Positions 1 to 64,000 of a stretch of DNA of 64,000 nt are shown piece by piece. This stretch comes from Gammaproteobacteria bacterium. Its GTDB lineage: Bacteria > Pseudomonadota > Gammaproteobacteria > SZUA-140. The DNA is taken from NCBI GenBank assembly GCA_015491865.1, contig WFVD01000026.1:124001-188000 (forward strand), written 5' to 3'. How positions within the stretch are numbered: the stretch's first letter is position 1; each line of letters starts with the position of its first letter. The position numbers and the translations under genes were made by a program. The notes under the pieces are model-generated. The model made no database searches, was not told the DNA's origin, and saw only the letters and a list, made by a program, of their open reading frames with translations.

Positions 1-815
1 AGCGCTTCAATTTCGCTGTTGATTAACTGCTGAATATCAGCAAGCTCAGCCATGTTCAGCTCCGTGAGCTGTTTGGCAGCTGAGTTGAGAGCAGTCAGTG
101 CAGCGTCGATGTCATGCTCAAGGGTGAGGCGGCTATTGGCGATATGCAGCAGGTATTCTGCTTCTGCCAACACCCAGGCGGACATGTCATCTTTCTCCGC
201 TTCAGCCTTAACCTCCGACTGGAGTGTCGACAGCCCTTCGCTTAGCGCATTTACATTATCCTGCAGCGATTTCTGATGCGCTTTTAGCGAGCTATGCAGG
301 CTTTGAACGCCCTGGATTTTCTCATCGAGATTGGCGTTGATGTTGCCGAGGCCACTCTGTTGTGCGCTTTCGAGTGTTGCGACGCCACCTTTAACCTCGG
401 TAAGTTCACTTTGAAGAGAAGTTAGCTCACCCTTCAGACGCGCTATTTCGCTTTGCAGCGCGCTAACTGTCGACTGCACTGAGCCGATCTCAGACTGAAC
501 ATTGCCGAGGCCGGACTCAACAGCATTCACTGATGCGATAGTGGGTTTAAGTGCCGTGCTGATTGAGGACTCAATCTGCCCGCCCTGTGTCGCCAGTAGC
601 TGGTTTAATTTACTGGATTCCTCCCAGCTTTTATAACCAAGCCCACCTGCGCCCACAGCTGTGATAAGGGCCAGGACTCCAATGGCGCCACCACCACCGC
701 TCTTTTGTGGAGCAGCCGCTTGTGCTGGCTGTTTTGAGACGGCAACCGCTCGACTTTCCGGCGCCTGCTTCTCCTCTTTTTTGTTCTTTGGTTGCGATGC
801 TGGTTTATCGCTCAT
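1..815 (-). CDS. hemX: HemX-like membrane protein (3' end outside window)
   Basis: The reading frame runs from ATG at 815 to the window edge without a stop, giving the first 271 residues. A Lys/Gln/Ala-rich cytoplasmic N-terminus is followed by one membrane segment (about residues 43-61) and a long Ser/Gln/Glu-rich coiled-coil periplasmic region. Near the visible end is a WVLAEAEYLLHIANSRL segment typical of the HemX family. HemX is annotated as a uroporphyrinogen-III methyltransferase homologue but has no proven catalytic role; it may act as a scaffold. The start lies 2 bp after the hemD stop, so hemC-hemD-hemX reads as one operon. Confidence 0.85.
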   Translation of the reverse strand, partial: MSDKPASQPKNKKEEKQAPESRAVAVSKQPAQAAAPQKSGGGGAIGVLALITAVGAGGLGYKSWEESSKLNQLLATQGGQIESSISTALKPTIASVNAVESGLGNVQSEIGSVQSTVSALQSEIARLKGELTSLQSELTEVKGGVATLESAQQSGLGNINANLDEKIQGVQSLHSSLKAHQKSLQDNVNALSEGLSTLQSEVKAEAEKDDMSAWVLAEAEYLLHIANSRLTLEHDIDAALTALNSAAKQLTELNMAELADIQQLINSEIEA

Positions 816-817
816 TA

Positions 818-1636
818 TTACTCCCCCCGCTGAATTCCCCTCCGGAACCGGTCAGCATACCACTGTTCTACACTATTCAGTAAACCCTCATCGCTGGCCT
901 CATCTGCCACCAGGGGTTGTTGGCTGAACCCTAATGTTTTAGCAAACTGGGCAGTTCGCTCGCTTATGACTACCAGCTCTGCTCTGAGCAACCACTCCTG
1001 TTCGGTTTCGGTGGCCATCTCAAGCAGGTTTCGCAGTCCCTCATTGCTAGTGACAATGAAGAGGTCGATACTACCGGATTTTCCCGCCTGCTGTATATTC
1101 CTTAGCCCTTCATTTGGCCTTTTTCGTCGATAAAGGTCGACCTCCACAACGGTCGCACCGCGCTGATTCAGCGTCTGAGCAAGTAGTTTGCGTCCACCCT
1201 CACCCTTGAATATCATGATTTTCTTGCCCGAAACAGCACTCATTGCGGGGTGTTTTAGTAGCGATTCACTATTAAACCCCTGCTCTGGGACGATATCTAC
1301 AGAAATGGAGCGTGCCCTTAACGCGCTGGTGGTGCGTTTGCCGATCGCGGCGACCTGAATTTTCTGTGGCCAGCTAAACGATGCCGGCGCGAGCTTAAAT
1401 AATCCATCGACAGCATTGGTGCTGGTAAAGATGGTAATACTAAAATCTTTTAGTCGGCTCAGTTTTTCATGGGCGCTCTGAATATCGAAAGGGGGGGCGA
1501 TCTCGATCACCGGCAGGCGGATCGCCGTGCCGCCCGCCTGTTCGATCATCCGGCAGAGCGGTTCGGCCTGATGTGCGGGCCGTGTTACCACCACCCGTAG
1601 TTGATCGAGCCGTTTTGGGGGGTTAACGGCTGGCAT
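818..1636 (-). CDS. hemD: Uroporphyrinogen-III synthase
   Basis: HemD cyclises and inverts ring D of hydroxymethylbilane to give uroporphyrinogen III in tetrapyrrole synthesis. The 272-residue protein has the expected N-terminal [16 protein letters not shown] stretch and a later [11 protein letters not shown] segment typical of this poorly conserved family. The frame is open further upstream (to 1735), but ATG at 1636 puts the family start just before the VTRP strand and overlaps the end of hemC by 14 bases, which suggests translational coupling. Assignment rests on those motifs and on the position between hemC and hemX. Confidence 0.9.
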
Positions 1637-2555
1637 AAACCTCTTTAAGGATTCGATCCGCGCCGCGTGAGAGTAGGTCGTCAGCCAGCTCGATACCGAT
1701 CTTTTCAGCCTCATCGACGCTGCCGTTAACCTCACCTCGGATCATTTCGCTGCCATCGGGGGAACCCACCAAGGCGCGCAGGCGTAGTTTATTTCCATCG
1801 ATCTCGGCAAAACCGCCGATCGGCACCTGGCACCCCCCCTCAAGGCGGTGGTTCAATGCGCGCTCGGCAGCGACGCGAATATGGGTTGATTCATCATTGA
1901 GTACGCCGATGAGTGCGTTGACGCGGGGATCATCAGCGCGGCACTCAATACCGACCGCACCCTGGCCAATCGCAGGCAGGCAGGTGTCGGTTGAGATTTT
2001 GCCCGCGATGCGCTCGGTCAGCTCCAGTCGCATCAGCCCCGCCGCGGCGAGGATGATCGCATCGTACTGCCCTTCATCGAGCTTTCGCAGGCGGGTGCCG
2101 ACGTTACCGCGCAGGCTGATCACCTCAAGATCTGGGCGCAGTGCACTGAGCTGGCACTGGCGGCGCAGGCTGGAGGTGCCCAGTTTGGCCCCCTGTGGCA
2201 GCGCTTCAAACGAGGCGTAGTGGTTGGAGACAAAGGCGTCACGCGGGTCTTCACGCTCGAGAATCACAGGCAGATGGAGCCCTTCGGGCAGCTCTACCGG
2301 CACGTCTTTCATCGAATGGACGGCGATATCGGCCCGCCCATCCATCAGCCCCTGTTCCAGCTCCTTAACAAACAGCCCCTTGCCGCCAATCTTGGCCAGC
2401 GGGGTGTCCAGGATGATGTCGCCCTGGGTGTTCATCTTCAGCAGTTCAACCTCAAGCCCCGGATGCGCCTCAAGCAGGCGACGTTGTACATGTTCGGCCT
2501 GCCACAGGGCAAGGGGACTTTGGCGAGTGGCGATGACAATTCGATTATTGGACAT
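1623..2555 (-). CDS. hemC: Porphobilinogen deaminase (hydroxymethylbilane synthase)
   Basis: HemC polymerises four porphobilinogen units into hydroxymethylbilane using a covalently bound dipyrromethane cofactor. The 310-residue protein is of normal family length. It shows [16 protein letters not shown] near the N-terminus, the catalytic aspartate in HSMKDVP (D84), the arginine-rich SLRRQCQL stretch, and the cofactor cysteine in [10 protein letters not shown] (C242). It is first in the hemC-hemD-hemX run. About 145 bp separate it from the algR stop, so it probably has its own promoter there. Confidence 0.97.
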
Positions 2556-2668
2556 TAAAAATAGTTCCTGTTTCCAGATCGGTGGCTATTTAACGATAGA
2601 GGCAGTTAAATCCTGCGAGGGCGTAATGCTACGGCCTGTGGTGGCCAGAGGCAAATATTTTAGAATAA

Positions 2669-2697
2669 GGGGAAAGGGGAAAGGGGAACAGGGAAAC
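2669..2697 (+). repeat. Short GGGGAAA tandem repeat with four G-runs
   Basis: Two perfect GGGGAAA heptads are followed by imperfect GGGGAACA and GGGAAAC copies. The four G-runs are separated by 3-4 bases, which fits the usual G-quadruplex pattern (four runs of at least three G with loops of 1-7). It lies between the hemC start and the algR stop, with the G-rich strand on the plus strand, so hemC and algR transcripts would carry the C-rich version. Quadruplex formation is inferred from pattern only. Confidence 0.6.
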
Positions 2698-2701
2698 GGC
2701 G

Positions 2702-3472
2702 CTATCGCTTTACCTTCGTCTCTTTGTGTTTTGCTTTCAGCCCTTTTTTCAACAACTGTTTGATTTCGCCTAAATGGCGGCGGCTAACAGGGAGCGGCTC
2801 ATCACAGCCGCGCATCAGCAGCTGTGGATGCCCCTCGCTATCTTTGCTGAGAGCGGAAAAATATTGCGTGAAGATCAGTGTACTACGGTGAATTCGCATT
2901 GTCAGCGAGGCAAATTCCTGCTCCAGTGACTTGAGTGGCTCTTCGATCAACACTTCACCATGCAGGTGGCGCACGGTGACATATTTATGGTCGGCGCGAA
3001 AGAAAATTATTTCGTCGAGCGGAATCAGCTGGATCGACTCACGCACCCGCGCGCTGATGTGGCGTCGCATCGCAACGGGTTCGTTGGCCTGTTGCAGGGA
3101 TTGTAGCTGTGCCCGGTTAAGCTGCTGCGCCTTCTGCAGCGCAGCTAACAAGCGCGCCTTGCGGATCGGCTTGAGCAGATAGTCCACGGCATGGGCTTCA
3201 AAAGCAGCCAGCGCATGGTCGCCGAAAGCGGTGGTAAAGATCACCGCTGGAGGTCGCTCGAGGTTGGCGAGGTGCAGCGCCGCCTCAATGCCGTCCATTT
3301 CCGGCATGCGAATATCGAGCAGCACAATGTCGGGTTGCAGGTGTTCGCACTGCTGCAGAGTCTCTTTGCCGTTGACGGCTTCACCAATGACGTTGCCTTC
3401 GTCGAACTCGTCAATCAGGCGGCGCAGACGCGCACGCGCCAGAGGCTCATCATCTGCGATTAAGATATTCAT
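2702..3472 (-). CDS. algR: LytTR-family response regulator AlgR
   Basis: This is a 256-residue two-component response regulator. The receiver domain (about 1-120) has the acidic pocket ADDEP and the phospho-acceptor D53 in LLDIRMPEMDG. The C-terminal LytTR DNA-binding domain (about 135-240) contains HRSTLIFTQYFSAL and PVSRRHLGEIKQLL. Pseudomonas AlgR controls alginate, twitching and virulence genes; here only the family is certain. It overlaps the upstream sensor gene by 4 bases, so the two are translationally coupled. Confidence 0.93.
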   Translation of the reverse strand: MNILIADDEPLARARLRRLIDEFDEGNVIGEAVNGKETLQQCEHLQPDIVLLDIRMPEMDGIEAALHLANLERPPAVIFTTAFGDHALAAFEAHAVDYLLKPIRKARLLAALQKAQQLNRAQLQSLQQANEPVAMRRHISARVRESIQLIPLDEIIFFRADHKYVTVRHLHGEVLIEEPLKSLEQEFASLTMRIHRSTLIFTQYFSALSKDSEGHPQLLMRGCDEPLPVSRRHLGEIKQLLKKGLKAKHKETKVKR

Positions 3473-4542
3473 GGGGCCGCTCCGGAAACGGGAATACGGA
3501 TCGCAACATAATACTGCTCGCCGACAGTCTCGGTGGTTATTGATGCATCTTTGCCGTAGGCGGTGGAGAGGCGCTCGCGGATATTATCCAGCGCCATATG
3601 GTTGCCGCTACGGCGATGTGAACGAAATGCTGGCGTAGGGTTGTTAATCATAAACTCGATCGCACCATCGGCATATTGGCCGCTGATCTCGATGGTGCCT
3701 GGCTGCTGGCGCGGTTCGATTCCGTGGTAGACGGCGTTTTCAAGTAGTGGCTGCAGCGTCAGCGACGGCAGCGTGGCGCTCTCGGGTAGTGGATCGATTT
3801 TCCACTGGATGTTGAGGCGCCCGCCAAGCCTTAATTTCTCGATGTTGAGATAGCGGCGGCAGAGTTCCAGTTCACCCTTGACCGGGATCTGGTGGCCGAC
3901 ATCAGCGAGACTCATACGGAACAGGTCGGCGAGATCTTCGGTCACCTCTTCGGCCAGCGCAGGCTGAGTGCGGGTCAGGCTGGCGATGGTGTTCATGCAG
4001 TTAAATAGAAAATGGGGGCGGATGCGCGCCTGCAACGCCTCAAAGCGTGCATGTGATTCAGCCTGTATGCGGCGCGTTAGCTGGTACTGCATATAGAAAT
4101 AGCGCAGCGCAGCGGCGCTAACGATAGCGCTGATGGCAACATTATGGAGAATGAAATCGCCATGAGAGGCTGTGGGCAGCGCACCCTCCAGTCCGACGAA
4201 AAACGCGAGCTGCAGCGTTGTTTCAGAGAGCGCAATGGTGACAGCCTGAATGGTGAGAAAGCTCCAGATCGCCACAATGGCGTGGCGCTGGTTTTTGAGT
4301 AGTGAGCGCAGGCCGCACAGTAGTGCCGCACTGGCCAGTGCCACCCACTGCACAAATAGTGAGATGATGCCGAGGCGCTCCCACAGACTGGCGTTGCTCA
4401 TCTGTGGTGCCAGCGCCAGAACGAAGGCGAGCAGTTCGGCGATCAGCACCACCAGGAAAATGACGCGTATATTGCAGAAATCAGGCAGAAACAGTTCGTC
4501 ATCGAATGGGGAGGGGTGGCGAGATGATGGCTCAGGTTTCAT
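3469..4542 (-). CDS. algZ: LytS/AlgZ-type sensor histidine kinase
   Basis: This 357-residue membrane sensor has four predicted membrane segments between about residues 25 and 150. A HisKA_LytS-type domain follows with the phospho-acceptor H177 in RIRPHFLFNCMNTIASL. The ATPase region has LPSLTLQPLLENAVYHGIEP (N-box). It matches AlgZ/FimS, the partner of AlgR, and sits directly upstream of algR with a 4-base overlap. The pair lies between hemC and argH, as in Pseudomonas. The sensed signal cannot be read from the sequence. Confidence 0.9.
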   Translation of the reverse strand: MKPEPSSRHPSPFDDELFLPDFCNIRVIFLVVLIAELLAFVLALAPQMSNASLWERLGIISLFVQWVALASAALLCGLRSLLKNQRHAIVAIWSFLTIQAVTIALSETTLQLAFFVGLEGALPTASHGDFILHNVAISAIVSAAALRYFYMQYQLTRRIQAESHARFEALQARIRPHFLFNCMNTIASLTRTQPALAEEVTEDLADLFRMSLADVGHQIPVKGELELCRRYLNIEKLRLGGRLNIQWKIDPLPESATLPSLTLQPLLENAVYHGIEPRQQPGTIEISGQYADGAIEFMINNPTPAFRSHRRSGNHMALDNIRERLSTAYGKDASITTETVGEQYYVAIRIPVSGAAP

Positions 4543-4706
4543 GGCGGCGTCGAATGGGTTGATTGATTCATCACAACGGTTATCGGAATCCGGGGCGAAT
4601 TTCTACAGCAGCATCAATGTAATAACGCAGGCAGCCGCATATTCACCGCCTGAAACTTGTTATACTGCCGCCGTATAACAGCACCAATCGACGGAATATA
4701 GAAAAT

Positions 4707-6104
4707 ATGAGCATAGATAACAGCAGTGAGGCCGGGCACAAACCCTGGGCGGGCCGTTTTACCGAGCCGACAGACGCTTTTGTGGAAGCGTTTACCTCGT
4801 CGGTAGGGTTCGACAAACGCCTCTATCGACACGATATCGCAGGTTCCATTGCCCATGCCCGGATGCTGGCCCATATTGGAGTGCTGAGCGGTGACGAATG
4901 TGAGCTGATCATCAACGGGCTGAAGGATATCCAGCTCGACATCGAACGCGATGAGTTCAACTGGTCGGTCTCGCTCGAAGATGTGCATATGAATATCGAG
5001 GCGCGCCTCACCGACCGCATCGGTGTTGCTGGTAAAAAGCTGCACACCGGTCGTTCACGTAACGACCAGGTAGCGACCGACATCCGCCTCTATCTACGTG
5101 ACGAAATCGACCTGATCGCTGCCGAGATCAAACGCCTGCAGGCAGGTCTGCTCGATCTGGCTGAGCGTGAGGCCGATACGATTCTGCCCGGTTTTACCCA
5201 TCTTCAGGTAGCGCAGCCGGTGGTCTTTGGCCACCATATGATGGCGTGGTATGAGATGCTCAAGCGAGATCACGAGCGCCTGATGGATTGCCGGAAACGG
5301 GTCAATCTGATGCCGTTGGGCGCCGCCGCGCTGGCCGGAACCAGTTACCCGATCGACCGTGAATTCAGCGCCAAACTGCTCGGTTTTGATGGCGTCTGTG
5401 AAAACTCGCTCGATGCGGTGAGTGATCGTGACTTTGCGATCGAGTTTTGCGCCTTTGCCTCGACGCTGCTGATGCATCTGTCGCGCTTTTCGGAAGAGCT
5501 GGTGATCTGGGCATCGGCGCAGTTCGATTTTGTTGAACTGCCAGACCGCTTCTGCACCGGCTCGTCGATCATGCCGCAGAAGAAAAACCCCGATGTGCCA
5601 GAGTTGGTGCGGGGGAAAACCGGGCGTGTCTTTGGTAGCCTGATGAGCCTGCTAACCTTAATGAAGGGGCAACCGCTCGCCTACAACAAAGATAATCAGG
5701 AAGATAAAGAGCCGCTGTTTGATTCGATCGATACCGTACGTGGCTCCCTGCGGGTCTTTGCCGACATGGTGCCGGCGATTGAAGTCAAGCATGAGAAGAT
5801 GGAGCGGGCAGCACTGAGCGGATTTTCGACCGCCACGGACCTGGCCGATTACCTGGTGCGTAACGGCGTCGCCTTTCGTGATGCCCATGAGGTGGTGGGT
5901 AAGGCGGTGCGCCTGGGGGTTGAGACAGGCAGAGATCTCGCCGAGATGTCGTTTGAAGAGCTGTCGCAGTTCTCCCCCGCGATCAAAAAGGATGTTTTTG
6001 AGGTGTTAACGCTGCAAGGGTCGGTGGCCGCACGCGATCACATCGGCGGCACTGCGCCAGCGCAGGTACGAGCCGCCGTTCAGCGGGCACGCGATAGCTG
6101 CTAA
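4707..6104 (+). CDS. argH: Argininosuccinate lyase
   Basis: ArgH splits argininosuccinate into arginine and fumarate, the last step of arginine synthesis. The 465-residue protein is full length. It carries [15 protein letters not shown] (about 111-125), [13 protein letters not shown], and the fumarase/aspartase-superfamily signature [12 protein letters not shown] (285-296) with its catalytic serine loop. ATG at 4707 precedes the N-terminal [12 protein letters not shown] motif. The gene is divergent from algZ, and the 164-bp gap should hold both promoters. Confidence 0.97.
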
Positions 6105-6122
6105 GCGCCCTGGCTTCAGCCG

Positions 6123-6920
6123 CTATTTTAGCGCCTTCTCAGCACGACTCATCAGCTTATCGAGGTCATCCCCCTTTTCCCAGCTACTGGTTGCCGTGCG
6201 AATGGTGAGGTTTTTTGGGTTTTTATCGAGCTCGCGGATTTGTGTGGTGAGTTTCTCAGCGAGTGCTACGGTGTCTTTAGCTGTCGTCTCGGGCAGGATC
6301 AGGAGAAAACGGTTACTATCGAGGCGTCCGGCCAGATCGGCCCAGCGCAGCTGATCATTGAGCAGCAGGCTGATGGCGACCAGCACCTGCGACAGCTTCT
6401 TTTTATCTTTGATGCCACCGACTTCGATGATGATCAGTGATAGCGGATTATTGTAGCGGCGACTGCGCGACACCTGCGACTCCAGTGTCTGCATCAGGCC
6501 GTGGTGGTTGAGCATGCCGGTGGTTTTGTCGTGAATATTGAGGTTCTCAAGTTCGGCCCTGAGGTGCTCGTTTTCACTGTGGAGCTGGTGCAGCTCGGTT
6601 ACGTCGAAAAAGTAGTGGGCCGTGAGCCCCTCGTTTTTATCGGCGAGAGGTGCGCGCCAGCATTTTGTCCAGCGGCGCTCATGAATGGCTGTAGCGGGCA
6701 GTTCGGCGATGTTTTTCGCTTTTAGCAGCGCTTTCAGAGAATCATTTTTCAGCGACGATATGGTGGCTCCCTTGACTTCATTAAAGTCGATATCGAGGTA
6801 GTTTTGCAGGGCGTTATTGAGCCATACAATCTTTTTTTTCCTGTCAGTCAGCAGTAGCCCGACTGGTGCGTCCTGCAATATCGCAGGCATGGCGTCTGAA
6901 AAGCTCTCGGGAAGTGTCAT
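6123..6920 (-). CDS. PAS protein with degenerate GGDEF domain
   Basis: This 265-residue soluble protein has a PAS domain at about 12-110 (APVGLLLTDRKKKIVWLNNAL), a short coiled linker with HSENEHLRAELENLNIHD, and a GGDEF-like domain at about 130-265 (TTGMLNHHGLMQTLE). At the active-site loop the usual GGDEF is replaced by DSNRF (201-205), so diguanylate cyclase activity is very unlikely; binding or regulation is more plausible. ATG at 6920 is preferred over a TTG 18 bases upstream because it has GGAG 9 bases before it. The gene converges on argH. Confidence 0.8.
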   Translation of the reverse strand: MTLPESFSDAMPAILQDAPVGLLLTDRKKKIVWLNNALQNYLDIDFNEVKGATISSLKNDSLKALLKAKNIAELPATAIHERRWTKCWRAPLADKNEGLTAHYFFDVTELHQLHSENEHLRAELENLNIHDKTTGMLNHHGLMQTLESQVSRSRRYNNPLSLIIIEVGGIKDKKKLSQVLVAISLLLNDQLRWADLAGRLDSNRFLLILPETTAKDTVALAEKLTTQIRELDKNPKNLTIRTATSSWEKGDDLDKLMSRAEKALK

Positions 6921-7210
6921 AAAACGTACTCCGGGCAATTTATGTTATCTGACGTGATTATGTCTGACCTGAACACAGATTTCTATCATTCTCATGTTTT
7001 CAAGGTTTTATATTAGTGATGAGAGGTTGTTTTTCAATAAACGAGGTTAAATCCAGCATGGGCATGGCATCTGGTCAGATTGCATTCGATTAGTATCAGG
7101 CGCCACTTATTGTGACCTATCTCTAGGTTCTGGCTGAAGGGCCGATACGTTTTGATAGAGATATTGCATAAATCACAAGGATTTGGGGAGATTCTGGGTT
7201 GGAGATCAAA

Positions 7211-10051
7211 ATGATCAAAAAGCGTTTTCTGGGGCTCAATCGTGAGCGCCTGAGACGCACGCGGGAGGTACTTCGTAGTCGTCAGCGTGATGTGATGGAC
7301 GTTCTGACGCTGCTGTTTCACGCCAACCACCCCTCTTTCCCCGGTTATATCTCGAAAAATACACCGGTCGGTGTGGCCGACTATCAGCCCAGCAAAAATA
7401 CGCTGGAGGCAGCCAAAAAGCTGGTACGCAGTTTTGATTACAAAAAGAAGGCGCTGCCTCGTTACGACATTCACTCGATGTTTTTGATGGGTAGCAGTGG
7501 CACGATCGCCTATTCCGAAAGTAGCGATTTTGATATCTGGCTCTGTCACCGCTCCGATCTTTCGGGGCCAGAGCTGGATGAGCTGCAGCGCAAAGCGGAG
7601 GCGATAGAGAAGTGGGCCGACGAGTACAACCTTGAGGTTCATTTTTTCCTGATGGATGCGGAGAAGTTTAAAGAAGGCAGCGTGGTTGAACTTTCCGTTG
7701 AAAGTAGTGGCAGTGCTCAGCACCATCTACTGCTCGAAGAGTTTTACCGCACCGGCCTGTTGCTGGCGGGGCGTTATCCAGTCTGGTGGCTGGTGCCGCC
7801 GAGTGAAGAGAAAAATTACGACGCCTACGTGGAGCGACTAAAACTGCGCCGTGATATCCGTGACAGTGAAACCATCGACTTTGGTGGTCTGCCCCACGCC
7901 CCCGCTGAGGAGTTTTTAGGTGCCGCGCTCTGGCAGCTATATAAAGGGGTAGACTCGCCTTATAAGGCGGTGTTGAAGCTAATGTTGATGGAGACCTACG
8001 CCAGTGAGTTCCCGCATGTCAACCTGTTATGTATGCAGTTTAAGCGGGAGATTCACGACGGTGAGGTCGATATGGTTAGCCTTGACCCCTACATCATGCT
8101 CTACAAGAAACTGGCGGGTTATCTGAGCGGTAGTGACCAGCAAGAGAAGCTTGAGCTGGTACGGCGCTGCTTTTACTTTAAGGTGAATGAGCAGCTCGGC
8201 AAGCCGGTTGATGATAAATATATGACCTGGCAGCGTGAAGTGATGGAGGAGTTAACCGCCTCATGGGGGTGGAGTCACGACTACATGGCGATGCTGGACA
8301 CCCGCGCTACGTGGAAAATCAATCGCGTCATTGAAGAGCGGCGCAGTCTGGTGGATGCGCTGACTCAGGGGTATCAATTTTTGTCGTCGTTTGCACGCGA
8401 GCATGTGCAGCTATCGATGATTAGTCAGCGTGACCTGCATATCCTTGGGCGTAAACTCTACGCCGCTTTTGAACGCAAAGCGGGCAAAATCGATATTATC
8501 AATCGCGGTGTTTCCGATGATGTCGTCGAGAGCCATCTCACTTTTTATCACGTTGGCGGTGAGGGTGGCTGGATGCTGTTTCGGGGGAATGTGAGTAGCG
8601 AAGAGGTGCGCAGTGTCAAGCCGTTGAAGCGTGCGCATAGTGTGGTTGAGCTAACGGCGTGGTGCTTTTTTAACAAACTGGCGGATGATCGAACGGTCGT
8701 GGTGCTGGTTGGCAAGGAGATTACCATCAAGATGAACGAGGTGCGGGCGATTACCCGCGCCTTTGAAAACCTCTTTCCCGGGGGGAAGCTGGCACCGAGC
8801 AGTATGGAAGACCTGGTTGATGCACCGCGCATGGTGCGGGCAGCGCTGCTGGTTAATGTTGCCGACGAGACCAAAGATATCCACATTCGTGAAGGCAAGC
8901 ACATGACCAGTAATCGTACCGATGCGCTCAGCTATGGTGGTGTCTGTAACAACCTGATCAATTCGTTTGATTTCGTATTTCAGACCAGCTGGCAGGAGAT
9001 ACTCACGTTTCGATACAGCGGTTCTAAAGGGGTGCTGGATTGTCTTCGTGCCTATATCCAGTGGACGCCCCGTTCCAAAGGGAGCCCCCCCCCAGCGGTG
9101 CGCATTCAGTGTGATGTCTCGGGGCGAGCGATGGTGATTCAGAAGCGGGTTGAAGAGCTCTTTGAAGATATCAGGGACTGTTTCTATAGCGGTTCCCACC
9201 CGGATACGGTGCGCTATCTCTTCTGTATTGGGCGGACTCATTACTTGTTGCAGATTGAGAATGATGCACTCGTCTATACTCAGCACGACACATATAACGA
9301 CCTGTTAAATAAGCTCTCAGAACCGGTGGAGCAGTTCACGCCGACAGTGATGGATCGCTACGCGTTAACAAATACATTAATACCGATGATCTATCGTCTC
9401 AATAAAGCGGGGGCGATTCAGCTCTTTTATCAGGTCGATGGCACCGCAGTGGATGTCTATGTGGCAGATGAACGAGGGGCGCTCTATTACCACCGGGCGG
9501 AAGGGCAGAACCCAGAGATACTGCTTAACCAGTACCGGCGCTTTTTTGATTCCGTGACCTACCGGCAGATGATCCAGCGCAATGATGGCCCGGCAGCTAC
9601 AGCAGGTGAGCGTGGTATAGCCGTGCAGTTTTTTCAGGCAGGGCGCGGGCGAGATGGGCGCTTACGACTGCAACAGAAGGTGATTGAGAGTCATGCCACC
9701 GCGGCTGGTTATTTTAATCTACAGGTGATTGGGGAAGATGTGGGTAGTGATAAATCGACGTTTACCATTTACTGCAATGATATTGAACTAACCTCACTGG
9801 AATTTGGCGACGGGCTCTTTAGCGAGGTCGCCCGTCATGTGCTCGAACAGCGCAAGAGCGGCCTGCTTTACCCCATTTATATTACCGATATCGATATGCC
9901 TGTGACGCTGTTGGGCAGGGGCGTCTCGGAGAGTCCGCAGACAATCAACTACCTGAACTACAAGCGTTTCATCGAAGCGAAGCTAAACACCGAGCTTAAG
10001 GCGATTACTGAGAGCACGGCATCGGTGAGCACGCCCGATCAGGTCGCCTGA
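7211..10051 (+). CDS. cyaA: Class I adenylate cyclase
   Basis: This gammaproteobacterial-type (class I) adenylate cyclase has 946 residues. The N-terminal catalytic half contains the nucleotidyltransferase motif FLMGSSGTIAYSESSDFDIW with its paired aspartates, followed by the family region GRYPVWWLVP and DFGGLPHAPAEEFLGAALWQ. The C-terminal half is regulatory. It makes cAMP for CRP-type control. ATG at 7211 has GGAG 6 bases upstream and is preferred to an in-frame TTG at 7199. The roughly 290-bp upstream gap shows no convincing CRP site. Confidence 0.96.
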   Translation: MIKKRFLGLNRERLRRTREVLRSRQRDVMDVLTLLFHANHPSFPGYISKNTPVGVADYQPSKNTLEAAKKLVRSFDYKKKALPRYDIHSMFLMGSSGTIAYSESSDFDIWLCHRSDLSGPELDELQRKAEAIEKWADEYNLEVHFFLMDAEKFKEGSVVELSVESSGSAQHHLLLEEFYRTGLLLAGRYPVWWLVPPSEEKNYDAYVERLKLRRDIRDSETIDFGGLPHAPAEEFLGAALWQLYKGVDSPYKAVLKLMLMETYASEFPHVNLLCMQFKREIHDGEVDMVSLDPYIMLYKKLAGYLSGSDQQEKLELVRRCFYFKVNEQLGKPVDDKYMTWQREVMEELTASWGWSHDYMAMLDTRATWKINRVIEERRSLVDALTQGYQFLSSFAREHVQLSMISQRDLHILGRKLYAAFERKAGKIDIINRGVSDDVVESHLTFYHVGGEGGWMLFRGNVSSEEVRSVKPLKRAHSVVELTAWCFFNKLADDRTVVVLVGKEITIKMNEVRAITRAFENLFPGGKLAPSSMEDLVDAPRMVRAALLVNVADETKDIHIREGKHMTSNRTDALSYGGVCNNLINSFDFVFQTSWQEILTFRYSGSKGVLDCLRAYIQWTPRSKGSPPPAVRIQCDVSGRAMVIQKRVEELFEDIRDCFYSGSHPDTVRYLFCIGRTHYLLQIENDALVYTQHDTYNDLLNKLSEPVEQFTPTVMDRYALTNTLIPMIYRLNKAGAIQLFYQVDGTAVDVYVADERGALYYHRAEGQNPEILLNQYRRFFDSVTYRQMIQRNDGPAATAGERGIAVQFFQAGRGRDGRLRLQQKVIESHATAAGYFNLQVIGEDVGSDKSTFTIYCNDIELTSLEFGDGLFSEVARHVLEQRKSGLLYPIYITDIDMPVTLLGRGVSESPQTINYLNYKRFIEAKLNTELKAITESTASVSTPDQVA

Positions 10052-10161
10052 ACTCCCGCCTGTTTCTTTGCCGAGCGCTGATTTTCCATGGGACTGCTCG
10101 CACTTCGATTTCTGGATTCCTCAGAGAGCGTTTATACTGGCGATTTTTAGCGGGAAGTGTC

Positions 10162-10302
10162 ATGTTTCGACTCTCCAGAATTCGCCCCCTGTTGCGAACA
10201 GTGACCTGCTCCATGGCGGCTCTATTATTAACCGGCTGCGGACAGAAGGGGGACCTCTACCTGCCGAAGGCCGCTCAACTCCTGAATATAAGCGTATTTT
10301 AA
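10162..10302 (+). CDS. lptM: Small outer-membrane lipoprotein LptM (YifL family)
   Basis: This short gene encodes 46 residues. A charged N-terminus and hydrophobic stretch end in the lipobox LLTGC (Cys26), followed by the family signature GQKGDLYLP. LptM helps the LptDE lipopolysaccharide translocon assemble in E. coli. Its place one base before lysA is the standard gammaproteobacterial arrangement. ATG at 10162 has GGGAAG upstream. Confidence 0.88.
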   Translation: MFRLSRIRPLLRTVTCSMAALLLTGCGQKGDLYLPKAAQLLNISVF

Positions 10303-10303
10303 G

Positions 10304-11554
10304 ATGGATCATTTTAGTTATCACAACGGGCGGCTCTACGCCGAGGCGGTCGAGCTTGCCAGCGTTGCGGCCCAATATGGTACCCCCTGTTATGTCTATT
10401 CCCGCGCCACGCTAGAGCGCCACTGGCGCGCTTTTGATGATGTCTTTGCGGGCCATGACCACCTGATCTGCTATGCGGTGAAGGCCAACTCAAACCTTGC
10501 AGTGCTGAACCTCTTTGCGCGCCTTGGTTCTGGTTTCGATATCGTCTCGCAGGGAGAGCTGGAGCGGGTGATTGCAGCGGGTGGTGATCCGAGCAAAGTG
10601 GTCTTTTCGGGCGTTGCGAAAACAGCAGCCGAGATGCGCCGCGCGCTGGAGGTGGGTATTCTCTGTTTTAACGTGGAGTCAGAGGCAGAACTGGAGCGGC
10701 TCAACCACGTTGCGGCAGAGATGGGCGTGCAGGCGCCGGTCTCCTTGCGGGTCAACCCGGATGTGAACGCACAGACCCACCCCTACATCTCAACTGGATT
10801 AAAAGAGAACAAGTTCGGTATCGATATCGCGCTAGCGCCAGCAGCCTGTGCGCACGCCGTTGCGATGTCAAACATCAATCTGATCGGCATCGACTGCCAC
10901 ATCGGCTCACAGTTGACAGATCTCGCACCGTTTACCGCTGCATGTGATCGCCTGTTGTTGCTGCTGGATAAACTGGCGTCACAGGGTATCGATATCCACC
11001 ATCTCGATCTCGGTGGTGGACTGGGGATCACCTACGCCGATGAAGCGCCGCCATCACCCGCGTGCTATGCAGCGGCGCTGCTCGATAAACTGGGTGGGCG
11101 AGGTTTCACCATCATCCTCGAGCCGGGGCGAGCGATCGCCGCTAACGCCGGAGTGATGTTGACGCAGGTCGAATACCTGAAAAGTAACGATCATAAGAAC
11201 TTTGCGATTGTCGATGCGGGGATGAATGATCTGCTACGTCCATCGCTCTATGGCGCGTGGCAGGCGATTATTCCGCTGCAGCAGGAATCGGAAGCGGAGA
11301 CGAAAACCTACGATATCGTCGGCCCGGTGTGTGAAACCGGCGACTTCATCGGTAAAACACGCGAGCTTTCGCTTAAGCAGGGCGATCTACTGGCAGTGCG
11401 CTCTTCCGGTGCCTACGGTTTTTCGATGAGCTCGACCTACAACTCACGTCCGCGCTGTGCCGAGGTGATGGTTGATGGTGATAAAACCTCTCTGATTCGT
11501 CGTCGTGAGACGATCGAAGAGCTCTATCGTGGTGAGACAATCCTGCCGGATTAG
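10304..11554 (+). CDS. lysA: Diaminopimelate decarboxylase
   Basis: LysA decarboxylates meso-diaminopimelate to lysine using pyridoxal phosphate. The 416-residue protein has the PLP lysine K60 in CYAVKANSN, the phosphate-binding LDLGGGLGI (about 234-242), EPGRAI, and the substrate-binding cysteine in CETGDF (C343). These are the hallmarks of fold-III DAP decarboxylases. It starts one base after the lptM stop and its stop touches the next gene, so lptM-lysA-methyltransferase should be one transcript. Confidence 0.97.
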   Translation: MDHFSYHNGRLYAEAVELASVAAQYGTPCYVYSRATLERHWRAFDDVFAGHDHLICYAVKANSNLAVLNLFARLGSGFDIVSQGELERVIAAGGDPSKVVFSGVAKTAAEMRRALEVGILCFNVESEAELERLNHVAAEMGVQAPVSLRVNPDVNAQTHPYISTGLKENKFGIDIALAPAACAHAVAMSNINLIGIDCHIGSQLTDLAPFTAACDRLLLLLDKLASQGIDIHHLDLGGGLGITYADEAPPSPACYAAALLDKLGGRGFTIILEPGRAIAANAGVMLTQVEYLKSNDHKNFAIVDAGMNDLLRPSLYGAWQAIIPLQQESEAETKTYDIVGPVCETGDFIGKTRELSLKQGDLLAVRSSGAYGFSMSSTYNSRPRCAEVMVDGDKTSLIRRRETIEELYRGETILPD

Positions 11555-11559
11555 TGACC

Positions 11560-12234
11560 ATGCAGCGCATTCCCGAACCGGAGTTGATGGATGACGAGGT
11601 ACAGGCGCGTGCCTATGCCGAGGCGGACTTTGCCGAAGCGCATCAGCAGGTGATCACTCTGTTTCAGCAGCGCTGGCCGGGACGGGAGGTGACGGGGCGA
11701 GTGGTCGATCTCGGCTGCGGTCCTGCCGATGTCTCGATCCGCTTTGCCCGCGCCTTTCCCCATTGTGAGATTGAAGGGGTTGATGGTGCCGATGCGATGC
11801 TGGCCCACGGTGTTAAGGCGGTTGCAGCCGCCGGGCTTTCATCGAGGATCACCCTGCGGAACCGCTACCTGCCCGATGAGGCGCTGGCGCAGCAGCCGTT
11901 CGATGCCGTGATCAGCAATAGCCTGTTACACCATTTACAAGAGCCGATGACGCTGTGGCAGACGGTTCGCGCCTGCGCCAGACAAAATAGCGCAGCGGGA
12001 ACGCCAGTCTTTGTGATGGACCTGATGCGGCCGGCCAGTGAAGCTGAGGTGACGCGACTGGTCGAACAGTATGTCGCCAGTGAACCCGAGTTGCTGCAGC
12101 ATGATTTTCGTCACTCACTCTTTGCCGCCTACCGCATCGATGAGGTGCAGGTACAGCTCAATGCTGCGGGTTTGAACAGCTTAACGGTTGAGGCGGTCAG
12201 CGACCGCCATCTCGTCATCGCCGGACTTTTATAA
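11560..12234 (+). CDS. Class I SAM-dependent methyltransferase, substrate unknown
   Basis: This 224-residue Rossmann-fold methyltransferase shows the SAM-binding motif I VVDLGCGPADVSIRFA and the motif II/III region FDAVISNSLLHHLQ. The substrate is not deducible. ATG at 11560 is chosen; a GTG at 11554 overlapping the lysA stop is an alternative. It occupies the place directly after lysA where dapF is found in many gammaproteobacteria. Confidence 0.8.
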   Translation: MQRIPEPELMDDEVQARAYAEADFAEAHQQVITLFQQRWPGREVTGRVVDLGCGPADVSIRFARAFPHCEIEGVDGADAMLAHGVKAVAAAGLSSRITLRNRYLPDEALAQQPFDAVISNSLLHHLQEPMTLWQTVRACARQNSAAGTPVFVMDLMRPASEAEVTRLVEQYVASEPELLQHDFRHSLFAAYRIDEVQVQLNAAGLNSLTVEAVSDRHLVIAGLL

Positions 12235-12421
12235 ACCCCGGTTGTGTAGTAGATATAGATCACGCACAGGCTATTATCGTTTAACTCCAGTCATTGCTAG
12301 CCGGCATTAGAAGCTGTTCAACCGAATATAAGCCACAGCGTCATTTATATCGCCTTTTATGGTGATATCCCTCTCCACAATACTGCTCTTTTTATCCCTC
12401 GTAGTTTATGTTTTTATTTAG

Positions 12422-12449
12422 TTGTCATATATATTATATCTGGTATGTT
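12422..12449 (+). promoter_or_regulatory. Candidate sigma70-type promoter for the lipoprotein gene
   Basis: TTGTCA at 12422-12427 and TATGTT at 12444-12449 are separated by 16 bases, within the AT-rich 283-bp gap before the lipoprotein gene at 12518. Nothing else recognisable was found in 12235-12517; the run is clearly AT-richer than the flanking genes. Both hexamers are imperfect. Confidence 0.3.
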
Positions 12450-12517
12450 TGTGAGTTGATAGTGCTGGCGAGTGATTCCTCAAGAGAATAATAACTTGCT
12501 AACAACCGGGAGAGGGG

Positions 12518-13633
12518 ATGATGAAATTTGTTCGGGCATTAATAGTCATGTTTGTAGCATTGCCACTGATTGCTTGTGGTAGTGGCGGAGGTGGGGAGGA
12601 TGTTAATCCGCCTGGAGCGCAGGATACGGGGTCCTCAGGAATCACTGGTGTAACAAGAAATTTGACGGGTACAGTCGCAGTTGGTGCGCCGGTTCCGGCA
12701 GTTATAAAGATTGTTGATCGGCGAGGTGATACGTTAGTTGCAGAGAGTAATGCTAATGGCAAATATTCCGCGAACCTTGAAGGTCGGCCTGGGCCATATC
12801 TGATTCGTATTGAACCCCACGATAGCAGCATACCTGTGATGTATAGTTTTGCCACAAGCTCCGGGGTAGCAAACGCAACGCCATTTACAACGCTGGCCTT
12901 GTTTCTTGCCTTTGGAAGCGGTTTAGAGGCGGCATTCAATGACTGGGTGACTCATGCCGGTAACTGGGACAGGAAGGATCTGGAACAAGTACTTGCTATG
13001 ATCAATGCAAATTTTTCTAATGAGTTAGGCGCTATCGCTGGGGTTGATGCCACACGCTTTGATTGTTTTACCTCGCCGTTTGATGCTGATCGAACGGGGT
13101 TTGATGCCTTTTTAGATGAGTTCACAGCTGTTGTTGATTTATCAGCAGGAAGCTATGTTATTCATAATAGCGCCGGTGTTCTATTGAACCTCAATGAAAG
13201 TATTGATACCACAGGTTACTATATCGGCGCGCTTTTTGTGCCAGTTGATACGGCAATTTGGGAGCTTACATGGAGTCAGACAGTTAATGGGGCTGCATCC
13301 GTTAGCAGTGTTCTATTGCCCGTAGGCGCCGATATCCCATGGCGGTATGAGCATCTTTTTGGGGATTTCTGGCCATTGTATGATTTGCTTCTGGAGGGCG
13401 AGGTAGAAAATTGCGAGGATGATGTTAATGTTCAGTGCGATATTAGACTGGTGGTGACACAATTTGATACTACGTTTAATGTGATTGGCGCTGGCGAGGT
13501 AGGGACGCTAGTTAATGGCACGATAAGTTTTGGTTGGCGTGTGCGTGGCTGGGTCGATGCGGGGTTCGGAAGAAGTGTAGTGGATGAGTCTTCGGAGTGG
13601 TCGACTGGCTGGAGCTGGCGGCGAGTAAATTAA
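12518..13633 (+). CDS. Predicted lipoprotein of unknown function
   Basis: I do not recognise this 371-residue protein. It has a signal peptide with lipobox LPLIAC (Cys about 20), then a Gly/Ser-rich linker. A region at about 50-100 resembles small beta-sandwich carboxypeptidase-regulatory-type repeats (GTVAVGAPVPAVIKIVDRRG, NANGKYSANL). A longer Trp/Asp-rich part follows, with only three further cysteines. It stands alone between a methyltransferase and a convergent hyuA-like gene. Its base composition is lower in GC than its neighbours, which hints at horizontal acquisition. GGGAGAGGGG precedes the ATG pair at 12518/12521. Confidence 0.75.
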   Translation: MMKFVRALIVMFVALPLIACGSGGGGEDVNPPGAQDTGSSGITGVTRNLTGTVAVGAPVPAVIKIVDRRGDTLVAESNANGKYSANLEGRPGPYLIRIEPHDSSIPVMYSFATSSGVANATPFTTLALFLAFGSGLEAAFNDWVTHAGNWDRKDLEQVLAMINANFSNELGAIAGVDATRFDCFTSPFDADRTGFDAFLDEFTAVVDLSAGSYVIHNSAGVLLNLNESIDTTGYYIGALFVPVDTAIWELTWSQTVNGAASVSSVLLPVGADIPWRYEHLFGDFWPLYDLLLEGEVENCEDDVNVQCDIRLVVTQFDTTFNVIGAGEVGTLVNGTISFGWRVRGWVDAGFGRSVVDESSEWSTGWSWRRVN

Positions 13634-13652
13634 GGTTGTTGTCAATTGTAAT

Positions 13653-13683
13653 GCCATGCAGAGGGAGCTCTCCCCCTGCATGG
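13653..13683. terminator. Long hairpin between convergent genes
   Basis: An inverted repeat built on CCATGCAG and CTGCATGG, with a GGGAG/CTCCC inner part and one mismatch, lies between two convergent genes. There is no clean T-run on either side, so it may be a bidirectional structured terminator rather than a textbook intrinsic one. Confidence 0.55.
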
Positions 13684-13705
13684 TATATATGGTTTTCCTG
13701 GCACG

Positions 13706-15706
13706 CTAGGAGCGTTGCCTTTCAAGTAGCAGGTTCCCTGCATCATCTCGCCTGCAATCCCAGCCCTTATCGATAAAAATGGTCGAAACCGTTTCGGTAA
13801 GCAGTGCCGGATTGTGAACGGTTATTTCAGCGCTTAATGAATCGCGTGCAATTACATCAATCGTTGAGAAGGTATCGTCAAGATAGACCGAAGCGCTGCT
13901 GGTTGAGGCGGGTTGAGTGGTGGGGGGTGAGAGTGTGATTGACGGCATCGGGCCACGCAGGCCCATGCGCACGTTAACAAGTTCTATAGCGCAGTCGAGC
14001 CGATGGCCGTATCGTGATTGATGTGCCCGATGGAAATCGTTGATAGCATCATCAATCGTATTCGCTGAAATAACCCACGGGATATTCAGCGTGCTGGACT
14101 GCCCCTGATAACAGAGGTCGAGTGACGGGTGTGTGGTGATCTCTGTTGCAGTTAACCCTTCCTGTTGTAGTGCGCTAACCCCTTGCTGCTTTAATCGCTC
14201 AAGCTGTTTGGTTATCTGTGATTCACTTAATGAGAGGAGCGGCTTGCTCAGTGTACGTGACAGCTGGCGCGCACGTGGTGCAGTGAGCATGCCGAGTGCT
14301 GATAGTACCCCGCCGTGAATTGGCACCAGTGCGCGCGTCATACCGAGCTTTTCGGCCAGCGCACAGACATGCAGCCCACCTGCGCCACCAAATGAGACCA
14401 GAGTAAAGTCGCGTGGATCATGCCCCTGTTGCACCGAGATGACCCGTAGTGCCTGTGCCATCTGTTCATTGGTGATCTCGATGATTCCCGCTGCTGCCTG
14501 TTCAATCGATAAACCCAGCGGCTTAGCGATCGTCGCGACTGCCGTACGCGCCGCTGCCAGGTCGAGCTGCATCTTGCCACCAAGAAAGGCGTTGGCGCAG
14601 AGCCGTCCCAGCACCAGGTTGGCATCGGTAACGGTTGGTGCAGCGCCGCCTTTGCCGTAACAGGCTGGGCCGGGGTCTGCGCCAGCGGATTTGGGACCCA
14701 CCTGCAATAGTCCTCCGGCATCCAGATAGGCGATAGAGCCACCACCCGCGCCGATGGTGTGCATATCGACCATCGGTACCGCGACCGGGTAGTGCCCGAT
14801 CTTGCCGTTGCTGGTGAGGGTTAACGCTTCATCAGGGCGGCTATCAAGCATCGCCACATCGGTGGAGGTGCCGCCCATGTCGAAGCTGAGCAGCTTCTGC
14901 TGGCCACTTGCGGCGGCAGTGTAACGCGCACCAGCAAGCCCCCCGGCGGGGCCAGACAGCAGCATGTTGACCGCCTCGTTAGCGGCGAGTAACAGGCCCA
15001 TCGTGCCACCGGCACTCTGCATCACGGTGATGTTGGCGTTGGGCAGCCCTGCACTTAGCCGTTGCAGGTAGGCCTTAACCAGCGGCCCCACCCAGGCGTT
15101 GAGCCAGGTGGTGATACCGCGTTCATATTCACGGTACTCAGGTAGGATGCTGGATGAGCGTGAGATAAAGATTCCAGCAGGGATGACCGCCTCAATGGCC
15201 CTCTCAAAACGGTCATCAATAAAAGAGAACAGCAGATTGATCGCAACGGCCTCCGGTTTTAGCGCTGCGAGCTCCTCGCTTAATTTATTTAGCTCATCGC
15301 TTGTGAGCGGTTCAACCTCGCGGCCGTCGGCTCCCAGTCGCCCACCGGTCTCAAGGCAGTATTCGCGCGCTACGGGTGGTGTGATCGGCTGTGGGTGCCA
15401 CTCGTAGAGCTGTTCGCGCGTCTGGCGTCCAATGGTCAACATATCGCCCAGGCCGTAATTGGTAATGAAGGCGGTGCGTACCCCCTTGCCTTCGAGTGCA
15501 GCGTTGGTGGCGACGGTGGAGCCGTGGACGATATTGACTGGTTGATCTAACAGGCCGAGCTCAGTTACGCCCAGAATAATCGCCTCTTCTGGTGCATGCG
15601 GGGTCGATAGCACTTTATGGATCCTGAGCTGTTTGCCATCGAACAGCACAAAGTCGGTAAAGGTGCCGCCGGTATCGACGCCGAGTAGTGGGGTGGTCTG
15701 CTTCAT
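13706..15706 (-). CDS. Hydantoinase/oxoprolinase family protein (HyuA-type)
   Basis: This 666-residue protein has the ASKHA-type phosphate motif LLGVDTGGTFTDFV at the N-terminus. It also has SFDMGGTSTDVAML and TIGAGGGSIAYLD in the middle, and KSAGADPGPACYG. These mark the HyuA family, ATP-dependent hydantoin or oxoproline ring-opening subunits. The usual HyuB partner is not adjacent, so the substrate is uncertain; acetone carboxylase and N-methylhydantoinase subunits belong to the same family. Confidence 0.85.
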   Translation of the reverse strand: MKQTTPLLGVDTGGTFTDFVLFDGKQLRIHKVLSTPHAPEEAIILGVTELGLLDQPVNIVHGSTVATNAALEGKGVRTAFITNYGLGDMLTIGRQTREQLYEWHPQPITPPVAREYCLETGGRLGADGREVEPLTSDELNKLSEELAALKPEAVAINLLFSFIDDRFERAIEAVIPAGIFISRSSSILPEYREYERGITTWLNAWVGPLVKAYLQRLSAGLPNANITVMQSAGGTMGLLLAANEAVNMLLSGPAGGLAGARYTAAASGQQKLLSFDMGGTSTDVAMLDSRPDEALTLTSNGKIGHYPVAVPMVDMHTIGAGGGSIAYLDAGGLLQVGPKSAGADPGPACYGKGGAAPTVTDANLVLGRLCANAFLGGKMQLDLAAARTAVATIAKPLGLSIEQAAAGIIEITNEQMAQALRVISVQQGHDPRDFTLVSFGGAGGLHVCALAEKLGMTRALVPIHGGVLSALGMLTAPRARQLSRTLSKPLLSLSESQITKQLERLKQQGVSALQQEGLTATEITTHPSLDLCYQGQSSTLNIPWVISANTIDDAINDFHRAHQSRYGHRLDCAIELVNVRMGLRGPMPSITLSPPTTQPASTSSASVYLDDTFSTIDVIARDSLSAEITVHNPALLTETVSTIFIDKGWDCRRDDAGNLLLERQRS

Positions 15707-15772
15707 AATAAAATTCGTTGCAACGGCAGGCTATTCTATTTTGTATTGCTGGCTGTATGAAAGTACTATTAA

Positions 15773-16738
15773 ATGATGAGTATGGATAGTCTAATCATCG
15801 TTGAAAATCTCTATCGTTATTATGGTGAGCTGTGCGCTGTGCACGACCTCTGTTTTGAGGTGCGGCGTGGTGAAGTGGTTGGTTTTCTCGGCCCGAACGG
15901 TGCGGGCAAATCGACAACCATGCGCATCATCGGTGGTAACCTTGCACCGAGTGGCGGGCGGGTGTTGATCAACGGCATCGATATTCTTGATCAGCCGATG
16001 GCTGCGAAGGCAGAGCTCGGTTTTTTGCCTGAAACGCCGCCGCTCTATCGTGACCTCACGGTTGATGAGTACCTCGCTTACTGTGCACGGATTAATCGTA
16101 TCGCTGCTGGTCAACGACGCGCCGCGATCAATCTGGCCAAAGAGCGTTGTGGGCTAACAGCGGTTGGAAGGCGTCTGATTGCCAATCTATCCAAGGGTTA
16201 TCAGCAGCGTGTCGGGATTGCACAGGCGATCATCCATTCACCATCGGTGGTGCTACTGGATGAGCCGACGGTGGGACTCGACCCGATCCAGATTCGTGAA
16301 ATCCGTAGCCTGATCCGTGAAGTTGCCAACGAACATAGCGTGGTGTTATCGACCCATATTTTGCCGGAGGTGCAGTCGGTGTGTGACCGGGTGCAGATTA
16401 TTAACCGCGGGCGGCTGGTGCTGAATGAGTCGATTGAGCAGATGCGAGAGAAGTTGCAGGCGACGACACTGCTGGTGGCGCTGCGTTCGCCGCCGCCGGT
16501 CAGCGAACTGGAATCGATCGACGGTGTGGTCTCGGTGGAGCCAGTAGACGATGGTCGCCTACGCATCGGTTATGAAGTCGGCAATGACCCTGCTGATGCG
16601 ATTGTCGAGCAGGCGGTGGCGAATGGCTGGGGGCTGCATGAGCTGACGCCCGAGCGGATGACGCTGGAGCAGGTGTTTGTCGAGATCACCACCGGTGATC
16701 TCCATGGCCACGGTGAGAGCGAGGGTGAAGCGGCATGA
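15773..16738 (+). CDS. ABC transporter ATP-binding protein (GldA-like)
   Basis: This 321-residue ATPase has Walker A GPNGAGKST, signature LSKGYQQRVGIAQA, Walker B VVLLDEPTVGLDP and a switch histidine in STHILPEV. A C-terminal extension after about residue 225 is typical of GldA/CcmA-type ATPases. It starts an operon with a six-helix permease, a GldG-like protein and a DUF4340-type protein, which together form the GldAFG-like exporter class of unknown substrate. Two ATGs (15773, 15776) are possible starts. Confidence 0.9.
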   Translation: MMSMDSLIIVENLYRYYGELCAVHDLCFEVRRGEVVGFLGPNGAGKSTTMRIIGGNLAPSGGRVLINGIDILDQPMAAKAELGFLPETPPLYRDLTVDEYLAYCARINRIAAGQRRAAINLAKERCGLTAVGRRLIANLSKGYQQRVGIAQAIIHSPSVVLLDEPTVGLDPIQIREIRSLIREVANEHSVVLSTHILPEVQSVCDRVQIINRGRLVLNESIEQMREKLQATTLLVALRSPPPVSELESIDGVVSVEPVDDGRLRIGYEVGNDPADAIVEQAVANGWGLHELTPERMTLEQVFVEITTGDLHGHGESEGEAA

Positions 16739-17499
16739 TCTTTACGATAGCCGGGCGTGAATTGCGTTCTCTTTTTCTATCGCCACAGGCGTGGTCGATT
16801 CTTGCGGTGGTGCAGCTGATCCTCGCCTATATGTTTCTGGTGCAGATCGATCTCTTTATGCAGCTGCAACCGCGCCTGCCAACACTGCCGGGTGCGCCGG
16901 GCATCACCGAGATTGTGGCGGTGCCACTACTCGGTAACGCGGCGATGATCCTGCTATTGATCGTGCCGTTGATTACGATGCGGCTGATTAGTGATGAGCG
17001 CCGCAATCAGACGTTAACGCTGCTCTTTGCTGCGCCGATCTCGATGACCTCAATTGTAGTGGGTAAGTTTGTCGGGGTGATGATCTTTCTGCTGATCATG
17101 TTGCTGATGATCCTGATGATGCCGCTGGCACTGCTGCTGGGTGGTTCACTTGACCTTGGTGTGCTGGCAGCTGCGGTACTTGGGCTGTTTTTACTGTTGG
17201 CGAGTTTTGCGGCAGTGGGGCTGTTTATGTCATCACTCACGGCGCAGCCGACGGTTGCGGCGGTCAGTACCTTTGGGGTGCTGCTGCTGCTGTGGATTCT
17301 GGACTGGGCGGGTAACAGTACAGAAGGCGATGGGGGGCAAGGGGGAGATGTACTGGGTTATCTGTCGATTCTGCGCCACTACGAGGCGCTATTGAAAGGG
17401 GTCTTTAATAGTGCAGACGTGATCTACTACCTGCTCTTTATTACCGTGTTTCTGGTGCTGTCGATTCGCCGTCTTGATGCCGAGCGGACGCAGTATTAA
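16735..17499 (+). CDS. ABC-2 type permease (GldF-like)
   Basis: This 254-residue integral membrane protein has about six hydrophobic segments. The hydrophilic loop after the second contains MRLISDERRNQTLTLLFAAP, the EF-loop-like feature of ABC-2 permeases where the ATPase docks. It overlaps the ATPase gene by 4 bases and is 6 bp from the GldG-like gene, so it is the membrane partner of that ATPase. Confidence 0.9.
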   Translation: MIFTIAGRELRSLFLSPQAWSILAVVQLILAYMFLVQIDLFMQLQPRLPTLPGAPGITEIVAVPLLGNAAMILLLIVPLITMRLISDERRNQTLTLLFAAPISMTSIVVGKFVGVMIFLLIMLLMILMMPLALLLGGSLDLGVLAAAVLGLFLLLASFAAVGLFMSSLTAQPTVAAVSTFGVLLLLWILDWAGNSTEGDGGQGGDVLGYLSILRHYEALLKGVFNSADVIYYLLFITVFLVLSIRRLDAERTQY

Positions 17500-17505
17500 C
17501 GCGCT

Positions 17506-18861
17506 ATGAAAGTCACATTAAAATCCCGCCGTTTGATGTTGCTGCAGAACCTGCTGTTTATGGTGCTGTTCCTTGGCGCTGTTGGTCTGGCCGGGTGGCT
17601 GAGTACACAATATCACTATCAGGCCGACTGGACAGAGAACGGACGCAACACCCTGTCGGAGGCCAGCGTTGCGCTGCTGGCAGAGATGCCGCAGCCGGTG
17701 ACCATCACCGTATTTGTGCGTGAGACGCCAATGGTACGCAAACATATTACTGAGCTGGTGGCCCGTTATCAGCGTTACAAAGCGGATATTGAGCTGAAAT
17801 TTATCAACCCGGACGCTGAGCCGCAGCGGGTACGCGAGATGAACATCACCACCGAAGGCGAGATGGTGATTGAGTCTGCCGGGCAGCAGGCGCGCACTCA
17901 ACAGATTTCAGAGGAGGGGCTCAGTAACGCATTGCAAAAGGTGTTGCGCGGCGGTGAACGCAGAATCGCTTTTTTGCAGGGGCATGGTGAGCGTGATTTT
18001 CTCGGGGCGGCGAACTATGATCTCTCTGCCTGGGCGCAGCAGCTACAGGTGAAGGGGGCGCAGCTTTATGGGCTGAACCTCGCTAGCGTGGCTGAGGTAC
18101 CGGAAAACACGTCGCTGCTGGTGATTGCCGGGCCGCGAGCCGATCTGCTGGCAGGCGAGCTGGTGGCGATTCAGGGGTACCTCGACCGCGGTGGCAATCT
18201 ATTGTGGCTGGTCGATCCCGGTGAGCTGTTTGGGCTTTCTGGCGTGGGTAAAGAGATTGGGGTTCAGTTCCTGCCTGGCACAATTATCGACCCCAATGTT
18301 TCACAGGTCGGCATGCAGCTGTTTGGTACCGATGACCCGCGCATGGTGCTGGTGGCGAGTTACGGCGCGCATCCGGTGGTGGCGGGGTTTGATTTTAATA
18401 CTCTCTTCCCGGTGGCGCGCGGTATCGAAATTAGCGATGCGGGGGAGTGGCAACCGACCACGCTGTTAAAGACACTATCGAATGTCTGGGCGGAGCGTGG
18501 CGAGATTGCCGGCAGCATCGGTTTTGATGCCGCCGATATCGCAGGCCCACTGAATATCGGAGTGGCGTTGAGCCGCGACCGCGGTGATTTGCAGCAGCGT
18601 GTGGTGGTGATTGGTGATGGCGACTTTCTATCAAACGGCTATCTCGGTGTCGGGGGGAATCTGCAGCTGGCGATGAACATCGCTAACTGGTTGATGGATG
18701 ATGAGGCGCTGCTGTCGATCCCCGCAAAAAGTGCCTCTGACATTACGCTGGAAATGGACGAATTTGAGCTGGCGATGCTGGGGGGTACATTTCTGGTGGT
18801 GTTGCCGTTACTGCTGCTCGGCAGCGGTTTTTTTATCTGGTGGCGACGTCGTCGTCGATGA
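17506..18861 (+). CDS. GldG-family ABC transporter-associated protein
   Basis: This 451-residue protein has an N-terminal membrane helix (about 12-34), a long periplasmic ABC_transp_aux/GldG domain (QADWTENGRNTLSEASVALL; RRIAFLQGHGERDF; LLVIAGPRADLLAGELVAIQ), and a C-terminal helix ending in an Arg-rich tail. This is the auxiliary-subunit layout of GldG-like exporters. It follows the permease by 6 bp. In Flavobacterium relatives serve gliding, but in gammaproteobacteria the role is unknown. Confidence 0.88.
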   Translation: MKVTLKSRRLMLLQNLLFMVLFLGAVGLAGWLSTQYHYQADWTENGRNTLSEASVALLAEMPQPVTITVFVRETPMVRKHITELVARYQRYKADIELKFINPDAEPQRVREMNITTEGEMVIESAGQQARTQQISEEGLSNALQKVLRGGERRIAFLQGHGERDFLGAANYDLSAWAQQLQVKGAQLYGLNLASVAEVPENTSLLVIAGPRADLLAGELVAIQGYLDRGGNLLWLVDPGELFGLSGVGKEIGVQFLPGTIIDPNVSQVGMQLFGTDDPRMVLVASYGAHPVVAGFDFNTLFPVARGIEISDAGEWQPTTLLKTLSNVWAERGEIAGSIGFDAADIAGPLNIGVALSRDRGDLQQRVVVIGDGDFLSNGYLGVGGNLQLAMNIANWLMDDEALLSIPAKSASDITLEMDEFELAMLGGTFLVVLPLLLLGSGFFIWWRRRRR

Positions 18862-18869
18862 AGGTCTGA

Positions 18870-19664
18870 ATGCGCGCCCGCTGGTTATTGAATCTGTTGC
18901 TCTCTCTGATTGTGGTGGCGCTGGCTGCGCTTGCCTATCTACGCCCGGGGCTTGATGAGGCTGAACCGGCGAAGAGGCTTTCGCCGCTATCACCGGCACA
19001 GGTGCAGCGTGTCGCGATTGAGCGGCCGGAACGAGAATTCATTACGATGGTGCGAGGTGTTAACGGCTGGCAGCTAACCGCGCCGATCAATTTACCTGCC
19101 AACCCGTTTCGGGTTGAACCCCTGTTGCAGCTGCGCCGTGCGGTGAGCCATGCAAGCTTCGCGGTAGATGATAATGGACTGGCTCAATACGGCCTGGCTG
19201 TGCCAAAGGTGAAGCTAGGTCTCGACGGCGAGCAGTACGCTTTTGGTGATACCGAACCGCTCAATGGTTACCGCTATGTGCTGGTTGATGGCACTGTCAA
19301 TCTGCTCTCTGATCGTATTCATCATTATCTGTTGATGTCGCCGTATGATTTTGTCGCACTGGAGCTGCTTTCACCGCAGAGTGAGTTGATTGAGGTGCGT
19401 TTTAATAATCAGGTAATCGATGATGAACTTGTATTGGCAGCGTGGAATGAGTCGCATGCGCGACGTGTATCACGCTATTCTGAGCCGGAGAGTGATGTTG
19501 AGAGATTGTCGCTGGTGCTGGCGGATGGCACGATGTTGCAGCTGGATATCCTGTTACATGAGCCGGAGTTTGTGCTGGGCATCGTTGAGCGCGGGGTGCG
19601 TTACCACTTCACAGAAGAGGAGGGTGAGCGCCTGATACAGATGACTGTGGGTGGCGATGCCTGA
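18870..19664 (+). CDS. DUF4340-type membrane-anchored protein
   Basis: This 264-residue protein has one N-terminal membrane anchor (about 5-25) and a periplasmic beta-rich domain with repeated modules (LSPAQVQRVAIERPEREFI; GLAVPKVKLGLDGEQYAFGD). That matches the DUF4340 family, commonly coded after GldG-like genes. It follows the GldG-like gene by 8 bp and overlaps mutM by 8 bases. No enzymatic residues are evident. Confidence 0.75.
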   Translation: MRARWLLNLLLSLIVVALAALAYLRPGLDEAEPAKRLSPLSPAQVQRVAIERPEREFITMVRGVNGWQLTAPINLPANPFRVEPLLQLRRAVSHASFAVDDNGLAQYGLAVPKVKLGLDGEQYAFGDTEPLNGYRYVLVDGTVNLLSDRIHHYLLMSPYDFVALELLSPQSELIEVRFNNQVIDDELVLAAWNESHARRVSRYSEPESDVERLSLVLADGTMLQLDILLHEPEFVLGIVERGVRYHFTEEEGERLIQMTVGGDA

Positions 19665-20472
19665 GCTGCCAGAGGTCGAGACCACGCGGGCAGGTATTGA
19701 GCCGCATCTGGTTGGCGAGGTGGTTACTGCAGTAAAGGCCTATCAGCGGCAGCTGCGCCGTCCGGTGAGTGCAAGGCTGGCAACGGCGCTGAAGGGTGGC
19801 ATGTTTGAATCTGTGACGCGCCGAGGCAAATATCTGTTACTGAAAAGTGGCCGTGGTAGTGTGATTATTCACCTTGGGATGTCCGGCAGCCTGCGTCTGG
19901 TGGCTGAAGGTGTCGTGCTAGAAAAACACGATCATGTTGAATTTTTTCTGGCGAGCGGAGGGTCGTTACGCTATCGCGACCCACGCCGTTTCGGGCTGGT
20001 GCTGTGGACGGCAAAAGATCCACTGCAACACCCTCTCATTGCGAAGCTTGGGGTAGAGCCGCTGGCAGCGGCGTTTGATGCTGACTATCTTCACTCAATT
20101 GCACAACAGCGCAGTGTCGCAATTAAACAATTGATTATGAATGGCCAGGTAGTGGTGGGTGTGGGGAATATCTACGCCAGCGAGGCGCTGTTTCGTGCCG
20201 GGGTTCATCCAGCGCGGGCGGCGAAGCGACTCTCACGCGCGCGCTGCGAACGACTGGTGAGCGCAATCAGGGCAGTGTTATCGGAGGCGATCAAGCAGGG
20301 CGGCACGACACTGCGCGATTTTTATAATGGCGCGGGCGAGCCTGGGTACTTTAAACAGCGCCTGCAGGTCTATGGTCGCGGTGGCGAGCCGTGCGTGAGT
20401 TGTGGCGCTGCTATTCGTCAGACTGTGCAGGGGCAGCGCTCCACCTGGTACTGCGGGCGCTGCCAGCGTTAG
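19657..20472 (+). CDS. mutM: Formamidopyrimidine-DNA glycosylase
   Basis: MutM/Fpg removes 8-oxoguanine and formamidopyrimidines from DNA. The start ATG at 19657 gives the obligatory MPELPEVET N-terminus with the catalytic Pro2 and Glu3; an upstream in-frame ATG would destroy this. HLGMSGSLR, the VGNIYASEALF helix-two-turn-helix, and a C-terminal zinc finger with four cysteines (CVSCG and WYCGRC) are all present. It overlaps the DUF4340-type gene and converges on a membrane protein gene with 4 shared bases. Confidence 0.96.
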   Translation: MPELPEVETTRAGIEPHLVGEVVTAVKAYQRQLRRPVSARLATALKGGMFESVTRRGKYLLLKSGRGSVIIHLGMSGSLRLVAEGVVLEKHDHVEFFLASGGSLRYRDPRRFGLVLWTAKDPLQHPLIAKLGVEPLAAAFDADYLHSIAQQRSVAIKQLIMNGQVVVGVGNIYASEALFRAGVHPARAAKRLSRARCERLVSAIRAVLSEAIKQGGTTLRDFYNGAGEPGYFKQRLQVYGRGGEPCVSCGAAIRQTVQGQRSTWYCGRCQR

Positions 20473-21926
20473 CCCTCAGTTTTGGTGGTTGCTGCTTCGC
20501 TTTCTGTTGTATGTGATGGTGATTCAAGCGGCGCTATTGGAGCCTTTTTAATGCGGATCACAACCCCCGCCTCCTGAAGTGACAGCGTCTCGGCAATACC
20601 GCTGAGCTCCGATATGTTTTTACTTAACCCCAAGTTCTCCTCCAGTGTGTGGTCAAATATCAGATGTGTGATGCCTTTAATGCTGCTCAGGAATTCCGCG
20701 CTATCTTCCCTGGCGTAGGGCAGTGGAAAAACGTCGCGACGGGTCGCCAGCATGGTGCGTGCAGGCCACTGACTCGCAGCCTGGAAAGGGGCATCAGGGT
20801 CGGCGGCTTCAACCGCCAGCTGATGGATGATGTCATCGGTTGGGGAGAGAAGCTCGCTTTTCAGGATCTGTCGATACTGTTTGTCTGCCAGCATAAAAGC
20901 GGTACTGACAATGAATAGCACAACAATGACGATACCGCGCTGTCCCATCAAACTGTTACTGCTAAAGGACTGGTTGAACGTAACGAGCAGTGCCATGCCG
21001 CGAAAAAGCAGCAGCGCAATGGCGATCATTGCCCACTCTGGAGTCGCCGCAACAAGGCCGACAAGTACGGCGAATAGCAGCGCGCTGCCCATCAGATCGT
21101 TGAGTAGAAATGCCCGGTCGCGAATGATAACGATAACGAGCAGTAGCGCAACGACCAGTCCGATAAGCCAGCTTGCTGGCTCACCAAATCCAATCGCACC
21201 GTTCTGAATGGCGTTGGCCAGGGTGGCGAGTGGGTCACTAAACCAGACGATATCTTTCTGCCAGCCATTCTGGAAAGTAAGAATGAGTGGGATTGCAATT
21301 GCAAGCCCAACGAGTATCTGTCTTTGCTGGGTCTTGTTGAGCGGGTCTCTGATCCACAACCAGGCCAGTGCAAGCGCATAGCCAAGCCCTGCCGGGTGCA
21401 GGCTCACAGCGGTGATGACCACTAACAGTTGTACGAAGAACCAGCCGCCTAGTGGGCGTGGCTTGGCGCGATAGGTATTACTTACCCACAGGCCGATGCC
21501 AAAGGTGAGCAGCAGCATCGGGCCAGTACCGATCGAACTGATCTGGGTAATGGTCAGCGGGCAGATCAGCAGCAGCGCTGTCGCCATCAGGGCAGATTCA
21601 TGATTTTCTCTTCGCGCCCAGTAATAGAGAAACATTGTGCCAAAAAAAGCGAGCATGGCGGTGAATATTTTGGTGGCAAGCATGCTACCGGACCAGTAGA
21701 TCGCGACGGGTAGCAGCAGAATGGCACGCATATCCGGGGTACCAAAGGTAGCGACAGGATTGGCGATTCGGTCCACTATCGACCAGAGAAATAGAAGTGC
21801 TTTTGCGGCCCCTTCATTAAGCCCATAAGGGGTCAGGTTGATGAGATTAAACCCCCAGAAAAGTGCGGCAATCCAGACAGCGAGTATAATCAGTCTCAGG
21901 TATTTTTCAGGGATGGCGACTCGCAT
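20469..21926 (-). CDS. Polytopic membrane protein, possibly PMT/ArnT-like glycosyltransferase
   Basis: This 485-residue protein has roughly eleven hydrophobic segments, then a C-terminal soluble part of about 140 residues. The first loop (INLTPYGLNEGAAKAL) and the alternating short-loop membrane pattern resemble GT-C fold (PMT/ArnT-like) transferases, but a catalytic acidic motif is not clear. ATG at 21926 has GGAGAG just upstream and is preferred over a TTG at 21959. Function is unproven. Confidence 0.6.
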   Translation of the reverse strand: MRVAIPEKYLRLIILAVWIAALFWGFNLINLTPYGLNEGAAKALLFLWSIVDRIANPVATFGTPDMRAILLLPVAIYWSGSMLATKIFTAMLAFFGTMFLYYWARRENHESALMATALLLICPLTITQISSIGTGPMLLLTFGIGLWVSNTYRAKPRPLGGWFFVQLLVVITAVSLHPAGLGYALALAWLWIRDPLNKTQQRQILVGLAIAIPLILTFQNGWQKDIVWFSDPLATLANAIQNGAIGFGEPASWLIGLVVALLLVIVIIRDRAFLLNDLMGSALLFAVLVGLVAATPEWAMIAIALLLFRGMALLVTFNQSFSSNSLMGQRGIVIVVLFIVSTAFMLADKQYRQILKSELLSPTDDIIHQLAVEAADPDAPFQAASQWPARTMLATRRDVFPLPYAREDSAEFLSSIKGITHLIFDHTLEENLGLSKNISELSGIAETLSLQEAGVVIRIKKAPIAPLESPSHTTESEAATTKTEG

Positions 21927-22094
21927 GTTCTCTCCAGCGTAAGTAGTTTTATCTTTCAAAATGCAGGTTTGGCAGGTATCGACGTTAAGGTAGAGAACCC
22001 CTGCGGGTGTAGAAATAAAAATGCCTCAGCACTTAAAGGCTATTAATGGGGCTTGATGGTTTCGTTCGACTTTTTTGGTGTTCTTTAAAGTAGA

Positions 22095-22115
22095 ACACGC
22101 CCCGTTGGGGCGTGT
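22095..22115 (-). terminator. Hairpin downstream of the 25-residue ORF
   Basis: ACACGCCCC and GGGGCGTGT form a perfect 9-bp stem with a 3-base loop. On the minus strand it is followed by a T-containing tract and sits about 45 bases after the stop of the small gene at 22159-22236, so it likely ends that transcript. The T-run is weak. Confidence 0.5.
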
Positions 22116-22158
22116 CTTTAACTGCTCAAACTTGGTTCTACTGGTATTCAATAATCCT

Positions 22159-22236
22159 TTAGTTTGCAAACAGCAGAGGTATAATTGCAAAAAGAATTAG
22201 TGTTACAGCGATCGTTGTTGCTGGTAATGCACCCAT
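22159..22236 (-). CDS. 25-residue single-helix membrane peptide
   Basis: A complete tiny ORF starts at ATG 22236 and reads MGALPATTIAV then a strongly hydrophobic run ending LLFAN. The ribosome site GGGAGGGG lies 7 bases upstream, a promoter-like pair lies about 95 bases upstream and a hairpin follows. No family is recognised. It sits at the edge of the cytochrome/oxidase region, and its size and single helix fit a small subunit of a membrane complex; that role is inference. Confidence 0.6.
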   Translation of the reverse strand: MGALPATTIAVTLILFAIIPLLFAN

Positions 22237-22333
22237 GATAATCCCCTCCCAAAATAAAAACGCTAAAATTTTGTTGTTGGCCCAGCTCGAAACTTAGCCG
22301 AGCCATCTTTTACATAAAACGTAAGACACAGAG

Positions 22334-22361
22334 AGTATCTACATTGAGTGGGCGATGTCAA
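22334..22361 (-). promoter_or_regulatory. Sigma70-like promoter for the 25-residue peptide gene
   Basis: On the minus strand TTGACA (22356-22361) is a perfect -35 hexamer, followed after 16 bases by GATACT (22334-22339) as the -10. It points at the small ORF at 22159-22236 and would give a leader of about 90 bases. Confidence 0.5.
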
Positions 22362-22726
22362 TAACTCTCCATCGCGTATGTTGGGGTTAAATGTACGATT
22401 GTTTAGTAGGATATGCTTGGTTTATATTGCGCCTGAGGTTGGTAGCAGTGAGGTGGTCGAGTTATCTCGGGGGGATGAGCGGCATCGTGGATTCCGCATA
22501 GTGGATACGGCGGGTTTTTGGGGTGCTCAGGGATTTAAAGGGATTTAGTGCTTGAACTGTATCGATCGGTCATGTTATATATCACCATCCTTGGGTATTC
22601 CCAACCAAAATGCTGTAATGCATAGGGTGGTCTACTCTAAGATTTTTTGGGGGGTATAATGCGCGAATCGATTATGAATTCGTCGCAATTAGAACTATTT
22701 TTGAGGCTTTGTTAGGAGGGATTGAA
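22362..22726 (+). promoter_or_regulatory. Gene-free stretch with a TATAAT promoter box at 22655-22660
   Basis: No convincing gene was seen here; an ORF in 22348-22548 has no ribosome site and no recognisable protein character. A perfect -10 hexamer TATAAT occurs at 22655-22660 with a weak TCTACT about 18 bases upstream. It probably drives the 30-residue peptide gene and the cytochrome c4 gene after it. Confidence 0.45.
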
Positions 22727-22819
22727 ATGTTAGAGACACCAGCGATTGCAACACTGTACCTGCTTTGGTTTATCTTGGCTTTTGGCTTGGCAGCAGTAAT
22801 GCTGAAAATGAATTCGTAA
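22727..22819 (+). CDS. 30-residue single-helix membrane peptide
   Basis: ATG 22727 is preceded by a strong AGGAGG and opens a 30-residue ORF: METP-type polar start (MLETPAIATLY), a hydrophobic helix, then LKMNS. It is too short for standard gene calling but the ribosome site is excellent. It lies about 120 bp upstream of cytochrome c4, probably on the same transcript. It may be a small subunit of a respiratory complex; no family match is claimed. Confidence 0.6.
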   Translation: MLETPAIATLYLLWFILAFGLAAVMLKMNS

Positions 22820-22939
22820 AAAATAGCATTAAGTTTAGCCGGATGACTTTGATGGCGAGGGCCTGTTCGTATCAGTTGTGGTGCGACCAATTCCAAGATC
22901 ATCTGGAAAAAATGTATAAAAATTGGGAGGGGTCTTGAA

Positions 22940-23674
22940 ATGCGTAGGTACTTAATATCGATGTCAGCTTTGGCGTTTGTTGCAGGCACGCTTGCACCAA
23001 CAGCGGCTATGGCATCCGCTCAGTACTCAAAAGGTGATGGAAACGTTAGTAATGGTAAAACCATATATGAACAGGGGAAGGGTGATGTCCCTGCCTGTAA
23101 TTCATGCCACGGTGTTGATGGCAACGGTGATGATAATATGGGGACACCGCGTCTAGCGGGACAGGGTTTTACTTTCCTGTTGAAACAACTGGAAGATTTT
23201 GCAACAGATAAGCGTATGGATGAAACGATGTTCGTGATGAATGCCAATGCAAAAGGCATGAGTCCACAGGATCGTCGTGATGTGGCTACTTATCTTGCGC
23301 AAAAGCAAGATGCTTTTGCTGGTTCAAACCTTAAAGAGCTAGCTGCTAATGGTGTCGTTACAGGTAAAACCAACTTCGGAAAATCACTTGTTGAAATTGG
23401 TAGCCCAGAGCTTTCTGCATGTAAGTCATGTCACGGTTATGCAGGTCGAGGTGCACCACCTATCTATCCTGTAATTCTGAATCAGCGTTATACCTATCTG
23501 GTCAGTCAGCTGAAGAAGTTCCGTGATGGAAGTCGTGCAAATGATCCAATGGGTCAGATGCGTGCAATTGCCAGGAAGATGTCTGATGATGACATCAACA
23601 ATGCTGCTGCATATCTGACTTCTGCCGAGAGAAGCACGCCAGGCAATCCACAGACTCCTTATACAATCCACTAA
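22940..23674 (+). CDS. Diheme cytochrome c4-like protein
   Basis: This is a 244-residue secreted protein with a signal peptide (cleavage near AMASAQ). Two class I cytochrome domains follow, each with a heme site: CNSCH at about 53-57 and CKSCH in the second half. Each half has the c4-like MSPQDRRDVATYLA / MSDDDINNAAAYLT helix. Cytochromes c4 are periplasmic electron carriers that can donate to cbb3 oxidases. GGAGGGG precedes ATG 22940. A strong terminator follows, so it ends its own transcript. Confidence 0.92.
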   Translation: MRRYLISMSALAFVAGTLAPTAAMASAQYSKGDGNVSNGKTIYEQGKGDVPACNSCHGVDGNGDDNMGTPRLAGQGFTFLLKQLEDFATDKRMDETMFVMNANAKGMSPQDRRDVATYLAQKQDAFAGSNLKELAANGVVTGKTNFGKSLVEIGSPELSACKSCHGYAGRGAPPIYPVILNQRYTYLVSQLKKFRDGSRANDPMGQMRAIARKMSDDDINNAAAYLTSAERSTPGNPQTPYTIH

Positions 23675-23718
23675 AATCTGGATTTGTTGTAGCGAGGCAG
23701 TAAAAAGTCGTGAGAAAG

Positions 23719-23744
23719 GGCGGGCAAATTGCCCGCCTTTTTTT
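23719..23744 (+). terminator. Intrinsic terminator after cytochrome c4
   Basis: GGCGGGC, loop AAATT, GCCCGCC, then seven T. It lies 45 bases after the cytochrome c4 stop and is a textbook rho-independent terminator on the plus strand. Confidence 0.92.
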
Positions 23745-23775
23745 ATCTGTAAAATCTATATTGTGAGCAACGGAA

Positions 23776-24435
23776 ATGGGGCTCACCAAACGAATTGGTA
23801 ATATTCCTGGTATGGCAAAAAAGCAACCCCTGAAGTCCGGTGAGAAGATATTGTTAGGTATATTCGGTGCCTTCTTCTGTCTCGCCGCGATTGGTTATGT
23901 CGTGCTGGAAAGTGTTCGCCTGACTTCTGAGAAGCCGATGTTTACTCAGACAACCTTTTTTAATTTTTCCGAAGAAGGGAAAATCGGTCATGGTTACTAC
24001 ATGAAGGCGAACTGTAATGCATGTCACCGTGCAGTACGGAGTGGTACCAGTATGGGGCTGTCATTAGATGGAATTGGCTCGAAAAGAAGTATTGACTGGT
24101 TGGAGCAGTTTTTATTAGAACCTGAGCGTGTTTACGAAGGGCCAACGATTGACCATGGCGTTGGGAAAGAGGCTGGTAACATTATTGCCAGGCTTTCTGA
24201 AGATAAGATTAGACCTATCGCTGTCTTTCTTTCTGAACTAAAAGCCGTGGCAGGCTCATCAGTCTCCAAAGTCCCGCCGCCGGAGCGTTCTGAATTTATC
24301 GATGGAATGGTTGGTTCATGGGCTCCAGAAGGGTGGAAAGAAAAATATGAAGATGTTCGCGATCGTATCAAGCGTGAAGAAGGAGAGGCGGCAGATCGTG
24401 ATGCTGCGGATGAAGAGGTGATCGATGCGCGCTAG
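23776..24435 (+). CDS. Membrane-anchored monoheme cytochrome c
   Basis: This 219-residue protein has one N-terminal membrane helix (about 25-47), then one heme site NCNACH and a C-terminal acidic tail. After the heme it carries SLDGIGSKRSIDWLEQFL, a motif shared with the cytochrome at 31252-31743, so the two are paralogues. It overlaps the short heme-copper-oxidase-like gene by 11 bases, which suggests that they work together in electron transfer. The axial methionine is not certain. Confidence 0.82.
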   Translation: MGLTKRIGNIPGMAKKQPLKSGEKILLGIFGAFFCLAAIGYVVLESVRLTSEKPMFTQTTFFNFSEEGKIGHGYYMKANCNACHRAVRSGTSMGLSLDGIGSKRSIDWLEQFLLEPERVYEGPTIDHGVGKEAGNIIARLSEDKIRPIAVFLSELKAVAGSSVSKVPPPERSEFIDGMVGSWAPEGWKEKYEDVRDRIKREEGEAADRDAADEEVIDAR

Positions 24436-24964
24436 ACCCTGGACGCATGAACAAGAGCAGGATTACCGTAAATATACCCTCTGGTTTATTTATGCCTGTG
24501 TGATTTACAGTATTATAGGTTTCTCATGGGGTGTGATTGTTGGTATGTTCCCTGATTTAAGGGAATTCATTAATCATCGCCCTCATGGTAACCTGATTAT
24601 GCTGGGCCATGGTCACCTTAATCTGCTTGGCTGGGTAGAGATGGCCATATTTGGCTCGATTTACTACATTATTCCTCGCCTGGTCAGGCGACCAATTTAT
24701 AGTTTTAAACTGGTGCGTATTCACTTTTGGATGCATAATTTTGGTTTGCTTGGAATGGTGGTGTCATTTGTTGCTGCTGGTGTGATGGGTGGCATGGCGA
24801 GTATGTCGATGTCTCCAGCTGAGACCAGTGAAATTGTCCGTCCCATAATGATTACTGTCGGTATGTTTGGTCTTCTTGTGCTGTCGGCGAATATTATTTG
24901 GGGCTTTAATATTTTCCGCACCTGCATGGGCTGGGAGAAAGATTATGTTCGAGATTGTAAATAA
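24425..24964 (+). CDS. Short heme-copper-oxidase subunit I-like protein (four helices)
   Basis: This 179-residue integral membrane protein has four helices. The second carries LGHGHLNLLGW and is followed by IPRLVRRPIYS and IHFW. That order resembles the CcoN segment with the H-x-H heme ligands (AHAHLALLG, then RRKLYS and FHYW, in the CcoN at 27169-28578). The protein covers only about one third of a normal subunit I and lacks CuB ligands, so it cannot be an oxidase by itself. It may bind heme as a redox or assembly subunit. A relative lies at 39962-40489. Confidence 0.7.
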   Translation: MRARPWTHEQEQDYRKYTLWFIYACVIYSIIGFSWGVIVGMFPDLREFINHRPHGNLIMLGHGHLNLLGWVEMAIFGSIYYIIPRLVRRPIYSFKLVRIHFWMHNFGLLGMVVSFVAAGVMGGMASMSMSPAETSEIVRPIMITVGMFGLLVLSANIIWGFNIFRTCMGWEKDYVRDCK

Positions 24965-25460
24965 GACAACCCGGCTGTTTGTCGTCGCTTTTGTGGTGGT
25001 CGGACTTAACGGTTGTTTTGAATTTGATGCCTCAACGCTGAAGATTGGCCAGCAAGCGCCTATTATGAAAACAAAGACACTTGCTGATGTTGACGGTGAT
25101 TTTAGCCGGATTACTAGTTATCGCTATCCAGATGAACGCATGTATCAGTATTCCCTTGATGATGCACTGGCACAGGGGAAGCCAGTCATTGTTGAGTTTG
25201 CAACGCCAGGGCACTGTACCGTCTGTGATAAGCAGCTTCAGGTTTTGAAGGGGATCTTAAACAAATATGAGTCTGAAATAATTATAGTACACATGGATCA
25301 ATACCAGAACCCAGAGGCTTTTATTGAGTATAAAGTCACGGGTGACCCGTGGACTTTTGTTATCGATAAGAACCAGAAAGTGGTCTTTAAGCGCCCCGGG
25401 CGCCTGCTTTACCAGGAAATCGATAAAGCACTGCAGCCACTATTAGCAGTCCAGAGTTAA
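24945..25460 (+). CDS. Thioredoxin-fold lipoprotein
   Basis: This 171-residue protein has a lipobox (VVGLNGC) after a short signal helix. The thioredoxin-like domain has the redox motif CTVC in FATPGHCTVCDKQL, and a later cis-proline region VTGDPWTFVID. TlpA/ResA-like proteins of this kind reduce apocytochrome cysteines or serve oxidase copper-site assembly. ATG at 24945 lies inside the end of the previous gene (20-base overlap). The longer open frame upstream is not used because the signal helix begins here. Confidence 0.8.
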   Translation: MFEIVNKTTRLFVVAFVVVGLNGCFEFDASTLKIGQQAPIMKTKTLADVDGDFSRITSYRYPDERMYQYSLDDALAQGKPVIVEFATPGHCTVCDKQLQVLKGILNKYESEIIIVHMDQYQNPEAFIEYKVTGDPWTFVIDKNQKVVFKRPGRLLYQEIDKALQPLLAVQS

Positions 25461-25478
25461 ATTGCAGAGGTTTAAGTA

Positions 25479-25937
25479 GTGGCTAAAAAGCAGTATCGTG
25501 TTGAGCTGGTTCAGGACAGGAAAGGGATGTACTGGGATCTGGCGCTCTATGTGCCGACAGTTATTTTCCTGGTCTCAATCGCATTAAAAATGTGGTATAC
25601 AGCTGATAAAAACTGGGCATACCTTTTGATGTTTATGGCATCATTCTTTCTATTGGCAGGCGCTAATCGAATACTGAAATCGCGAATGATGTTAACCGGC
25701 TCATCGCCAATAAGTATCGATGTTGATAAGCAGCGAATAGCCTTTGGTCTGCGAAATGGTGAGAAGGTTGAGCTTGTTAAAGGGGCTCGATTTTTTCCTG
25801 ATTTCGCCGGAAAGAGCTTTGCGATTACCGGGATCGATCTTAATGGTAAGAAGTGTCAGTACGTATTTCATCGTGGGCAATTTGCGGATGAAAGCGAATA
25901 CAAAGAGCTGCGAGAGTTTCTGCGTATTTACGGTTAG
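25479..25937 (+). CDS. Membrane protein of unknown function
   Basis: I do not recognise this 152-residue protein. Two adjacent membrane helices (about 22-40 and 47-65) are followed by a soluble domain with alternating strands (GSSPISIDVDKQRIAFGLR; FAITGIDLNGKKCQYVF). This resembles the two-helix plus PH-like layout of some inner-membrane proteins. GTG at 25479 is the only reasonable start. It closes the cytochrome, short oxidase-like and thioredoxin-like gene run. Confidence 0.6.
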   Translation: MAKKQYRVELVQDRKGMYWDLALYVPTVIFLVSIALKMWYTADKNWAYLLMFMASFFLLAGANRILKSRMMLTGSSPISIDVDKQRIAFGLRNGEKVELVKGARFFPDFAGKSFAITGIDLNGKKCQYVFHRGQFADESEYKELREFLRIYG

Positions 25938-25975
25938 AGCTCACCGGGCGTAGCGCTATACTCGCGTATACCGCG

Positions 25976-26173
25976 TTAGCCTCTGCCTGTTCGGCGTTTT
26001 ACAATATCCCATCCCAAGAATGCCATTACGGTGGCAGATATCCCTAATACAATAATTGTGATCGTCTGTTCAGTTTCTTCATCGACCAGTCCTCCTACAA
26101 ACATGTGAACAGTATAGGCCATAAGGAGTAGCGAACTGATTGCCACAATTAGATAAATGATAGTTTCCTTCAT
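25976..26173 (-). CDS. Small two-helix membrane protein
   Basis: This 65-residue protein has two hydrophobic helices separated by an acidic loop (GGLVDEETEQT) and a basic tail (KRRTGRG). It is coded against the surrounding respiratory genes, in the gap between two of their transcripts. No family recognised. The ribosome site (AAAGAGC) is weak. Confidence 0.5.
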   Translation of the reverse strand: MKETIIYLIVAISSLLLMAYTVHMFVGGLVDEETEQTITIIVLGISATVMAFLGWDIVKRRTGRG

Positions 26174-26663
26174 GCTCTTTATCCCGCTTTTTTGATGTGT
26201 TCTAGTACAAAGATGGAGTTCTAAGTTAGATCATATATGAATTAAGCGCTGCGATCACTACCCTTCGCTGTGCATTAATCCAGGCGCTTTCTGTTGCAAA
26301 AAATAGAGCACTTACAGTATGTTATGAGGATGGTTTTTGGGCCAGATTGGAGTTGTTAATAAAACCACTTTATCCCTTAACTGTAGTGCCGGAAGCACTT
26401 GAATATTTGTTATAAAGACCTTGACGATATTAACTGACATGTGTCAGTATCTTCGACCAAGTTCCCTGTCTCCTTGGTGCAGTAATCTGGCCGCGGGGCA
26501 GAAGTGTAATAGCCTGCTGGACGGAGTAAGAATGGCAGGAAAACACTCTTAGCTTAGGGTAATTGAAGAGTAAACGCATTTTAGAGGGGAAGGTGGTGCG
26601 TACGCAGAATCGATATCAATCAATTATGTGTACGATAATAAAGATCGACATGGGAGGGTGGAG
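26174..26663. other. Gene-free regulatory gap before the ccoN transcript
   Basis: No convincing gene in this 490-bp stretch. It contains a TTGACG box at 26421-26426 and a perfect short dyad at 26433-26448 (listed separately). An ORF entering from 26628 is only an extension of the next gene. Confidence 0.5.
26433..26448. promoter_or_regulatory. CRP/FNR-superfamily-type dyad TGAC-N4-GTCA
   Basis: ACTGACA-TG-TGTCAGT is a perfect inverted repeat. Its core TGAC-N4-GTCA has the half-site spacing of FNR (TTGAT-N4-ATCAA) and of NnrR/DNR-type NO regulators (TTGAC-N4-GTCAA), differing from the latter only at the outer base. It lies just after a TTGACG hexamer (26421-26426) and upstream of the small membrane genes and ccoN. 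Confidence 0.45.
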
Positions 26664-26957
26664 ATGAAAAATAAACTGTCACTAGGTAATACCTTTTGGG
26701 TGCTACTGATTGCGGGATTTACGACAGGCATGGGTAACGGTAGTGTATTTGGCGCTGCTGTGATGTGTGCAGTTGGTCGTGGACCTTACGAAAACTGGGG
26801 TGGTTGGGGGATGGATGCACTTAATCCAAGCACATTTTCAGGGTTCATTGATTGTGTAATGCTGGTTTTTGGTCTGGCCTTTGCAATTATCACAGGTCTC
26901 GCGATGGCTAAGCATGGGGCTTTAGAGGCGCGTGGGCAGTCTACCGGAACCTGGTAG
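26664..26957 (+). CDS. Two-helix membrane protein upstream of ccoN
   Basis: This 97-residue protein has two hydrophobic helices (about 9-33 and 60-80) joined by a Gly/Trp-rich loop (GRGPYENWGGWGMD). The frame is open from 26628, but ATG 26664 has GGGAGG six bases upstream and gives a conventional start. It is the first gene of the probable ccoN transcript. No family recognised; it may be an accessory subunit of the oxidase. Confidence 0.6.
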   Translation: MKNKLSLGNTFWVLLIAGFTTGMGNGSVFGAAVMCAVGRGPYENWGGWGMDALNPSTFSGFIDCVMLVFGLAFAIITGLAMAKHGALEARGQSTGTW

Positions 26958-27012
26958 TAGTCTTGGTGAGTCTGAGTTACGACATTCGAAATAAGTAGAA
27001 AGGGGGCGTATT

Positions 27013-27102
27013 ATGGCAGCATTCGCAGGTGCATGTGGGATCATCCTTGCATTTTCAAGTATGTGGTTTTCTTGGTATCTACTAAATAAAACAACAGAGT
27101 GA
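27013..27102 (+). CDS. 29-residue single-helix membrane peptide
   Basis: ATG 27013 opens MAAFAGACGIILAFSSMW, continuing hydrophobic to a short polar tail NKTTE, 29 residues in all. GGGGG lies 5-6 bases upstream as a ribosome site. It lies 66 bp before ccoN on the same strand. Its size fits CcoM/CcoQ-class small subunits, but similarity beyond topology is not claimed. Confidence 0.55.
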   Translation: MAAFAGACGIILAFSSMWFSWYLLNKTTE

Positions 27103-27168
27103 TAAAAGCATAAAATCCGGCCAGCTGAGCTGAGCCGAATAGTTTGCGATTTATGGAGGAGAGGGTAA

Positions 27169-28578
27169 ATGCTAATTAAATATCTATTTGCGAAAAACGA
27201 AGATATACCGGCAGGTTCGTCGTCGGTATTCTTTGGTTTTTCAGCAATTTTTTGGTTTGTAATAGGGACTGGGCTAGGTTCCTTTAATGCCGCCAAGCTG
27301 GCATTTCCGGACTGGGTTACTGGTACGGAAATGTTTGCTTTTGGTCACATGCGCCAGGTGCATGTACTAGCTGTCATTCTTGGCTGGATTTCAATGGCGT
27401 TCGCAATGACCATGATGTACATGACTCCAGCGCTGGGTAACACCAAGCTGTGGTCTGAAAAACTGGGTCTCTGGAATGCGTTCCTATGGAATGTTGGCCT
27501 GAGTCTTGGTCTTTTTCTATTGTGGATGGGGATTACATCTGGTCGTGAATATTCAGATCTGATCTGGCCGATCGATATTGTGGTCTTCCTTGGTGTACTG
27601 CTTCCGCTGGGTATTAACGTCTGGATGACCATTGCACATCGTAGAACCCAGGGTATCTATATTACCAACTGGTTCTTCGGTGCTTGTATCTTTATGGTAA
27701 TGGTTGTATTCGCGGTAGGTCAGTCTCCAGAGCTATTCAACTTGACTGGCTTAACAGAAGCGTACATGACTTTCTGGTTTGCCCATAACGTACTTGGTCT
27801 ATGGATTACGCCAGTTGCAGCAGCGATTGCTTATTACACCATTCCAAAGTTGACCGGTAACCCACTCTATTCACATAGAATTGGTCATCTGCATTTCTGG
27901 TCAATCATCGCGTTCTACTCAACACCAGCGTCGCATCACCTGATGTCTGCCCCACTGCCTGAATGGTTGAAGTCATTCGCATCTGTAGAAGGTGTTTTGA
28001 TTCTGATCCCGGCAGTAGCATTCGTAGCTAACATCTTGCTGACAATGAAAGGCAAATGGAGCATGTTTGTTGAGAATGTTGAGACCAAGTTCTCTATTAC
28101 TGGTGTTCTGCTTGCTATTCCTTTGAATATGCAGGGTGGTTTCCAGCAGACTCGTGCGATCAACTGGTACGTCCATGGTACTGGCTGGATTGTGGCTCAC
28201 GCTCATCTGGCACTGCTTGGTATGTCTACATTCCTGGAAATCGCGGCTGTATACTTCGGTCTTCAGCAGATCCTGAGAAGAAAACTTTACTCTCTGGCGC
28301 TTGCTAATTTCCATTACTGGTTCGTTCTGATCGGCTTTTGTATCTACTGGATCTCAATGACTATTGCTGGTCTGATTCAGGGCGCAGGGAAGATCTACGA
28401 AGTACCATACATTGACGTGGTGGTTGCAGAACATCCATACATGATCGCTCGTTGGGTTGGCGGTACAATGGTATTTACCGGTAACCTGGTATGGCTCTAC
28501 AACATGTACATGACCGCTCGCGAAGGAACCGTAGTTCCAGCTGGTCGTTATGCCCACGAGATGGCTTACGAACGCTAG
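27169..28578 (+). CDS. ccoN: Divergent C-family heme-copper oxidase subunit I (CcoN-like)
   Basis: This 469-residue protein with about 12 helices is the catalytic subunit. H65 (MRQVHVLAVILGW) and H346 would ligate low-spin heme b, H344 the high-spin heme, and H206 (FAHN), H256 and H257 (SHHL) the CuB site. Y250 stands six residues before H256, where C-family oxidases have their His-linked tyrosine. Positions match Pseudomonas stutzeri CcoN almost without gaps, yet Q322 replaces its conserved Glu. Family placement is firm. O2 reduction is favoured by the tyrosine, but an NO-reducing branch of the family is not excluded. GGAGGAGAGGG precedes the ATG. Confidence 0.88.
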   Translation: MLIKYLFAKNEDIPAGSSSVFFGFSAIFWFVIGTGLGSFNAAKLAFPDWVTGTEMFAFGHMRQVHVLAVILGWISMAFAMTMMYMTPALGNTKLWSEKLGLWNAFLWNVGLSLGLFLLWMGITSGREYSDLIWPIDIVVFLGVLLPLGINVWMTIAHRRTQGIYITNWFFGACIFMVMVVFAVGQSPELFNLTGLTEAYMTFWFAHNVLGLWITPVAAAIAYYTIPKLTGNPLYSHRIGHLHFWSIIAFYSTPASHHLMSAPLPEWLKSFASVEGVLILIPAVAFVANILLTMKGKWSMFVENVETKFSITGVLLAIPLNMQGGFQQTRAINWYVHGTGWIVAHAHLALLGMSTFLEIAAVYFGLQQILRRKLYSLALANFHYWFVLIGFCIYWISMTIAGLIQGAGKIYEVPYIDVVVAEHPYMIARWVGGTMVFTGNLVWLYNMYMTAREGTVVPAGRYAHEMAYER

Positions 28579-28671
28579 AAGCTAGCTTTAGTAAATCGTC
28601 GTACATATCCCCTTCTCTCAGTGAGGGTCGAGAGAAGGGGGATAAAAAAGATAAATGGGAGGGTTTTAAAC

Positions 28672-29628
28672 GTGGCATTTCAACAACATAAATTAGGGGC
28701 AGCGGCTATCGGGGGGATGTTAGGTCTCTCGATGTGTATTACGCTAATGTTTCCAAGTTTTGACTTTCGTTCAGCGGAGTCAACTTGGGTTGGTCTGGAT
28801 AAGTCATTATCTAATGGCCGTGTAATTGGCTTTAGTTACGAAGATCCACTTGTGACCGGTGCGGGTAAGCCTATCACAGTGATTTTGGACAAAGATCCAA
28901 AAACTGGAGAGAAAATTGATCCGCCAATGCGTGCTTATGTCTATGAGCCGGGTGTGCCATTCGCACCAGCTGTCCGTCATCCAGCTAATACTGGGCCAAC
29001 GGTGAGCCAGTTGAGTTTGAATCTTGGAAAAATGGGTGAGGCAAGTGAAGCTCAGGGCGCTGTTTTCGGTATTAATCGCGGTGAAGTTAATGGCAAAGAC
29101 TGGGATTACATTGAAAATCTAACAGCACTCAAAGGCTGGACACCAGCTGATACTCTGCGTGCTGCATCAGATGAAAATACCCGCTACGTCGGTAAAGGCA
29201 AGACGGTCTACATCACTGAGGGTTGCTGGTGGTGTCATACACTACTACCTGAGCAGACACAAGACTGGCAGATCTTTGGTGCTCCACCAATGCTAGGCGA
29301 TTTCAACGGTGAAATGCCAACAGCTTTTGGTTCTGACCGCAAGGCTCCTGATATCCTTCATGTAGCTTCACGTAACTCATCAAGAGAATGGATGGATATG
29401 CATTTCTTCAATCCACGTCTTGTTCAGCCAAACTCAATCATGCCGCGTTTTGATTACCTTTGGGGTGAGACAGATGCACATGGCAACAAGATTGATTTTG
29501 ACAAGTGGCGTGCAGAGTATAAGGAATACCGAGCTGGAACTAGGATCTATCCACCTGAAATTCCAGAATATGCAGGTAATTCTGAAGCACGTGCGCTCGT
29601 TGACTGGATCCTGACGAGTCTCAAGTAA
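28672..29628 (+). CDS. ccoO: CcoO-like monoheme cytochrome c subunit
   Basis: This 318-residue protein has one N-terminal membrane anchor (about 8-28) and one heme site CWWCH (185-189), then the CcoO-type order GSDRKAPDILHVASRN and FNPRLVQPNSIMP, where M257 is the likely axial ligand. It is the membrane cytochrome partner of CcoN. The start is GTG 28672 with GGGAGGG upstream; ATG 28621 is less likely because it has no ribosome site. It is longer than usual between anchor and heme. No ccoP gene follows. Confidence 0.87.
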   Translation: MAFQQHKLGAAAIGGMLGLSMCITLMFPSFDFRSAESTWVGLDKSLSNGRVIGFSYEDPLVTGAGKPITVILDKDPKTGEKIDPPMRAYVYEPGVPFAPAVRHPANTGPTVSQLSLNLGKMGEASEAQGAVFGINRGEVNGKDWDYIENLTALKGWTPADTLRAASDENTRYVGKGKTVYITEGCWWCHTLLPEQTQDWQIFGAPPMLGDFNGEMPTAFGSDRKAPDILHVASRNSSREWMDMHFFNPRLVQPNSIMPRFDYLWGETDAHGNKIDFDKWRAEYKEYRAGTRIYPPEIPEYAGNSEARALVDWILTSLK

Positions 29629-29647
29629 CATTTGGGGAGAAATATAA

Positions 29648-30283
29648 ATGGCTATTAAATTTGACCAACCGTTCTACTCTCTCTCTGATGAGGCTGAGCA
29701 GAACAGAATAATTGAACTTTGGGAGGCCGAGAAACATGGTGGGCTTTGGGAGGGTAATAATCGCTTACCATTTCCATTAACGTTTCTTATGGGCCTGATC
29801 ATTTTGACTGCGTTCATGATCACAATGCCAATTTGGGGGCAACGTCCGACTGCACATGACTTTGTTGAGCATGTGGCTCTGATGGATTCCCCTGAAATCC
29901 AGGCGATTGAAGATCCTGCCGCCAAAATGGCTAAAATCGATGAGATCGCCTATCAACGTGCAGATTCTCGTGTGAAGGCATCATTGGAACGTCACCCTAT
30001 TTCGTGGGATGATCTTCTCAATATTGCACCTCACATCAAAGAAGCACAGGCATCCGGTAAATACCCACTAGATTACTACTCAGTACTAGGTGACAAAATT
30101 GTACTGGCTAACTTTGAAGGCAATCCAACAGCTGATGGTTCTCCAGAAAGAAAGCAACCCTGGTGGGATACTGGTTACACTATTGATGTTTTTTATGTGA
30201 CTTACTTTATTCTTTTTGCATTCTTTGTCACTAAGCGCCTGCCGCACTTCAGCCGCAAGCCTGATATGTCAAATGCCAAGTAA
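29648..30283 (+). CDS. Two-helix membrane protein of the ccoNO operon
   Basis: This 211-residue protein has a helix at about 43-63 ending in MPIWGQRP, a hydrophilic domain of about 100 residues, then PWWDTGYTIDVFYVTYF with a second helix. It occupies the place where ccoQ/ccoP are normally found but has no heme motif. The PxWGxRP ending of helix 1 recurs in the protein at 38532-38969 beside ccoG. GGGGAG precedes the ATG. Probably a structural subunit; no family recognised. Confidence 0.6.
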   Translation: MAIKFDQPFYSLSDEAEQNRIIELWEAEKHGGLWEGNNRLPFPLTFLMGLIILTAFMITMPIWGQRPTAHDFVEHVALMDSPEIQAIEDPAAKMAKIDEIAYQRADSRVKASLERHPISWDDLLNIAPHIKEAQASGKYPLDYYSVLGDKIVLANFEGNPTADGSPERKQPWWDTGYTIDVFYVTYFILFAFFVTKRLPHFSRKPDMSNAK

Positions 30284-30300
30284 TCAATAGGAGAATTACA

Positions 30301-30453
30301 ATGTTAGATATTGATCACGGACCTACTGTGTTTGCAACCATTATTACGCTGGTATTTATTTTACCAGGTCTCTATGGCTTGCTATTTGTTGATAGCTATT
30401 GGAAGCAGCATAGAGATAACGCTGCCGAAGGTGGAGATGATGTATTCAACTAA
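30301..30453 (+). CDS. 50-residue CcoQ-like single-helix protein
   Basis: ATG 30301 (AGGAGA upstream) opens a 50-residue ORF: MLDIDHGPTVFATIITLV, one hydrophobic helix, then SYWKQHRDNAAEGG and an acidic tail. Single helix plus short charged C-terminus, and position at the end of the ccoNO operon, resemble CcoQ, the small cbb3 subunit. Sequence similarity is too low to name it. The operon terminator follows 20 bases later. Confidence 0.65.
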   Translation: MLDIDHGPTVFATIITLVFILPGLYGLLFVDSYWKQHRDNAAEGGDDVFN

Positions 30454-30473
30454 GGTTGATATTACTTAGTCTG

Positions 30474-30506
30474 AAAAAAAACCGCCCTTACGGGCGGTTT
30501 TTTTTT
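30474..30506 (+). terminator. Strong intrinsic terminator closing the ccoNO operon
   Basis: AAAAAAACCGCCC, loop TTAC, GGGCGGT followed by a run of T. The A-tract before and T-tract after make it able to act in both directions. Confidence 0.95.
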
Positions 30507-30617
30507 AAGCGACAGCCATATGGCATTAATATATAATCATACTTCTTTAGTCTGGTTTTACTCACAGATGCTTGCTAAAGTGTGTTGCTTGATAGCTGAT
30601 CGGAAACTTGTGTCGAT

Positions 30618-30965
30618 ATGATGGTTTTAGACTTTATAAGTGGTAGCCCCTTTTTGATGAAACTATGGGTCTATGTTAGTGGGCTGCAGTTGGCAGTTGA
30701 AGAGGTAGTTGATAATCGCGTATTAGGCATTGATATGAGTATCGAAGGCCTACGCTCTCAGACATTTAGTGTCGGTATCTTTATATTTTTAGTAATTTCG
30801 CTAATATTCTTCTCAATTATCATCTATTTTTATTTGCCCAGGGGGAAAAATAATAAAAACAAGTTAAAGAGGGGCGAAAAGGTGATGTTTGGAGCGATAA
30901 TAGCAGGCATATTTATTGCCATCGGAATGGGCTGGTTACAGCTAATTGAAGGTTTCTTACTGTAG
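30618..30965 (+). CDS. Two-helix membrane protein, unknown
   Basis: This 115-residue protein has hydrophobic helices at about 50-72 and 88-110 separated by a basic loop (GKNNKNKLKRGEK). It opens the second respiratory transcript, 10 bp before the ccoS-like gene. The start ATG pair at 30618/30621 has no strong ribosome site. No family recognised. Confidence 0.5.
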   Translation: MMVLDFISGSPFLMKLWVYVSGLQLAVEEVVDNRVLGIDMSIEGLRSQTFSVGIFIFLVISLIFFSIIIYFYLPRGKNNKNKLKRGEKVMFGAIIAGIFIAIGMGWLQLIEGFLL

Positions 30966-30974
30966 GGGTCAAAA

Positions 30975-31265
30975 GTGAAAGAATATATACAATCATTACC
31001 TGATGGGTGGACGATATATTTATGGATGGTAGCTGCGGCAGGCATACTGATTGGCGCTGCTTTCCTATTACGCTGGGGTTTTAAAAACAACCAGTTTGAC
31101 GAAGACATTAAGTATGTCGTATTTGATGATGACGATGTTGATAAAATGAGTGATGAAGATTTTAAGAAGAGCAAGGAAGTACAGCAGAAGCAGGAAAATC
31201 TGCGTGAAGAAGTGTTAAGGAAGCGCGCAGAGCAGAAGCAAGCAAAAAATAATGAAAAAAGGTGA
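30975..31265 (+). CDS. CcoS-like cbb3 assembly protein with extended tail
   Basis: In this 96-residue protein one helix (about 14-33) is followed by RWGFKNNQFDEDIKYVVFDD. This matches the CcoS pattern of helix, then W-x-x-K/R-x-x-QFDD and an acidic DDD end. CcoS helps insert cofactors into cbb3 oxidases. After it comes an unusual charged coiled tail (SKEVQQKQENLREEVLRK) absent from ordinary CcoS. GTG at 30975. It overlaps the next cytochrome gene by 14 bases. Confidence 0.65.
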   Translation: MKEYIQSLPDGWTIYLWMVAAAGILIGAAFLLRWGFKNNQFDEDIKYVVFDDDDVDKMSDEDFKKSKEVQQKQENLREEVLRKRAEQKQAKNNEKR

Positions 31266-31743
31266 GAAGTTAATCTTTGCTCTTATTGGGCTAATCGCAG
31301 TTGTATCGGTTGTTTATCAGGGGTGGCAGGTTGCAAATGTCACAGAAGAAGATCCTGGAATTCCTTATTATTCGACTGCCTCAAATGAGCTTAGTGATAA
31401 AGCAGGAAAACTTATAAGAAAGCACTCGTGTAGAGAGTGCCATAAGATTTTCTTTTTAAATGATCTGACACAAAATGTCCCCTCGCCTTCATTGGATGGG
31501 ATTGGCTCTTTACGAACTGAGGAGTGGTTGTATAACTATTTCTCGGCTGAGAATCCTCAGGAAATAGTTCCAAGTCGATTGAAGCAGCGTTTTCAGATGC
31601 CTTCACTTGCTCATCTACCAGAAGAAGATCGTCGGGTATTAGCTGCATACATGGCTAGCCTGAAGGTCGAAGACTGGTACCTGGAAGAGACACGCAAGGC
31701 TGCATATGAAAAACGTACAGGTAAAGAGTATCAACCAGAGTAG
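31252..31743 (+). CDS. Membrane-anchored monoheme cytochrome c (paralogue)
   Basis: This 163-residue protein has an N-terminal anchor (MKKGEKLIFALIGLIAVVSV), one heme site CRECH, then SLDGIGSLRTEEWLYNYF and FQMPSLAHLPEEDRRVLAAY, where the Met is the probable axial ligand. The GIGS-x-R-x-x-x-WL motif and the KxGEK start are shared with the cytochrome at 23776-24435. It is a likely electron donor or subunit for the CcoN-like enzyme, replacing CcoP. Confidence 0.82.
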   Translation: MKKGEKLIFALIGLIAVVSVVYQGWQVANVTEEDPGIPYYSTASNELSDKAGKLIRKHSCRECHKIFFLNDLTQNVPSPSLDGIGSLRTEEWLYNYFSAENPQEIVPSRLKQRFQMPSLAHLPEEDRRVLAAYMASLKVEDWYLEETRKAAYEKRTGKEYQPE

Positions 31744-31752
31744 GTAGAGGCT

Positions 31753-32241
31753 ATGTCGTTTACATCTGTATTTAGAGTGACACCCAGAGATGTGGCATGG
31801 GGGTTTTTTGCTGTACTGGTTGGTGCTGGTGTCAATATGGCTGGTGACAGGCTAATGGGTGTTAGTTTGGAGCTGTTTTACGGTGTGCAAACGTTTAATC
31901 CTATGTGGATCGTAACGCTCTTCTTCGTCCCCTTTATTGCGGGAATTGTGGTCTCGCTGATTTTTGGCCTCGGTGGTAAGATTCTGGCATATTTCTCTCC
32001 CATTATTGTTAGAGTTTACGAGTACAATGCGCTCTACGACCATCGATTAGATCTACCAGATGGAGTAACACTACTCCCGGTGGGTTACTGGATCCTGGTA
32101 GTGATCATTGCCGTAGAGGCAGCCGCTATTGGTGGGGTGATCGGTGAAATTGTGAATAAGAAAGTTTATGGTCGTTCAGCCAAATCTAAATTCCATAAAC
32201 GACATCAAAAAAAGCAGGACGAACCAACAGAAAAAGTGTAA
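31753..32241 (+). CDS. Three-helix membrane protein, unknown
   Basis: This 162-residue protein has hydrophobic segments at about 13-30, 48-75 and 105-130. A conserved-looking loop YEYNALYDHRLDLPDG and a Lys/His-rich tail (HKRHQKKQDEP) follow. It lies in the second respiratory transcript between the cytochrome and the SUMF1-fold gene. No family recognised. Confidence 0.5.
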   Translation: MSFTSVFRVTPRDVAWGFFAVLVGAGVNMAGDRLMGVSLELFYGVQTFNPMWIVTLFFVPFIAGIVVSLIFGLGGKILAYFSPIIVRVYEYNALYDHRLDLPDGVTLLPVGYWILVVIIAVEAAAIGGVIGEIVNKKVYGRSAKSKFHKRHQKKQDEPTEKV

Positions 32242-32281
32242 TTGTTTTTTCCTGCTGATGACATAAGATACTTCCCTGATT

Positions 32282-33337
32282 ATGAATAGATTTAAACACC
32301 AGGCTCCGCTGACAAAAGAACAGCGACTGATACGTAAACGTTATATAGGTGCAACTTTTGTTACCTGTATTGTCTTATCGCTAGTGGGTGGCACAATTCA
32401 TGTGCTTGAGCTAGGGTCGAACCGCATGCACGACATGCGAGATAAGGCGGGAATTGACCTTGCGCTTGAGCATGACCATATTCGAGCAGCGGGTGAAGAG
32501 TTGTTTGTTCAGGTTGATTTCGAATTTGGAGACATACAACAGGCGAGTTATACGGTCGAAGAGGCTGCGGCGCTGTTAACACCGGAGCAATGGGCCGAAT
32601 TAGAGACGATGATTGATATTCCGGCAGGCGAATTTCTGATGGGGACGAATCGAAAACAATCCAATGTATATAACCGGCCGCAAAATGTTGTTAAAACAGA
32701 TGCCTATCGGATTGATAAATACCCGGTTACAAATGCGCAGTATGCCCGTTTTGTTGCGGCAACAAATCATCGACCTCCGTTACACTGGAAGGATGGCAAG
32801 ATTGCCGAGGGGCTGGAGCTTCACCCCGTTACGATGGTCTCCTGGAAAAATGCATCCGATTATGCAGCCTGGGCAGGAAAGCGACTGCCAACAGAAGCTG
32901 AATGGGAAAAGGCTGCTCGCGGTACAGAAGGCTACCGATGGCCGTGGGGAAACCACATGGATGCCGAGCGACTGAATACTTACTATAGTGTCGGCAGCAC
33001 CACGCCATATAACGCCTACCCAAATGGAGCAAGCCCATATGGTGTGATGGATATGGCCGGTAATGTTAGTGAGTGGACGGCTGATGACTTTACCGCTTAC
33101 ATGGGAAGTGCTGCGCCTAGCAGTATTTTTAAAGTAAGAAAAGCCAAAGAGCCCAGGCAGGGGCCAGCCAAAGCGATGAAGATGGCTGAGTTCGAAGAGA
33201 CAGATGAGCGTTATAAAGTACTACGCGGTGGTTCGTGGAAGAGCGATCCTTTCTCAACTGCGACATACCACCGCAACTATGCATGGCCTAATTTCGCATC
33301 TGATTTCTTTGGATTTCGTTGCGCCCAGACACCGTAA
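32282..33337 (+). CDS. Membrane-anchored SUMF1/FGE-fold protein
   Basis: This 351-residue protein has one helix at about 21-42, a short linker, then a formylglycine-generating-enzyme-type domain (about 110-351). Family marks are IPAGEFLMGTN, YPVTNAQYARFV, RLPTEAEWEKAARG, MDMAGNVSEW, YKVLRGGSW and FFGFRCA. The paired catalytic cysteines of true FGE are absent: YHRNY stands where CYRYRC is found in the human enzyme. Sulfatase activation is therefore unlikely. SUMF1-fold proteins such as NirV occur in denitrification clusters, and the role here may be maturation or a structural subunit. Confidence 0.8.
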   Translation: MNRFKHQAPLTKEQRLIRKRYIGATFVTCIVLSLVGGTIHVLELGSNRMHDMRDKAGIDLALEHDHIRAAGEELFVQVDFEFGDIQQASYTVEEAAALLTPEQWAELETMIDIPAGEFLMGTNRKQSNVYNRPQNVVKTDAYRIDKYPVTNAQYARFVAATNHRPPLHWKDGKIAEGLELHPVTMVSWKNASDYAAWAGKRLPTEAEWEKAARGTEGYRWPWGNHMDAERLNTYYSVGSTTPYNAYPNGASPYGVMDMAGNVSEWTADDFTAYMGSAAPSSIFKVRKAKEPRQGPAKAMKMAEFEETDERYKVLRGGSWKSDPFSTATYHRNYAWPNFASDFFGFRCAQTP

Positions 33338-33346
33338 ACCATAGGT

Positions 33347-33625
33347 TTGAAAATGAAACGCCTGATCACATCATTGTTATTTACGGGATTGGCTGTTTTG
33401 CCGATTACCAGTTTTGCAGCCGATAGCTACCGCTGGCTTCATGTCACAATCGACACGCCATGGATGATCTTTCTTTTTTTACTACCGATGGTGCTGATCC
33501 CCGCCATATTGATGGCAATCCTTTACTGGAAGTTTGCAGGCCGTACCCCGGAGACAGAGAAGAAAGAGAAGCCGGCTAAATCGACTGCTGAGGTTGTACC
33601 GGGTCAAAATGAGACGATAGATTAA
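33347..33625 (+). CDS. Secreted/anchored one-helix protein, unknown
   Basis: This 92-residue protein has a signal peptide (cleavage near SFAAD), a short periplasmic strip (SYRWLHVTIDTPW), a membrane helix (about 42-64), then a Lys/Glu-rich tail. It abuts the next gene (stop/start overlap by one base). No family recognised; it looks like an accessory subunit. Confidence 0.5.
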   Translation: MKMKRLITSLLFTGLAVLPITSFAADSYRWLHVTIDTPWMIFLFLLPMVLIPAILMAILYWKFAGRTPETEKKEKPAKSTAEVVPGQNETID

Positions 33626-33993
33626 TGAGATCAATTTCACGCATTTCAACGCTGTTTTTCGTATTGATGTCGCTACTGCTAACGAGTCTTAATGCGACTG
33701 CGACTGATGATACGCAGAGTGAAAACAACGCGCATGCTGTGCTGGCACCTTTTATTGATAAGGAAGAGGTGCTGGGTGAGGCGGTTGCCATTGATGACGA
33801 GCAGAAGCATCTGATACTGTTTTATATGGGCGTTGTGTTACTGTTCCTGATCCTCGCTACCGCCATCATCGGCCTGCAAATGGCACTGTTTGGTAAGCAG
33901 TTATTTGTTCAGCATATGATTAGTGCCGGCTTTACTGTGTTCCTCTCACTGGCGCACGCCGTTACCGCGATAGTCTGGTTCTTCCCCTTTTAG
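33625..33993 (+). CDS. Signal-peptide plus two-helix membrane protein, unknown
   Basis: This 122-residue protein has a signal-like N-terminus (cleavage near NATATD), an acidic stretch (APFIDKEEVLGEAVAIDDEQ) and two helices (about 65-85 and 96-118). It ends the respiratory transcript and is coupled to the previous gene by a one-base overlap. No family recognised. Confidence 0.5.
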   Translation: MRSISRISTLFFVLMSLLLTSLNATATDDTQSENNAHAVLAPFIDKEEVLGEAVAIDDEQKHLILFYMGVVLLFLILATAIIGLQMALFGKQLFVQHMISAGFTVFLSLAHAVTAIVWFFPF

Positions 33994-34149
33994 TGAGCTT
34001 CTTTGTGCAGTCGCCGTAGTTGTGTCACCCTGGACTCGCTGCTACGCTAATCCGTTTGCACTAGCGCCCACGTTCAGCATTTAGTGGCGCTGGCTGACCA
34101 GGGGATAGGCGGGTTAAGTTTGTTATATTCATTTCAAAAAAGAAGTGCA

Positions 34150-36747
34150 ATGTGGGCGTGGAGCCTTGCAATTGTCTATGCCCTCTCTGGCATGGCCGCG
34201 CTCTCCTATGAAGTGCTGTGGGCGCGCATGCTGTCACTTCAGTTTGGGGTCAGTATCTTCGGTATTGTGGTCACTGTTTCAGCCTTTATGGCGGGACTCG
34301 GTAGCGGCAGCCTAGTGGGCGCGCGTCTGGTGCAGTTCCTGCGTAACCCACTTTTAATCCTGGTGCTACTGGAAGTAGCCGTTGCAATGTTTGCATGGTT
34401 CACACCACAGCTTTTTCAGGCACTTGATCTATGGCTGGGGATTGGTGTCGCAGGAGGCGGTCTGTCTCAGTGGTATGCGTTGCAAGGGGTGGTTGTTTTT
34501 GTAGTGCTGTTTATCCCCGCCTTTGCACTGGGGCTTGGCTTTCCGCTTGTGCTCTCAATGATCACTGGCAGTGCTGTCTCCCTGAGTAAAATTTATGCGT
34601 TGAACACACTGGGCGGCGCATTCGGCGCACTGTTGCCACTTGGATTGTTACCACTGTTTGGCTGGACGGTATCGATTCGCCTGGTTGCTATTCTGGGGCT
34701 CGTTGTTGCAGTGATGCTCTTTCTGCTATCACGAGCGGTAAAGGCGGAGCCTTGCGACCATGCCGGCGCGGGCTCCCGTACAGAGTGGCTTGCTATTCGC
34801 TACCTGTTGGCGTATGCAGGCATCGGCGCCGCAGCGTTGATGCTGCAGGTGGCGTGGACACGCCTGTTCGGCATGATACTACTGCGTACAGAATATGTGA
34901 TGGCGGTGATGCTCGCAATCTTCTTGATGGGGATTGCACTGGGTAGTGCGCTGGTGAGGCAGCGCGCTTCCCAGCGATGGCTGTCGTTGCTGCCGATGAT
35001 CGCCGCATCGTTTACGATGCTGAGTCTGTGGGGGTTGCCATTACTTGCGCAGTGGGCTGAGCATACAGAGTATGAGTCGCTGTTTGATGCGCTCTGGTGG
35101 CAGTCGATCGCATTGGTACTGTTAACCTTACCGGTAACACTCGCACTGGGTGCCTGGTTACCATTACTGGCTGCACATCATCAGGTGGAGGATGCGGCAC
35201 AAAGCCGCTCGATCGGTGCGCAGTTATACGGTGCCAATTCTGTTGGTGCTGCGCTGGGTGCCATTGTGACCGGGTTTCTGCTCCTGCCGCTACTAGGCGC
35301 GCCGGGGACGATAGTGTTTGCTGGCTTGGCGCTGTTTCTCTGTGGCATGATCTGGGTGAAATCCCCGCGGCTCTGGTTAGCGGTTCTGCTGGTGATTGCG
35401 CTGGCACTCCCGGTGGTGCAACTACCGGCGGTAAATGTGTTGCTACCGCGCACCCAGGCTGACACTAAAGACCTTTTTCGGTACGAAGATGCCGTCTCAA
35501 TCACGCATGTGATCGAACGAGAGGATGGTCAGCGGCTACTGCTGGGGGATCTGCAGCGGATGGATGCCTCATCTGACCCAGCAGCCGTAGTGGCGCAGAT
35601 GAATCAGGCCCGTCTGCCGCTGTTGCTCCACCCCGCCCCCGAGTCGGTGCTGTTTCTTGGGATCGGCACCGCCATCTCTGCTGCCGGCTCGCTCCCCTAT
35701 CCAGCCCTGGCTCGCACAGGGGTAGAGTTGTCGCAGGGGGCGATTGATGCCGCGGCCCAGTTTTTTCAGCCAGTGAATGGCAGGGTGATGGAGCAGATGC
35801 GCATTATCCGTGATGATGCGCGCCGTTTTCTACGCGCCGACAATGAACACTACGATGTCATTATTGGTGACCTCTTTCATCCGGATCTCGTTGGGCGTAG
35901 TGCACTGCTCTCCGTACAGCAGTTTGAGCGAGCGAAAGAGCGCCTGAATGAAGGTGGCCTGTTTGTCCAGTGGCTGGCCTTGAATCAGTTCGATGTCCGT
36001 TCGATGAGCATTGTGCTGCGCAGTTTTGAGCAGGTTTTCCCTCAGGCAGTACTCTTTCTGGATGGCTTCAGGGTGGGGTTGGTCGGCCCACGAGATCAAT
36101 TTGGTGGCGCGCCCGCAGTGTTGGCAAATCTGCAACGCCTCAGTGCTAAACAGCAAGCGGCAGTAACGGGCGACGAAGGCAGCTGGAGCTGGCTGGGGCG
36201 TTTCTGGGGTAAAATCAACGAGGGAGAGGGGGTGGTGCAGGATGAGTGGGCACCACAGCTCGAATACGCCCTCCCCAGGCTGCGTTTTAGTGGTGGTGAT
36301 GCATTACCGCAGCTACTGGTATCGCTGCTGGATGAGCGCCCCTCGCTATCTGAAGCGATGGTACTGCTGCAGGTGGCTGAAGGAGAGCGAGCCGCGTTTG
36401 AGCGTAGCTACGTCGCGACGGGGCTGGCGGTGCAGAGCTGGCTGGCCTCGCTTCAGGGGGATAGCCGTGAGGCGCAGCGGTTGATGCGATTTGCCTATGA
36501 GGCGAATCCTGAAGATCGCTGGATCGGTTTTGACCTTGCCGACGCGATGTGGGTGACAGTTTCCAATAGGGTGGCGCAGGGAGGTGATGAGCGTCACTCT
36601 CTACAGGCGATTTTACAGGTGCGCCCTGACCATGAACAGGCGCTGAAAGCGATGTGGCAGCTGGAGCTGCGCGAGGGCAACCTGGCGCAGGCGGAGGCTT
36701 ATCGAGCGAAGCTGAAGGCGATCAGTCCGCTGGGGAGAGGCGCCTGA
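34150..36747 (+). CDS. Polytopic membrane protein with spermidine-synthase-like domain
   Basis: This protein of about 865 residues has twelve-plus helices in the N-terminal half, with LSYEVLWARMLSLQFG and ALNTLGGAFGALL. A soluble SpeE-like domain follows, with SAM-fold motifs VLFLGIGTAIS, GVELSQGAIDAA and YDVIIGDLFHPD. The C-terminal region looks TPR-like. This is the fused transporter/spermidine-synthase-like family whose substrate is generally unknown. ATG 34150 is chosen over a GTG at 34084 because the helix begins there. It is GC-richer than the preceding cluster. Confidence 0.8.
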   Translation: MWAWSLAIVYALSGMAALSYEVLWARMLSLQFGVSIFGIVVTVSAFMAGLGSGSLVGARLVQFLRNPLLILVLLEVAVAMFAWFTPQLFQALDLWLGIGVAGGGLSQWYALQGVVVFVVLFIPAFALGLGFPLVLSMITGSAVSLSKIYALNTLGGAFGALLPLGLLPLFGWTVSIRLVAILGLVVAVMLFLLSRAVKAEPCDHAGAGSRTEWLAIRYLLAYAGIGAAALMLQVAWTRLFGMILLRTEYVMAVMLAIFLMGIALGSALVRQRASQRWLSLLPMIAASFTMLSLWGLPLLAQWAEHTEYESLFDALWWQSIALVLLTLPVTLALGAWLPLLAAHHQVEDAAQSRSIGAQLYGANSVGAALGAIVTGFLLLPLLGAPGTIVFAGLALFLCGMIWVKSPRLWLAVLLVIALALPVVQLPAVNVLLPRTQADTKDLFRYEDAVSITHVIEREDGQRLLLGDLQRMDASSDPAAVVAQMNQARLPLLLHPAPESVLFLGIGTAISAAGSLPYPALARTGVELSQGAIDAAAQFFQPVNGRVMEQMRIIRDDARRFLRADNEHYDVIIGDLFHPDLVGRSALLSVQQFERAKERLNEGGLFVQWLALNQFDVRSMSIVLRSFEQVFPQAVLFLDGFRVGLVGPRDQFGGAPAVLANLQRLSAKQQAAVTGDEGSWSWLGRFWGKINEGEGVVQDEWAPQLEYALPRLRFSGGDALPQLLVSLLDERPSLSEAMVLLQVAEGERAAFERSYVATGLAVQSWLASLQGDSREAQRLMRFAYEANPEDRWIGFDLADAMWVTVSNRVAQGGDERHSLQAILQVRPDHEQALKAMWQLELREGNLAQAEAYRAKLKAISPLGRGA

Positions 36748-36782
36748 GTGGCGAGGCGTTAACGATCTACTAAATCCCAGGC

Positions 36783-36811
36783 AAAAAAAACCCAGCAATG
36801 GCTGGGTTTTT
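36783..36811. terminator. Bidirectional intrinsic terminator
   Basis: AAAAAAAACCCAGC, loop AATG, GCTGGGTTTTTC. It ends the spermidine-synthase-like gene on the plus strand and the 42-residue peptide gene on the minus strand. Confidence 0.9.
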
Positions 36812-36833
36812 CTTATCCATTGTCGAAAGAGGC

Positions 36834-36962
36834 TTACTGGCCTTCACCACGACGCTTGATAACATCTTTGAATGCGACATCAGAAACTAGATACGCGCCA
36901 ACGCATAAGAATACGAATACCCCAATTGGAATTAGAATGTTTGCACCAACTTGTTCAATCAT
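36834..36962 (-). CDS. 42-residue single-helix membrane peptide
   Basis: ATG 36962 (GAGGAGAGGGG upstream) opens MIEQVGANILIPIGVFVF, one hydrophobic helix and a basic tail (FKDVIKRRGEGQ). A terminator follows 22 bases later. N-out helix plus basic C-terminal tail recalls CcoM-class oxidase subunits in topology only. It lies between the oxidase cluster and ccoG. Confidence 0.65.
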   Translation of the reverse strand: MIEQVGANILIPIGVFVFLCVGAYLVSDVAFKDVIKRRGEGQ

Positions 36963-37215
36963 AGCCCCTCTCCTCTAAATATCTTGTTTTTGTCTGGCCT
37001 GATGTCCCCGCATTAGGGCCAGACCGAACGCCGACTATAGCCAATCCGACATCAAAACTCAACTGCTTATCTAAAATAAGGATGATAAAAGTGGTGGTTT
37101 TTTATGCCATAAAAGTGACGCTACTGGAACCAGAATGACAGGGTGCAGGCGACGCGTAAGACTGAAATGAGCAGGATGCATGTGGTAAGATCAGCAGTTA
37201 CGAGGAATATAATTT

Positions 37216-38529
37216 ATGCGTGCCAACGAAGTTTTGAGTAAAATTCAGGTGGTCTCAACCGGGCCAAAATCGGCATCCCCACAACAAGGGTTACATTGGA
37301 AGAATCGCCTGGTTCGATTTGGCTTTATCGCGATATTGATTTTAACGCCGGTACTGGGGATCTTCCGTATCGATGTCTCCTCCGGTTTTGTCATCCTTGG
37401 GCGGCAGGTCTGGTTTGCTGACTTTTTTCTGGTCTTCGGTTTCTGGTTAACGGCCGCTTGCCTGCTTGTCATTATGTATTCGATGCTGGGGACAGTCTTT
37501 TGTGGCTGGGCCTGCCCACAGAACACATTCTCGACCTGGGCGAATAGTGTGACCGAAAAGCATCTGGGCAAGCGAGCGGTGATCGACTGGAATAATGAGA
37601 TGTCAGCACGCATCGCTAACGCCAAAAATAGATGGGGCAACTGGGCGTTACTGAGCATCAAAATGTTGCTGGTTTCGATGTTGCTGGCGCTGATTCCGAT
37701 GCTCTATTTTAATTCGCCAGGCGCAATCTGGTCGTTCATTACGTTCCAGGAGGATGAGCGGCTGGCCGGTTCACTGTACTGGATCTACACCGTATTTGTC
37801 TTTATCGCCCTGGTTAATCTCGCCGTGATTCGTCACTTCATGTGCCGCTATATGTGCATCTATCGCATGTGGCAATACCTGTTTAAAACGCGCGACACCC
37901 TCCATGTGGAATATGACGAGTCGCGCTCAAGTGAATGTGACAAGTGTAATTACTGTGTCACCTCATGTATGGTAAACATCGACCCGCGCCAAACCAGGAC
38001 CTATGATAGCTGTACTAATTGTGGTGAGTGCATCACCGCCTGTAATAAGCTACACGAGAAAAAAGAGACAGAGGGGTTGTTGAGGTTGAAGTTTGGTCAG
38101 CGTAAAAACCTGACCGCAGCCGATGCAGAAAAATTGACTAGTGGTAAACAGCGCGCACTGCTGATTACTCCCATCTTCCTGCTGGGGCTAGGGCTTTTCC
38201 TCTGGGGGTTGTGGTCCTATCAACCCTACCAGTTAACGGTCTACCGTGCTGAGATTATGCATGGCCAGCAGGTCTCAGATTATCGAGTGAATATTGCCAA
38301 CAAGCGCTATGACCCCGCGTCGCTAAAGATTGAGGTTGAAGGGCTGGATAAAGCACTCTATTCGTTGGATACAAGTCAGCTGGTGTTTGATACCGCTGGC
38401 CGTAAAGATGTTAATTTGAGGATTAAAGGTGGCCTGCCAGAGGGGTTGACAACATTTATTGTACGGGTGACGGCGGACGATGGTTGGACCGCGCATTACC
38501 GGATACAGCATTTAGTAGATCGGGGGTAG
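37216..38529 (+). CDS. ccoG: Cbb3 oxidase accessory protein CcoG (4Fe-4S)
   Basis: This 437-residue membrane ferredoxin has CGWACPQ, five or six helices, and two CxxCxxCxxxC clusters: CDKCNYCVTSC and CTNCGECITAC, each closed by a proline-type loop. A C-terminal immunoglobulin-like domain follows. CcoG (RdxA/FixG) reduces copper for cbb3 assembly. It begins a transcript with a two-helix protein and a lipoprotein, and supports the view that the CcoN-like enzyme nearby uses cbb3-type maturation. ccoI is not in the window. Confidence 0.93.
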   Translation: MRANEVLSKIQVVSTGPKSASPQQGLHWKNRLVRFGFIAILILTPVLGIFRIDVSSGFVILGRQVWFADFFLVFGFWLTAACLLVIMYSMLGTVFCGWACPQNTFSTWANSVTEKHLGKRAVIDWNNEMSARIANAKNRWGNWALLSIKMLLVSMLLALIPMLYFNSPGAIWSFITFQEDERLAGSLYWIYTVFVFIALVNLAVIRHFMCRYMCIYRMWQYLFKTRDTLHVEYDESRSSECDKCNYCVTSCMVNIDPRQTRTYDSCTNCGECITACNKLHEKKETEGLLRLKFGQRKNLTAADAEKLTSGKQRALLITPIFLLGLGLFLWGLWSYQPYQLTVYRAEIMHGQQVSDYRVNIANKRYDPASLKIEVEGLDKALYSLDTSQLVFDTAGRKDVNLRIKGGLPEGLTTFIVRVTADDGWTAHYRIQHLVDRG

Positions 38530-38531
38530 CG

Positions 38532-38969
38532 ATGAGTAGTGATTCCAGAGGTAAAAAGGCACTTGAGCCAACAAAAGAGGTCGAGTGGGGCAAGATCGAA
38601 GATGACCAGATGGGTTACGCCAGTGAAGAGGAGCGTCATACAAAGCGAGGCCTCGAAGACTGGGAGATGGTTGAAAAAATGGAGACCTCAGAGCATCGTA
38701 TTCCGTACTGGTTTATTGCACTCTTTGGGGTGTTGTTACTGGTGGCGGTTGGCCTGACCTTCCCGTTCTGGGGGGTTCGTCCTGGTTATGAGCGTTCATG
38801 GTTCGACTGGGGCATACCAATTGGTGTCGCATGGTGTGTCATCATGGCAGGAATCATCTACTACATGGTTGACTACCGTCACCGTAATAATGATAAGGCG
38901 AAGGCTGAGCAGGCTGAAAAAGAGGCGGAGTTAGATAGCCTGTTGCGTAATGATAAAAAAGATCTGTAG
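38532..38969 (+). CDS. Two-helix membrane protein beside ccoG
   Basis: This 145-residue protein has a long acidic N-terminus (about 55 residues), a helix ending FPFWGVRP, a short loop SWFDWG, a second helix and a charged tail. Its PxWGxRP motif and helix spacing echo the ccoNO operon protein at 29648-30283. ATG 38532 (GGGGGT upstream) is preferred over a longer frame from 38484 inside ccoG. No family recognised. Confidence 0.6.
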   Translation: MSSDSRGKKALEPTKEVEWGKIEDDQMGYASEEERHTKRGLEDWEMVEKMETSEHRIPYWFIALFGVLLLVAVGLTFPFWGVRPGYERSWFDWGIPIGVAWCVIMAGIIYYMVDYRHRNNDKAKAEQAEKEAELDSLLRNDKKDL

Positions 38970-38997
38970 TTCAAAAAGTCAAAACAGAGAGTAGAAG

Positions 38998-39435
38998 ATG
39001 TTTGCCAGAATTCAAAATCGAACAATCAAAGCCAGTGCGCTGTTACTGCTGTTGCCTCTTATGTTAGCTGGTTGTGCCGGCGGTGAAGATACACCGCTGT
39101 TTCCAACCAAGAGCTGGGATGATATTGAGGTAACGATACAGACGCGCCCACCCAGGGTTAAGGCCGGTATGATCGAGTTCATGGTGCTTGCCGCGGTGAA
39201 GGGACGCAAGCCTGCCAATGATCTGGTGGTTTCATTGCGGATAGAAGGCAGGAAGAAGTGGCATCAGGCGATCCAGGATGGCTTTCTTGGTGTCTACCGT
39301 CGGGTAGTGAATGTACGAGATCCAGCGAAGGATGTGCTGGCAGTGAAACTGAGGATCAAAAAGACAGATAAGGAAAAGATACTCTATTTCCCATTGGCGT
39401 TACAGCATACGGCCGCGGAGAAAGTGGCTCAGTAG
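38998..39435 (+). CDS. Lipoprotein with FixH/YtkA-like features
   Basis: This 145-residue protein has a signal peptide with lipobox LMLAGC (Cys about 26), then a single beta-rich domain. The middle (NDLVVSLRIEGRKKW; GFLGVYRRVVNVR) resembles the immunoglobulin-like YtkA/FixH domain. FixH-type proteins help cbb3 copper assembly. Here it follows ccoG and the two-helix protein as a third gene. The family call is tentative. Confidence 0.5.
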   Translation: MFARIQNRTIKASALLLLLPLMLAGCAGGEDTPLFPTKSWDDIEVTIQTRPPRVKAGMIEFMVLAAVKGRKPANDLVVSLRIEGRKKWHQAIQDGFLGVYRRVVNVRDPAKDVLAVKLRIKKTDKEKILYFPLALQHTAAEKVAQ

Positions 39436-39464
39436 CTGCTCCGGTATGCATGGCGCACAAGCTG

Positions 39465-39965
39465 TTATTTGCGTTTCAATCCAGGGGCATCCAGCCAGCG
39501 GCGCATTAGCATGATGCGGTCATTGCCTTCTGTTTTCTGGCAGCGCGGGCAGTTGAGGTGAACAAGGTAGAGCTCTTTGGGACGCTTGCCTGACTCGATC
39601 AGGCCGATCGACATCTCGCGCACCGGCACCTGCAGGGTACCCACATTGCCCTTGTGAATCTGAACCCGCAGATTGAATGGTGCCGGCAGGTAGCTAATGC
39701 GACGTGATGCCGAGCGGCTATGTTTTAACAGGCGAATCCGTTTGCCGCGAAACATGCCGGTACGGTTGAGCGCCAGCCCTGGCCACTCCTCTTCCAGTTC
39801 CAGGTTCTCAATCTCTGTCTGCTGGCGTTTGGCATAGAGCTCACTGGCGATCGGCATGTGCAAAAAACATGAGGTTGGCATGGTGTGAATGCACTGTCCA
39901 GCCAGGTCAACATCCTGATTGTGCCACTCAGGGTAGTCGTCGGGGCAGCCGCATTCACGGATCAT
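39465..39965 (-). CDS. Cys/His-rich protein coupled to a short oxidase-like gene
   Basis: This 166-residue soluble protein has a metal-site-like N-terminus (C5, C7, H15, C25, H27, C33, H36), a middle rich in Arg/Lys, and a CPRC pair with HLNCPRCQK near the end. No family recognised. Its start overlaps the stop of the short heme-copper-oxidase-like gene by 4 bases, so the two are made together. It may bind a metal or heme; this is inference. Confidence 0.5.
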   Translation of the reverse strand: MIRECGCPDDYPEWHNQDVDLAGQCIHTMPTSCFLHMPIASELYAKRQQTEIENLELEEEWPGLALNRTGMFRGKRIRLLKHSRSASRRISYLPAPFNLRVQIHKGNVGTLQVPVREMSIGLIESGKRPKELYLVHLNCPRCQKTEGNDRIMLMRRWLDAPGLKRK

Positions 39966-40489
39966 GGCTTTTTATAGACCTGTTTAACGGTGGCGAAAAC
40001 GTTAAAAAAGAAGACCCAGAAACCGACTCCCATTACAGTCGAAACAGTGGCGATGATCGGCTTGTAGATCTGATGCATCGCATCCATCCCCTCCAGGTCA
40101 CCGGCTAGCAGTAGATTTCCTTCCAGTGTGCCGAAGGTCATCAGGGTGCTGTAAAAACCGATCAGGCCGAGCGCAGTCCACCAGAAGGTGTGGAACACCA
40201 GGCGGCGCGACCATAACGCTACGCCAGAAATTTTCGGTAGCATATAGTAGGTGGCAGCCATGCAGAGGATCACCACGCCACCAATCACATTCATATGGGC
40301 ATGTGCTAGCGGGTCGATCATATGCCCCGGCCCGCCGTACGGGCTGCCGATGGAGTCGAGCCATGCGCGTACGGGTGGCTGAATCTGCCACACGCCATGC
40401 ACGGTACCCACCATAAAACAGAAGGTGGAAAAGAAGAGGAACTTGATGAGATCGCGATCTTCCGGATGTGAAACTTGCTGTGTAGTCAT
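39962..40489 (-). CDS. Short heme-copper-oxidase subunit I-like protein (second copy)
   Basis: This 175-residue protein has four helices. Helix 2 carries PLAHAHMNVIGGV and helix 3 starts VFHTFWW, in the same order as the short protein at 24425-24964 (LGHGHLNLLGW, IHFW). As with that protein, the H-x-H motif resembles the CcoN heme-ligand helix but CuB ligands are missing. It faces the ccoG run across the Cys-rich gene. Probably a heme-binding membrane subunit. Confidence 0.7.
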   Translation of the reverse strand: MTTQQVSHPEDRDLIKFLFFSTFCFMVGTVHGVWQIQPPVRAWLDSIGSPYGGPGHMIDPLAHAHMNVIGGVVILCMAATYYMLPKISGVALWSRRLVFHTFWWTALGLIGFYSTLMTFGTLEGNLLLAGDLEGMDAMHQIYKPIIATVSTVMGVGFWVFFFNVFATVKQVYKKP

Positions 40490-40700
40490 CTAAATAAATC
40501 TTTAAAATTAAGTTGAGGCCTTTGTACGACTTATATTTTCCCTGCTGGAACGATCACTGTTTCTCGTGTACAGGACTCAAGTTGTAATGCTGTGTTCGCG
40601 ATGGCTTGCACATGCGGCACGTGGTGTTTTTTGTGCGCTAAGTCTATCGAATTCGTTGAATGCGCGCAATCAGCGCCCATGTCGATGGCCTGGCTGACTG

Positions 40701-42389
40701 TTATTCGCTTGTCGAGGCCTCGCCGTTGCCGCGTGGATCGCTGGCGGCCATCACCCTGTTTCCGATGCGATCCCATAAAATCGCCTGCATATTACCGTAA
40801 TGGCGGCTGCGCTTTTTAAGGTTATGGCCCATTGATGTCAGCTTTGAGATGGTCGCGCGATCAAAGGTACCTGGCTCAAAACTGAGCTGGTCCGGCAGAT
40901 ACTGGTGATGAAATCGTGCGGCGCTGACCCAGGCATGAGGAGGCTTGCCGGCAGCAAACTCCAGCGCACCGAGCAGCACCATAGTGATGATGCGGCTGCC
41001 CCCGGGGGTGCCGAGGATTGCGACACGTTTTTCATCCTCCAGAAAGGTGGGGGACATGCTGGAGAGCGGGCGTTTTCCTGGTGCGATCGCGTTGGCCCTG
41101 TCCCCAACCAGTCCGTAGGCGTTGGGGGTGCCGGGCCTGGATGAAAAATCATCCATCTCATCATTCAGCAGCACGCCGGTGCCGGGGGGGACAAACGCCG
41201 CGCCAAATGGATAGTTGATCGATAACGTGGCGGCGACACGGTTCCCCTCTCGGTCGAGCACAGAAAAGTGGGTGGTGTCGCTGCCGGCTCGATTATCCGC
41301 GATCCCCGGCAGCTGGCTGCTGGGGGTCGCTCTGGTGGGGTGGATAGTACTGGCAAGCCCGGCGGCATAAAAAGGGTGGGATAAGCGCTCAACGGGGATC
41401 GAGACAAAATCGGGATCGCCCAGGTACTCAGCGCGGTCGCGGTAGGCACGGCGCATCGCCTCGGTGATCAGATGGATGCGAGTCGCTCTGTCCACGCTAT
41501 CGAGCGGGTAGTTTTCGAGGATCTGAAACATTGTCGCCAGTGCAATACCACCGGATGAGGGGGGCGCTGCGGAGGTGATCTCAATATTACGGTAGCGAAA
41601 TTTGATGGGCGCACGCTCTACCGTTTTATATTGCGCCAGATCTTCCATTGTCCAGATGCCACCCGCCTTGCGTGTGCCTTCGACCAGCATTCTGGCAACT
41701 GGCCCGCGGTAAAAACCGGCCGCGCCTTCTGCTGCAATTGCTTTGAGTGTGTTGGCGAGGTCGGGCTGCTTCACCAGATAGCCTGCCGCCGGCTTTTTAT
41801 TGTTGTGCAGGAAAATAGCGGCGGCAACAGGTGACTTTCTCAGTGCTTTGAGGCGGAAGCCGACCAGGCGTCGGTAGCGCTCATCCACTGCAAAGCCCTC
41901 CTGTGCGAGCGCAATGGCAGGGGCGAGGCTCTGACTAAGTGGTAATTGTCCGTATTTATTCGCAAGATGTTCCAGTGCAGCGGGCACACCGGGAATACCT
42001 GCAGCGAGCGGTCCATCAATCGACAGCTTTGGAATCACATCACCCTTTTCATCGAGATACATATCGCGGTGTGCCGCCAGTGGCGCACGTTCGCGGCCAT
42101 CGAGCATGGTCTGAAAGCCGTCCGATTCGCGGTGAAGTAGCCAGAAGCCGCCACCGCCGAGACCGGAACCGGCGGGCTCTACTACCGCCAGTGCGGCGGT
42201 CACCGCGATTGCGGCATCAAAGGCGTTGCCCCCCTGGTTGATGATTTCGATGCCGGCCCGGGTGGCGAGCGGGTGAGCGGAGACGACCGCTGCCGCAGAG
42301 GGGGTGGATGATAGAGGGGTTTCCGCTGCGATTGTGAGCGGTGAAAAGAGCAGGAGTGTCGCGCTGAGGAGTAGTCTACAGTAGCTCAT
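40701..42389 (-). CDS. ggt: Gamma-glutamyltransferase
   Basis: This 562-residue secreted enzyme has a signal peptide (cleavage near IAAE). Family marks are GGNAFDAAIAVTAAL, GSGLGGGGFW and the autocatalytic Thr nucleophile in SDTTHFSVLD, which starts the small subunit after self-cleavage. GTPGGSRIITMV and HNLKKR follow. GGT hydrolyses or transfers the gamma-glutamyl group of glutathione in the periplasm. It stands alone. Confidence 0.94.
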   Translation of the reverse strand: MSYCRLLLSATLLLFSPLTIAAETPLSSTPSAAAVVSAHPLATRAGIEIINQGGNAFDAAIAVTAALAVVEPAGSGLGGGGFWLLHRESDGFQTMLDGRERAPLAAHRDMYLDEKGDVIPKLSIDGPLAAGIPGVPAALEHLANKYGQLPLSQSLAPAIALAQEGFAVDERYRRLVGFRLKALRKSPVAAAIFLHNNKKPAAGYLVKQPDLANTLKAIAAEGAAGFYRGPVARMLVEGTRKAGGIWTMEDLAQYKTVERAPIKFRYRNIEITSAAPPSSGGIALATMFQILENYPLDSVDRATRIHLITEAMRRAYRDRAEYLGDPDFVSIPVERLSHPFYAAGLASTIHPTRATPSSQLPGIADNRAGSDTTHFSVLDREGNRVAATLSINYPFGAAFVPPGTGVLLNDEMDDFSSRPGTPNAYGLVGDRANAIAPGKRPLSSMSPTFLEDEKRVAILGTPGGSRIITMVLLGALEFAAGKPPHAWVSAARFHHQYLPDQLSFEPGTFDRATISKLTSMGHNLKKRSRHYGNMQAILWDRIGNRVMAASDPRGNGEASTSE

Positions 42390-42446
42390 CGGTAACGGTA
42401 TCCTGATGATATGAGAGGGCGCTTGAGAAGGGTCAGCCCCCCTCAG

Positions 42447-43248
<802 letters not shown>

Positions 43249-43280
43249 TTAATGATCCGAATATTAACAGGCCGCAGCAT

Positions 43281-43916
43281 TCAGCCCAATGGCCTCTCCT
43301 GGTGGCGGCGGGTAGCGAGGGCGTAGATCACCTTGCCGGCCCGCTTTTCACGATGAAACTGCCAGCCATCGGGAAGCGGTGGTGGACGCGACCCTCTGGC
43401 GCGCTCCAGATAGATAGCGGCGCGCGGCGTCAGCCATCCGGCGATCTCCAGCTGGGCACAGTACTTTTCGAGGCTCTCTGTTTCGAACGGCGGATCAAGA
43501 AAGACAATATCGAACGGCTGTGGCGGGCGTTGCAGATAGTTGTCTGCACTGCACTGCTCGATCTGTGCGCCGCTGGCTCTGAGCAGATTCGCATTGGCAG
43601 TGAGCTGTTTGATGACAGCACTGCTTTGATCAATCATCACCACCTCGGTGGCACCGCGTGACAGCGCCTCAAAACCAAGCGCACCGCTGCCACTGAAAAG
43701 ATCCAGGCAGCGTGCGCCGGCGATGGTGGTTTGCAGCCAGTTGAACAGGGTCTCGCGAATGCGATCCGGAGTGGGGCGCACCCCCGGCGCGGCGATAAAG
43801 TCGATTTTCCGACCACGCCACGCGCCACCGATGATACGCAGCCGCCCGACACGGCTCTGATTAGCCACGGGCCTATTCGAAACCGGTGGCAGCTTTACCC
43901 TCTGGTGGCGGTGCAC
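43281..43916 (-). CDS. rsmD: 16S rRNA (guanine966-N2)-methyltransferase
   Basis: RsmD methylates G966 of 16S rRNA. The protein has RIIGGAWRGRK at the start, RPTPDRIRETLFNWL, CLDLFSGSGALGFEALSRGA (SAM site) and FDIVFLDPPFE (catalytic DPPF). The ATG at 43916 lies inside the preceding peptidase gene; a GTG at 43868, just after that gene's stop, gives a more usual N-terminus and is a real alternative. It follows the two M16 peptidases. Confidence 0.93.
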   Translation of the reverse strand: MHRHQRVKLPPVSNRPVANQSRVGRLRIIGGAWRGRKIDFIAAPGVRPTPDRIRETLFNWLQTTIAGARCLDLFSGSGALGFEALSRGATEVVMIDQSSAVIKQLTANANLLRASGAQIEQCSADNYLQRPPQPFDIVFLDPPFETESLEKYCAQLEIAGWLTPRAAIYLERARGSRPPPLPDGWQFHREKRAGKVIYALATRRHQERPLG

Positions 43917-45297
43917 CGACGGTGACGGTGATCATCTTGTCAGGATGGATGCGGCGTTTAAAGGCGTCGCTGATCTGCTCAAGGGTAACTGCGTTGATGC
44001 GCTCGCTATAGGTGTCGAGGTAATCGAGCGGCAGGTGGTAAAAACCGATGTTACCGAGAAAACCGAGAATTTTGCTGTTGCTTGCAATACGCAGCGGGAA
44101 GCCGCCGGTGATGTTGCGTTTAGCGGCCTCCAGCTCTTCGGCAGTTGCACCGTTATCGATATACGACTGTAGCGTTTCAACCATCACCTCAATGGCGGCA
44201 GTGGATTGGTCGTTTCGGGTCTGCAGCCCCATCATAAAGGGGCCGGCGACGCGCATCGGCGAGAAAAAGCTGTAGGCGCTATAGGCGAGACCCCGCTTCT
44301 CACGAATCTCGTGGCTGATGCGTGACACCAGTCCACTCCCCCCGAGGATATGGTTGCCAACATACAGCGCAAACAGATCCGGGTCGTCACGCGTCACCCC
44401 CAACTGACCAATGGTGATGTGGGTCTGTGTCGAGGGGTGTTCGATATTGATCGTCACCCCCTGTTCGGTTGCAGCGGGTGGCGCAACTTTCGGTGCTGCG
44501 CTGCCGGTTTTAAGCCCTCTGGTGAGCTGAGCGGCAACAGCTTCCGCGGCTGCACGATCAAGCTCTCCGACGATGGCGATAACCGCATTTTTTGCAACAT
44601 AGTACTGCTGGTAGTGCTGCACTATGTCATCACGCGTCAAAGCCGCGACACTCTCTTCATACCCGAGCGAAGGGGCAGCGTAAGGGTGGTCGCCATAAAG
44701 CGCCTTAAAAAAGGCTTTGTTGATGATCGATTGTGGCGACTGTAGCTGCGACTGAATGGCGATGATGGTCTGTTTTTGATTGCGTTCAAAGCTCGCCTGC
44801 GGAAAGGTGGGCTGGCTGACGGTGAGCGCAAATAGCTCAAGCGCAGGGGTTAGCAGGTCAGGGTCAGTCAGGCTGCGTAGTGTCATAATCGACATGTCGC
44901 GATAGGAGCCGGTGCCAAATTCTGCCCCAAGGCCATCAAATTTTTCTGCGATTTGATCGGCATTTAACTCACCTGCCCCCTCATCAAGCAGTGAATTGGT
45001 CAGGTGGGCAACCCCTTTCTTCTTTTCATCGCGCGCACTGCCGGCGTCGAAGGTGAGCTGTATGTCAACCATCGGCAGGCCGGGAGCCGCGACAAAATAG
45101 ACCCGTGCGCCGTTGTCGGTGAGCCAGTGCTCAATCGCTGGCGCGGCGATTGAGGGAAAAGAGACGAGGGAGCAGAGAAAAGAGAACAGCCCGATGATTG
45201 AGTATTTGAACGTGCGCATGGTCTCTCTCTGCTCTTGCAGTGGTTGTTTTGTGCTCTGCCCCTGGGGCTTTACCCTTTCTTCTGAATTAATGGTCAT
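43873..45297 (-). CDS. M16 peptidase-like protein, inactive subunit
   Basis: This M16-family protein of about 474 residues has a signal-like region (SIIGLFSFLCSLVSFPSIAA). At the zinc site it has VAHLTNSLLDE instead of HxxEH, so it lacks catalytic zinc ligands. Such partners form heterodimers with an active M16 subunit coded beside them. AGGAG six bases before ATG 45297 supports this start; ATG 45219, nearer the signal helix, is possible. It overlaps the active partner's stop by 11 bases. Confidence 0.85.
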   Translation of the reverse strand: MTINSEERVKPQGQSTKQPLQEQRETMRTFKYSIIGLFSFLCSLVSFPSIAAPAIEHWLTDNGARVYFVAAPGLPMVDIQLTFDAGSARDEKKKGVAHLTNSLLDEGAGELNADQIAEKFDGLGAEFGTGSYRDMSIMTLRSLTDPDLLTPALELFALTVSQPTFPQASFERNQKQTIIAIQSQLQSPQSIINKAFFKALYGDHPYAAPSLGYEESVAALTRDDIVQHYQQYYVAKNAVIAIVGELDRAAAEAVAAQLTRGLKTGSAAPKVAPPAATEQGVTINIEHPSTQTHITIGQLGVTRDDPDLFALYVGNHILGGSGLVSRISHEIREKRGLAYSAYSFFSPMRVAGPFMMGLQTRNDQSTAAIEVMVETLQSYIDNGATAEELEAAKRNITGGFPLRIASNSKILGFLGNIGFYHLPLDYLDTYSERINAVTLEQISDAFKRRIHPDKMITVTVGAPPPEGKAATGFE

Positions 45298-46663
45298 GCC
45301 CATCTCCTGTGTTCATGCGGCGACGCGTGGTTTCGCCATCGATCGGCTGTGGGATCAGCGTGGCGACGGTGAGGTTATCATCGATCAGGTATTTCCTAGC
45401 CACTTGCTGGACCTGTTCCGGGGTGATGGCGCGGATGCGTTCGACATATTGATCAAGCATTCGCCACGACAGTCCAACCGTCTCCAGCATGCCGATCTGC
45501 ATCGCCTGGTAATAGACCGAGTCGCGCTGATAGACATCCGTCGCCACAACCTGCGCCTTGATGCGAGCCAGCTCCTCTTCACTCGCCAGCTCATGATGCA
45601 GCCGCTCTACCTGTTCACGGATCGCAATCTCAAGCGTCTCAACGGTCTGCCCCTGTGCCGGGGTGCCGCTGAAGCTGAGCAGGTCATTGTGCAGTCCAAC
45701 CATGCCGTAGCTGGTGCCGATGCTGGAGGCGATCTGTTTTTCGCGCACCAGTAGTTTCTCAAAGCGTGCCCCTTTGCCGCCGTCGAGCACCGCAGTCAGC
45801 ACCTCCAGCGCATAGGGTTCCCACGAATCTTCTGTGGTCAGGGTCGGCACTTTATAGCCCATCATCAGATAGGGCAGCTCAGCCGGCGCCTTAACCACGA
45901 TCCGTTTCTCACCCTTTTGAGACGCTTCAACTCTTGGTTTAATGGTGGCAACTTTGCCACGTTGATGCACCCCGTAATATTTTCTGGCTAGCTGGAGAAC
46001 CTCCTCGGCATTGACATCCCCCACCACCACCAGCGTTGCGTTGTTGGGTGCGTACCACATCTCATACCATTTTCTGAGGTCATCATTGGTCATGTTTTCG
46101 AGATCGTTCATCCAGCCGATCACGGGGTTTCTGTAAGGGTTGTTCACAAATGCAGTTGAGGCAAACTGCTCGTAGGTGAGCGAGCGGGGGTTATCCTCGG
46201 TACGCAGGCGGCGCTCCTCCATTACCACGCGCACCTCTTTGGCAAACTCTTCGTCGAGCAGCTTCAGGTTGCGCATGCGGTCCGATTCCATCTCGAAGCT
46301 CACTTCAAGGCGGCTCTTTTCCAGCTGCTGAAAGTAGGCGGTGTAGTCGCGCCCGGTGAAGGCGTTTTCGCTGCCACCATTTTCACTGATGATGCGTGAA
46401 AACTCCCCCGGCGCATGTTTCTCGGTCCCCTTGAACATCATATGTTCCAGCACATGGGAGACGCCGGTGATGCCGTTGTGCTCATAGCTGCTGCCGACCT
46501 TGTACCACACCTGCGAGATGACGACCGGCGCGCGGTGATCCTCTTTAATGACCACCTTAAGCCCGTTGTCGAGCATATATTCATGCACGGCCGGGTTATC
46601 GTTAGCCCATGAGGTGATGGAAATAAGGCTGGCGCAGAGTGCCACCAAAGACTTTTTCAGCAT
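45287..46663 (-). CDS. M16 zinc peptidase, active subunit
   Basis: This 458-residue secreted peptidase has a signal peptide (cleavage near TSWAND) and the inverted zinc motif H70-x-x-E73-H74 in VSHVLEHMMFKGT. GSENAFTGRDYTAY and the downstream Glu region follow. It is paired with the inactive M16-type subunit coded after it. ATG 46663 has AGGAACC upstream. The pair faces ftsY, as in many gammaproteobacteria. Confidence 0.92.
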   Translation of the reverse strand: MLKKSLVALCASLISITSWANDNPAVHEYMLDNGLKVVIKEDHRAPVVISQVWYKVGSSYEHNGITGVSHVLEHMMFKGTEKHAPGEFSRIISENGGSENAFTGRDYTAYFQQLEKSRLEVSFEMESDRMRNLKLLDEEFAKEVRVVMEERRLRTEDNPRSLTYEQFASTAFVNNPYRNPVIGWMNDLENMTNDDLRKWYEMWYAPNNATLVVVGDVNAEEVLQLARKYYGVHQRGKVATIKPRVEASQKGEKRIVVKAPAELPYLMMGYKVPTLTTEDSWEPYALEVLTAVLDGGKGARFEKLLVREKQIASSIGTSYGMVGLHNDLLSFSGTPAQGQTVETLEIAIREQVERLHHELASEEELARIKAQVVATDVYQRDSVYYQAMQIGMLETVGLSWRMLDQYVERIRAITPEQVQQVARKYLIDDNLTVATLIPQPIDGETTRRRMNTGDGHDH

Positions 46664-46896
46664 ATCCGGTTCCTTGTGTTGGTGAATGCCCATACAATGC
46701 CCATACGATGTGAGCGCTTTGCAAGATACAATCACAGGTAACAATGGCTAATATCGCTCACATGCCTGCATCGTGACAGGGTCTCGATGGCTGCAATAGT
46801 GATAGGATCGCCATTAAGCATAACGAAAGTGTCGGCCTTTGTAATCAGTTCGATAGGCCAAAATTCAACCCGGTAATTATTGTAAGATTTTGATTT

Positions 46897-47880
46897 ATGT
46901 TTGGATTCGGAAAAAATAAGCAAAAAGAGAAAGAGAAGGCTCAGTCGCCAGGGGTTTTTGGTCGCCTGCGCGATCGCCTCACCCGCACCCGCAGCAGCCT
47001 GGTGGGTGGGCTGGGTAATCTCATGCTGGGGCGCAAAGAGATTGATGACGAGGTGCTCGAAGAGCTGGAGATGTTGCTGCTGACCGCCGATGTCGGTGTC
47101 GATGCGACTCAGCAGATCATCAACGACCTTACCGAGCGGGTGTCGCGTAAACAGCTCAGCGATAGCGGCGCCCTCTACGCCGCGCTGCGTGAAGAGATGC
47201 TGAAGATTCTGGCTCCCGCCAGCCAGCCGTTGGTGTGTGATACAGAGAAACAGCCCTATGTGATCCTGATGGTTGGCATCAACGGCGTGGGCAAGACCAC
47301 CACCATCGGCAAACTGGCGAAGAAGTTTCAGGCGGAGGGCAAGTCGGTGATGCTGGCGGCGGGGGACACCTTTCGTGCCGCAGCCGTTGAGCAGCTTCAA
47401 GTGTGGGGCGAACGCAACCAGATCGCTGTCGTGGCACAGCCGCGCGCCTCGGATCCCGCGTCGGTGATCTTTGATGCGATGGCGTCCGCGCGCGCCAGAG
47501 CGATGGATATCCTGATTGTCGATACGGCCGGCCGCCTGCACACCCAGACCAACCTGATGGAAGAGCTGAAAAAGATTCGCCGTGTTCTGTCACGCAACGA
47601 TGAGAGTGCGCCACATGAGATCATGCTGGTGGTTGATGCCGGCACCGGCCAGAATGCGATCACCCAGGCGGAGCAGTTCAATGAAGCGGTCGGTTTGACC
47701 GGATTGACATTGACCAAGCTCGACGGCACTGCCAAAGGCGGCGTGCTGTTTGCAATTGCCAGCAAGCTGAATGTGCCGATCCGTTTTATCGGCGTGGGTG
47801 AGGGGATCGAAGACCTGCGTACCTTTGATGCGGATGAGTTTGTCGACGCTCTCTTTGGTGAACAGGCCTCTAATGAGTAG
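46897..47880 (+). CDS. ftsY: Signal recognition particle receptor FtsY
   Basis: FtsY is the membrane-associated SRP receptor GTPase that targets inner-membrane proteins. The 327-residue protein has a short charged N-terminus, then the NG domain: GINGVGKTTTIGKLA (P-loop), DTFRAAAVEQL, DTAGRLHTQTNLM and TKLDGTAKGG. It starts the ftsY-ftsE-ftsX-rpoH block. Confidence 0.96.
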   Translation: MFGFGKNKQKEKEKAQSPGVFGRLRDRLTRTRSSLVGGLGNLMLGRKEIDDEVLEELEMLLLTADVGVDATQQIINDLTERVSRKQLSDSGALYAALREEMLKILAPASQPLVCDTEKQPYVILMVGINGVGKTTTIGKLAKKFQAEGKSVMLAAGDTFRAAAVEQLQVWGERNQIAVVAQPRASDPASVIFDAMASARARAMDILIVDTAGRLHTQTNLMEELKKIRRVLSRNDESAPHEIMLVVDAGTGQNAITQAEQFNEAVGLTGLTLTKLDGTAKGGVLFAIASKLNVPIRFIGVGEGIEDLRTFDADEFVDALFGEQASNE

Positions 47881-47929
47881 GGCGGGTGTTAACAGGCTCG
47901 CGGTGATGAGTGGAGTGAAGTAAGGGGCC

Positions 47930-48610
47930 ATGATCCATTTTGAGAATGTCGGTAAGCGCTACGCCGAAGGGGGTGAGGCGCTGAGTGGGGTCAACCTGCA
48001 GCTGGATGCGAGGGAGATGGCCTTTCTCACCGGCCACTCTGGCGCCGGCAAAAGCACGCTGCTGAAGTTGATTGGCCTGATTGAGCGCGCCAGCTACGGT
48101 CAGGTGATCATCAACGGTAAAAACTTCACCAGACTGGGTCGACGTGCGATTCCCTATGTGCGTCGCGACATCGGCATCATCTTCCAGAATCACAAACTGC
48201 TTAACGACCGCACCGTGTTTGATAATGTTGCGCTGCCGCTGGTCATTGCTGGTCAGCCGCATCGCGATATTCAGCGTCGGGTACACGCCTCGCTCGATAA
48301 GGTCGGGCTGCTCGATAAAGAGCGGATGTTGCCGCTGGCGCTATCGGGTGGCGAGCAGCAGCGGGTCGGTATCGCGCGTGCAGTGGTCAACAAGCCGCCG
48401 TTGCTGGTGGCGGATGAGCCGACCGGTAATCTCGATCCGACACTCTCCGCCGAGATCATGAACCTCTTTGCCGAGTTTAATCAGGTGGGGGTGACGGTGT
48501 TGATCGCCAGTCATGACATTGACCTGATCACCCGCATGGGCAAGCGTGTACTGGTGCTGGAAAAGGGGCGTCTGCTTTCCGGTCACAGTGACAGTGAGGG
48601 CGTGCAGTAA
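47930..48610 (+). CDS. ftsE: Cell-division ABC ATPase FtsE
   Basis: FtsE with FtsX activates septal peptidoglycan hydrolases at the division site. The 226-residue ATPase has GHSGAGKST (Walker A), a Q-loop in IIFQNHKLL, signature [14 protein letters not shown] and Walker [14 protein letters not shown]. It shares one base with ftsX (stop/start overlap), so they are translationally coupled. Confidence 0.96.
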
Positions 48611-49647
48611 TGGCGCGCCACGCCACCCGCCGCTCACCGCACCGTTCCGCGACCCGTCTCCCCTCGAGTGAAGGTGTCTCGACACGGAGCGCGAGCACCG
48701 CTGCCGTCCGCCGTCAGCGTGGCAAAGGGCGGCTGCGCGGCTATTTTAAGGGCCATTTGCAGGCGCTCTTCCTAAGCCTTGGGCGCGTCAGTCGCAATCC
48801 GCTTTCGAGTTTGATGACCATTGCGGTCATCGGCATCGCCCTCGCACTGCCCGCCGGACTGCATGTTGCACTAAAAAATGTACAGGGTGTCAGTGCTGGT
48901 TGGGAGGATGCGGTACAGATCTCACTCTTTCTAAATCAGGGCGTTGAAGCGGCAGAGGTCACTCGCATCGTTGAGCAAATTAGCACGATGCCGGCGATTG
49001 AAGCGGTGGTGCATGTCACCCCACAACAGGCACTGGACGAATTTCGCCAATATTCCGGTTTTGGTGAGGCGCTTGATGCGCTTGATGAAAACCCGCTGCC
49101 CAACGTACTGCTGGTGCGCCCGACCCGCGCTGCCAGCGAACCGTTGATGGTGGAGCCGCTGCTGCATGAGCTGCGCAGCCTGCCCGCAGTTGAGATGGCA
49201 CAGCTCGATATGGAGTGGCTCAAGCGGCTCTACGCCATCATGGCGATTGGTGAGCGCGCGGTGCTGGTGTTGGGGGTACTGCTGGCGCTGGCGGTGCTGC
49301 TGATCGTGGGCAACACCATTCGCCTCGCGATTCAGAACCGCCGTGATGAGATCGAGGTGCAGAAGCTGATTGGCGCAACGGACGCCTTTATCCGACGTCC
49401 CTTTCTATATAGTGGACTATGGCACGGGCTGCTGGGAGCAGTGATGGCGTGGCTGCTGGTCACCCTGTCGTTGTCGCTGCTGCATGGCCCGGTGCAGCGG
49501 CTCTCACTGCTCTATAACAGCCATTTTTCGCTCGGCTCGCTGGAGCTGGTGGCCGTTTTAGTGGTGCTGGCGGTCGGTGGCCTGCTCGGTCTGCTGGGTG
49601 CGTGGCTGGCGGTGGGGCGTCATCTGCGAGATATTGAGCCGACCTGA
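48610..49647 (+). CDS. ftsX: Cell-division permease FtsX
   Basis: This 345-residue protein has a basic cytoplasmic N-terminus of about 55 residues rich in Arg/Ser. One helix follows, then a periplasmic loop (VTRIVEQISTMPAIEAV), three further helices and IRLAIQNRRDEIEVQKLIGA. This is the FtsX layout. The N-terminal extension is long but seen in some relatives. It pairs with FtsE. Confidence 0.93.
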   Translation: MARHATRRSPHRSATRLPSSEGVSTRSASTAAVRRQRGKGRLRGYFKGHLQALFLSLGRVSRNPLSSLMTIAVIGIALALPAGLHVALKNVQGVSAGWEDAVQISLFLNQGVEAAEVTRIVEQISTMPAIEAVVHVTPQQALDEFRQYSGFGEALDALDENPLPNVLLVRPTRAASEPLMVEPLLHELRSLPAVEMAQLDMEWLKRLYAIMAIGERAVLVLGVLLALAVLLIVGNTIRLAIQNRRDEIEVQKLIGATDAFIRRPFLYSGLWHGLLGAVMAWLLVTLSLSLLHGPVQRLSLLYNSHFSLGSLELVAVLVVLAVGGLLGLLGAWLAVGRHLRDIEPT

Positions 49648-49713
49648 TTTGTAACTCACTGAATTGTAAGTACTATAGAAATTAAAACTCATGATTGTGA
49701 ACTTCTTTAACAA

Positions 49714-49740
49714 TTAGCACTCTTATCACTGGAGTGCTAA
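49714..49740. promoter_or_regulatory. CIRCE operator (HrcA site) upstream of rpoH
   Basis: TTAGCACTC-N9-GAGTGCTAA matches the CIRCE consensus at all 18 arm bases and at its 9-base spacer. It lies 40 bases before the rpoH start. CIRCE is bound by HrcA, which represses chaperone genes. Its place here implies that HrcA also controls the sigma-32 gene. hrcA is not in this window. Confidence 0.93.
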
Positions 49741-49780
49741 GATATTAAGAGCGTTATCTTAATGAGAGGATAATCAGGAA

Positions 49781-50653
49781 ATGACGAAAAATTATGAATT
49801 AGAGCTGGCGGCAATTAGTGGTCATTCGCTTTCTGCAAGCAGCATTGAAAGTTACCAGCAGGGAATTAGTGAGATTCCCATTATGCCTGCTGAAAGAGAG
49901 CAGCAGCTGGCGCGGCGCCTGCGCGATCATCAGGATCTTGATGCCGCGCGTGAACTGGTACTGTCCCACCTGCGCTTTGTTGCACACATCGCACGCAGTT
50001 ACAGCGGCTATGGACTGCCTCAGGCGGATCTGATTCAGGAAGGGAATGTCGGTTTGATGAAGGCGGTAAAGCGTTTCGACCCGGAGCTTAACGTACGCTT
50101 GGTCTCATTTGCGGTCTACTGGATTCGTGCCGAGATTCACGAATATGTCCTGCGCAACTGGCGCATTGTTAAAGTCGCCACGACCAAGGCGCAGCGCAAA
50201 CTCTTTTTTAAACTGCGTAGCAGCAAAAAACGCCTCGGTTGGTTTAGCCAGGAAGAGGTGAATGCCGTCGCTCATGATCTTGGGGTAAAGCCTCAGGAGG
50301 TGATGGAGATGGAGTCCCGTTTGAGTGCGCACGACGCTTCGTTTGATCTGCCGCTTGATAGTGACGATGACAGTGAGCGCAATTTTGCACCTGCTTCCTA
50401 CCTGCAGGACAGCAGTCTGGATCCCACTGCACAGCTTGAGAAGAGTGACTGGGAGGCGCACAATAACGAGCGCCTGCACCAGGCGATGTCTGACCTTGAC
50501 GAGCGCAGCCGCGATATCCTCGCGCAGCGCTGGTTGGCGGATGAAAAGAAAACACTGCATGAGCTGGCCGACCAATATGGGGTCTCTGCTGAACGTATTC
50601 GTCAGCTGGAAGCGAGTGCGCTTAAGAAACTGAAAGGTTCGATGCTGGCCTGA
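49781..50653 (+). CDS. rpoH: Heat-shock sigma factor RpoH (sigma 32)
   Basis: This 290-residue sigma factor has region 2 ([58 protein letters not shown]), the RpoH box around QRKLFFKLR and region 4 ([19 protein letters not shown]). It directs heat-shock transcription. The AGAGGATAATC ribosome site precedes ATG 49781, and the CIRCE operator lies just upstream. Confidence 0.96.
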
Positions 50654-50683
50654 TTTGATTCGACTGTTTAGCGCGCAACATCG

Positions 50684-50718
50684 ATACCCGGTTACCATTT
50701 GGTAACCGGGTATTTTTT
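50684..50718 (+). terminator. Intrinsic terminator after rpoH
   Basis: ATACCCGGTTACCA, loop TT, TGGTAACCGGGTAT, followed by six T. A 14-bp perfect stem 30 bases after the rpoH stop. Confidence 0.94.
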
Positions 50719-50761
50719 GCCCTTTCTCACCAGGGTGTTGTAAAAGTACAGGGGAGAAGGC

Positions 50762-51457
50762 TTAACCTGATTTTTCTGGCTCCAGCAAAAAACTAGTATC
50801 CAGTTTGTGCGCAGCAGCCGCGATCTCTTCGGTATTCATATGCGGCAACGTTCCCAGCAGTGGCGCGTTAATTCGCTTTCTTAACGTTAAAATATTTTCC
50901 TCAATCATCAACATAGCGGGGTCGATGATATTGGCGACCCAGCCTGCCAGCTGGTTGCCACTTTGTTCAATGGCGTTAGCCGTTAACAGCGCATGGTTAA
51001 GGCAGCCGAGGCGAACGCCGACGACAAGAATCACATCAATGCCGAACGCTTCCGGGATCTCTGCCATGCTCTCATGTTTATTTAGCGGTACTTGCCAGCC
51101 GCCTGCCCCTTCGACAATAAAATAGTCGGCACTCTTTTTGATGGCCTCAAACGAGCGGCTGAGCTGGGCGATAGTGGTCGCGCTGTTTTCGCCCTGAAGC
51201 GCCAGGTGTGGTGCGATGGGGGGGGGCAATGCAACGGGGTTAACCTGTCGGTAATCGAGTTCAATGTTCATCTGTCCCATCAGTTGCAGCGCATCTTCAT
51301 TTTGCCAGCCAGCAGCGGATTGTTCGCAACCGGCAGCGACCGGCTTCATCGCGCCGGCGCGCACGCCTTTGTTGGTAAAGGCGCGCAGCAGCGCACATGA
51401 GACAAAGGTCTTGCCGATGGCAGTATCGGTGCCGGTAATAAAAAACCCTTTTTTCAT
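50762..51457 (-). CDS. bioD: Dethiobiotin synthetase
   Basis: BioD makes dethiobiotin from diaminopelargonate, CO2 and ATP. The 231-residue protein has the P-loop FITGTDTAIGKTFVSCALL and FIVEGAGGWQVPL. It is last in the bioB-F-H-C-D operon and overlaps bioC by 4 bases. Confidence 0.94.
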   Translation of the reverse strand: MKKGFFITGTDTAIGKTFVSCALLRAFTNKGVRAGAMKPVAAGCEQSAAGWQNEDALQLMGQMNIELDYRQVNPVALPPPIAPHLALQGENSATTIAQLSRSFEAIKKSADYFIVEGAGGWQVPLNKHESMAEIPEAFGIDVILVVGVRLGCLNHALLTANAIEQSGNQLAGWVANIIDPAMLMIEENILTLRKRINAPLLGTLPHMNTEEIAAAAHKLDTSFLLEPEKSG

Positions 51458-52371
51458 TCTTTAGCGCCCATGCGTCGGCGTACTCGGCTTAACGGGATTG
51501 ACACGCTGCCATCTTCGTTGATGTCACCCATCTCGTCACGGTTGTGCGGTAGTGGAGCCCACGCGTGGCCATAGATCACTTCATAGGTGGCCGGTAGCAG
51601 TCCATCATCCATGCGAAACTGTTCGTAAGCCTTGACCACTTTTTGCAGGCGCGCTTTTCCGGTGAGGCCGTGTGGCCGTCCTTCAGTCACATTATGCGCG
51701 CCGACCGCCTTGAGATCGCGCATTAATGTGGTCGCTTCCGGGTAGGTGAGGGTGAAGTTTTCAACATCCATTACCGGATCACTAAAACCGATGCGGCGCA
51801 ACGCATCGCCGATGTCATGCATATCAAAAAAGGCGTTTACGTGATTGTACTGATCAATTCCCTGCCAGCTGATACGCAGCTCTTTTAATGTATCCGGGCC
51901 GAAGGTGGTGAACATCAGCAGGCCGCCAGGTTTTAAAATACGCCGGAACTCGTTGAAGACCTGTTCGAGGTTAATGCACCATTGAATCGTCACGTTGGAG
52001 ATAATCATATCGACACTACGGTCACTGATGGGGAGCTGTTCCGCATCGGCACAGATAAAACCTGCGGGTTGTGTTATCGGTTGTTTGCGGGCATAGGTAA
52101 GCATCGCTGCTGCGAGGTCGAGCGAATAGAGGTGGCTATCAGGATAACGTTCGACCACTGCACTGCTGAGCCTGCCGGTACCAGAGCCGATATCGACAAT
52201 CACCTGCGGTTTTATTTTAATTAGTTCAAGTCGTTCCATGACGCGCTGGCCGACTTCATGTTGCAGTACCGCCGCTTCATCATAGTGGTTTGCGGCGTGG
52301 TCAAACGCTGCCTGTACTTTGCGTTTATCTAATGCATAGGGCTGGAGCTCATTGTTGTCGCTACTACTCAT
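51454..52371 (-). CDS. bioC: Malonyl-ACP O-methyltransferase
   Basis: BioC methylates malonyl-ACP to start pimeloyl synthesis. The 305-residue protein has VQAAFDHAANHYDEAAVLQ and the SAM motif VIVDIGSGTGRLSS, then FDMHDIGDALRRIGF. Overlaps of 4 bases with both bioH and bioD show tight coupling. Confidence 0.93.
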   Translation of the reverse strand: MSSSDNNELQPYALDKRKVQAAFDHAANHYDEAAVLQHEVGQRVMERLELIKIKPQVIVDIGSGTGRLSSAVVERYPDSHLYSLDLAAAMLTYARKQPITQPAGFICADAEQLPISDRSVDMIISNVTIQWCINLEQVFNEFRRILKPGGLLMFTTFGPDTLKELRISWQGIDQYNHVNAFFDMHDIGDALRRIGFSDPVMDVENFTLTYPEATTLMRDLKAVGAHNVTEGRPHGLTGKARLQKVVKAYEQFRMDDGLLPATYEVIYGHAWAPLPHNRDEMGDINEDGSVSIPLSRVRRRMGAKE

Positions 52372-53153
52372 GGCTGTTTTTCTTTGATGAACTGCTCAAC
52401 CAGTTGGGTGAAGCGTTCGTTGTGTGAAAGAAAAGGTGCGTGGCCCGCACCGTCGATGATCTCCAGCTGCGCACTGGGCAGTAGTGCAAGCATCTGCCGG
52501 GCAGTTTGCGGGCGTGTTAACGTGTCGCGTTTACCAAAGATCATCAACGTAGGCTGCTGGAGTTGTGGTAACTGCTGGCGTAGATCAACCGTCTGTAGAA
52601 TTTTTAATCCGCCCTGCAGTGCGGCGGGGTTTGGCGCTTCGTTTGAATTCATTAGTTCACGTAGTTTACGCAGTATCGTGCGGCTCTCATCGCAACCCAT
52701 TATCTGCAGTGCCACAAAGCGCTCTAAAGTCTGGTGAAGATCGCTGTTTAGCGCTGCGGAAAAATCCTGCAATATCTCTGTTGAGATGGCGTAGCGCCAG
52801 TCATCATCGCGCACAAAGCGGGCGATACTGCCGACTAAAACTAGTCGTTTAACTTTTTTTGGATAGCGTAGTGCAATCTGCATTGCAACCATACCGCCGA
52901 GTGACCAGCCGACCACATTACCCTGCTCGGGTAGCTTTTCTGCGACCAGCCCGGCGAGGGTTTCAATATTGTAATGGTTCGCTGGCATCGGGCTGAGCCC
53001 ATGGCCGGGCAGGTCGATACAGTTAATCGATCCATGGCTGGCTAGTCTCTCTGCTGTCTCTTTCCAGATCGTCCCGTTGAAACCCCAGCCGTGCAGTAGC
53101 GTAATCTGCTCGCTGCCGTTGCCGCAGGTGATGTTATGAATATTAGCTGGCAT
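52368..53153 (-). CDS. bioH: Pimeloyl-ACP methyl ester esterase
   Basis: BioH removes the methyl group from pimeloyl-ACP methyl ester. The 261-residue alpha/beta hydrolase has the nucleophile elbow [17 protein letters not shown] near the start and the catalytic His in GAGHAPFLS. It lies between bioF and bioC. Confidence 0.93.
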
Positions 53154-54321
53154 TGTGTTTGATGACGCTGCCGAGCGCTGACAACAGTTGCTCGATATGT
53201 TGTGCGCTATGGTTTGCCGAAAAGGTGATGCGCAGTCGCGCTGTGTTGTCTGGTACGGTCGGTGGCCGGATTGCGCTAATCAATATGCCCTGCTGCTGTA
53301 GCTGTTGGCTAATGCGCAGCGCCTCACCCGCATCGCCAATGAGCAGTGGCTGTATGGGTGTGGTCGATGGGGCGAGTCTGAGTCCGAGTTGTTGTGCGCC
53401 ACTGCGAAACTGTTTGATCAATGTTTGTAGCTGTTCCCTGCGCCACGCCTCTGTTTTTATCAGCTCAAGTGAGGTCAGTGTTGCGTGGGCGACGGCCGGT
53501 GGCAGCGCGGTGGTGTAGATGTAAGTACGTGCCTGCTGTATCAATGTTTCAATTAACTCATCACTGCCCGCAACAAAGGCGCCAAAGGTGCCAAACGCCT
53601 TGCCGAGCGTGCCGACCAGTATCGGTACATCGCCATGGTCTAGCCCGTAGTGCTCAATGCTGCCCCGGCCTTCTTTACCCAGTACCCCGATGCCGTGCGC
53701 ATCATCAACCATTAATAGTGCATTGTGTCTGTTTGCGCTTTCGACAAGCTGTGGGAGTGGTGCGATGTCGCCATCCATACTGAAGAGACCATCGGTAATG
53801 ATAAAAGGGTGGTTGAGCTGTTCTCTGGTCAGGCGCTTCTCTAACGCTTCAACATCGTTGTGAGGATAACGGCGTAGTGTCGCCTCGCTGAGTCGCGCGG
53901 CATCGATCAGTGAGGCGTGGTTTAAGCGATCGGCATGGATCGTCTGCTGTCGAGTTGCGAGCGCATTTACGACGCCGAGGTTTGCCATGTAACCATTGGA
54001 AAAGAGTAGCGCGCGCGGTCGCTGGGTGAATGTGGCGAGCGCCTCTTCGAGTGCGTGGTGTGCATGGCTATGGCCACAGATAAGGTGCGATGCACCGCTG
54101 CCGACGCCGTAACGCTCGACACCATTCTGCATCGCCTTGATCAGCGCCGGGTGGTTGGCGAAGCCGAGATAGTCATTACTACAAAATGATAGCAGCGGCC
54201 GGCCATCGCACTGCAGTGCAACACCCTGCGCGTTATCGACCCGTTTGCGTGTGCGATAGAGCTGCTGCTGTTTGCGCTGTGCCAACCCGGGCGTTAGCGT
54301 TGCAGCCAGATCGAATGCCAT
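53143..54321 (-). CDS. bioF: 8-amino-7-oxononanoate synthase
   Basis: BioF condenses pimeloyl-ACP with alanine, using PLP. The 392-residue protein has [24 protein letters not shown] and the PLP lysine in [17 protein letters not shown] 54321, 13 bases after bioB, gives the usual length; the frame upstream overlaps bioB. Confidence 0.94.
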
Positions 54322-54334
54322 AGCAGTTAATCGT

Positions 54335-55351
54335 TTACGATGCGACGCGACGATGCTGGGTATCCTCACGGGTGGTGAGGTGCAGGTCCTGAATCATCTT
54401 GATATCCTGCTCAACCTTGCGCCCGGAGGTGGTGAGATAGTCACCAATCATCACCCCGGAGGCGCCGGCCATGAAGATCATCGACTGCATATCACCGAGA
54501 AGGTGGCGTCCCCCCGCGATGCGAATTTCGGCCTGCGGTAGCATGTAACGGAAGAGTGCGATGCTCTTTAAAATCTCCTGCGGCGTCATGGTGATTCTGC
54601 CCTCCATCGGGGTGCCCTCCTGTGGATTAAGGAAATTAAGCGGCACCGATTTCACACCATTCTGGCGCAGGGTGTCGGCGAGTTCGACACGCTGTTCCAG
54701 TGATTCGCCCATGCCGAGGATGCCGCCGGCGCAGACCCGCAGACCCGCCTCGGTGGCGTGGCGAATGGTATCGATATTCTCCTGATAGGTGTGGGTGGTG
54801 CAGATGTTGTCGAAAAAACTTTCGGCACATTCGAGATTATGGTGGTAGTTTTCCATTCCCTGCGCCTTTAGCATCTCGGCAGTTTCACGATCGAGCGCGC
54901 CGAGACTGGCACAGCGACCGATCTCGCTATGTTCTTTCAGCTCACTGAAATACTCCTTTAGCTGCTCACGCTCCCTGTCGGAGCGGACGCCCCACCCTTT
55001 GGAGACCACGCCAAAGTCACTCGCCCCCCATTCACGTGCCTGCCTGGCCTGTGCCACCAGTGTTTCCGATTTAATGTAGTCGTAAACAGGCGCTTTACTC
55101 TCTTTATGGTGGCCGCTCTGCGAGCAGAACGAGCAGTTTTCAGAGCAGTTGCCGGAGCGTACATTTGAGATTGCGCACACTTCGATTTTGTTGCCACGGA
55201 AGTGACGGCGGATGCGGTCGGCACCCGCCATCAGCCAGGCGAGGTAATCCTCATTGAGGTTGATCATCCAGCGCCCTTCGTCGGCTCTCATTTCACCCCC
55301 CTTGAGGATACGTTGGGTGATCTTGTCGATGCGGTTGTATTGCTCGCTCAT
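54335..55351 (-). CDS. bioB: Biotin synthase
   Basis: BioB is the radical-SAM enzyme that inserts sulfur into dethiobiotin. The 338-residue protein has the CxxxCxxC cluster motif C69, C73, C76 in [15 protein letters not shown], plus YNHNLE-type [10 protein letters not shown] and [11 protein letters not shown]. It is first in the bio operon and divergent from comF, so the gap at 55352-55449 holds promoters for both. Confidence 0.96.
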
Positions 55352-55449
55352 GGGAGTCGCTCCAGATTAATAGGGATTGTTCTACTGAATAAAGGGTGCA
55401 AATATTGAGGGGTAGCAGAATTCCTGTCAACTTCCATGGAAGGAATATC

Positions 55450-56142
55450 TTGAACAACTGCCTGAAATTTATACAGCGCTATCTGCTGCCACCCGTCTGT
55501 GTGACCTGTGGTGGGACGGCGGAGGATGAGCTAGATATCTGCCACGGCTGCCTCGCCGCGATGCCCGGCCTCGGCACTGTGTGTCGTCGCTGTGCGTTGC
55601 CGCTTGCGCAGGCGGGGATCTGCGGCCGCTGTATGAAAAACCCACCGCCATTTGAGCAGACTTTTGCCCTGTTTCGCTACGCCCACCCGGTTGATCATCT
55701 GATTCAGGAGCTTAAATTCAGTCGGCGGCTGGTCAATGCGCGCCTGCTGGCAACGCTGATGGCAGCATCACTTCAGCAGCAGAAGCAGCGTCTGCCGGAT
55801 CTGATTGTCCCGGTGCCACTGCATCGGCGACGGTTACGGGCGCGTGGTTATAATCAGGCGGTCGAGCTGGCGCGGCCAGTGAGCAGGCTGCTGGGTGTGC
55901 GAATCGGTTTTGGCTGCTGCCAGCGTGTGCGAGAGACAGCGGTACAGTCTGATCTGGTGGCAAAACAGCGTTGTGCCAACGTAAAGGGGGCGTTTAAGGT
56001 GGACGGCTCGCTGCGCGGGGCGCATGTGGTGATCATTGATGATGTGATGACGACCGGCAATACTGTAACGGAGCTGGCGCAAGTGATGCGGGATCGCGGG
56101 GCACGCATCGTTGATATATGGGTGTGTGCACGTGTTCCCTAG
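55450..56142 (+). CDS. ComF family phosphoribosyltransferase-like protein
   Basis: This 230-residue protein has two zinc-ribbon-type pairs (CVTCGG, CHGC; CRRCALPL, CGRCMK) and a PRTase domain with VIIDDVMTTGNTVTEL. This is the ComF/GntX layout, linked to competence or gluconate use in others. TTG 55450 has AAGGA upstream and is preferred over GTG 55396, which lacks a ribosome site. Confidence 0.87.
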   Translation: MNNCLKFIQRYLLPPVCVTCGGTAEDELDICHGCLAAMPGLGTVCRRCALPLAQAGICGRCMKNPPPFEQTFALFRYAHPVDHLIQELKFSRRLVNARLLATLMAASLQQQKQRLPDLIVPVPLHRRRLRARGYNQAVELARPVSRLLGVRIGFGCCQRVRETAVQSDLVAKQRCANVKGAFKVDGSLRGAHVVIIDDVMTTGNTVTELAQVMRDRGARIVDIWVCARVP

Positions 56143-56227
56143 TTGGGTTGTTTGAGTGGCTGTGGTAGATTGGCGCGAATTGAATTCTATTCAGGCTCTG
56201 GTGGGCCAGATATTAAGGAGTGAAGAA

Positions 56228-56818
56228 ATGTTAAAGCGCTATACCCAGGGGGCATTCGGTGCCTTGCTCGCCGCTTCGATGGTATTAATGGTAGCCCCTG
56301 TGGCAAAAGCAGATACGGTAGATCTTAATCTCAATAACGATAGTGTTCAGTTTCTCTATATTTCTCCATTCACAAGTGACGAAGGCCTTGGTGGCGCGAG
56401 TCTGGAAGCGGGGATGATCTACACCGAAGCGAACGATTATCTTGGGATTGTCGGGCTTAATATCAAGGGTGAGGCGGGTAGCGATTCTCCCGGACTGGTG
56501 GCCGGCGTAGGTGTACGCGGTTACGGCATTAGCACCGACCGAGCAGATATCGGTGCGCTGGCAATTGGTGGGCTGGTGCAATATTCACCACCATCGCTAA
56601 GCCGTTTGGGGCTTGTTGGCCAGCTCTACTTTTCTCCGGAAATTCTGACATTTATGGATGGGAAAAACTTGCTGTCAATGGAGTTTCGTGTCGAGTACAA
56701 GGTGCTGACACAGGCGGTTGTCTATGTCGGTTATCGTGATATTGAGAGCGACCTTGATGGCGGTGGCAGCATAGATGTGGATAGTGGTGGCCATCTTGGC
56801 CTGCGCTTTATGTTCTAG
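56228..56818 (+). CDS. YfaZ-family outer-membrane protein
   Basis: This 196-residue secreted protein has a signal peptide (cleavage near AKADT) and an alternating beta-strand pattern typical of a small barrel (LNLNNDSVQFLYIS; GGLVQYSPPSLSRLGLVGQL). It ends in Phe (GLRFMF), the outer-membrane insertion signal. This fits the YfaZ family. ATG 56228 has TAAGGAG upstream. Confidence 0.8.
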   Translation: MLKRYTQGAFGALLAASMVLMVAPVAKADTVDLNLNNDSVQFLYISPFTSDEGLGGASLEAGMIYTEANDYLGIVGLNIKGEAGSDSPGLVAGVGVRGYGISTDRADIGALAIGGLVQYSPPSLSRLGLVGQLYFSPEILTFMDGKNLLSMEFRVEYKVLTQAVVYVGYRDIESDLDGGGSIDVDSGGHLGLRFMF

Positions 56819-56842
56819 GTCTGGCTTGATCGTCTGAATCCT

Positions 56843-57793
56843 GTGCGACAGCATATTGTTGCGGCAGCGGTGGTGCGTGGCGATAAGGTGCTGCTGGCAC
56901 GCCGTCATGCCGCTGCTCATCAAGGCGGTTTGTGGGAATTTCCTGGCGGAAAGGTGGAGCCGGGGGAAGATCCGCTGGCAGCACTGGCGCGTGAGCTGGA
57001 TGAAGAGCTCGGCATCTCGCTGGAGTCTGCTATCCCTTTAATCGAAGTACCGCATGATTACGCTGATCAATCCATCCGGCTGGATGTGTGGCGGGTGGAG
57101 CGTTTTAGCGGCGAGCCGCATGGGCGTGAGGGGCAGCCGCTGGTGTGGGTGGAGATGGATGAGCTGCGGCAATATGAGCTCCCCAGCGCTAATTTACCGG
57201 TGGTCACCGCGATGCAACTCCCCCCCCATTATCTGATTACGCCCGATCCAGCCAGCGAGGGCGAGCGATTTATCCCCCGCCTTGAGGCGTCGCTTCAGGC
57301 GGGGGTGAGGCAGGTGCAGCTACGGGCAAAATCGCTGTCGCGGGGGCACTACCGCGCATTGGCGACAGAAGTAAAGGCGCTGTGTCGCCGCTTTGGGGCG
57401 ACGCTGTTACTGAATGGGGATGCTGAATTGGTGGTTGAGGTGGGGGCTGACGGTCTGCATCTTTCGGGAAGTGCGTTGATGTCACTGAACTGTCGCCCAC
57501 TGAGTAGTGATTATCAGCTCTCAGCCTCCTGCCATGATGCGACTGAACTAAAGTGTGCCAGTGAGGTTGGTGTCGATTTTGTAGTGCTCTCACCCGTGAT
57601 GCCGACCAATACCCATTTGGGCGCTGAAACGCTGGGCTGGCACTTATTTGAGCAGTTACTGAAAGCGGTGCCGCTACCGGTGTACGCGCTGGGTGGAATG
57701 ACGTTGCATGATTTATCAGCGGCGCGGCGCGCAGGTGCCCAGGGGATTGCGGCGATCGGGGCGTTGTGGGGGCTGGACAGGGAGAGCCTTTAG
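56843..57793 (+). CDS. Nudix hydrolase fused to thiamine-phosphate-synthase-like domain
   Basis: This 316-residue protein has a MutT-like Nudix domain (about 1-125) with the Nudix box GGKVEPGEDPLAALARELDE, followed by EELG. A ThiE-like TIM-barrel (about 135-316) follows with FVVLSPVMPTNTHLGAE and VYALGGMTL. This fusion is known in gammaproteobacteria as MutT paired with thiamine monophosphate synthase homologue. Whether the ThiE half is catalytic is unclear. GTG start. Confidence 0.9.
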   Translation: MRQHIVAAAVVRGDKVLLARRHAAAHQGGLWEFPGGKVEPGEDPLAALARELDEELGISLESAIPLIEVPHDYADQSIRLDVWRVERFSGEPHGREGQPLVWVEMDELRQYELPSANLPVVTAMQLPPHYLITPDPASEGERFIPRLEASLQAGVRQVQLRAKSLSRGHYRALATEVKALCRRFGATLLLNGDAELVVEVGADGLHLSGSALMSLNCRPLSSDYQLSASCHDATELKCASEVGVDFVVLSPVMPTNTHLGAETLGWHLFEQLLKAVPLPVYALGGMTLHDLSAARRAGAQGIAAIGALWGLDRESL

Positions 57794-57984
57794 GAAAAGA
57801 GCTGTTTCTGAGGCCTTCGCACGAGCAGGAGTTTTGTTCTTTGGCAAAACAAAAGCGCACGGAATAAGGGCGTTTATCGCAATAAATGACCGATTGAGTA
57901 CGCTTTTAACGCCGCCAGAGGAGAAAAGAACAGTTGTACATAAGGTCTCTATTAATCGGCCTGATAAATTGAACGCACCCTTAG

Positions 57985-58164
57985 TTAGTGCTCATCGAAC
58001 GTCCGTATTTCTTCTGAGGAGGGTTGTGGAGCGCCTGGAATGCGATGCTCTTCATCGTTCCATTTTCCAAAATCGATCATGCGGCAGCGTTCACTGCAGA
58101 AGGGGCGCCAGCGTGCCGTCGACCAGTCAACCGATTTTTTACAGGTGGGGCAATTCACGTTCAT
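57985..58164 (-). CDS. yacG: DNA gyrase inhibitor YacG (zinc protein)
   Basis: This short gene encodes 59 residues. It has a four-cysteine zinc site in [10 protein letters not shown] and [14 protein letters not shown], then [11 protein letters not shown]. The CPTC...FCSERCR...DxGxW signature is diagnostic. YacG binds GyrB in E. coli. It follows zapD on the same strand, as expected in the coaE-zapD-yacG cluster. Confidence 0.93.
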
Positions 58165-58174
58165 CTGGTCGTAC

Positions 58175-58939
58175 CTAAATCGCGCAGGTAGTGAGAATAA
58201 AGTCGATATCCTGGGACGACTGGGTGGGGCGATCCTGAAAATTGGTGCTCATAAAGCGGACAGTGAAACGGTGTTTGCCGCCGCTGATTTCAGCGAAGCA
58301 GGGGAGGTTGTCCGGCATTGTGACGCGGATCAACTGAAATGGTGCGCTGGTCTCTAGGGTGCGCTGGAAAAAACCGGACTCCGCAATTTCATTGGTTGAG
58401 GTGGCGCTATCACGAATAAGCTTCAGGATAAGCGCGATTGCGGCACGGATGTCATCAAAGCCAGAGAGCCACCCTTTCAGGTCGTTGAGCCGTTTGTCGG
58501 GTGGCCGCTCTAACCAGTAGTGGTAGCTGGGCAGGTCGAAGTCACAGGTGCCACCAGCAATGGAGCTGCGCTGCTTGATACAGCTCAGGAACTCATTCTG
58601 GCGAAGCTGGTGACCAATCTGCCCCTGGGTGCCGTGGAGAAGGTCGACCAGGCGGTCGATCTCATCTAATAGTGAGGTGAGCATTTTATGGTCGACGCCG
58701 GGGGTGCTCTCAAGTTTCGATAGCCCTGCGCTGATCCGTTCCAGCTCCTTGATCACCTCGGTTTTGAGGTCGGCTCGGCTAAAGATATTCAGCACATCAA
58801 GCAGAGATGCCAGCGTCGCCCGACTGTCCCATGCCGCATCACGCGGCAGGGTGTAGTCGATCTGTTGAAAGAGGAAGTCGAGCCTTAAAAAGAGGCGAAT
58901 TCGCTCATTCAATGGTTGTTCGTATGTCGTCTGCCTCAT
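58175..58939 (-). CDS. zapD: Cell-division protein ZapD
   Basis: ZapD cross-links FtsZ filaments. The 254-residue, largely helical protein has [20 protein letters not shown] at its start and [19 protein letters not shown] in the middle, both characteristic. It lies between coaE and yacG. Confidence 0.93.
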
Positions 58940-59069
58940 TTTTTCCGATTAAGCTGATGGTCAGTTTTGCTTTGTTTCACATATTGCTGAATATTAAGGA
59001 CTTTTATAGTCTGCTTAACGCCTCTATCGGCTCCATTGTCTATCACCTTAAGTCGAATGGCAAATTGGG

Positions 59070-59672
59070 TTACGATCTGTTTTTGGCGATCGAGAGGTAT
59101 TTTTGATGGTAAGTCTCGACTTGTGCCCGCAAGTGGCGAATATCTCCACTATTGTCGATGATATCGTCGGCCAGCGCCAGGCGCGCGGCACGACTGGCCT
59201 GTGATGAGATGATCGCCGCAACTGCCTCTTCCGTCTGCTCATCCCGTTCGATGACGCGCTGGCGCTGTTCATCTTCAGTGGTGTCAATGACGAGGATTCG
59301 ATCTGCAATCTCCATCTGGCTGCTTTCCACCAGCAGTGGAATGGCAACAATGCAGTAAGGGGTGGTGAGTTCGGCGATGCGGCGAACCATCTCCCTGCGA
59401 ATACGGGGATGAAGAATAGACTCCAGCAGCTGCTTTTTTTTACTGTCGCTAAAAATTAGCTGGCGCAGTCTTTTGCGGTCGAGAGAGCCTTTGGTTGTTA
59501 AAACCGCGCTCCCAAACTGCTGTGTGATTTCATCAAGCGCCGGTTCACCTGGTTCGACCAGCGAGCGCGCAATCAGATCGGCATCAATGATGGGGGAGCC
59601 CAGTGTCTCAAATAAGCGGCAGGCGGTCGTTTTTCCGCTGCCAATACCGCCAGTAAGTGCAACAACCAGCAT
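59070..59672 (-). CDS. coaE: Dephospho-CoA kinase
   Basis: CoaE phosphorylates dephospho-CoA in the last step of CoA synthesis. The 200-residue kinase has VALTGGIGSGKTTACRLF (P-loop), DADLIAR, LHPRIRREM and VIDTTEDEQRQRV. It lies 36 bp after pilD. Confidence 0.96.
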   Translation of the reverse strand: MLVVALTGGIGSGKTTACRLFETLGSPIIDADLIARSLVEPGEPALDEITQQFGSAVLTTKGSLDRKRLRQLIFSDSKKKQLLESILHPRIRREMVRRIAELTTPYCIVAIPLLVESSQMEIADRILVIDTTEDEQRQRVIERDEQTEEAVAAIISSQASRAARLALADDIIDNSGDIRHLRAQVETYHQKYLSIAKNRS

Positions 59673-59708
59673 GGCGTTGAGTCACCTTTATTAAATTAAA
59701 GGCTCTAT

Positions 59709-60581
59709 TTAGGGTGAGATGCCCGTGGTTGTCAAATATGACTGGGTGATCTGGTCGCCCCATAAGAGGGTAATCCAGCCTGCAGTCGCGAGGTAGGGGC
59801 CAAATGGGATGGGGATATTTTTATCTCGGCCGCGAACTACGATGAGCGTGATGCCGACGATCGCGCCGACAAGCGATGAAAGCAGAATAATTGGTAATAT
59901 CGCCTGCCATCCCATCCACGCGCCGAGCATGGCGAGTAGTTTAAAGTCGCCGTGCCCCATGCCCTCTTTACCCGTAGTCAACTTGAATACAATATAGACC
60001 GACCAGAGGCTGAGGTAACCGGCCAGCCCACCGATGATGGCCGATTCAGGGCTGGTAAAAATGCCTGCAAGGCTGATGCCGAGGCCGAGCCATAAAAAAG
60101 GGAGCGTGATGTTATCGGGTAGCAACTGATGGTCAAAGTCAATCACGGTGAGTGTGATGAGTGCCCAGGTGAGGAGTAGTGCGGCAGCGGTTTCTATTGT
60201 TGGCCCAAAATGCCACGCGACCACGATGGAGAGTAGCGCTGTGGTCGCTTCGATGATGGGATAGCGAGCTGGGATTCGGATACCGCAATCGCTGCAGCGG
60301 CCTTTAAGAAATAGATAGCTCAGGAGTGGAATATTTTCTACAGCTTTTATTTGATGGTTGCATCTGGGGCAGTGCGAATTGGGCGAGACCAGGTTGAAGG
60401 GCTTCTCCTCCTTGTCAGAAGGTTCATTCCCTAAAAGGTCATTACACTGAGCATGCCACTCTTTTTCCATCATCACCGGCAGGCGCAGGATGACAACATT
60501 GAGAAAGCTGCCCACCAGTAAGCCCAAAATGCCAATGACGGAGATAAAGGTGATCGCACTTTCACTAAACAGCTGTAGCAT
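59709..60581 (-). CDS. pilD: Prepilin peptidase/N-methyltransferase PilD
   Basis: PilD cleaves and N-methylates type IV pilin and secretion pseudopilins. The 290-residue protein has two CxxC pairs (CPRCNHQIKA, CSDCGIRIPA), seven or eight helices, and the catalytic aspartates in LTVIDFDHQLLPD and GMGHGDFKLLAM. It follows pilC. Confidence 0.96.
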   Translation of the reverse strand: MLQLFSESAITFISVIGILGLLVGSFLNVVILRLPVMMEKEWHAQCNDLLGNEPSDKEEKPFNLVSPNSHCPRCNHQIKAVENIPLLSYLFLKGRCSDCGIRIPARYPIIEATTALLSIVVAWHFGPTIETAAALLLTWALITLTVIDFDHQLLPDNITLPFLWLGLGISLAGIFTSPESAIIGGLAGYLSLWSVYIVFKLTTGKEGMGHGDFKLLAMLGAWMGWQAILPIILLSSLVGAIVGITLIVVRGRDKNIPIPFGPYLATAGWITLLWGDQITQSYLTTTGISP

Positions 60582-60626
60582 CTTGAGTCAGGCTCTTTAA
60601 TTATTTTTATAAATAGTTACTTAAAA

Positions 60627-61850
60627 TTATACGACCGATCCCATTTTGAAAATAGGCAGGTACATCGCGATGACAAGGCCGCCGACTACAACGCCAAGAA
60701 ATGCCATGATCAGTGGCTCTAACAGGCTGGTTAAGCCATCAACGGCATCATCAACCTCCTGCTCATAAAAGTCGGCGACTTTTGCCAGCATGCTATCGAT
60801 TGAGCCTGCCTCTTCGCCGATCGCAACCATCTGTGTGACCATGTTTGGAAATAGCCCCGACTGTTTCATCACCACATTAAGTTGATTACCCGTTGCAATA
60901 TCATCGCGCATTTTGAGGATCGCCTCTGTATAAACGATATTGCCCGCTGCACCGGAGACAGTATTCATCGCTTCGACAAGCGGAACACCGGCAGCAAACA
61001 TGGTGGAAAGTGTGCGAGAAAAGCGGGCAATGGTTGCTTTAGTGACTAGCGGGCCAATAATAGGCGCTTTCAGCGCAATTTTGTCGAGCATGTGATTAAA
61101 CTTTCTGGAGCGCTTTTTTGCTTCCATTAACAGGTAGACTACGCCGCCAGCACCACCGGCGATCGCCCACCACCATTCCTGAAAGACCTCAGATAACTTT
61201 ACGACGAATAGTGTGAGTGCAGGCAGGTCAGCACCAAACTGGTCAAACATGCTCTGAAATTGAGGTACCACAAAAATAAGCAGAATGGCGGTGATAATAA
61301 AAGCAACGACTACTACGGCAATGGGGTAAAACATCGCTTTTTTGATTTTACTCTTCATCGCCTCCGTTTTTTCTTTGTAGGTGGCAATTTTTTCGAGCAG
61401 CGTTTCGAGAATACCTGCATGTTCACCGGCGGTAACAAGATTAACATAGAGGTCATCAAACTGTAGCGGGTGTTTCGCAAGCGCGTCGGCAAAGGTGTTG
61501 CCACCTTCAACATCTGCTTTAATCGACATAATCAGTGTCTGCATCGCCGGGTTGTCGTGTCCTTTTCCAATAATATCGAAAGACTGTACTAGCGGTACAC
61601 CAGAGGCCATCATGGTGGACATCTGGCGACTGAAGAGTGCAATATCCTTCGGCGTAATATTTCCTTTACTACTGCCCCCAAAGAGTGGTTTCGGTTTTTT
61701 TCTGACCTTTTTAGGCGTGATGCCCTGACGGCGCAGTTCCGCTTTTACTAATGCCGGGCTGGTGCCGTTTGTTTCACCTTTGACTTTTGTTCCCTGTCGG
61801 TTAGTGCCTTCCCATAAGAAGGTCTCTTTGCTTACAGTTTTAGTAGCCAT
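60627..61850 (-). CDS. pilC: Type IV pilus inner-membrane platform PilC
   Basis: This 407-residue protein has an N-terminal basic region and two GspF-type domains: PLVQSFDIIGKGHDNPAMQ with EHAGILETLLEKIATY, and the second with VPLVEAMNTVSGAAGN and VAIGEEAGSIDSML. Three helices are present. PilC couples PilB to pilin assembly. It lies between pilB and pilD. Confidence 0.95.
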   Translation of the reverse strand: MATKTVSKETFLWEGTNRQGTKVKGETNGTSPALVKAELRRQGITPKKVRKKPKPLFGGSSKGNITPKDIALFSRQMSTMMASGVPLVQSFDIIGKGHDNPAMQTLIMSIKADVEGGNTFADALAKHPLQFDDLYVNLVTAGEHAGILETLLEKIATYKEKTEAMKSKIKKAMFYPIAVVVVAFIITAILLIFVVPQFQSMFDQFGADLPALTLFVVKLSEVFQEWWWAIAGGAGGVVYLLMEAKKRSRKFNHMLDKIALKAPIIGPLVTKATIARFSRTLSTMFAAGVPLVEAMNTVSGAAGNIVYTEAILKMRDDIATGNQLNVVMKQSGLFPNMVTQMVAIGEEAGSIDSMLAKVADFYEQEVDDAVDGLTSLLEPLIMAFLGVVVGGLVIAMYLPIFKMGSVV

Positions 61851-61865
61851 CTGGATTTCCTGAGG

Positions 61866-63584
61866 TTAATCGGCGGTAACAATACGGTTGAGTTCTTCAA
61901 GGCTGAGGATGCCTTGCCTGACTTTTATCAGGCCTGATGCGTGAAGGTCGTTTACACCCTCCGATTTTGCCAGGTCTGCAAGTTGTATTGCGTTACCACC
62001 TTCCATGATAAGTTTCCCCATCGCCTCTGAAATAGGCATCACCTGGTAGATACCGACACGCCCCTTGTAACCTCCATTGCATTGATCACATCCGACGGGG
62101 CCATAGATAGTCAGGTCGTTAAGCTCCTCTTCCTTGAACCCCTCTTTTAACAGGGCTTCCCTGGGGATATCAAGAGGCTGTTTACAGTGTTTGCATAAAC
62201 GGCGTCCCAGTCGCTGTGCGATGATGAGACTAACGGCGGAAGCGATATTGAAGGGGGCGATGCCCATATTGATCAATCGTGTTAATGTCTGTGGCGCATC
62301 GTTGGTATGAAGGGTGGAGATAACAAAGTGACCGGTCTGCGCCGCCTTGATCGCAATCTCACCAGTTTCGATATCTCGAATCTCACCCACCATGATGATG
62401 TCTGGATCCTGTCGTAAAAACGATTTCAATGCAGACGGAAAGGTAAGGCCCGCCTTGGGGTTTACATTCACCTGGTTGATACCCTGCAGGCTAATTTCAG
62501 CGGGGTCTTCTGCAGTTGAGATATTACGATCATCAGTATTGAGAATATTGAGCGCGGTATAAAGTGAGACGGTTTTACCACTCCCCGTTGGGCCGGTGAC
62601 TAACACCATGCCGTAAGGCTTATGGATCGCATCCATAAACAGTTTTTTCTGGTCTTCTTCATAGCCCAGTGCATCGATACCGAGCGTCGCACTACTCGGG
62701 TCAAGAATACGCATCACGATCTTTTCACCAAAAAGTGTGGGGCAGGTGCTAACACGAAAATCGATTGCACGGGTTTTTGAAATCTTCATCTTCATCCGCC
62801 CATCCTGAGGAATGCGGCGCTCGGAGATATCGAGTTGAGATAGTACTTTAATGCGCGCAGAAATCTTTCTGACTAACGTGATGGGGGGGCTAGCGACTTC
62901 CTGCAGGATACCATCAATACGAAAACGGACACGGTAGACTTTTTCATATGGTTCGAAGTGGAGATCAGAGGCGCCTTTATTAATGGCATCCAGTAACACC
63001 TTGTTGACGAAACGTACAACCGGAGTGTCATCCACTTCAGTCTCGTCACCATCTTCGCCAGCACCCTCTTCGTCGCCGCCTGAAATATCGAGGTCATCGA
63101 GGTCAGTGTCATCCAGGTCATCCATTGTTGTATCCTGATCATTCAGGACAGTTTCAATGATTTTCGCGAGTTTATCCTCTTCTACCAGAATCGCTTCAGC
63201 ATTGGCACCGACATTAAATTTGAATTCATCCAGAGCATCCTGATTGGTTGGATCTGAGACCGCGACAAAAAGGCGATTACCGCGCTTAAACAGGGGTAGC
63301 GCATTATGCTTAACGATCATCTTATGGTCGACTAGAGTGGTTGCCGCAGACTCAAGATCCATGCTGTTGATATCGAAAACTGGGGTGCCAAACTCCTGCG
63401 CAGCAGCATGGGCTATGGAGCTGCTGTCCAGGATCTCTTTTTCGACAAGATAACGTACTAGCGGGACTTTCTTTTTAGTAGCCTTCTCAAAGGCTTCAAT
63501 GGCCTTTTCTTCTTCCAGTAGTCCGTCTAGCACCAGCTTTCTGGCGAGGCCGCTAAGGTTTAAATTGGCTGCTGGTGTGCTCAT
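61866..63584 (-). CDS. pilB: Type IV pilus assembly ATPase PilB
   Basis: This 572-residue GspE-type ATPase has an N-terminal MshEN domain, an unusual acidic stretch (about 150-180, rich in Asp/Glu), Walker A GPTGSGKTVSLYTAL, the Asp box, MVGEIRDIETGEIA (Walker B) and a zinc-binding CKHCKQP with CDQCNGGYKGRVG. It powers pilus extension. First gene of the pilBCD run. Confidence 0.95.
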   Translation of the reverse strand: MSTPAANLNLSGLARKLVLDGLLEEEKAIEAFEKATKKKVPLVRYLVEKEILDSSSIAHAAAQEFGTPVFDINSMDLESAATTLVDHKMIVKHNALPLFKRGNRLFVAVSDPTNQDALDEFKFNVGANAEAILVEEDKLAKIIETVLNDQDTTMDDLDDTDLDDLDISGGDEEGAGEDGDETEVDDTPVVRFVNKVLLDAINKGASDLHFEPYEKVYRVRFRIDGILQEVASPPITLVRKISARIKVLSQLDISERRIPQDGRMKMKISKTRAIDFRVSTCPTLFGEKIVMRILDPSSATLGIDALGYEEDQKKLFMDAIHKPYGMVLVTGPTGSGKTVSLYTALNILNTDDRNISTAEDPAEISLQGINQVNVNPKAGLTFPSALKSFLRQDPDIIMVGEIRDIETGEIAIKAAQTGHFVISTLHTNDAPQTLTRLINMGIAPFNIASAVSLIIAQRLGRRLCKHCKQPLDIPREALLKEGFKEEELNDLTIYGPVGCDQCNGGYKGRVGIYQVMPISEAMGKLIMEGGNAIQLADLAKSEGVNDLHASGLIKVRQGILSLEELNRIVTAD

Positions 63585-63705
63585 ATAACTATCAGAATTA
63601 TTTAGACTATTTAGAATGTATCGTTGTATGGGAATTATCGGCTGTGCGAGGTAATTATTTAGGCGAGTCCAGTGGACAGTGGTGGTGGGGTTTCTTGTAA
63701 GTAGA

Positions 63706-64000
63706 TTATAGCTTTTTACATGCGTTTATATGCCCCTGGGCGCAGCTTATTTTGAAGGCTTTATTTGCCATTTCCTGTTTGCCATGGGCCTGTAGAATGA
63801 GCCCTCTTCCCATATGGGCTTTGGGTGTGTTGAAGGCGAGGGTGATAGTTTTATTAAAATCATCAAGCGCCATCAGATAGTTTTTTTGCTGGAAGTAGGC
63901 GTTTGCGCGCCCTAAATAGGCGTGGCTAAATTGAGGGTTGATAGCAATGACTTTTGAGTAGTCATTTTGCGCTTCATCATATTTTTCTAAATATGAATAA
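63706..64000 (-). CDS. TPR-repeat protein, 5' end outside window
   Basis: The last 98 residues are visible. Helical repeats carry the TPR pattern, with KYDEAQNDYSKVIAINPQF, AYLGRANAYFQQKNYLMALD and AHMGRGLILQAHGKQEMA, ending in a Sel1-like CAQGHINACKKL. TPR proteins are adaptors; the partner is unknown. It is 121 bp upstream of pilB on the same strand. Confidence 0.75.
   Translation of the reverse strand, partial: YSYLEKYDEAQNDYSKVIAINPQFSHAYLGRANAYFQQKNYLMALDDFNKTITLAFNTPKAHMGRGLILQAHGKQEMANKAFKISCAQGHINACKKL

Follow-up and report, generated by a model that had tools for sequence, protein, structure and literature searches.

A conserved 25-codon gene for a predicted single-helix membrane peptide beside a c4/cbb3-type respiratory gene cluster in one gammaproteobacterial genus

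Comparison across related genomes indicates that a 25-codon open reading frame (ORF) on the minus strand of the window, the 64,000-nucleotide stretch of gammaproteobacterial DNA analysed as a whole, is very probably a real translated gene. Its product, if translated, is very likely a single-helix membrane protein. As the overall best explanation of this product, to which a probability of about 0.5 is assigned, the peptide would serve a larger membrane complex as an accessory subunit consisting of one helix. The sequence-only reading had described a tiny but credible gene for a membrane peptide, one that most gene-finding programs would overlook, and this description is supported by conservation, the gene being intact at all six loci at which it was found.

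The features of the gene and its surroundings are collected in Table 1. A promoter, a ribosome site, a complete ORF and a stem-loop had been proposed to line up on the minus strand, and each of them is present at its proposed place. Taken separately and within a single genome, the motifs are no more than chance would give; comparison with other genomes raises the case above chance. A consensus promoter scan, a method that overlooks many promoters, found one site where 2.3 were expected in shuffles of the region, and the TTGACA/GATACT pair of the 25-aa gene is the sole promoter-like site that it found on either strand of 21900-22960. When up to two mismatches were allowed, the promoter block had one match in each of 6 of 20 family genomes, always at the 25-aa locus, and no further copies elsewhere in those six genomes; it was not found in ten family genomes of six other genera. 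A regulon sharing the block was rejected, no second copy being present in the genome at up to three mismatches. Two other readings of the block, both made by eye, were also rejected: a palindromic operator (AGAGT...ACTCT) overlapping the promoter, the left half of which is missing in species L004, and a sigma-54 promoter, for which the GC at -12 of the consensus used in the comparison is not kept in L001 and L003. The stem-loop, which occurs as a single copy in the window at up to two mismatches, probably terminates transcription; its U tract is imperfect, and it was not among the sites listed by a terminator scan.

Table 1. Position, strand and description of the 25-aa gene, its elements and the neighbouring genes in the window.
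Feature	Position	Strand	Description
485-aa polytopic membrane protein gene	20469..21926	-	Next gene downstream of the 25-aa ORF, same strand, 232 bp away
GC-rich stem-loop	22094..22116	-	ACACGCCCC-AAC-GGGGCGTGT plus a G-T pair; tail CTACTTT; probable terminator
25-codon ORF and stop	22159..22236	-	ATG at 22236, TAA ends at 22159; product MGALPATTIAVTLILFAIIPLLFAN
Shine-Dalgarno sequence	22243..22250	-	GGGAGGGG, 6 nt ahead of the ATG
Possible 5' UTR hairpin	22279..22304	-	9 bp, 8-nt loop; arms set by eye
Promoter-like block	22330..22361	-	TTGACATC...GATACTCTCT; TTGACA 22361-22356, 16-nt spacer, GATACT 22339-22334
30-aa microprotein gene	22727..22819	+	Shine-Dalgarno AGGAGGG; product MLETPAIATLYLLWFILAFGLAAVMLKMNS; runs divergently to the 25-aa gene
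c4-like diheme cytochrome c, 244 aa	22940..23674	+	Pfam Cytochrom_C 3.8e-19, two stretches; the name c4 was assigned by reading, and no library model gives c4
Second cytochrome c-like protein	23776-24435		N-terminal hydrophobic stretch; Pfam score 20.2, just under the cut-off of 21.3
179-aa protein	24425-24964	+	Match to oxidase subunit I confined to its C-terminal part (positions 304-433 of the 436 in the COX1 profile)
65-aa ORF	25976-26173	-	Lies within the respiratory cluster but on its opposite strand; contains two hydrophobic stretches; no family reached the cut-off
CcoN-like cbb3-type oxidase subunit	27169-28578	+	Pfam COX1 4.4e-73
CcoO-like cbb3-type oxidase subunit	28621-29628	+	Pfam FixO 1.3e-15

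The gene was traced by a peptide search of 55 relatives, repeated with a profile, which gave matches along the whole peptide in six of the ten genomes of the genus, that of the window among them; the comparison sample is accordingly six genomes of one genus, few and related. Start, stop and length are the same at all six loci, 12 of the 25 residues are invariant, among them P5, P20-L21-L22 and A24-N25, and the order of the genes around the 25-aa gene is kept throughout. Frame-disrupting changes in close relatives, which the sequence-only reading had named as evidence against a gene, were searched for, and none was found at these loci. Across the six-locus alignment, none of the 78 columns of the ORF is gapped, compared with 23 of 89 in the 5' UTR before the Shine-Dalgarno (SD) sequence and 29 of 51 between the stop codon and the stem. 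Invariant columns account for 53% of the ORF, 80% of the interval from SD to ATG (12/15), 69% of the promoter block (22/32) and 74% of the stem-loop (20/27), so that the last two exceed the ORF in column invariance; four other measured stretches reach 13-24%. In the four genus genomes that lack a peptide match (G001, G002, G005 and G006), neither the neighbouring 485-aa gene nor an orthologous c4-like cytochrome was found, matches to the latter reaching at most 40% identity. The peptide region of G001 probably lies off the contig, because its CcoN-like gene starts at contig base 721; for the other three genomes, a true absence of the locus and an assembly gap are not distinguishable.

The pattern of substitutions within the ORF was examined for signs of coding selection. 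Variable columns number 14, 6 and 17 at the first, second and third codon positions (26 columns each), and are thus rarest at the second. The frame score of the ORF was reached in 1 of 2000 column shuffles, a figure that overstates the coding case because column shuffling itself makes stops. In a stricter test, the 41 derived changes were redistributed randomly over the same bases. The observed set holds 22 nonsynonymous changes and no stop; as few arose in 2.3% of the random placements, and the lack of stop changes alone is unremarkable (the same in 69% of the trials). The summed change in hydrophobicity was equally small in 0.03% of 10,000 trials (P about 0.0003). Furthermore, when changes were applied singly, one new polar, charged or stop outcome was observed against 4.4 expected, with as few in 2.0% of trials. 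Pairwise dN/dS ranged from 0.11 to 1.09 on tiny counts, and the top value belongs to a pair that differs by four changes overall. Taken together, ORF conservation, codon positions and substitution tests support selection acting on the hydrophobic peptide and not on the RNA alone.

Within the 5' UTR, a hairpin was delineated with its arms set by eye; 49 of 53 cells are paired, 6 of the 9 pairs are changed on both sides, and whole-arm swaps match the pairing in 39 of 5000. It was not found by RNAalifold on a MAFFT alignment. Since folding z-scores beat shuffles significantly in only two of the six 5' UTRs, and since RNAalifold preferred another pairing, between an invariant CUCUCU and an invariant GGGAGG and without covariation, the hairpin is left as possible. 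The CUCUCU (22330-22335, minus strand) lies just past the -10-like element and complements the GGGAGG of the ribosome site (22245-22250, minus strand); its inclusion in the transcript depends on where transcription begins.

The peptide of the window has a GRAVY value of 1.94 and no charged residue, and the same character is found at the other loci of the genus, D, E, K and R being absent from all six peptides and GRAVY lying between 1.9 and 2.3. With 25 residues, one hydrophobic helix and a conserved ORF, it fits the single-helix small membrane proteins, which are a kind of protein (below 50 aa) and not a homologous family. None of the six peptides matched an NCBIfam model at E 10, Pfam held no family for the peptide of the window, and no PDB chain was matched at E 10 by the 25-aa profile, all of these searches having low power at such lengths. 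In the portions of the literature available on cbb3 oxidases and CcoM, CydX, cytochrome c4 and taxonomically restricted small proteins, no description of this peptide or of the neighbouring 30-aa peptide was found.

Beyond the genus, the 25-aa profile had no match at E 0.1 in ten family genomes of six other genera; two partial matches in other-genus genomes of the family lay at E 0.22 and 0.98, one of them with an internal stop. Among 369 genomes of the class, strong matches were confined to the genome of the window and one genus-mate. In the other 367, 12 had matches at E 0.05 or below (best 0.0059), all 12 partial, with about 18 expected by chance, and a wider family outside the genus was rejected because these matches are partial and at about chance level. 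A replacement peptide in the same gap of other genera was rejected as well, no divergent ORF with a ribosome site and strong hydrophobicity being found at 13 loci and 20 more. Because matches are missing outside the genus while the neighbouring genes are present there, the 25-aa gene appears either to have arisen within one genus or to have become unrecognisable elsewhere. Since it is restricted to the genus while its flanks are syntenic in sister genera, it is a candidate case of a small gene born recently. In addition, a 25-codon gene that is supported by comparison though absent from the curated family libraries searched provides a clean and checkable example.

Upstream of the gene lies a c4/cbb3-type respiratory cluster, which also encodes a thioredoxin-like protein and from which the 25-aa gene is divergent at all six loci. 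In the family genomes of other genera, the c4-like gene and its next two neighbours were present at 10 of 10 loci without the 25-aa peptide, and the CcoN-like gene at 8 of 10, the remaining two stretches stopping at a contig edge before that point. The 179-aa protein, a half-size oxidase-like membrane protein, is encoded at all ten of these loci. The link to cytochrome c4 genes that had been suggested from the sequence therefore holds inside one genus (six loci) and breaks down in all ten other-genus genomes, where the c4-like gene is preceded by a different, 30-aa microprotein. Because the cluster occurs without the 25-aa peptide in other genera, this peptide cannot be a general subunit of the c4/cbb3 system.

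The 30-aa product, a predicted membrane microprotein, is the broader and more general lead of the two. Matches to it were found in 19 of the 55 relatives, and its profile, four rows of which carry an altered first residue, detected it at an E-value cut-off of 0.001 in 28 of 369 genomes of the class, which belong to 12 families and include the window's own. All 28 have the c4-like gene immediately behind it, in the same orientation. No Pfam, NCBIfam or PDB match was found for the 30-aa peptide, and paralogy of the two peptides was rejected (hhalign probability 0.3%). The stretch at about 22525-22600, between both divergent microprotein genes, is well conserved in the six genus genomes. If its translation were shown, the 30-aa microprotein would be a new respiratory-chain component at the c4-like cytochrome gene. 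A bolder and doubtful proposal is that single-helix subunits form an overlooked layer in the c4/cbb3-type cluster of these Gammaproteobacteria: the widespread 30-aa peptide would be one, and the lineage-specific, possibly intergenic-born 25-aa peptide another that modifies the same complex.

On the preferred reading of the 25-aa gene, its own sigma-70-type promoter would give rise to a short mRNA of about 240 nt, mostly ending at the hairpin, and translation would yield a charge-free peptide of 25 residues placed as one helix in the inner membrane. To judge from the genomic context, this helix would most likely pack on a larger membrane complex and tune its assembly or activity, in the manner of the single-helix small subunits known from respiratory oxidases. 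The neighbouring c4/cbb3-type respiratory cluster is the first choice of partner, though a tentative one: c4-like, CcoN-like and CcoO-like proteins are encoded among the syntenic neighbours, whereas the 25-aa gene is transcribed away from the cluster from its own predicted promoter block. The second choice, nearly as likely and itself on the unlikely side, is the downstream 485-aa membrane protein, which has nine hydrophobic segments of 19 residues and matches nothing in Pfam or NCBIfam.

The same 485-aa gene enters into the alternative that survives best, although it is rather unlikely, namely that the ORF encodes a small protein belonging to this gene or serves as its leader, working through partial read-through, translation-coupled attenuation or helix binding. 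Read-through into the 485-aa gene is possible because the single promoter-like site in 21900-22960 belongs to the 25-aa gene, and the shared strand, the short distance and the imperfect U tract of the terminator also fit; the consensus scan, however, overlooks many promoters, and the gap from the hairpin to the 485-aa gene is 22% invariant. The order of the two genes is kept at 6 of 6 loci, and the 485-aa gene was found in the same 6 of 10 genus genomes as the peptide, the genomes without one being also without the other. Against this alternative, 9 of the 10 family loci from other genera have a divergent 485-aa homologue in the corresponding position, as do 21 of the 28 loci of the class (22 of 28 by another count), there on the other side of the 30-aa gene and at most 1.5 kb away, yet the 25-aa peptide was found in no other genus. 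A regulatory codon run was not seen in the 25-aa ORF.

A stress-induced or toxin-like role, in which the hydrophobic peptide would act alone on the membrane in the manner of a type I toxin or a small stress membrane protein, is improbable. The size and hydrophobicity of the peptide would fit such a role, as would the conserved promoter-like block and SD sequence and a 5' UTR that may be structured. Known type I toxins are often cationic, whereas this peptide is chargeless, and it has a single full-length match in its genome. Plasmid or viral relatives, which would also have spoken for a mobile origin of the gene, were not found, and that origin was rejected. A search for the antisense RNA antitoxin of a type I system gave no Rfam match above threshold and no promoter-like site on the plus strand of 21900-22960, both being weak tests.

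Still less probable, to the point of being very unlikely, is a small RNA gene or a dual-function RNA with an incidental ORF. A transcript of the inferred length, bounded by promoter block and terminator, the possible conserved 5' hairpin and the conservation of promoter block and stem above that of the ORF would all be in keeping with an RNA gene. Against it stand the rarity of changes at second codon positions with hydrophobicity kept, the fixed ORF length without indels beside a retained SD sequence, and the poor conservation of the remaining 5' UTR (13% invariant); the Rfam search, without a match above threshold, gave two weak matches that lie far below it and on the opposite strand. A chance ORF in an intergenic region, the reading to which the separate motifs of one genome would lead, is hardly credible, as conservation at 6 of 6 loci and the substitution tests argue strongly against it.

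The accessory-subunit reading can be set beside several small proteins already described. CydX is a single-helix small subunit of cytochrome bd, with a mostly malleable sequence and few fixed residues (PMC4325964). CydX (37 aa in E. coli) resembles the 25-aa peptide in being very short, in forming a single hydrophobic helix encoded beside oxidase genes and in often going unannotated, but its gene belongs to the cydAB operon, and Y3, W6 and G9 are conserved in it. The 25-aa gene, for its part, is preceded by a promoter block of its own, neighbours a cbb3-type cluster and matches no NCBIfam or Pfam model; with respect to CydX, CydH and the named oxidase small subunits, it shows neither a family-model match nor an oxidase-operon location. 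CcoM, a 36-aa subunit of the cbb3 oxidase of P. stutzeri (PMC10433244), is similarly tiny and belongs to a cbb3-type oxidase. Unlike CcoM, the peptide described here has 25 residues, is chargeless and is restricted to one genus although the neighbouring cluster is not. YohP, with fewer than 30 aa and one hydrophobic helix, comes close to it in size and in the single helix, homology having been compared through family libraries only. It is described as a small membrane protein through which E. coli metabolism is affected (PMC12719787), and this description refers to YohP. The 25-aa peptide belongs to this known kind, the single-helix small membrane proteins, and stands outside any named family.

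Follow-up and report, generated by a model that had tools for sequence, protein, structure and literature searches.

A conserved pair of one-third-size heme-copper oxidase homologues tied to one cbb3-type oxidase

To our knowledge, subunit I of the heme-copper oxidases has always been treated as an indivisible twelve-helix unit. In CcoN, subunit I of the cbb3-type enzymes, two histidines of helix X serve hemes b3 and b, and the route from Cyc1 to oxygen in Zetaproteobacteria and the relatives of Ca. Tenderia is still a model. Structurally, heme b of CcoN sits at TMH2 and TMH10 (PMC7876108). According to the sections we cite of the following papers, Zetaproteobacteria have two cbb3 forms (PMC7029218), the distal cbb3 of Sideroxydans ES-1 differs in subunit composition and is highly expressed (PMC8788666), and a syntenic Cyc1 region occurs in Mariprofundus and Ca. 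Tenderia, with the Cyc1 region and a complex-IV homologue among the most highly expressed genes of related species (PMC5371394). The two short proteins that are our subject are not described as components in those sections of PMC5371394, PMC7029218 and PMC8788666; other literature on the Zetaproteobacteria cassette or the Tenderiales may mention them.

The window, that is, the whole stretch of 64,000 nucleotides that we analyzed, has the gene neighborhood and the type of partner cytochrome reported for the distal cbb3, or "complex IV-2", and Cyc1 region of Fe(II)-oxidizers and Ca. Tenderia (sections of PMC5371394, PMC7029218 and PMC8788666). Its oxidase cluster is probably of the distal form, judging from the synteny with Cyc1 and from a low similarity to canonical CcoN, and we use that term below in this sense. 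The features that matter here, including two short heme-copper oxidase (HCO) homologues that we call sHCO1 and sHCO2, are as follows.

22940-23674 (+): diheme c4-type cytochrome, in the position and of the type of Cyc1 of Fe(II)-oxidizers (named after sections of PMC5371394 and PMC7029218)
23776-24435 (+): membrane-anchored monoheme cytochrome c (CNACH), overlapping the start of sHCO1 by 11 nt
24425-24964 (+): sHCO1, 179 aa, four-helix homologue of the CcoN C-terminal third, with H62-x-H64 in helix 2, E72 in the middle of helix 2 and H100/H104 in helix 3
24945-25460 (+): thioredoxin-like lipoprotein with CTVC; its ATG, a start read from the sequence, lies within the end of sHCO1 (20-nt overlap)
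25479-25937 (+): conserved two-helix membrane protein (2TM), always next in order
27169-28578 (+): distal cbb3-type CcoN, full length, 469 aa; by alignment to 3mk7 every heme and CuB ligand is present, as is the cross-link Tyr
28621-29628 (+): CcoO-like monoheme c subunit, 335 aa, with a long extra N-terminal region before CWWCH
29648-30283 (+): membrane protein, 211 aa, with hydrophobic termini, conserved after ccoO
30975-31265 (+): FixS/CcoS-like small protein, below cut-off
31252-31743 (+): second membrane-anchored monoheme cytochrome c
37216-38529 (+): CcoG/FixG-like polyferredoxin, near sHCO2
39962-40489 (-): sHCO2, second four-helix homologue of a CcoN third, 175 aa, with an HAHMN motif

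An earlier note on this DNA had described a four-helix protein resembling one third of a heme-copper oxidase, in which LGHGHLNLLGW, RRPIYS and IHFW (residues 60-70, 88-93 and 99-102) reproduce the H-x-H helix and the following helix of CcoN, and which has no CuB ligands. This description holds. The open reading frame runs exactly from 24425 to 24964 (+), and the resemblance to CcoN is far beyond chance: sHCO1 matches Pfam COX1 (PF00115; E 9.3e-18, 64.7 bits against a cut-off of 34.8) at profile positions 304-433 only, and the C-terminal third alone of the TIGR00780 ccoN model (E 2.4e-16, 59.7 bits; the curated score of this CcoN equivalog is 583 bits, which sHCO1 does not reach), while a PDB search returned cbb3 CcoN chains at E 4e-14 and, more weakly but in register, also matched their other two repeats. 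The likeness extends to the motif GHxHxxxLGWxxM...YxxxPRL...IYSxxLVxxHFW of CcoN (FixN) helices X-XII, and sHCO1 is a homologue of CcoN helices IX/X-XII. It differs from CcoN in having four helices rather than the twelve of the three-repeat subunit I core (PF00115), in lacking the helix-II heme ligand and the cross-link Tyr, and in possessing an invariant E72 and H104 without counterparts in the alignment; the CuB ligand set (three histidines, the helix-VI His and the helix-VII HH) and the catalytic centre are likewise absent from its sequence. Structure prediction for sHCO1 alone (AlphaFold2 with 68 orthologues) gave four long helices at residues 11-41, 55-87, 94-125 and 131-167 with a mean pLDDT of 88.4 and a pTM of 0.81, the confidence being lowest around the start of the H-x-H helix. 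Foldseek searches with this model yielded no match at E < 0.001; they ranked cbb3 CcoN on top (prob 1.00, TMq 0.51-0.55, E 0.008), followed by NORs and aa3 oxidases. We regard homology and fold as established.

Of 36 orthologues gathered without motif selection, which avoids the bias of the loci found by patterns, all 36 keep H62, H64, E72, H100 and H104, and the segment N66-F76, which spans every face of helix 2, is just as invariant. A fully invariant helix 2 suggests burial inside a complex. Could sHCO1 be a broken piece of CcoN? We reject this, as a complete CcoN is present, sHCO1 has its own start, stop and first helix, and its dN/dS relative to congeners is about 0.02. Membership in the small-protein family DUF2871 (PF11070) was also rejected: the weak similarity extends over 128 residues (E 0.013 for sHCO1 of the window, 1.9e-4 for an orthologue), but the score of 16.2 bits is under the curated gathering score of 27.4. 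NorB of cNOR and qNOR has a homologous fold, and the HxNLL motif of sHCO1 helix 2 resembles NorB helix II, but the similarity is much lower (score 40-47) and sHCO1 is without catalytic residues.

Where did such a protein come from? The earlier note had offered a relic of the ancestral repeat unit as one possibility, that is, a four-helix protein predating the threefold fusion of subunit I, and it can be said in favor of this idea that sHCO1 shows a detectable similarity, in register, to each of the CcoN repeats. A relic would be expected to stand at roughly the same distance from all three. When slices were compared by hhalign, sHCO1 against single repeats of subunit I, it scored 133 with the third repeat of canonical CcoN, its best profile match, and 108 with that of distal CcoN, but only 27-58 with repeats 1 and 2. 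It is also nearer to the cbb3 third repeat than are the third repeats of aa3 and NorB (75 and 75 against canonical CcoN), and the third repeats of distal and canonical (proximal) CcoN score 148 with each other. From these scores we conclude that the short proteins most likely split off inside the cbb3 lineage at a time when the repeats were already distinct. The same placement is seen in a maximum-likelihood tree, with weak support (65/58), and AU tests do not reject alternatives. The relic reading is therefore disfavored, and we consider it extremely improbable.

The window encodes a second protein of this kind, sHCO2, which had escaped the earlier note. Its score against PF00115 is just under the cut-off (33.6 versus 34.8 bits), its model superimposes on CcoN with a TMq of 0.71 over 170 columns, and its profile-profile score with sHCO1 is 97. 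To count the carriers of both short proteins and of CcoN we used one set of 274 genomes of the class, in which sHCO1 occurs in 24, distal ccoN in 22 and sHCO2 in 25. All 24 sHCO1 genomes have sHCO2 (Fisher p 1e-33), and 21 of the 24 have distal CcoN (Fisher p 3e-27); related genomes are not independent, which affects these p-values, yet sHCO1 is spread over 14 families. The three sHCO1 genomes without a CcoN match are broken assemblies: in one (G052) the edge of a contig truncates the CcoN frame, and in the others (G094 and G209) the contigs that carry sHCO1 are 3.6 and 6.9 kb long. sHCO1 is accordingly restricted to genomes with a distal cbb3 oxidase apart from such assemblies. Conversely, none of the 249 genomes that lack both CcoN and sHCO1 has sHCO2. 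The sole additional sHCO2 genome, G054, is also the one genome with CcoN and without sHCO1, and its single short HCO, which is closest to sHCO2, is encoded between a cytochrome c gene, which it overlaps, and ccoN. In the phylum sample, a second, sHCO1-like match accompanies the match to sHCO2 in most of the Zetaproteobacteria that have the latter, the families having been assigned to this class from the named loci; Mariprofundus erugo and a Ca. Tenderia MAG are among the carriers known by name. It is well supported, then, that sHCO1 is always accompanied by sHCO2 and one particular oxidase in the class sampled, and also in many iron-oxidizing Zetaproteobacteria. In the genome of the window (99.99% complete) the COX1-family proteins are three in total, sHCO1, sHCO2 and the full-length CcoN, so that the CcoN at 27169-28578 would be the sole heme-copper oxidase of the organism.

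The genes around sHCO1 are conserved as well. In 80 named loci, retrieved from contigs by the patterns WVEMAIF and Y[SA][IL]IGF[ST]WG and found in both Gamma- and Zetaproteobacteria, the order is cyc1, anchored monoheme cytochrome c, sHCO1, thioredoxin-like gene and 2TM gene, after which ccoN, ccoO and smaller genes usually come. The anchored cytochrome c gene is directly upstream of sHCO1 in 78/78 testable loci, the thioredoxin-like gene downstream in 79/79 and the 2TM gene present in 75/75; the reading frame of sHCO1 overlaps that of the cytochrome in 45/80 loci and that of the thioredoxin-like protein in 53/75. With NorC in mind as a relative of the anchored cytochrome, we searched the PDB, obtained weak cytochrome c matches only and rejected the idea. 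Linkage of the block to ccoN was seen in 57 of 67 testable loci (13 further loci are too short), and the 10 unlinked loci with enough sequence mean that sHCO1 is not an obligate member of the ccoN operon. Seven of these 10 form one group (L035-L041); in L035 the five-gene block is surrounded by unrelated genes. CcoN and sHCO2 are nevertheless present, on other contigs, in the two genomes searched from this group, G040 and G187.

That co-occurrence with ccoN persists even where sHCO1 is unlinked from it is what one might expect of an assembly factor. sHCO1 and sHCO2 might be membrane chaperones that hold or pass on heme, or that scaffold the folding of CcoN, together with the thioredoxin-like lipoprotein and the FixS-like and CcoG-like proteins, and there are neighbors of a maturation type: the CTVC lipoprotein is coupled to sHCO1, the CcoG-like protein is encoded beside sHCO2 and the FixS-like protein within the cluster. 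However, the tightest coupling of sHCO1 is with cytochromes c (all 78 loci, with overlapping genes), and the invariance of helix 2 on all faces is more like that of a permanently buried subunit. We rate a role in assembly as possible, if rather unlikely.

Does sHCO1 bind heme? Both of its termini and loop 2-3 carry a positive charge, unlike loop 3-4, a positive-inside pattern that indicates an N-in topology. This orientation puts H62 and H64 close to the periplasmic end of helix 2, where they occupy opposite faces like the histidines of CcoN helix X, and H100 and H104 in the cytoplasmic half of helix 3. We considered H104 as the partner ligand of H62/H64 and rejected it on topology, since helix 3 begins on the cytoplasmic side and H104 would lie about 20 A deeper (an estimate from 1.5 A per residue and the AlphaFold2 helix limits). 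By the same helix limits and the sequence, a single sHCO1 chain has no second intramembrane His at the depth of H62/H64. The low-spin heme of CcoN is bound between helices II and X, and hence between two repeats, of which sHCO1 has the helix-X-type H-x-H only; a lone repeat therefore cannot supply both ligands, and the heme b of sHCO1, if bound, would be at a subunit interface, where it is probably located.

The impossibility of two axial ligands at one depth from a single chain would equally suit a heme-free structural subunit, a four-helix module packed on CcoN in which the histidines are structural. Other oxidases do use extra membrane subunits, and the strict co-occurrence with CcoN is in keeping with such a role, but the H-x-H is kept in every orthologue of sHCO1 and of sHCO2 despite divergence to 24% identity between the two proteins, and we think this reading decidedly unlikely. 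The invariant H100, H104 and E72, which N-in topology places in the cytoplasmic half, raise another possibility, namely that these residues and a heme b near the periplasm link the anchored cytochrome c with the quinone pool as a cytochrome c:quinone (or quinol:c) module, for instance in uphill electron flow. sHCO1 is strictly tied to an oxidase, however, and bc1/ACIII is reported for that job in such organisms (a section of PMC7029218), so this is very unlikely.

We conclude that sHCO1 and sHCO2 are a real, conserved and under-described accessory pair, and that sHCO1 is probably an accessory subunit or partner of the electron-input module of the distal cbb3 oxidase, possibly carrying heme. 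The fuller version that we favor, and to which we give nearly but not quite an even chance, is that sHCO1 serves the adjacent oxidase as a dedicated membrane partner and acts on its electron-input side with sHCO2 and Cyc1. In this scheme the C-terminal third of a cbb3 CcoN would have been duplicated and truncated to give sHCO1, which would be co-produced with the membrane-anchored cytochrome c; H62/H64 of helix 2 and a histidine of a neighbor (another sHCO1 copy, sHCO2 or the oxidase) might form a bis-His heme b, and electrons would pass between the anchored cytochrome c and the oxidase. The association of sHCO1 with this oxidase across genomes and its origin are the well supported parts of the scheme; direct contact between the two and a redox role are inferred. 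The heme-binding subunit proposed in the earlier note is plausible, given the invariant periplasmic-side H-x-H, the translational coupling to a cytochrome c and the strict co-occurrence with cbb3, but the heme itself is something that we infer. Several observations count against the scheme: ccoN is unlinked in 10 loci, the thioredoxin-like, CcoG and FixS-like neighbors suit an assembly role equally well, and the adjacent CcoN has a full ligand set and no obvious need of another heme subunit. A more elaborate arrangement, which we regard as speculative and unlikely, would be an oligomer of sHCO1 and sHCO2 (homo-, hetero- or around CcoN) whose adjacent H-x-H helices clasp heme b, in effect a natural, present-day cytochrome b made from separate single repeats of the heme-copper oxidase fold, which would provide the respiratory complex of iron-oxidizing and related bacteria with an extra membrane heme relay.

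A conserved pair of single repeats tied to one oxidase would offer a natural minimal system in which to ask "Can one repeat bind heme?", and also by what route separate parts could have given the threefold fold. Moreover, the pair points to undescribed terminal-oxidase components in many iron-oxidizing Zetaproteobacteria and in relatives of the cathode-grown Ca. Tenderia.

Several further observations concern the relatives of this locus. The cluster of G054 that contains ccoN and the short HCO also encodes a candidate Cyc2-like fused cytochrome-porin (L131 9344-10882 (-), AVPAFARKFNVSCNVCH, 512 aa). A search of the genome of the window with this Cyc2-like query gave nothing at E 1e-5, and we therefore make no claim of iron oxidation for the organism. 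In the distal-type CcoN of G054 (L131 3990-5393 (-)) each of the three pseudo-symmetric helices bears an H-x-H (II has HVH, VI and X have HAH), a symmetry that is unusual for a subunit I. About 190 residues precede CWWCH in the CcoO-like protein of the window (28621-29628 (+)), and much of this region is missing from the G054 version (L131 3443-3964 (-), 173 aa in total). A still more divergent short HCO-like protein, in which only the second His of H-x-H is kept, is encoded in G291 (L191 6210-6749 (-)), on a 14-kb contig that has no ccoN and on which the neighbors resemble the products of 20469-21959 and 34084-36747 of the window. The former (-) is a 496-aa membrane protein beside cyc1; it has a relative in L035, adjoining the cyc1 block, and one in L191, adjoining the short HCO. 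The latter (+) is a multi-helix protein of 887 aa that contains a spermidine-synthase domain; its gene comes after the oxidase cluster, a position conserved in many gamma- and zetaproteobacterial loci. Overlapping the end of sHCO2 is a gene for a 166-aa protein with CPRCQK (39465-39965 (-)), which travels with sHCO2 in L049. Finally, a protein with an FGE-sulfatase domain (PF03781), resembling formylglycine-generating enzyme and having a hydrophobic N-terminal segment, is encoded inside the oxidase cluster (32282-33337 (+)) and is kept there in most loci with enough sequence.

Follow-up and report, generated by a model that had tools for sequence, protein, structure and literature searches.

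The closest described relatives of the enzyme considered here are the cbb3-type (C-family) heme-copper oxidases. In canonical cbb3, a conserved glutamate, given without a residue number in the available part of the source, is hydrogen-bonded to the heme b3 histidine and sets the heme potential; the low potential of heme b3 is put down to this Glu-His bond (PMC8398457). A different form has been noticed in iron oxidizers. According to extracts of three papers, the term 'distal' cbb3 of Ducluzeau et al. 2008 is used for Gallionellaceae, Zetaproteobacteria and Sideroxydans lithotrophicus ES-1, and one of the two cbb3 forms in iron oxidizers is this 'distal' one, which has different subunits (PMC8788666, PMC10734462, PMC7029218). 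The distal form is highly expressed in S. lithotrophicus, where it is up on thiosulfate while the proximal form is up on Fe(II)-citrate (extracts of PMC8788666), so that a simple link of distal cbb3 to iron is disfavoured. Extracts of other papers report a cbb3 cluster in Ferrovum with extra cytochromes and without subunit III (PMC4725956), an oxidase called simply cbb3 in Nitrotoga (PMC6050957) and a 'complex IV-2', possibly the present cluster, among the most expressed genes of Ca. Tenderia (PMC5371394).

We analyzed a CcoN-like gene at 27169-28578 (+) of a gammaproteobacterial window (the whole stretch of DNA under analysis, 64,000 nucleotides). Its product has glutamine, Q322, in place of the conserved glutamate. 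We think it quite likely that this product is the catalytic subunit of a cbb3-like O2 reductase of the C family, of the Gln type named 'distal cbb3' in work on iron oxidizers, in which the Gln tunes heme b3, and that the enzyme is not an NO reductase.

The CcoN-like subunit and its gene cluster

The 469-aa open reading frame is clean and starts with ATG, just 5' of which lies a Shine-Dalgarno-like GGAGGAGAGGG. A phmmer search against the PDB returned Pseudomonas stutzeri CcoN1 (3mk7_A) as the closest relative, and in this alignment Q322 (codon CAG) lies over E323 with no local gap. The spacing from this residue to the proximal His is 22 in both proteins. Against the ccoN equivalog model the product scores 224 bits, under the cut-off of 583. 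The six His ligands (H65, H206, H256, H257, H344 and H346) and Y250, the active-site Tyr on the helix of the CuB His pair, which is aligned with Y251 of 3mk7, are present in all 119 unique rows of the clade of close relatives; they are common to ordinary CcoNs of the same class as well. The sequence-only reading, made before any database search, had already set Q322 against E323 and had matched the six His and the Tyr to P. stutzeri CcoN, and the printed alignment bears out both assignments. Its statement that the match is without gaps holds near the ligands, several short gaps being present elsewhere. The full alignment places no alternative Glu at the site, and the ungapped neighborhood rules out a misalignment that might hide one.

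The genes of the cluster are listed below in window coordinates, together with the gene for a second single-repeat protein on the opposite strand. Locus counts refer to the best 80 of 188 named loci and, within these, to loci with enough flank.

22940..23674, + strand, diheme cytochrome c, 244 aa, putatively Cyc1-like; two Cytochrom_C stretches; 55/65 loci
23776..24435, + strand, membrane-anchored monoheme cytochrome c, 219 aa; one TM, one CXXCH; 61/67 loci
24425..24964, + strand, 4-TM stand-alone relative of one subunit I repeat, 179 aa, HxH at 62/64; PF00115, 64.7 bits (cut-off 34.8); 70/70 loci
24867..25460, + strand, thioredoxin-like protein, start codon uncertain; PF13098, PF00578 and PF00085 over cut-off; 59/71 loci
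25479..25937, + strand, two-TM protein, 152 aa; 59/72 loci
26628..26957, + strand, membrane protein upstream of ccoN, 109 aa; no Pfam match; 78/78 loci
27169..28578, + strand, CcoN-like catalytic subunit with Q322 (codon 28132-28134); PF00115, 247 bits; 3mk7_A, E=4.6e-60
28621..29628, + strand, CcoO-like monoheme c subunit, 335 aa, one TM, one CXXCH at 202; FixO PF02433, 58 bits (cut-off 29.6); 80/80 loci
29648..30283, + strand, membrane protein with no family assigned, 211 aa; no Pfam match; 76/76 loci
30618..30965, + strand, small membrane protein, 115 aa; no Pfam match; 71/72 loci
30975..31265, + strand, FixS/CcoS-like protein, 96 aa; FixS E=0.005, below cut-off; 72/72 loci
31252..31743, + strand, membrane-anchored monoheme cytochrome c, 163 aa; PF00034, 27.5 bits (cut-off 21.3); 72/72 loci
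31753..32241, + strand, membrane protein with no family assigned, 162 aa; no Pfam match; 68/70 loci
32282..33337, + strand, FGE-sulfatase (SUMF1-like) domain protein; PF03781, 189 bits; 69/69 loci
33347..33625, + strand, small membrane protein, 92 aa; no Pfam match; 65/66 loci
33625..33993, + strand, membrane protein, 122 aa; no Pfam match; 63/63 loci
34084..36747, + strand, membrane protein with a spermidine-synthase-like domain, 887 aa; PF01564, 34.5 bits (cut-off 22.9); 62/62 loci
37216..38529, + strand, CcoG/FixG-like ferredoxin-type membrane protein; Fer4_5 and Fer4_18 over cut-off, FixG_C weak; 45/58 loci
39962..40489, - strand, second 4-TM stand-alone relative of one subunit I repeat, 175 aa; PF00115, 33.6 bits (cut-off 34.8); matches all three CcoN thirds

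The search for a canonical CcoP in the cluster gave nothing over the cut-off of 180 bits, the best score (36.5 bits) belonging to the diheme protein at 22940. The anchored monoheme cytochromes are candidates for the point of electron entry. The same gene order extends to a contig of a sister-class family (L220), on which 19 of the 23 tested proteins were matched; the diheme cytochrome was not seen there, but the contig starts only about 1 kb before. The FGE-sulfatase protein and the 887-aa protein are constant members of the oxidase cluster, with roles that are unexplained.

The enzyme thus shares with canonical cbb3 (P. stutzeri CcoN, 3mk7/5djq) the fold family, the six His, the Tyr and a CcoO-type subunit. 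It differs in that the clade is about 30% identical to the canonical protein, has Gln and many fixed changes, scores below the ccoN equivalog level and comes without a CcoP over the cut-off.

Distribution and history of Gln and Glu at column 322

Residues at column 322 were counted in a pooled set of 213 rows (171 unique), from which duplicates and short hits had been left out; the minimum length was 380 aa in the first round, which took 211 hits to 156 rows, and 300 aa later. Gln is present in 17/17 aligned rows of related loci, the window's own included, and in all 119 unique clade members, the single intermediate relative (L114, 59% identity) and 7/7 rows of a deep group. The remaining 40 C-family rows are a sample, many listed canonical hits never having entered the count; 38 of them have Glu and two (L192 and L198) have Gln. 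In this way 10 divergent C-family proteins outside the clade also carry Gln. The column holds Trp in 2/2 NorB rows and Gly in two other heme-copper oxidases. Since Gln is fixed in 119/119 unique clade members, Q322 is not a lone mutation, and a sequencing error is ruled out likewise; judged from the aligned sequences, Gln is a fixed signature of the whole clade and no defect.

Among kin genomes, 28 of 39 gave a match, and this type of enzyme is present at 17 loci (L004-L020, the own genome included), either at 80-100% identity or as pieces. In a scan of named-species genomes, 188 loci encode a relative. The best 80 of these 188 are 79-98% identical and come mostly from Gammaproteobacteria MAGs, with the addition of Gallionella, Sideroxydans, Nitrosomonadales and seven Candidatus Nitrotoga records. 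Wider searches revealed relatives at about 75% identity in a sister-class family (f132), which probably belongs to the Zetaproteobacteria. The enzyme is thus of an uncommon type, met with in uncultured kin of bacteria that oxidize iron and nitrite. A relative of the CcoN-like protein was absent from the viral contigs searched. The clade resembles 'distal' cbb3 in its organisms, in its non-canonical subunit composition and in that some genomes hold two forms of cbb3. We therefore consider it probably the same enzyme, a match made by organism and gene content and not by sequence.

The deep Gln group is found at 31-34% identity in Cupriavidus metallidurans CH34, Paraburkholderia aromaticivorans, Azoarcus KH32C, Indioceanicola, Paracoccus versutus and others. 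Like the clade, it has Gln at this column together with the Tyr and the complete ligand set, and its members are cbb3-type subunits I encoded on replicons. It differs by its low identity (about 31-34%), by forming a separate branch with 100/100 support and by having other neighbors where these are annotated. One member, L115 1180-2850 (+), and its kin L193-L197 have an extra N-terminal TM stretch that, by eye, looks like a CcoS/FixS-like fusion.

Phylogenetic analysis with column 322 omitted placed all the Glu rows on one branch (100/100 support), and the E/Q change needs a single step over 47 rows. In trees rooted by NorB or by other heme-copper oxidase outgroups, the root falls on the Gln side. 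Constraining the Gln rows to one clade was not rejected (p-AU 0.289; 43 rows, for which the program flags long branches). Both rooted trees thus favor an ancestral Gln and a derived Glu, yet the same test and the long branches leave this order without significance. The sequence-only reading had spoken of the loss of an acid and had proposed a phylogeny. In the tree Glu forms one branch, and either direction of change is allowed. Because the root lies on the Gln side and a single Gln clade is not rejected, the loss of a conserved Glu is unproven; as far as these sequences go, canonical cbb3 may equally well have gained it. The word 'loss' also fits poorly with Gln being fixed in the clade and present in other divergent C-family groups while Glu is confined to one well-supported branch.

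The canonical branch includes a CcoN-like protein, L125 1396-3015 (+), that keeps the Glu and has Ala for the Tyr and Gln for one CuB His. From these residues it is likely not an O2 reductase.

Within the sampled C-family sequences, the residue at column 322 followed the deep division of 'cbb3' into two kinds and may serve as a one-residue marker. Annotation lumps both kinds together when 'high-affinity' respiration is predicted in iron and nitrite oxidizers. A partial literature search by term found no mention of Gln at this site or of a one-third subunit I, and in the covered portion of the 'distal' cbb3 papers the Gln and the 4-TM proteins are likewise unmentioned. The enzyme type has already been noticed in iron oxidizers; what we did not find mentioned in this portion is the division into Gln and Glu types and the presence of single-repeat companions.

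Substrate of the enzyme and role of the glutamine

The genome is 99.99% complete and encodes one full-length PF00115 protein, which is its sole full-length heme-copper oxidase. A search for cytochrome bd gave no match in this genome and was positive in 10 of 14 control genomes; NirS and NirK were not matched in it either. The corresponding search for AOX is uninformative, as the control genomes also lacked a match. In the family (20 genomes), the enzyme is present whole or split in 16/20; another full-length heme-copper oxidase occurs in 2/20, and none in 4/20 (74-94% complete).

The full ligand set, the Tyr, the adjacent CcoO-like subunit, the conserved cluster, which includes several c-type cytochromes and assembly genes of the CcoG and FixS kinds, and the position of sole full-length oxidase argue for an O2 reductase. 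The sequence-only reading had reached O2 reduction from the Tyr, a view that the ligands, the lack of a second full-length oxidase and the lack of a bd match strengthen; the genome context, too, suggests that the clade enzyme reduces O2. Electrons from periplasmic c-type cytochromes would be taken up by the anchored monoheme cytochromes and the CcoO-like subunit and handed on via heme b to the heme b3/CuB site, where they would reduce O2, with some proton pumping. Close homologues with Gln might have turned out to be ordinary oxidases already characterized. For this type the literature, in the part covered, offers expression data and no purified enzyme, and to our knowledge no enzyme of this clade has been purified.

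As to the residue itself, the Glu bonded to the heme b3 His is presumably E323 of P. stutzeri and E383 of Rhodobacter sphaeroides, an identity that the 22-residue spacing to the proximal His fits. In R. sphaeroides the E383Q exchange was reportedly made by Rauhamaki et al. 2009, with changes in the heme b3 spectrum and EPR. The Gln of the clade would then stand in for the canonical Glu beside the proximal His of heme b3. As a neutral hydrogen-bond partner it would confer less imidazolate character on the His, and the heme b3 potential would lie above that of canonical cbb3; such a raised potential would suit chains with high-potential donors. Seen in this way, the Gln probably adjusts heme b3 from its proximal side, rather than marking a lost proton donor. 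The sequence-only reading had assigned the position to proton delivery or catalysis, while the corresponding canonical Glu is described, in the available part of the source, as bonding the heme b3 His and setting its potential (PMC8398457). A structure prediction around Q322, which that reading had suggested, was run and gave a mean pLDDT of 61.0 and values of 32-44 near the site, so its geometry was not used. The poor quality of the model is due to the shallow usable alignment (79-98% identity). Against the redox step stand this model, too poor at the site, and the identity of E323, which is a presumed one. Nature has here fixed a laboratory-type E-to-Q exchange across a large clade, a ready-made test of how the proximal Glu affects the redox potential, the affinity for O2 and the reactivity with NO.

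The Gln is one of many columns at which the clade differs, in a fixed manner, from canonical cbb3, and for this reason the effect of the single residue is not separable by sequence. At columns 239-240 (window 27883-27888), 53/53 clade rows have Gly239 and a fixed H240, while canonical rows have Ser and Val/Ile; we take the canonical Ser to have a proton role in the K-pathway. H236, too, is present in 53/53 clade rows and replaced by Tyr in canonical ones. Two acids, E274 (27988-27990, predicted TM8) and E357 (28237-28239, predicted TM10), are found in 53/53 clade rows and are absent from Glu-type rows. E274 lies one helix turn ahead of the column of a NorB active-site Glu.

Because of the Gly239/His240 change and the clade-specific Glu274 and Glu357, we keep a proton-transfer role as a rival to redox tuning. 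According to it, acid 322 and Ser239 were given up and H236, H240, E274 and E357 are used instead, with a different proton uptake or pumping stoichiometry. The strict fixation of all these residues in the clade, at columns where canonical rows carry Ser, Val/Ile, Tyr or a residue that is not acidic, is consistent with such re-routing. However, the intermediate relative L114 has Gln without E274, the deep group has Gln and Ser239 without any of the four residues, and the proton role of Ser239 is a presumed one. Since Gln also occurs in rows without the clade-specific groups, the two are not tied to each other, and we regard re-routing as unlikely. The simpler idea that the acid just moved to E274 or E357 is not supported by the same rows, since Gln322 occurs without E274 in L114 and without either acid in the deep group.

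Compared with proximal tuning, an essentially neutral exchange, with one and the same hydrogen bond made by Gln or by Glu and a division that reflects history only, appears improbable. It draws on the fact that Gln can form the hydrogen bond and that the tree has a single E/Q change. Nevertheless, there are no back-exchanges among 129 unique Gln rows or 38 Glu rows, which argues for constraint on both sides.

The remaining alternative concerns the substrate. The protein shares with cNOR (NorB) the superfamily and the His ligands; it differs in having the Tyr (Ser in 2/2 NorB rows at the Y250 column), in lacking the two active-site Glu of NorB and in having Gln where NorB has Trp. The NorB residues, which we take to be Glu 211 and 280 of P. 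aeruginosa, correspond here to the non-acidic G210, four residues past the TM6 His, and I278 (Glu in 2/2 NorB rows). A cbb3-derived NO reductase that mainly converts NO to N2O is very improbable: the low-confidence CcoN model matches cNOR and cbb3 alike (Z 24.3 and 24.1, values that do not separate them) and ordinary cbb3 or C-family enzymes show some NO reduction as a side activity (extracts of PMC8780969), but the Tyr is kept in 119/119 unique rows, the NorB Glu and the NorB Trp are absent, and a genome without a match to bd, NirS or NirK has this protein as its sole full-length heme-copper oxidase, all of which favors an O2 reductase. The NO-reducing role that the sequence-only reading had left open is thus disfavored by the residues at the site; by analogy with those enzymes, NO reduction may be a side activity of the clade.

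Stand-alone relatives of one subunit I repeat

Subunit I of heme-copper oxidases consists of three pseudo-symmetric repeats. The products of 24425-24964 (179 aa) and 39962-40489 (175 aa) are COX1-family membrane proteins of about one third the size of CcoN. Profiles of the two families match all three CcoN thirds, TM1-4, TM5-8 and TM9-12, with E-values of 8e-6, 6e-8 and 3e-19 for the first and 2e-7, 7e-9 and 2e-20 for the second; joined and compared with a wider CcoN profile they gave 1e-11, 1e-10 and 8e-27 for the same thirds. The controls, namely the families of 31753, 25479 and 29648 and reversed profiles, produced no match (highest probability 6.4%). In the PDB, the 4-TM profile was aligned with P. 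stutzeri CcoN at 12-107, 208-246 and 331-461, the first two being weak when taken alone, and its best stretch was the first third of NorB (4xyd 3-151).

The AlphaFold2 model of the 24425-24964 protein (pLDDT 93.9) has four long helices. A fold search with this model returned solved cbb3 chains at the top (TMq 0.76-0.79, rmsd 1.7-2.4), several of the alignments being on TM9-12. Conserved residues of the first family are H62, H64, N66, E72, H100 and H104, of which H62 and H64 are aligned with the CcoN heme ligands H344 and H346. The 4-TM proteins therefore share with subunit I the profile and fold match to its repeats and an HxH on the heme ligands. They differ in standing alone and in having four helices instead of twelve and no CuB His pair; the 179-aa protein accordingly falls outside the definition of a twelve-TM subunit with a complete binuclear site. 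Each may be either a TM9-12 fragment or the remnant of an ancestor with a single repeat, judging by these sequence matches. As CcoN TM9-12 itself matches TM1-4 (1.9e-9) and TM5-8 (2e-8), the two origins are not separable. A plasmid search with the first protein gave zero records covering 80% of it, and annotated rows among the matches listed were all ccoN; a phage search with the second gave none.

These relatives bear on the origin of the three-repeat subunit I. A doubtful but far-reaching reading would combine them with the Gln/Glu split. The C-family would be divided at the residue that polarizes the proximal His, the Gln type being a high-potential enzyme for Fe(II)- and nitrite-fed chains. 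The form in iron oxidizers would work with single-repeat units that bind heme through HxH, which would serve as additional heme-b subunits or form homotrimers mimicking a whole subunit I, and these units would be the surviving form of the one-repeat ancestor whose triplication gave all heme-copper oxidases.

A compact relative of the cluster is present at L221 (G053 contig 157), where a cytochrome c, a 4-TM single-repeat protein, a CcoN-like protein (59%) and a CcoO-like protein (173 aa) are encoded together.
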